DNA from: Candidatus Tectimicrobiota bacterium | Lineage (GTDB): Bacteria > JACPSX01 | Reading direction: 5' to 3' | Length of the DNA stretch: 10,452 nt | Assembly: GCA_016193065.1 (NCBI GenBank) | Contig: JACPSX010000027.1 | Coordinates: forward strand, 1-10,452 | In this document: positions 1 to 10,452 of the stretch, one piece after another | Layout of the letters: every line of letters begins with the position of its first letter | Position numbering within the stretch: position 1 is the first letter of the stretch | Translations under genes and position numbers: made by a program | The notes under the pieces: model-generated | The model's input: the letters and a program-made list of their open reading frames with translations, nothing else | Databases searched by the model: none | What the model was told of the DNA's origin: nothing

Positions 1-1
1 C

Positions 2-937
2 CGGTTGCGCCTGGTCTATGGGGACTTGAACGATGCGAGCTCTTTGAACAAGATCCTGCGCACGGTGCAGCCGGAGGAGATTTACAATCTAGGGGCTCAG
101 AGCCACGTGCGGGTAAGCTTTGATGTGCCTGAGTACACGGCCGAGGTCAGTGGGGTCGGGACAGTTCGGCTTCTGGAAGCGATTCGGGAATCCGGGATCC
201 ATCCCAGGTTTTATCAGGCCTCGAGCAGCGAGTTGTTTGGCAAAGTGCGGGAAGTTCCCCAACGAGAGACTACTCCATTTTCCCCGAGGAGCCCTTACGG
301 TTGCGCCAAGGCCTATGCGTATTACATCACGGTGAACTACCGGGAAGCTTACGGGATCTTTGCCTGCAACGGGATCCTGTTTAACCACGAAAGCCCGCGC
401 CGGGGGGAGACATTCTTGACCCGCAAGGTGACCCGGGGGGCGACCCGCATCAAGTTGAGTCTGCAGGAAAAGCTTTTTCTGGGGAACCTGGAGGCCAAGC
501 GGGACTGGGGGTATGCACCGGAATACGTCGAGGCCATGTGGCGCATGGTACAGCAGGAAGAGCCTGATGATTATGTGATTGCAACGGGGGAGACCCACTC
601 AGTGCGCGAGTTTGTGGAGGCGGTTTTCAGTTATCTAAAGTTGGATTGGAAACAGTACGTGGAGAAAGACCCGCGCTACCTTCGTCCTTCAGAGGTCGAT
701 CTCCTGGTGGGGGATGCGGCGAAAGCCAGAGGCAAACTGGGGTGGGAACCTAAGGTGAAGTTTGATGAGCTGGTGCGGATCATGGTGGAGGCAGACCTGG
801 AGCTGGCTCGTCAGGAAGCTCACATGAACACGTATGCGGATGCAAAGGCCCCGGAATCGTTCTCCGGGAAAGGAACCCTCACCCCGTCCCTCTCCCTGGG
901 AGGGAAAGGGAGAAAGATCCAAAAGGGAAGAGGCTGA
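2..937 (+). CDS. gmd: GDP-mannose 4,6-dehydratase, 5' end cut by window edge
   Basis: Converts GDP-D-mannose to GDP-4-keto-6-deoxy-D-mannose in the cytoplasm, the first step to GDP-L-fucose and GDP-rhamnose. The frame is open from base 2, so the TTG at 5 is not taken as a start; roughly 60 N-terminal residues, including the Rossmann glycine motif, should lie upstream. Family marks seen: [17 protein letters not shown], the SSSELFG strand, the catalytic Tyr-x3-Lys in SPYGCAK (Tyr codon at 296), and the Gmd signature [15 protein letters not shown] followed by [12 protein letters not shown]. The normal protein would end near the LELARQEA segment (about base 820). Here the frame runs on for about 40 residues of low-complexity sequence ([13 protein letters not shown]) that is a translated REP-like repeat. 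It is followed 42 nt later by fcl, so the two are probably co-transcribed. The family call is firm; the functional value of the tail is unknown. Confidence 0.95.
876..913. repeat. REP-like palindromic element overlapping the 3' end of gmd
   Basis: The element has the form CCCTCACCC-N-CCCTCTCCC followed by GGGAGGG and AAAGGGAGA. CCCTC at 888-892 can pair with GAGGG at 900-904. It aligns closely with a second copy at 4945-4984 in this window. Short palindromes of this CCCTCACCC/CCCTCTCCC type are dispersed in many bacterial genomes and often appear in predicted proteins as LTPSLS-like tails, as here in Gmd. That it is a dispersed family in this genome is inferred from two copies in 10 kb. Confidence 0.6.
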
Positions 938-1918
<981 letters not shown>

Positions 1919-1957
1919 AGGCTACGGCCAAGAAAAAGCTTGCGCTGGGAAGCGAGG

Positions 1958-3175
1958 ATGAGTAAGGTCCTGCTGATCAATCAGTTCTTCTACCCCGATG
2001 TAGCCCCGACCGGGCAAGTTGCCACCGATCTCGCCGAGGACCTAGTGCGACGGGGCCTGGAAGTTTCAGTGCTGTGCAGCCGCCGCCGCTATGGAGGGGT
2101 TGGATCTCTGGCATGGAGAGAGACCTACCAGGGTATTCAGATTTATCGGACCGGGTCCACCCGATATGGCCGTCGGAGGACCTTGGGGCGGGCGCTGGAC
2201 TACTTCTCGTTTTACCTGACGGCAGGGGTGAAAGCCCTGGTTCTCCCCCGCTATGATTTGGTCATTTGCCTTTCCACTCCTCCTCTGATCGCGGGCCTGG
2301 GGGTTCTCCTCAAATGGGTGAAAGGGAGCCGTTACGTTTACTGGGTGCAGGACCTCTATCCCGATGTGGCTGTAGCTTTAGGGGTGCTTCGGAAAAAAGG
2401 GATGGTTACGGGTCTGGTTCGACATCTCTCTCGGTTGACTCTCTGTCGGGCAGACGCGGTGGTGGCTCTGGGGGAGGTCATGGCAGAGAAGCTTTCGGCC
2501 AATGGTTTCAGGCCCAAGAACCTGAGTGTGCTCCCCTGCTGGGCTGATGGGGAGGAACTCCGTCTTGTTCCCCACAAGATGAATCCGTTTATAGAGGAGC
2601 AGGGCCTTTCGGGGAAGTTCATTGGACTCTACTCGGGAAATATGGGGAAGGGGCATGAGCTTGACACTCTCCTGGGGGCAATTGAAGCTCTACGGGAGGT
2701 TGAGGACTTACTTTTTGTTTTTATCGGAGATGGTGCAAGGCGCTCGGAGATTGAGAGGTTCCAAAAGACAAAGGGACTCCAAAATCTTCGTCTGCTCCCG
2801 TATCAGGACCGGCACCGTGTTTGCCTGAGCCTGAATGCCGGAGATGTCCACTTGGTTACTCTGCGGGAGGGGCTCGAAGGTCTGCTGGTGGCCAGCAAGA
2901 TCTACAGTAGTCTGGCCACGGGAAAGCCCGTGATCTACATAGGGCCCGAAAGGAGTGAGGTGGGGGAGATTGTGAGGCGGGCTGACTGCGGCTATGTACA
3001 TTGCCCGGGGGACGTGGAAGGAGTCGTGCGCTCCGTGCGGGAAATGATCAGTCGCCCCGAGAAGCGTGAGCGGTTGGGAAGAAACGGCCGAGCGTACTTT
3101 GAAGCCCATTTTGAGCGGCGACAAATAACGGAAAAATTCTATCAGGTCATTCGGGACGTCCTCTCAGTAGCCTGA
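1958..3175 (+). CDS. GT4-family glycosyltransferase (WbuB/WcaI-like)
   Basis: Predicted nucleotide-sugar-dependent, retaining glycosyltransferase of GT-B fold acting on a lipid-linked glycan at the inner face of the membrane. The N-terminal half opens with the beta strand KVLLINQFFYPDVAPTGQ, typical of WbuB/WcaI-like enzymes, and carries YVYWVQDLYPDVAVALG. The C-terminal half has the donor-site strand FIGLYSGNMGKGHELDTLL and the ASKIYSSLATGKPVI segment, which corresponds to the sugar-nucleotide binding region. The open frame extends up to a TTG at 1940, but that has no ribosome site; the ATG at 1958 is preceded by GGGAAG at 1947-1952, giving 405 residues. Position after gmd and fcl makes fucose or a related GDP-sugar a reasonable donor, but GT4 enzymes vary widely in donor, and WbuB-type members use N-acetyl-fucosamine-type UDP-sugars. 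The acceptor cannot be told from sequence. Confidence 0.85.
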   Translation: MSKVLLINQFFYPDVAPTGQVATDLAEDLVRRGLEVSVLCSRRRYGGVGSLAWRETYQGIQIYRTGSTRYGRRRTLGRALDYFSFYLTAGVKALVLPRYDLVICLSTPPLIAGLGVLLKWVKGSRYVYWVQDLYPDVAVALGVLRKKGMVTGLVRHLSRLTLCRADAVVALGEVMAEKLSANGFRPKNLSVLPCWADGEELRLVPHKMNPFIEEQGLSGKFIGLYSGNMGKGHELDTLLGAIEALREVEDLLFVFIGDGARRSEIERFQKTKGLQNLRLLPYQDRHRVCLSLNAGDVHLVTLREGLEGLLVASKIYSSLATGKPVIYIGPERSEVGEIVRRADCGYVHCPGDVEGVVRSVREMISRPEKRERLGRNGRAYFEAHFERRQITEKFYQVIRDVLSVA

Positions 3176-3202
3176 ACCGGCGGAAAGGAAGCCACACGCG
3201 AG

Positions 3203-4780
3203 ATGAGTACGATCGATAACCTTGCCATCAACTTGATTCTCATCGGTAGTGGTTCGTTTTTGATCGCGCTTCTCTTGACGCCCTTGCTGGCCGCCTGGGC
3301 CCTGCGTAAGGGATGGGTGGATCAGCCCGGGAACCGCAAGATCCACCTCAGAGGAACCCCGCGAATCGGTGGAGCGGCCATTTTTGTCGGGATCTTACTC
3401 CCCCTGGTTTCATTCATGGTCTTGAATGGAGAGGAAATCCGGCAGACGATTCCCCATATGCGGATCGTTCCGGCCCTGCTGGCGGCAGGTACAGGGATCT
3501 GGCTCCTGGGGATCTATGATGATCTTGTCGGGGCCAAAGCCTGGCAGAAGTTCTCTCTCCAGACCCTGGCGGCTTACTTCCTCTACACGGAGGGGGTGCG
3601 AATAGAGGAGCTCAGCAATCCGCTGGGGGGAAGTTTTTCACTGGGGGTTTTGAGCCTGCCGGTCACTTTGCTCTGGATTGTGGGGGTGAGCAATGCCTTC
3701 AATTTGATCGACGGGATTGACGGTCTGGCAGCCGGAGTGGGCATGTTTACGGCCGCCATCCTGGCGGTCATTGCCGCGCTGAACGGCCAGATTCTCATTA
3801 CGTTCGTTGCGACGGGGCTGGCCGGGGCTCTCCTGGGGTTCCTGCCCTTTAACTTTCATCCGGCGCGCATCTTCATGGGGGATTCCGGGAGTCTCTTGGT
3901 GGGGTTTATTTTGGGCTCCCTCTCGATCTTCGGAAATGAGAAAGGGACGACGGCCGTCGCGACACTGGTTCCTATCATCGCCCTGGGGCTTCCGATCATG
4001 GATACCTTTATTGTCATGGCGCGCCGATTTATTCAGGGAAAAGCTTTGTTCCAGGCGGACCGGGAGCACATTCACCACAGGCTTCTCTCGCTGGGATACA
4101 CCCAGAGACGGGCGGCGCTGGTGCTCTATGGTTTTACCGTGCTCTCGGGAGTCGCGGCGCTCGTCATGGCCGTGGGGAAGGAACGCTCGGGGATCGTGCT
4201 GGCTCTGTTGCTGGGGGCCGTCGCCGCGACGGCGGCGCGCAGGTTGGGATATATCGATCTCACCTCCGTGGTGGGGAGGATCCGCAGCGGGAATAAGAGG
4301 CGGCGGACGCCGCGCTACAAGAACCTCTTCGTGAGGAAAATGCCCGGGACGCTGCGGAGGGTTCGGGAGCTGGAGCATCTGAAGCCGCTCCTGGTCGACG
4401 TGCAAAAGGAGCTTGAGCTGGATCTGGTGCGCCTGAGCTTTGATCCTTTTCGGAATGAGAGTTTGAACCTGCCGGGAGCCTTCGAGTGCCAGAGCCTCCC
4501 GGCGGACAATGGCGGATCTGGAAAACCTGCAGGAGCGACCGACGAGATCTGGTCGGCCACGGTTCCTCTCAACGGCAAGCGGGGTGTTCTCGGCGAGCTG
4601 ACGGTAGGGAAGTTCGCCTGGAAAAGACGGCGCAGGGGGGAGGACGACGAAGAGTGGGCTCAGCAAGTTGCCGAGGCAATCTCCAGATGGGTTCAGTCCC
4701 ATTGTATTAGGACTCCACAGATGCACGTTCAATTCCTCAAGGACCTGCAGACTTGGCCGGACAAATGGGTGGTGATGTAG
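3203..4780 (+). CDS. WecA/MraY-family polyprenyl-phosphate sugar-1-phosphate transferase with long C-terminal extension
   Basis: Polytopic inner-membrane enzyme predicted to transfer a sugar-1-phosphate (probably HexNAc-1-P from a UDP-sugar) to undecaprenyl phosphate, the first committed step of an O-antigen or exopolysaccharide. Residues 1-345 are the transferase: many hydrophobic segments, the Mg/polyprenyl-phosphate motif YDD (105-107), NAFNLIDGIDGLA starting at residue 164 with Asp170 and Asp173, MGDSGS with Asp227, and the cytosolic DREHIHHRL motif (286-294) of the WecA/TagO/WbpL branch. After the last membrane segment, residues about 346-525 form a soluble, charged extension (RRRR, EDDEEWAQQ) not found in the 340-390-residue standard enzymes. 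The ATG at 3203 follows GGAAAGGAAG at 3182-3191; the 27-nt gap to the glycosyltransferase and the terminator at 4847 make this the last gene of the operon. Family firm; exact sugar and role of the extension unknown. Confidence 0.9.
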   Translation: MSTIDNLAINLILIGSGSFLIALLLTPLLAAWALRKGWVDQPGNRKIHLRGTPRIGGAAIFVGILLPLVSFMVLNGEEIRQTIPHMRIVPALLAAGTGIWLLGIYDDLVGAKAWQKFSLQTLAAYFLYTEGVRIEELSNPLGGSFSLGVLSLPVTLLWIVGVSNAFNLIDGIDGLAAGVGMFTAAILAVIAALNGQILITFVATGLAGALLGFLPFNFHPARIFMGDSGSLLVGFILGSLSIFGNEKGTTAVATLVPIIALGLPIMDTFIVMARRFIQGKALFQADREHIHHRLLSLGYTQRRAALVLYGFTVLSGVAALVMAVGKERSGIVLALLLGAVAATAARRLGYIDLTSVVGRIRSGNKRRRTPRYKNLFVRKMPGTLRRVRELEHLKPLLVDVQKELELDLVRLSFDPFRNESLNLPGAFECQSLPADNGGSGKPAGATDEIWSATVPLNGKRGVLGELTVGKFAWKRRRRGEDDEEWAQQVAEAISRWVQSHCIRTPQMHVQFLKDLQTWPDKWVVM

Positions 4781-4846
4781 TGGTAGGGAGAAGGAGGAGA
4801 GAGCAGGGCTCTAATTGTTGAGGATTAAGGGTATTGGACTGTACAG

Positions 4847-4877
4847 GAGCCTTCCGGAAACGGAGGGCTCTTTTTCT
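4847..4877 (+). terminator. Intrinsic terminator of the glycan operon
   Basis: A 10-bp stem (GAGCCTTCCG at 4847-4856 with CGGAGGGCTC at 4861-4870, one T-G wobble) is closed by a GAAA tetraloop and followed by TTTTTCTT. It lies 66 nt after the stop codon of the WecA-like gene and reads only on the + strand, since no A-run precedes it. Confidence 0.9.
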
Positions 4878-4944
4878 TGGTGCGCTTTGCCTCCTCCTGT
4901 GCGGCCGTGTCTTAAATGCCACCGTCACAGAGACCTGCATTTCC

Positions 4945-4984
4945 CCCTCACCCGCACCCTCTCTTCCGAGGGTGGCGAGGGAGA
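4945..4984. repeat. Second copy of the REP-like palindromic element
   Basis: CCCTCACCCGCACCCTCTC followed by TTCC and GAGGGTGGCGAGGGAGA aligns along its length with the element at 876-913. The inner arms ACCCTC (4956-4961) and GAGGGT (4968-4973) pair perfectly, and the outer CCCTC (4945-4949) pairs with GAGGG (4977-4981). Confidence 0.65.
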
Positions 4985-5155
4985 TAAGATTCAATTTCCT
5001 CTCAGGTTCGTTTTGGATGAAATGACGGTGAAACAGGTGCTCAGGGATGGTAGATTTTGAGGTTGTGTGCCGGGCTCTGTGTGCGGGTTTGATGATGTGA
5101 CAATCAAATTGCTGAGGTGGGGGCGATGAAATTCCTGCGTAAATTCAACTGTATC

Positions 5156-5237
5156 CGTCCTTCGACAAGGCACAGGACGAACAGGATCGAAAAGCTCAGG
5201 ATCGGTGGTGGAGTCGAAAAGTTTGGGACGAACGGGG
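5156..5237. repeat. Three tandem degenerate copies of a 25-27-bp repeat
   Basis: Three units start with TCGA(C/A)AAG at 5162, 5187 and 5214, giving periods of 25 and 27 bases, and each continues into a CAGGA(C/T)(G/C) or GGGACGAACGG block. The first unit is also a short palindrome: CGTCCT (5156-5161) pairs with AGGACG (5174-5179). The unit resembles the dispersed CCTTCGACAAGCTCAGGACG element that I recall from several bacterial genomes; that link is from memory. Confidence 0.55.
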
Positions 5238-5269
5238 GGCGAAGGGTTCAGAACTCTTGAGACACGGTG

Positions 5270-6202
5270 TTAGAAGGGGGAGCGGGAGTTGTAGTCCGGT
5301 TCCCGGTCGAAGTGGTGTTCGGTGCTCAGAAATCGAATGGTGCCGGACTTGGAGCGCATGACGATGGAATTCGTCGTGGCGCCTCCGCGGACGAAGCGGA
5401 CCCCCTTGAGGAGATCTCCATCCGTGACTCCCGTGGCGGCAAACATCACGAATTCCGTGGGCACCAGGTCGGAGAGGGTTAAGATGCGCTCCGGGTCTAA
5501 CTCCTTTAGCTTTTCTTTTTCCTCTTGGGATTGAGGAAGTAATCGTCCCTGGAAGTCTCCCCCCATGCATTTCAGGCCAGCCGCGGTGATGACGGACTTG
5601 CTGGCGTCCCCGATGCCCATGACCACATCGATTCCCCCTTCCCGGTGGCAAGCAGCCAGAGAAGTGGACACCTCACCATCTCCGATCAATTTAACGCGAG
5701 CGCCACTCTTGCGCACCGCCTCAATTAAGGCCCGGTGACGCGGCCGGTCCAGGATGGCCACGATCAGGTCTTCGCGCTGGCACTGCAAGGCAGAGGCAAT
5801 GTTGTCCAGGTTCTCGGCGGGGGTGAGGTTGAGGTCGATTGTCCCTCGGGCCTTGGGCCCAACCACAATTTTCTCCATGAGCATCATCGGCAAGGGGACA
5901 AGCCCTCCCGGGGGCGCGATGGCGATGACCGAAATCGAATTGGGTCCGCCTGTGGCGCAGATGTTCGTACCGTCCAGGGGGTCGAGCGCCAGATCCACCT
6001 GATCCGGGTTGGGTGTGCCGACGGTTTCGCCGCTGTACAGGGTGGAAGTCTCCGTGGCTTCCCCCATGCCGATGACGACCCTGCCTTCCAGGGCGGCTGC
6101 CTGCTCCGCCAGGCGCTCGTCTCCCCGGCCCATAAAGCGCGCGGCGGCCAGAGCTGCGGCCTCAGTGACCCGGACAAATTCCATGGCTAGATTTCTATCC
6201 AT
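5270..6202 (-). CDS. glpX: Class II fructose-1,6-bisphosphatase family protein (GlpX-like), divergent active site
   Basis: GlpX enzymes are metal-dependent cytosolic phosphatases that hydrolyse fructose 1,6-bisphosphate (sometimes also sedoheptulose bisphosphate) in gluconeogenesis. The 310-residue product matches the family end to end: MDRNLAMEFVRVTEAAALAAARFMGRGD at the start, VDLALDPLDGTN (Asp74, Asp77, Thr79), ILDRPRH, MGGDFQGRLLP, and the family signature ATGVTDGDLLKGVRF followed by MRSKSGTIRF. Two departures are visible. About 11 residues of the second helix (normally DxAAVxAMR...) are missing after residue 36, and residues that align with E. coli metal ligands are changed: Asp33 to Glu33, Glu57 (GEGE) to Met46 (GMGE), Glu213 (GIGGAPEG) to Lys202 (GIGDASKS). 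Activity is therefore uncertain although the frame is intact and the substrate-side motifs remain. The ATG at 6202 follows AGGAC about 7 nt upstream. It is a single-gene unit facing the glycan operon. Confidence 0.88.
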   Translation of the reverse strand: MDRNLAMEFVRVTEAAALAAARFMGRGDERLAEQAAALEGRVVIGMGEATETSTLYSGETVGTPNPDQVDLALDPLDGTNICATGGPNSISVIAIAPPGGLVPLPMMLMEKIVVGPKARGTIDLNLTPAENLDNIASALQCQREDLIVAILDRPRHRALIEAVRKSGARVKLIGDGEVSTSLAACHREGGIDVVMGIGDASKSVITAAGLKCMGGDFQGRLLPQSQEEKEKLKELDPERILTLSDLVPTEFVMFAATGVTDGDLLKGVRFVRGGATTNSIVMRSKSGTIRFLSTEHHFDREPDYNSRSPF

Positions 6203-6228
6203 CTCTGCGTCCTGGAAAAGGTTGTCGC

Positions 6229-6264
6229 TGCCAGGAAAATAGCATGACCTCCGGAACCCTGCAA
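6229..6264 (-). promoter_or_regulatory. Candidate sigma70-type promoter for the glpX-like gene
   Basis: On the - strand TTGCAG (6264-6259) is separated by 17 nt from TATTTT (6241-6236), which would start transcription near 6229 and leave a leader of about 27 nt containing the ribosome site. The match is moderate and rests on spacing and position. Confidence 0.4.
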
Positions 6265-6270
6265 GGGTTC
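6254..6270. promoter_or_regulatory. Perfect inverted repeat overlapping the glpX -35, possible operator
   Basis: GAACCC (6254-6259) and GGGTTC (6265-6270) form a 17-bp dyad with a 5-base centre. It covers the -35 hexamer of the candidate promoter, a typical place for a repressor site. No known regulator is recognised. Confidence 0.35.
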
Positions 6271-6372
6271 AAAAGGAGAGGGATACTGAAAGGGAAGCGG
6301 CTCCCATGTCGAAGGCGCGCAGAACCCTGCATTGCTGGTGGTCACGCACTGTAGAAGAGAGATAACCGGCAG

Positions 6373-6402
6373 AAATAAAAAAAGGCCCCCACCTTGGGGG
6401 CC
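6373..6402 (-). terminator. Intrinsic terminator on the - strand
   Basis: Read on the - strand, GGCCCCCA pairs with TGGGGGCC (6402-6395 with 6391-6384) around a 3-base loop and is followed by TTTTTTTATTT (6383-6373). It lies 14 nt after the stop of the 63-codon ORF at 6417 and about 100 bases upstream of the candidate glpX promoter, so it ends a separate - strand transcript. Confidence 0.85.
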
Positions 6403-6650
6403 AGGCAGAGTTCCCGTTAGGCCCGTGTATGTCGGACAAGGTGCCAGAGATTCCACAGGAACCTGTACGCAGGGCGCTCGGAAGTCAACTGGAAGAGCCC
6501 CCGAAAGGTCCTTACCACCGAGAAGCGCCGAGCGCGGAACGACTTCGATTTCTGCAGAACCTGACCCAGCACGATGGAATTGCTGCCGGTTAAATCATAG
6601 CACCGCATTTTCCATAACCTCCCATATACAAAAGGAGATTTCCAAAATCT
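6376..6650 (-). ncRNA. Candidate structured small transcript (unclassified), alternative or addition to the 63-aa ORF
   Basis: A start near 6650 and the terminator at 6402-6373 predict a transcript of about 275 nt. By eye it can form: AGATTT-TGG-AAATCT at the very 5' end (6650-6636); GGTGCT (6604-6599) with GGCACC (6445-6440); ATTCCA (6580-6575) with TGGAAT (6455-6450); GGCGCT-tct-CGG (6529-6518) with CCGAGCGCC (6481-6473); and AAGGACC (6513-6507) with GGCTCTT (6499-6493). All four long-range helices nest, giving a rod-like fold. I could not match it to 6S RNA, SRP RNA, tmRNA or RNase P RNA by their conserved motifs. Short helices of 6 bp can arise by chance, so this rests mainly on the promoter and terminator. 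Confidence 0.35.
6417..6608 (-). CDS. Small basic protein of 63 residues, unknown; alternatively a structured small RNA
   Basis: I do not recognise this protein. It begins MRCYDLTGSNSIVLGQVL, is rich in Arg/Lys through the middle (SKSFRARRFSVVRTFRG) and ends with an aromatic, basic tail (YRFLWNLWHLVRHTRA); there is no signal peptide or clear membrane helix. Support for a real gene comes from context: an ATG at 6608 with GGGAGG (6623-6618) 9 nt upstream, a consensus -35 and a plausible -10 at 6684-6657, a 5' hairpin, and an intrinsic terminator just after the stop. The third codon positions are mostly G or C, as in the neighbours. Against it: no family match, and the same transcript can form nested helices (see the RNA entry), so the ORF may be incidental. 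Nothing else is on this strand nearby. Confidence 0.4.
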   Translation of the reverse strand: MRCYDLTGSNSIVLGQVLQKSKSFRARRFSVVRTFRGLFQLTSERPAYRFLWNLWHLVRHTRA

Positions 6651-6656
6651 ATCTTC

Positions 6657-6684
6657 AAATTAATGCGTTTCCAGAGAATGTCAA
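6657..6684 (-). promoter_or_regulatory. Sigma70-type promoter for the - strand small unit
   Basis: TTGACA (6684-6679), a perfect -35 hexamer, is followed after 16 nt by TAATTT (6662-6657). Transcription would begin near 6650, exactly at the base of the 5' hairpin AGATTT/AAATCT. Confidence 0.55.
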
Positions 6685-6780
6685 TAGGCTGGCATTTCGA
6701 GCTTGTTGAATTGATTCTCGGCCATGAGGGTGGTGCTTGCGAGGATTCGAAACCTTCAAATCAGCCTTGAAAAGGAGGGG

Positions 6781-6814
6781 GAGAGGCAGCCACCACGCTT
6801 TGTGGCTGCCTCTC
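6781..6814. promoter_or_regulatory. Perfect 13-bp hairpin in the pheA leader region
   Basis: GAGAGGCAGCCAC (6781-6793) pairs without mismatch with GTGGCTGCCTCTC (6802-6814) around an 8-base loop. There is no T-run on either side, so it is not a standard intrinsic terminator. It ends 3 nt before the GGAGG ribosome site at 6818, so it could set the 5' end of, or affect translation of, the mini-ORF that follows. Confidence 0.5.
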
Positions 6815-6824
6815 TGTGGAGGTG

Positions 6825-6869
6825 ATGATGGAAGGATGTGTAGGGACTTGCATCCGCTCGGTTCTTTAA
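6825..6869 (+). CDS. Possible 14-residue leader peptide, unknown
   Basis: GGAGGTGAT (6818-6826), nearly the full anti-16S complement, stands just before two adjacent in-frame ATG codons (6825 and 6828); the second has the better 5-nt spacing from GGAGG. The frame MMEGCVGTCIRSVL ends at TAA 6867. It has two Cys but no Phe, Tyr or Trp run, so it is not a classical phenylalanine attenuation peptide. It ends inside the left arm of the 6850-6912 stem, an arrangement in which a translating ribosome would disturb that stem. Support is the ribosome site alone. Confidence 0.25.
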   Translation: MMEGCVGTCIRSVL

Positions 6870-6912
6870 GATATGCAATCGGTATGCCAAGAAAACCGAA
6901 TGGAAGGGATGC
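6850..6912 (+). promoter_or_regulatory. Imperfect long stem, possible leader RNA structure
   Basis: GCATCC (6850-6855) pairs with GGATGC (6907-6912), and CGGTTCTT (6859-6866) pairs with AAG and AACCG (6889-6891, 6894-6898) with a two-A bulge. The two helices nest around a 22-base loop. No riboswitch class is recognised. Confidence 0.3.
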
Positions 6913-6977
6913 TCGTAACTATTTGAGAATTCAGGAGGAAGAAAGGCGACAACAAGCCCCAATCCAGGGAACGACTG

Positions 6978-7012
6978 TGACAAGGTGTCAGAATTACCGA
7001 CAGGGGGTGTCG
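6978..7012. promoter_or_regulatory. Two tandem dyads with TGTC half-sites upstream of pheA
   Basis: TGACA-AGG-TGTCA (6978-6990) is followed 7 bases later by CGACA-GGGGG-TGTCG (6998-7012). Four GACA/TGTC half-sites in 35 bases suggest a protein-binding region or two small hairpins. The site lies about 120 bases before the pheA start. It does not match the TyrR or TrpR consensus as I know them. Confidence 0.35.
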
Positions 7013-7130
7013 AAAATGTCCGCAAAGATTAGGCCCGCCAGCTTACTTCCTTGAAAAAGCTATTGCAGATCGAAGGAAAATCTAGTAAAGTCTTGGCTTT
7101 CAAATCCATACGGTAAGGTGGTCCCGGGTT

Positions 7131-8204
7131 TTGGACAATCTCTCCAATTTACGAAAGAAGATCGATGCGCTCGATGACGAGATATTGCGGCTTCTCAACG
7201 AGCGTGCCCGCTTAGTCCTGGAAATTGGCCGGGAAAAAGCCCGCTCATCGAGCGGGCCCCATGTTCCCGAGCGCGAACGGGAAATTCTGGAGCGTCTTAC
7301 AGCGCAAAACCCCGGACCGTTCCCCAATGACGGCATCCGCACTCTGTACCGGGAAATCTTTGCCGTAAGTCTGGCTCTTGAAAGCCCGAAAACGGTGGCC
7401 TACCTGGGGCCGGAAGCCACCTTTGCTCATCAAGCCTGCCAGCGCTATTTTGGATCTGGTGCCAGCCTCCTCCCGTTGGAGACAATTCCGGCCATCTTCC
7501 GGGAAGTGGAGGCGGAGAGAGCCACCTGCGGTCTGGTTCCTGTGGAGAACTCGATCGAGGGGATGGTGAGCCACACGCTGGATCTCTTTATGGAATTCGA
7601 CCTGAAGATCTGTGGAGAGGTCCTCCTCAAGATTACCCACTACCTGGTTTCTCGGGCAAAAACACCGGGGCAGGTGAGAAAGATCTATTCCCATCCCCAG
7701 GCGCTGGCCCAATGCCGGCAGTGGATCGAGCACAATTTCCCGCGCGCGGAACTCGCTGAGGTAACAAGCACCGCCCGGGCTGCAGAGCGGGCGCGAGAGG
7801 AACAGGGCGCGGCCGCGATAGCCAGCATCCTTGCGGCTGATCTGTACGGCCTGTCCGTGCTGGCCCGGGGCATCGAAGACAACCCTCACAACTACACCCG
7901 CTTCCTGGTGATCGGCAGGCAGTCCCCAGCTCCCAGCGGGACCGATAAAACCTCCATCTTGTTTTCCGTCCGGGATAAGCCGGGAGCCCTGTTTGAGGCC
8001 CTTGGGCCCTTTGCGGAGCAGAAAGTCAACCTGACCAAGATTGAGTCCAGACCCTCCAAGAAAAAGCCCTGGGAGTACGTCTTTTTCGTTGATATGGAAG
8101 GGCACCTGGAGGACAAAGCGGTTCGCCAGGCCATCGCTGCGTTAAGAGAGGACGCAGTGGATCTGCGCGTGCTGGGCTCCTACCCCCGGGGGGAAATGGC
8201 ATGA
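7131..8204 (+). CDS. pheA: Bifunctional chorismate mutase / prephenate dehydratase (P-protein)
   Basis: Cytosolic enzyme that rearranges chorismate to prephenate and then decarboxylates and dehydrates it to phenylpyruvate. At 357 residues it is standard for P-proteins. Residues 1-85 are an AroQ-type chorismate mutase helix bundle (LRKKIDALDDEILRLLNERA, then GREKA and PEREREILERL). Residues 89-260 are prephenate dehydratase: VAYLGPEATF from 89, VPVENSIEGMV, and the catalytic Thr-Arg-Phe motif at 256-258. Residues 273-350 are an ACT domain with PGAL (284-287) and ESRPS (305-309), which binds phenylalanine for feedback inhibition in this family. The start is a TTG at 7131, supported by AAGGTGG at 7115-7121; no in-frame ATG or GTG lies close upstream. 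Its stop overlaps the hisC start (ATGA), implying coupled translation. A terminator-like hairpin on the opposite strand lies inside the mutase part. Confidence 0.95.
   Translation: MDNLSNLRKKIDALDDEILRLLNERARLVLEIGREKARSSSGPHVPEREREILERLTAQNPGPFPNDGIRTLYREIFAVSLALESPKTVAYLGPEATFAHQACQRYFGSGASLLPLETIPAIFREVEAERATCGLVPVENSIEGMVSHTLDLFMEFDLKICGEVLLKITHYLVSRAKTPGQVRKIYSHPQALAQCRQWIEHNFPRAELAEVTSTARAAERAREEQGAAAIASILAADLYGLSVLARGIEDNPHNYTRFLVIGRQSPAPSGTDKTSILFSVRDKPGALFEALGPFAEQKVNLTKIESRPSKKKPWEYVFFVDMEGHLEDKAVRQAIAALREDAVDLRVLGSYPRGEMA
7234..7257 (-). terminator. Antisense terminator-like hairpin within pheA
   Basis: On the - strand, GCCCGCTC (7257-7250) pairs perfectly with GAGCGGGC (7246-7239) across a 3-base loop, and is followed at once by TTTTTCCC (7238 down). 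This has all parts of an intrinsic terminator for transcripts running antisense to pheA. On the sense strand it encodes KARSSSGP in the mutase domain, so a coincidence of coding sequence is possible. Confidence 0.45.
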
Positions 8205-9292
8205 CGGACTGGGTTGCCCCCCATATCAAGAGCCTCCCCTTTTACGTTCCTGGCAAACCGGTCGAGGAACTGGAGGAGGAGTTGGGCATTCAGGAGGCCG
8301 TGAAGCTCGCCTCCAACGAAAATCCTTTGGGACCATCTCCCAGGGCTCTGGCTGCCATGGAAAAGGCCATGTCCCAAGTTCATCGCTATCCCGAAGGGGG
8401 AAGCGTCTACTTGCGGCGCCGCCTGGCCCGGATCCATGGGGTGGACGTGGAGCAGATCCTGGTCGGTAACGGCAGCAACGAGATTCTGGAGCTGATTGCC
8501 AAGACCTTCCTGCGGCCGGGCGAAGAAGGGATTTATGCCGAGCAGGCCTTCGTCGTGTACCCGATGATCGTGCAGTCCCTGGGCGGGGTCAAGGTAGGGG
8601 TCCCTCTCCAGGATTTTTGCCACGATCTGGAGGCCATGGCGGACCGCATCACCCCGAACACCCGCCTGATCTTCATCGCCAACCCCAATAACCCAACCGG
8701 CACTTCCGTCGGAGCCCGGCAGATGGAGCGTTTCCTGGACCGGGTGCCGCCCCGGGCGCTGGTGGTTTGCGATGAGGCCTATTTTGAGTACGTGGAGCGG
8801 CCGGATTTCCCCCGCAGCCTCGAGTACCTGGCTCAAGGGCACAATCTCTTCGTCCTGCGGACGTTCTCGAAGATCTACGGGTTGGCCGGAATGCGGGTCG
8901 GATACCTGGTGGGGAAGCGGGAGCTGGTCGAATATGTGAACCGGGTTCGGGAGCCGTTCAACGTAAACAGTCTGGCCCAGGCCGCTGCCCTGGGCGCTCT
9001 GGAGGATACGGAACATGTGGCCCGCACCCTGGATGTGAATTCCCGGGGGAAGAAATTCCTGTACGCGCTGTTTGGAGATCTGGGCCTGCCCTTCGTGCCC
9101 ACCGAGGCCAACTTTGTGCTGGTGCAGGTGGACCGGGAGAAGGAGATCTACGAGAAGCTCCTGCGGGAGGGGGTCATCGTCCGACCCATGAGCGGTTGGG
9201 GCCTGCCGGGTTATTTGCGGGTATCGATCGGGCTGCCCGCTGAAAACGAGCGGTTCGCCCGCGCCCTGCGCAAGATCTGGAGGGGAGAGTAA
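8201..9292 (+). CDS. hisC: HisC-family PLP aminotransferase (histidinol-phosphate / aromatic aminotransferase)
   Basis: Class I/II fold-type I aminotransferase of 363 residues, the usual HisC length. Marks seen: ASNENPLGPSP near the N-terminus, LVGNGSNEILEL (cofactor phosphate region), NPNNPTG at 161-167, CDEAYFEY with Asp191 and Tyr194, and TFSKIYGLAGMRVGY in which Lys224 should form the Schiff base with PLP; RVSIG near the C-terminus holds the substrate-carboxylate Arg. HisC enzymes make L-histidinol phosphate, but many members also transaminate phenylpyruvate and 4-hydroxyphenylpyruvate. Lying between pheA (4-base overlap) and tyrA (2-nt gap), with no other his gene nearby, the likely main job is the last step of phenylalanine and tyrosine synthesis; that is inference. 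GGGGGGAA at 8188-8195 serves as ribosome site. Confidence 0.92.
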   Translation: MTDWVAPHIKSLPFYVPGKPVEELEEELGIQEAVKLASNENPLGPSPRALAAMEKAMSQVHRYPEGGSVYLRRRLARIHGVDVEQILVGNGSNEILELIAKTFLRPGEEGIYAEQAFVVYPMIVQSLGGVKVGVPLQDFCHDLEAMADRITPNTRLIFIANPNNPTGTSVGARQMERFLDRVPPRALVVCDEAYFEYVERPDFPRSLEYLAQGHNLFVLRTFSKIYGLAGMRVGYLVGKRELVEYVNRVREPFNVNSLAQAAALGALEDTEHVARTLDVNSRGKKFLYALFGDLGLPFVPTEANFVLVQVDREKEIYEKLLREGVIVRPMSGWGLPGYLRVSIGLPAENERFARALRKIWRGE

Positions 9293-9294
9293 GG

Positions 9295-10152
9295 ATGGGG
9301 CCCCTTTTCCACAAAGTATGCATCCTCGGAGTCGGATTGATCGGGGGCTCCCTGGCCATGGCCTGCAAGCGCTACGGTCTAGCGGACGAAGTGGTCGGTG
9401 CGGATGAGGATCACTCCGTACTGGAGAAGGCTTTCCATCGTGGGGCCATTGATTGCCTCACCTCCAACGCGAAAGTGGCCGTGGAAGGCGCCGGCCTGGT
9501 GGTGCTGGCGGTTCCCGTGGGGGCCATGGCAGCGGCCGCCCGCGCGATGCGGGAAGCGGTGCCGCCGGGGGCCATCGTGACCGATGTGGGAAGTGTGAAA
9601 GGGGAGCTGGTGGGCGTTCTCGAAGAACTCTTTTCTCCCCGTTCTCCTTTCGTCGGGGGGCATCCGCTGGCCGGAGCGGAGACCTCGGGCCTGGAATCCG
9701 CCTCGGCGGATTTGTTTGCAGGGTCCCGCTGCATCTTGACTCCAACCTCGCGGACAGATCCCCGGGCCCTCGACCAGGTGTCCTCCCTGTGGAGGGGAGT
9801 GGGTGCCGAGGTGGTGACCCTGGATCCCAAGGAGCACGACTGGGCCATGGCGGCCGTCAGCCATCTTCCGCACGTAGCGTCTTACGCCTTGGCCAAGGCC
9901 GTGTCTACGGTGGACAGGGGACGTTTGTTCGTCGGGCCCGGGTTTCGGGATTTTAGCCGGCTGGCCTCCAGCCCCGCCGCGCTATGGAGCGACATTTGCC
10001 TGAATAACCGGGACAGCTTGCTGGCCATGATCGGCCGCTACCAGGAGGCCCTGGAGACGATTCGCATGCTGATTGCCGCCGGGGCGGGCGCCGCCCTGGA
10101 AAGGGAGTTTCAAAAAGCCAGGGAAGTGCGAGAACAGTTGATCCGTTCCTGA
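9295..10152 (+). CDS. tyrA: Prephenate dehydrogenase (monofunctional TyrA)
   Basis: Oxidative decarboxylation of prephenate (or arogenate) with NAD(P)+ to 4-hydroxyphenylpyruvate (or tyrosine). Its 285 residues cover the core only. The N-terminal Rossmann domain has ILGVGLIGGSLA with Gly12-x-Gly14-x2-Gly17 and the acidic ADEDHS at the end of the second strand, which usually favours NAD+. VTDVGSVKG and GGHPLAGAETSG (His123) follow, and SHLPH (189-193) carries the catalytic-type His190. The C-terminal helical domain has GFRDFSRLASSPAALW. There is no fused chorismate mutase or ACT domain, so feedback control in the operon would rest on PheA. The ATG at 9295 is 2 nt after the hisC stop, with GGGGAGAG in the end of hisC as ribosome site. 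Confidence 0.93.
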   Translation: MGPLFHKVCILGVGLIGGSLAMACKRYGLADEVVGADEDHSVLEKAFHRGAIDCLTSNAKVAVEGAGLVVLAVPVGAMAAAARAMREAVPPGAIVTDVGSVKGELVGVLEELFSPRSPFVGGHPLAGAETSGLESASADLFAGSRCILTPTSRTDPRALDQVSSLWRGVGAEVVTLDPKEHDWAMAAVSHLPHVASYALAKAVSTVDRGRLFVGPGFRDFSRLASSPAALWSDICLNNRDSLLAMIGRYQEALETIRMLIAAGAGAALEREFQKAREVREQLIRS

Positions 10153-10161
10153 GGAAATGCG

Positions 10162-10452
10162 GTGGGGACTGGTAAGGAGTTGCTGATTACAATTGACGGC
10201 CCGGCGGGGGCGGGGAAAAGCACGGCGGCGGAACAGTTGGCCGCCACCCTCGGCTACATCCATGTCAGCACGGGGGATATCTATCGAGCCGTCGCCTGGC
10301 TTGCCTTGCAAGCGGCCGTGGATCCGCGGGAAGAGGAAGCGGTCCTGGAGCTGATCCGGCGCTCTGGGCCGGAGTTCCGCCTCGTGCAGGAAAGAGCCCG
10401 AATGTTTGCGGCCGGCGAGGATATCTCTGCCCGCCTGCGCTGCGAGGAGGTC
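10162..10452 (+). CDS. cmk: Cytidylate kinase, 3' end cut by window edge
   Basis: Phosphorylates CMP and dCMP with ATP. The 97 visible residues give the N-terminal part: LLITIDGPAGAGKST with the Walker A loop, GYIHVSTGDIYRAVAW with the NMP-binding Tyr-Arg, then the start of the NMP lid (FAAGEDISARLR, matching the usual LNGEDVTxxIR region). The chosen start is the GTG at 10162, with GAGGAAA at 10151-10157 a good distance upstream; a TTG at 10180 has its AAGGAG directly abutting and is less likely, and the ATG at 10157 is in another frame. It begins 9 nt after the tyrA stop, so it is probably in the same operon. Confidence 0.93.
   Translation, partial: MGTGKELLITIDGPAGAGKSTAAEQLAATLGYIHVSTGDIYRAVAWLALQAAVDPREEEAVLELIRRSGPEFRLVQERARMFAAGEDISARLRCEEV

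Follow-up and report, generated by a model that had tools for sequence, protein, structure and literature searches.

Orphan genes for small proteins have been detected by ribosome profiling in the intergenic regions of E. coli O157:H7 Sakai (PMC5597208). The 63-codon frame examined here (ORF63), which lies in a window of 10,452 nucleotides (the whole stretch of DNA that was analysed), resembles those genes in being a short frame of no known family in a long intergenic region. The Sakai genes (PMC5597208) rest on transcriptome and ribosome-profiling data, whereas ORF63 is known from sequence alone. A second point of comparison is provided by intergenic small RNA (sRNA) genes with an intrinsic terminator. 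Like these, the ORF63 unit is small and separate, and ends in a G+C-rich hairpin and a T tract. Unlike these, its predicted transcript has no significant fold or Rfam match, and a frame with a Shine-Dalgarno (SD) sequence fills most of it.

Genomic context and ends of the unit

ORF63 is contained in an intergenic region of 928 bp between a glpX-type gene on the - strand and a divergent pheA-type gene on the + strand (Table 1). The frame is oriented towards glpX, and the terminator separates the two. No further gene was detected by gene calling on the - strand upstream within the intergenic region. The source genome, a fragmented assembly of 294 contigs with a completeness of 86%, is the sole representative of its phylum in the compared genome set; the closest PheA protein was 56% identical.

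Table 1. Coordinates of the features of the ORF63 locus and its neighbours in the window
Feature	Position	Strand	Details
glpX-type fructose-1,6-bisphosphatase gene	5270..6202	-	PF03320, E 1.3e-111; next gene downstream of the terminator, same strand as ORF63
Inverted-repeat arm 1, 14 nt (13/14)	6363..6376		just past the terminator, abuts the T tract
Intrinsic terminator stem-loop	6384..6402	-	8 pairs; T tract 6383-6377
63-codon ATG frame (ORF63), predicted basic protein MRCYDLTGSNSIVLGQVLQKSKSFRARRFSVVRTFRGLFQLTSERPAYRFLWNLWHLVRHTRA	6417..6608	-	codon score 0.038; pI 11.8
Inverted-repeat arm 2	6579..6592		inside the start of ORF63
8-pair hairpin, 3' arm over the SD sequence	6616..6640	-	-8.7 kcal/mol
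SD-like GGGAGG	6618..6623	-	9 nt 5' of the ATG; seen in the sequence
TTGACA, possible -35 lacking a good -10	6679..6684	-	seen in the sequence
pheA-type gene (chorismate mutase, prephenate dehydratase, ACT)	7131..8204	+	divergent

The strong terminator described in the initial annotation is present. It consists of GGCCCCCAAGGTGGGGGCC followed by TTTTTTT, and starts 14 nt past the ORF63 stop. When 773 kb of this genome was scanned for hairpins with a stem of 7 or more pairs, 6 or more of them G-C, and a following stretch with T at 6 or more of 8 positions, 11 were returned in all. One was located inside a gene (on the opposite strand). Four followed a gene of their own strand at a distance of no more than 150 nt, and two followed one at a greater distance. 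The others were three at contig ends and the terminator at 6402-6384; going upstream from the latter, the first called gene is the divergent pheA. Contig-end cases aside, this was the sole intergenic terminator that did not follow a called gene on its own strand. Terminators of this sample that lie immediately behind genes are 23-66 nt from the stop codon, compared with 14 nt for ORF63. The terminator is more than a chance occurrence, being rare and behaving like a genuine gene end; a - strand transcript ending at 6402-6384 is therefore likely, and the terminator is the best evidence for the unit. A plasmid match to it (Deinococcus, 36 nt) was a mere hairpin resemblance.

The 5' end was less clear. 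The initial annotation had combined a perfect TTGACA with a plausible -10 in a self-contained - strand unit. The TTGACA stood, but the best second hexamers 15-19 nt from it matched TATAAT at 3 of 6 positions, and zero sigma-70-like sites were reported for the unit by the promoter scan. The proposal of a self-contained unit is thus well supported at the 3' end, with a strong terminator and no other - strand gene upstream, but poorly at the 5' end, where no good -10 was found. A weaker pair (TGGAAA-16-TAGATT) has only 8 matches of 12, and an RNA starting from it would begin near the 5' hairpin. This hairpin, which had been noticed earlier, was recovered by computation with arms at 6640-6633 and 6623-6616, and its stability was equalled by 19 of 200 shuffles.

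Coding evidence for the 63-codon frame

The GGGAGG and the 63-codon frame were found as first described, and the predicted product contains 10 Arg, 2 Lys, 1 Asp and 1 Glu. A survey of 73 kb of intergenic DNA of the same genome covered frames that have 50-100 codons and are preceded by a good SD. As 18 such frames were present, against 15.6 in shuffled DNA, an SD plus a frame alone is no evidence of coding. The codon score of ORF63 lies between the mean of real genes (0.165) and that of shuffled SD frames (-0.12); it was attained by 3.2% of shuffled intergenic SD frames (approximately 0.5 expected in the sample), and 13% of real 63-codon gene fragments score below it. The antisense frame at 6429-6593 has the same codon score. 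ORF63 ranked eighth by codon score among the surveyed SD frames, the first seven of which look like real genes, some of them resembling L35, cold-shock and YHS proteins. Its score was above that of an intergenic frame of 58 residues that has CxxC pairs and looks real. This SD-bearing frame of 58 codons (L092, 10949-12125) has two CxxC-type pairs, zinc-ribbon-like, and has the appearance of a real small gene. The G+C content by codon position was 52/48/73% in ORF63 and 67/45/71% in the genes of the genome.

On the codon score and the stop 14 nt before the terminator, the odds that ORF63 is coding are somewhat above even. Codon usage, the SD and the spacing between stop and terminator lend moderate support to the view that a small protein is encoded. 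AlphaFold2, run on the single sequence, predicted two helices with low confidence (pLDDT 60.5, pTM 0.25), a poor model that allows no further interpretation of the product.

No match to the 63-residue product was detected in Pfam, NCBIfam, PHROGs or PDB; the initial annotation had likewise recognised no family for it. The search for relatives returned nothing beyond chance-level matches in the 385 other genomes of the wider relatives set (386 including its own), nor in plasmids, phages and viral contigs; in GTDB contigs there was one pattern-selected match only, at chance level. This absence of relatives has limited weight because none of the compared genomes is related to the source genome more closely than at the level of domain. 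A Planctomycetota match (L004, KSFRARRF..., 56% over 27 residues) was attributed to chance, with an E of 0.0026 within the genome that contains it, in a scan of approximately 85,000 genomes preselected by an 8-residue pattern. The same applies to the matches in G063 (with two internal stops) and G035, with E of 0.003-0.005 per genome, and to two DNA matches in the own genome, in a transporter-permease-like frame (C98) and in another long coding frame (C255).

Alternative readings of the locus

The initial annotation had also suggested a structured RNA with four nested helices. The transcript might be a small non-coding RNA of approximately 250 nt that ends at the terminator, carries the frame by accident and acts by base pairing with targets. 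The strong terminator and the frequency with which SD frames of this length arise by chance are both consistent with this, as is a possible rod-like fold, a 141-nt sub-domain (6580-6440) with a z of -2.0 that was picked after the fact. The folding of the whole transcript, however, was no better than that of shuffles: the energy is -99.8 kcal/mol for the 275-nt transcript versus -93.3 +/- 5.3 for shuffles (z -1.21), and -79.9 versus -78.0 kcal/mol once the terminator is removed (z -0.39). No Rfam family reached the gathering threshold, and the matches obtained with a permissive threshold were all at chance level, which leaves a 6S-like or other known RNA unsupported. Folding energy and Rfam thus give little support to a structured RNA, and codon usage leans towards coding. 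We consider a non-coding RNA unlikely.

Next in order comes the view that the frame is a chance occurrence among remnants in a decaying intergenic region, with the terminator left from a lost gene. This would fit the length of the region, in which no recognisable protein was found in the frames searched, the occurrence of SD frames at the shuffled rate and the empty promoter scan. Decay would be expected to erode both the perfect 8-pair stem and the T7 tract, but these are intact, and the ORF63 codon score falls within the top 3% of shuffled frames. This is likewise unlikely, and rated as marginally less probable than a non-coding RNA. A decayed known gene was rejected, as none of seven stop-to-stop translations of the region contained a Pfam family above the cut-off.

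The terminator could instead be an attenuator that precedes the glpX start by approximately 180 nt, with the 63-codon frame or its RNA governing read-through into this next gene downstream on the same strand. The 14-nt inverted repeat between the early frame and the segment past the terminator would then belong to the switch. Its arms are 202 nt apart and straddle the terminator, and a repeat this good is rarer than shuffles predict (approximately 0.04 expected per shuffle). As an attenuator is expected to recur in glpX leaders, other glpX upstream regions were compared. A glpX leader is nevertheless very unlikely, since a comparable terminator was present within 600 nt upstream of none of 29 other glpX genes (weak ones in two), the repeat and the terminator stem do not overlap, and between the terminator and glpX there is a candidate promoter for glpX itself (TTGCAG, 17 nt, extended -10 TGCTATTTT, 6264-6236, read by eye). 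Both arms have TA at their outer ends, but a mobile element was dismissed, as no second copy of the region or of both arms was found; both arms occur at a single place in the genome at zero mismatch.

Other features were observed in the same intergenic region. A perfect 13-pair hairpin (GAGAGGCAGCCAC/GTGGCTGCCTCTC, 8-nt loop, no T tract, no Rfam match) is located upstream of pheA at 6781-6814 (+). Directly after it, in the long pheA leader, a near-ideal SD (GGAGGTGAT) precedes a 14-codon mini frame, MMEGCVGTCIRSVL (6818-6869, +), which is possibly a leader peptide, although it lacks Phe. ORF63 itself is on the wrong strand to be a Phe/Tyr leader peptide for pheA. A direct repeat, GACAAGGTGYCAGA (13/14), occurs at 6435-6448 and 6979-6992, 544 nt apart.

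Proposed gene and its meaning

The best explanation is that ORF63 is, with a probability of just over one half, a small monocistronic gene, specific to this lineage, that encodes a small protein and ends in a terminator of its own. Such a gene is ordinary in kind, and cannot be proven from sequence by itself. From the features at 6373-6684 we infer its transcription, translation, function and regulation. RNA polymerase would start on the - strand somewhere upstream of approximately 6640, and would produce an mRNA of approximately 250-270 nt that stops at the terminator. Translation from the ATG at 6608 would yield a strongly basic protein of 63 residues. Because of its charge and its aromatic, possibly amphipathic C-terminal half, the most likely mode of action of this protein would be binding to nucleic acid or to an anionic membrane surface. 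The hairpin over the SD sequence may keep translation low. That the gene is self-contained, that its small basic protein forms a new family private to this poorly sampled phylum and that its translation is gated by the SD hairpin is, taken together, a tentative and rather doubtful proposition.

ORF63 by itself has no bearing on a larger open question. If translated, it would be one more orphan small protein of a type easily missed by a gene caller, in a phylum with only one genome among those compared. A strong terminator with no preceding gene on the same strand would then be usable as a guide to small genes that have been missed.
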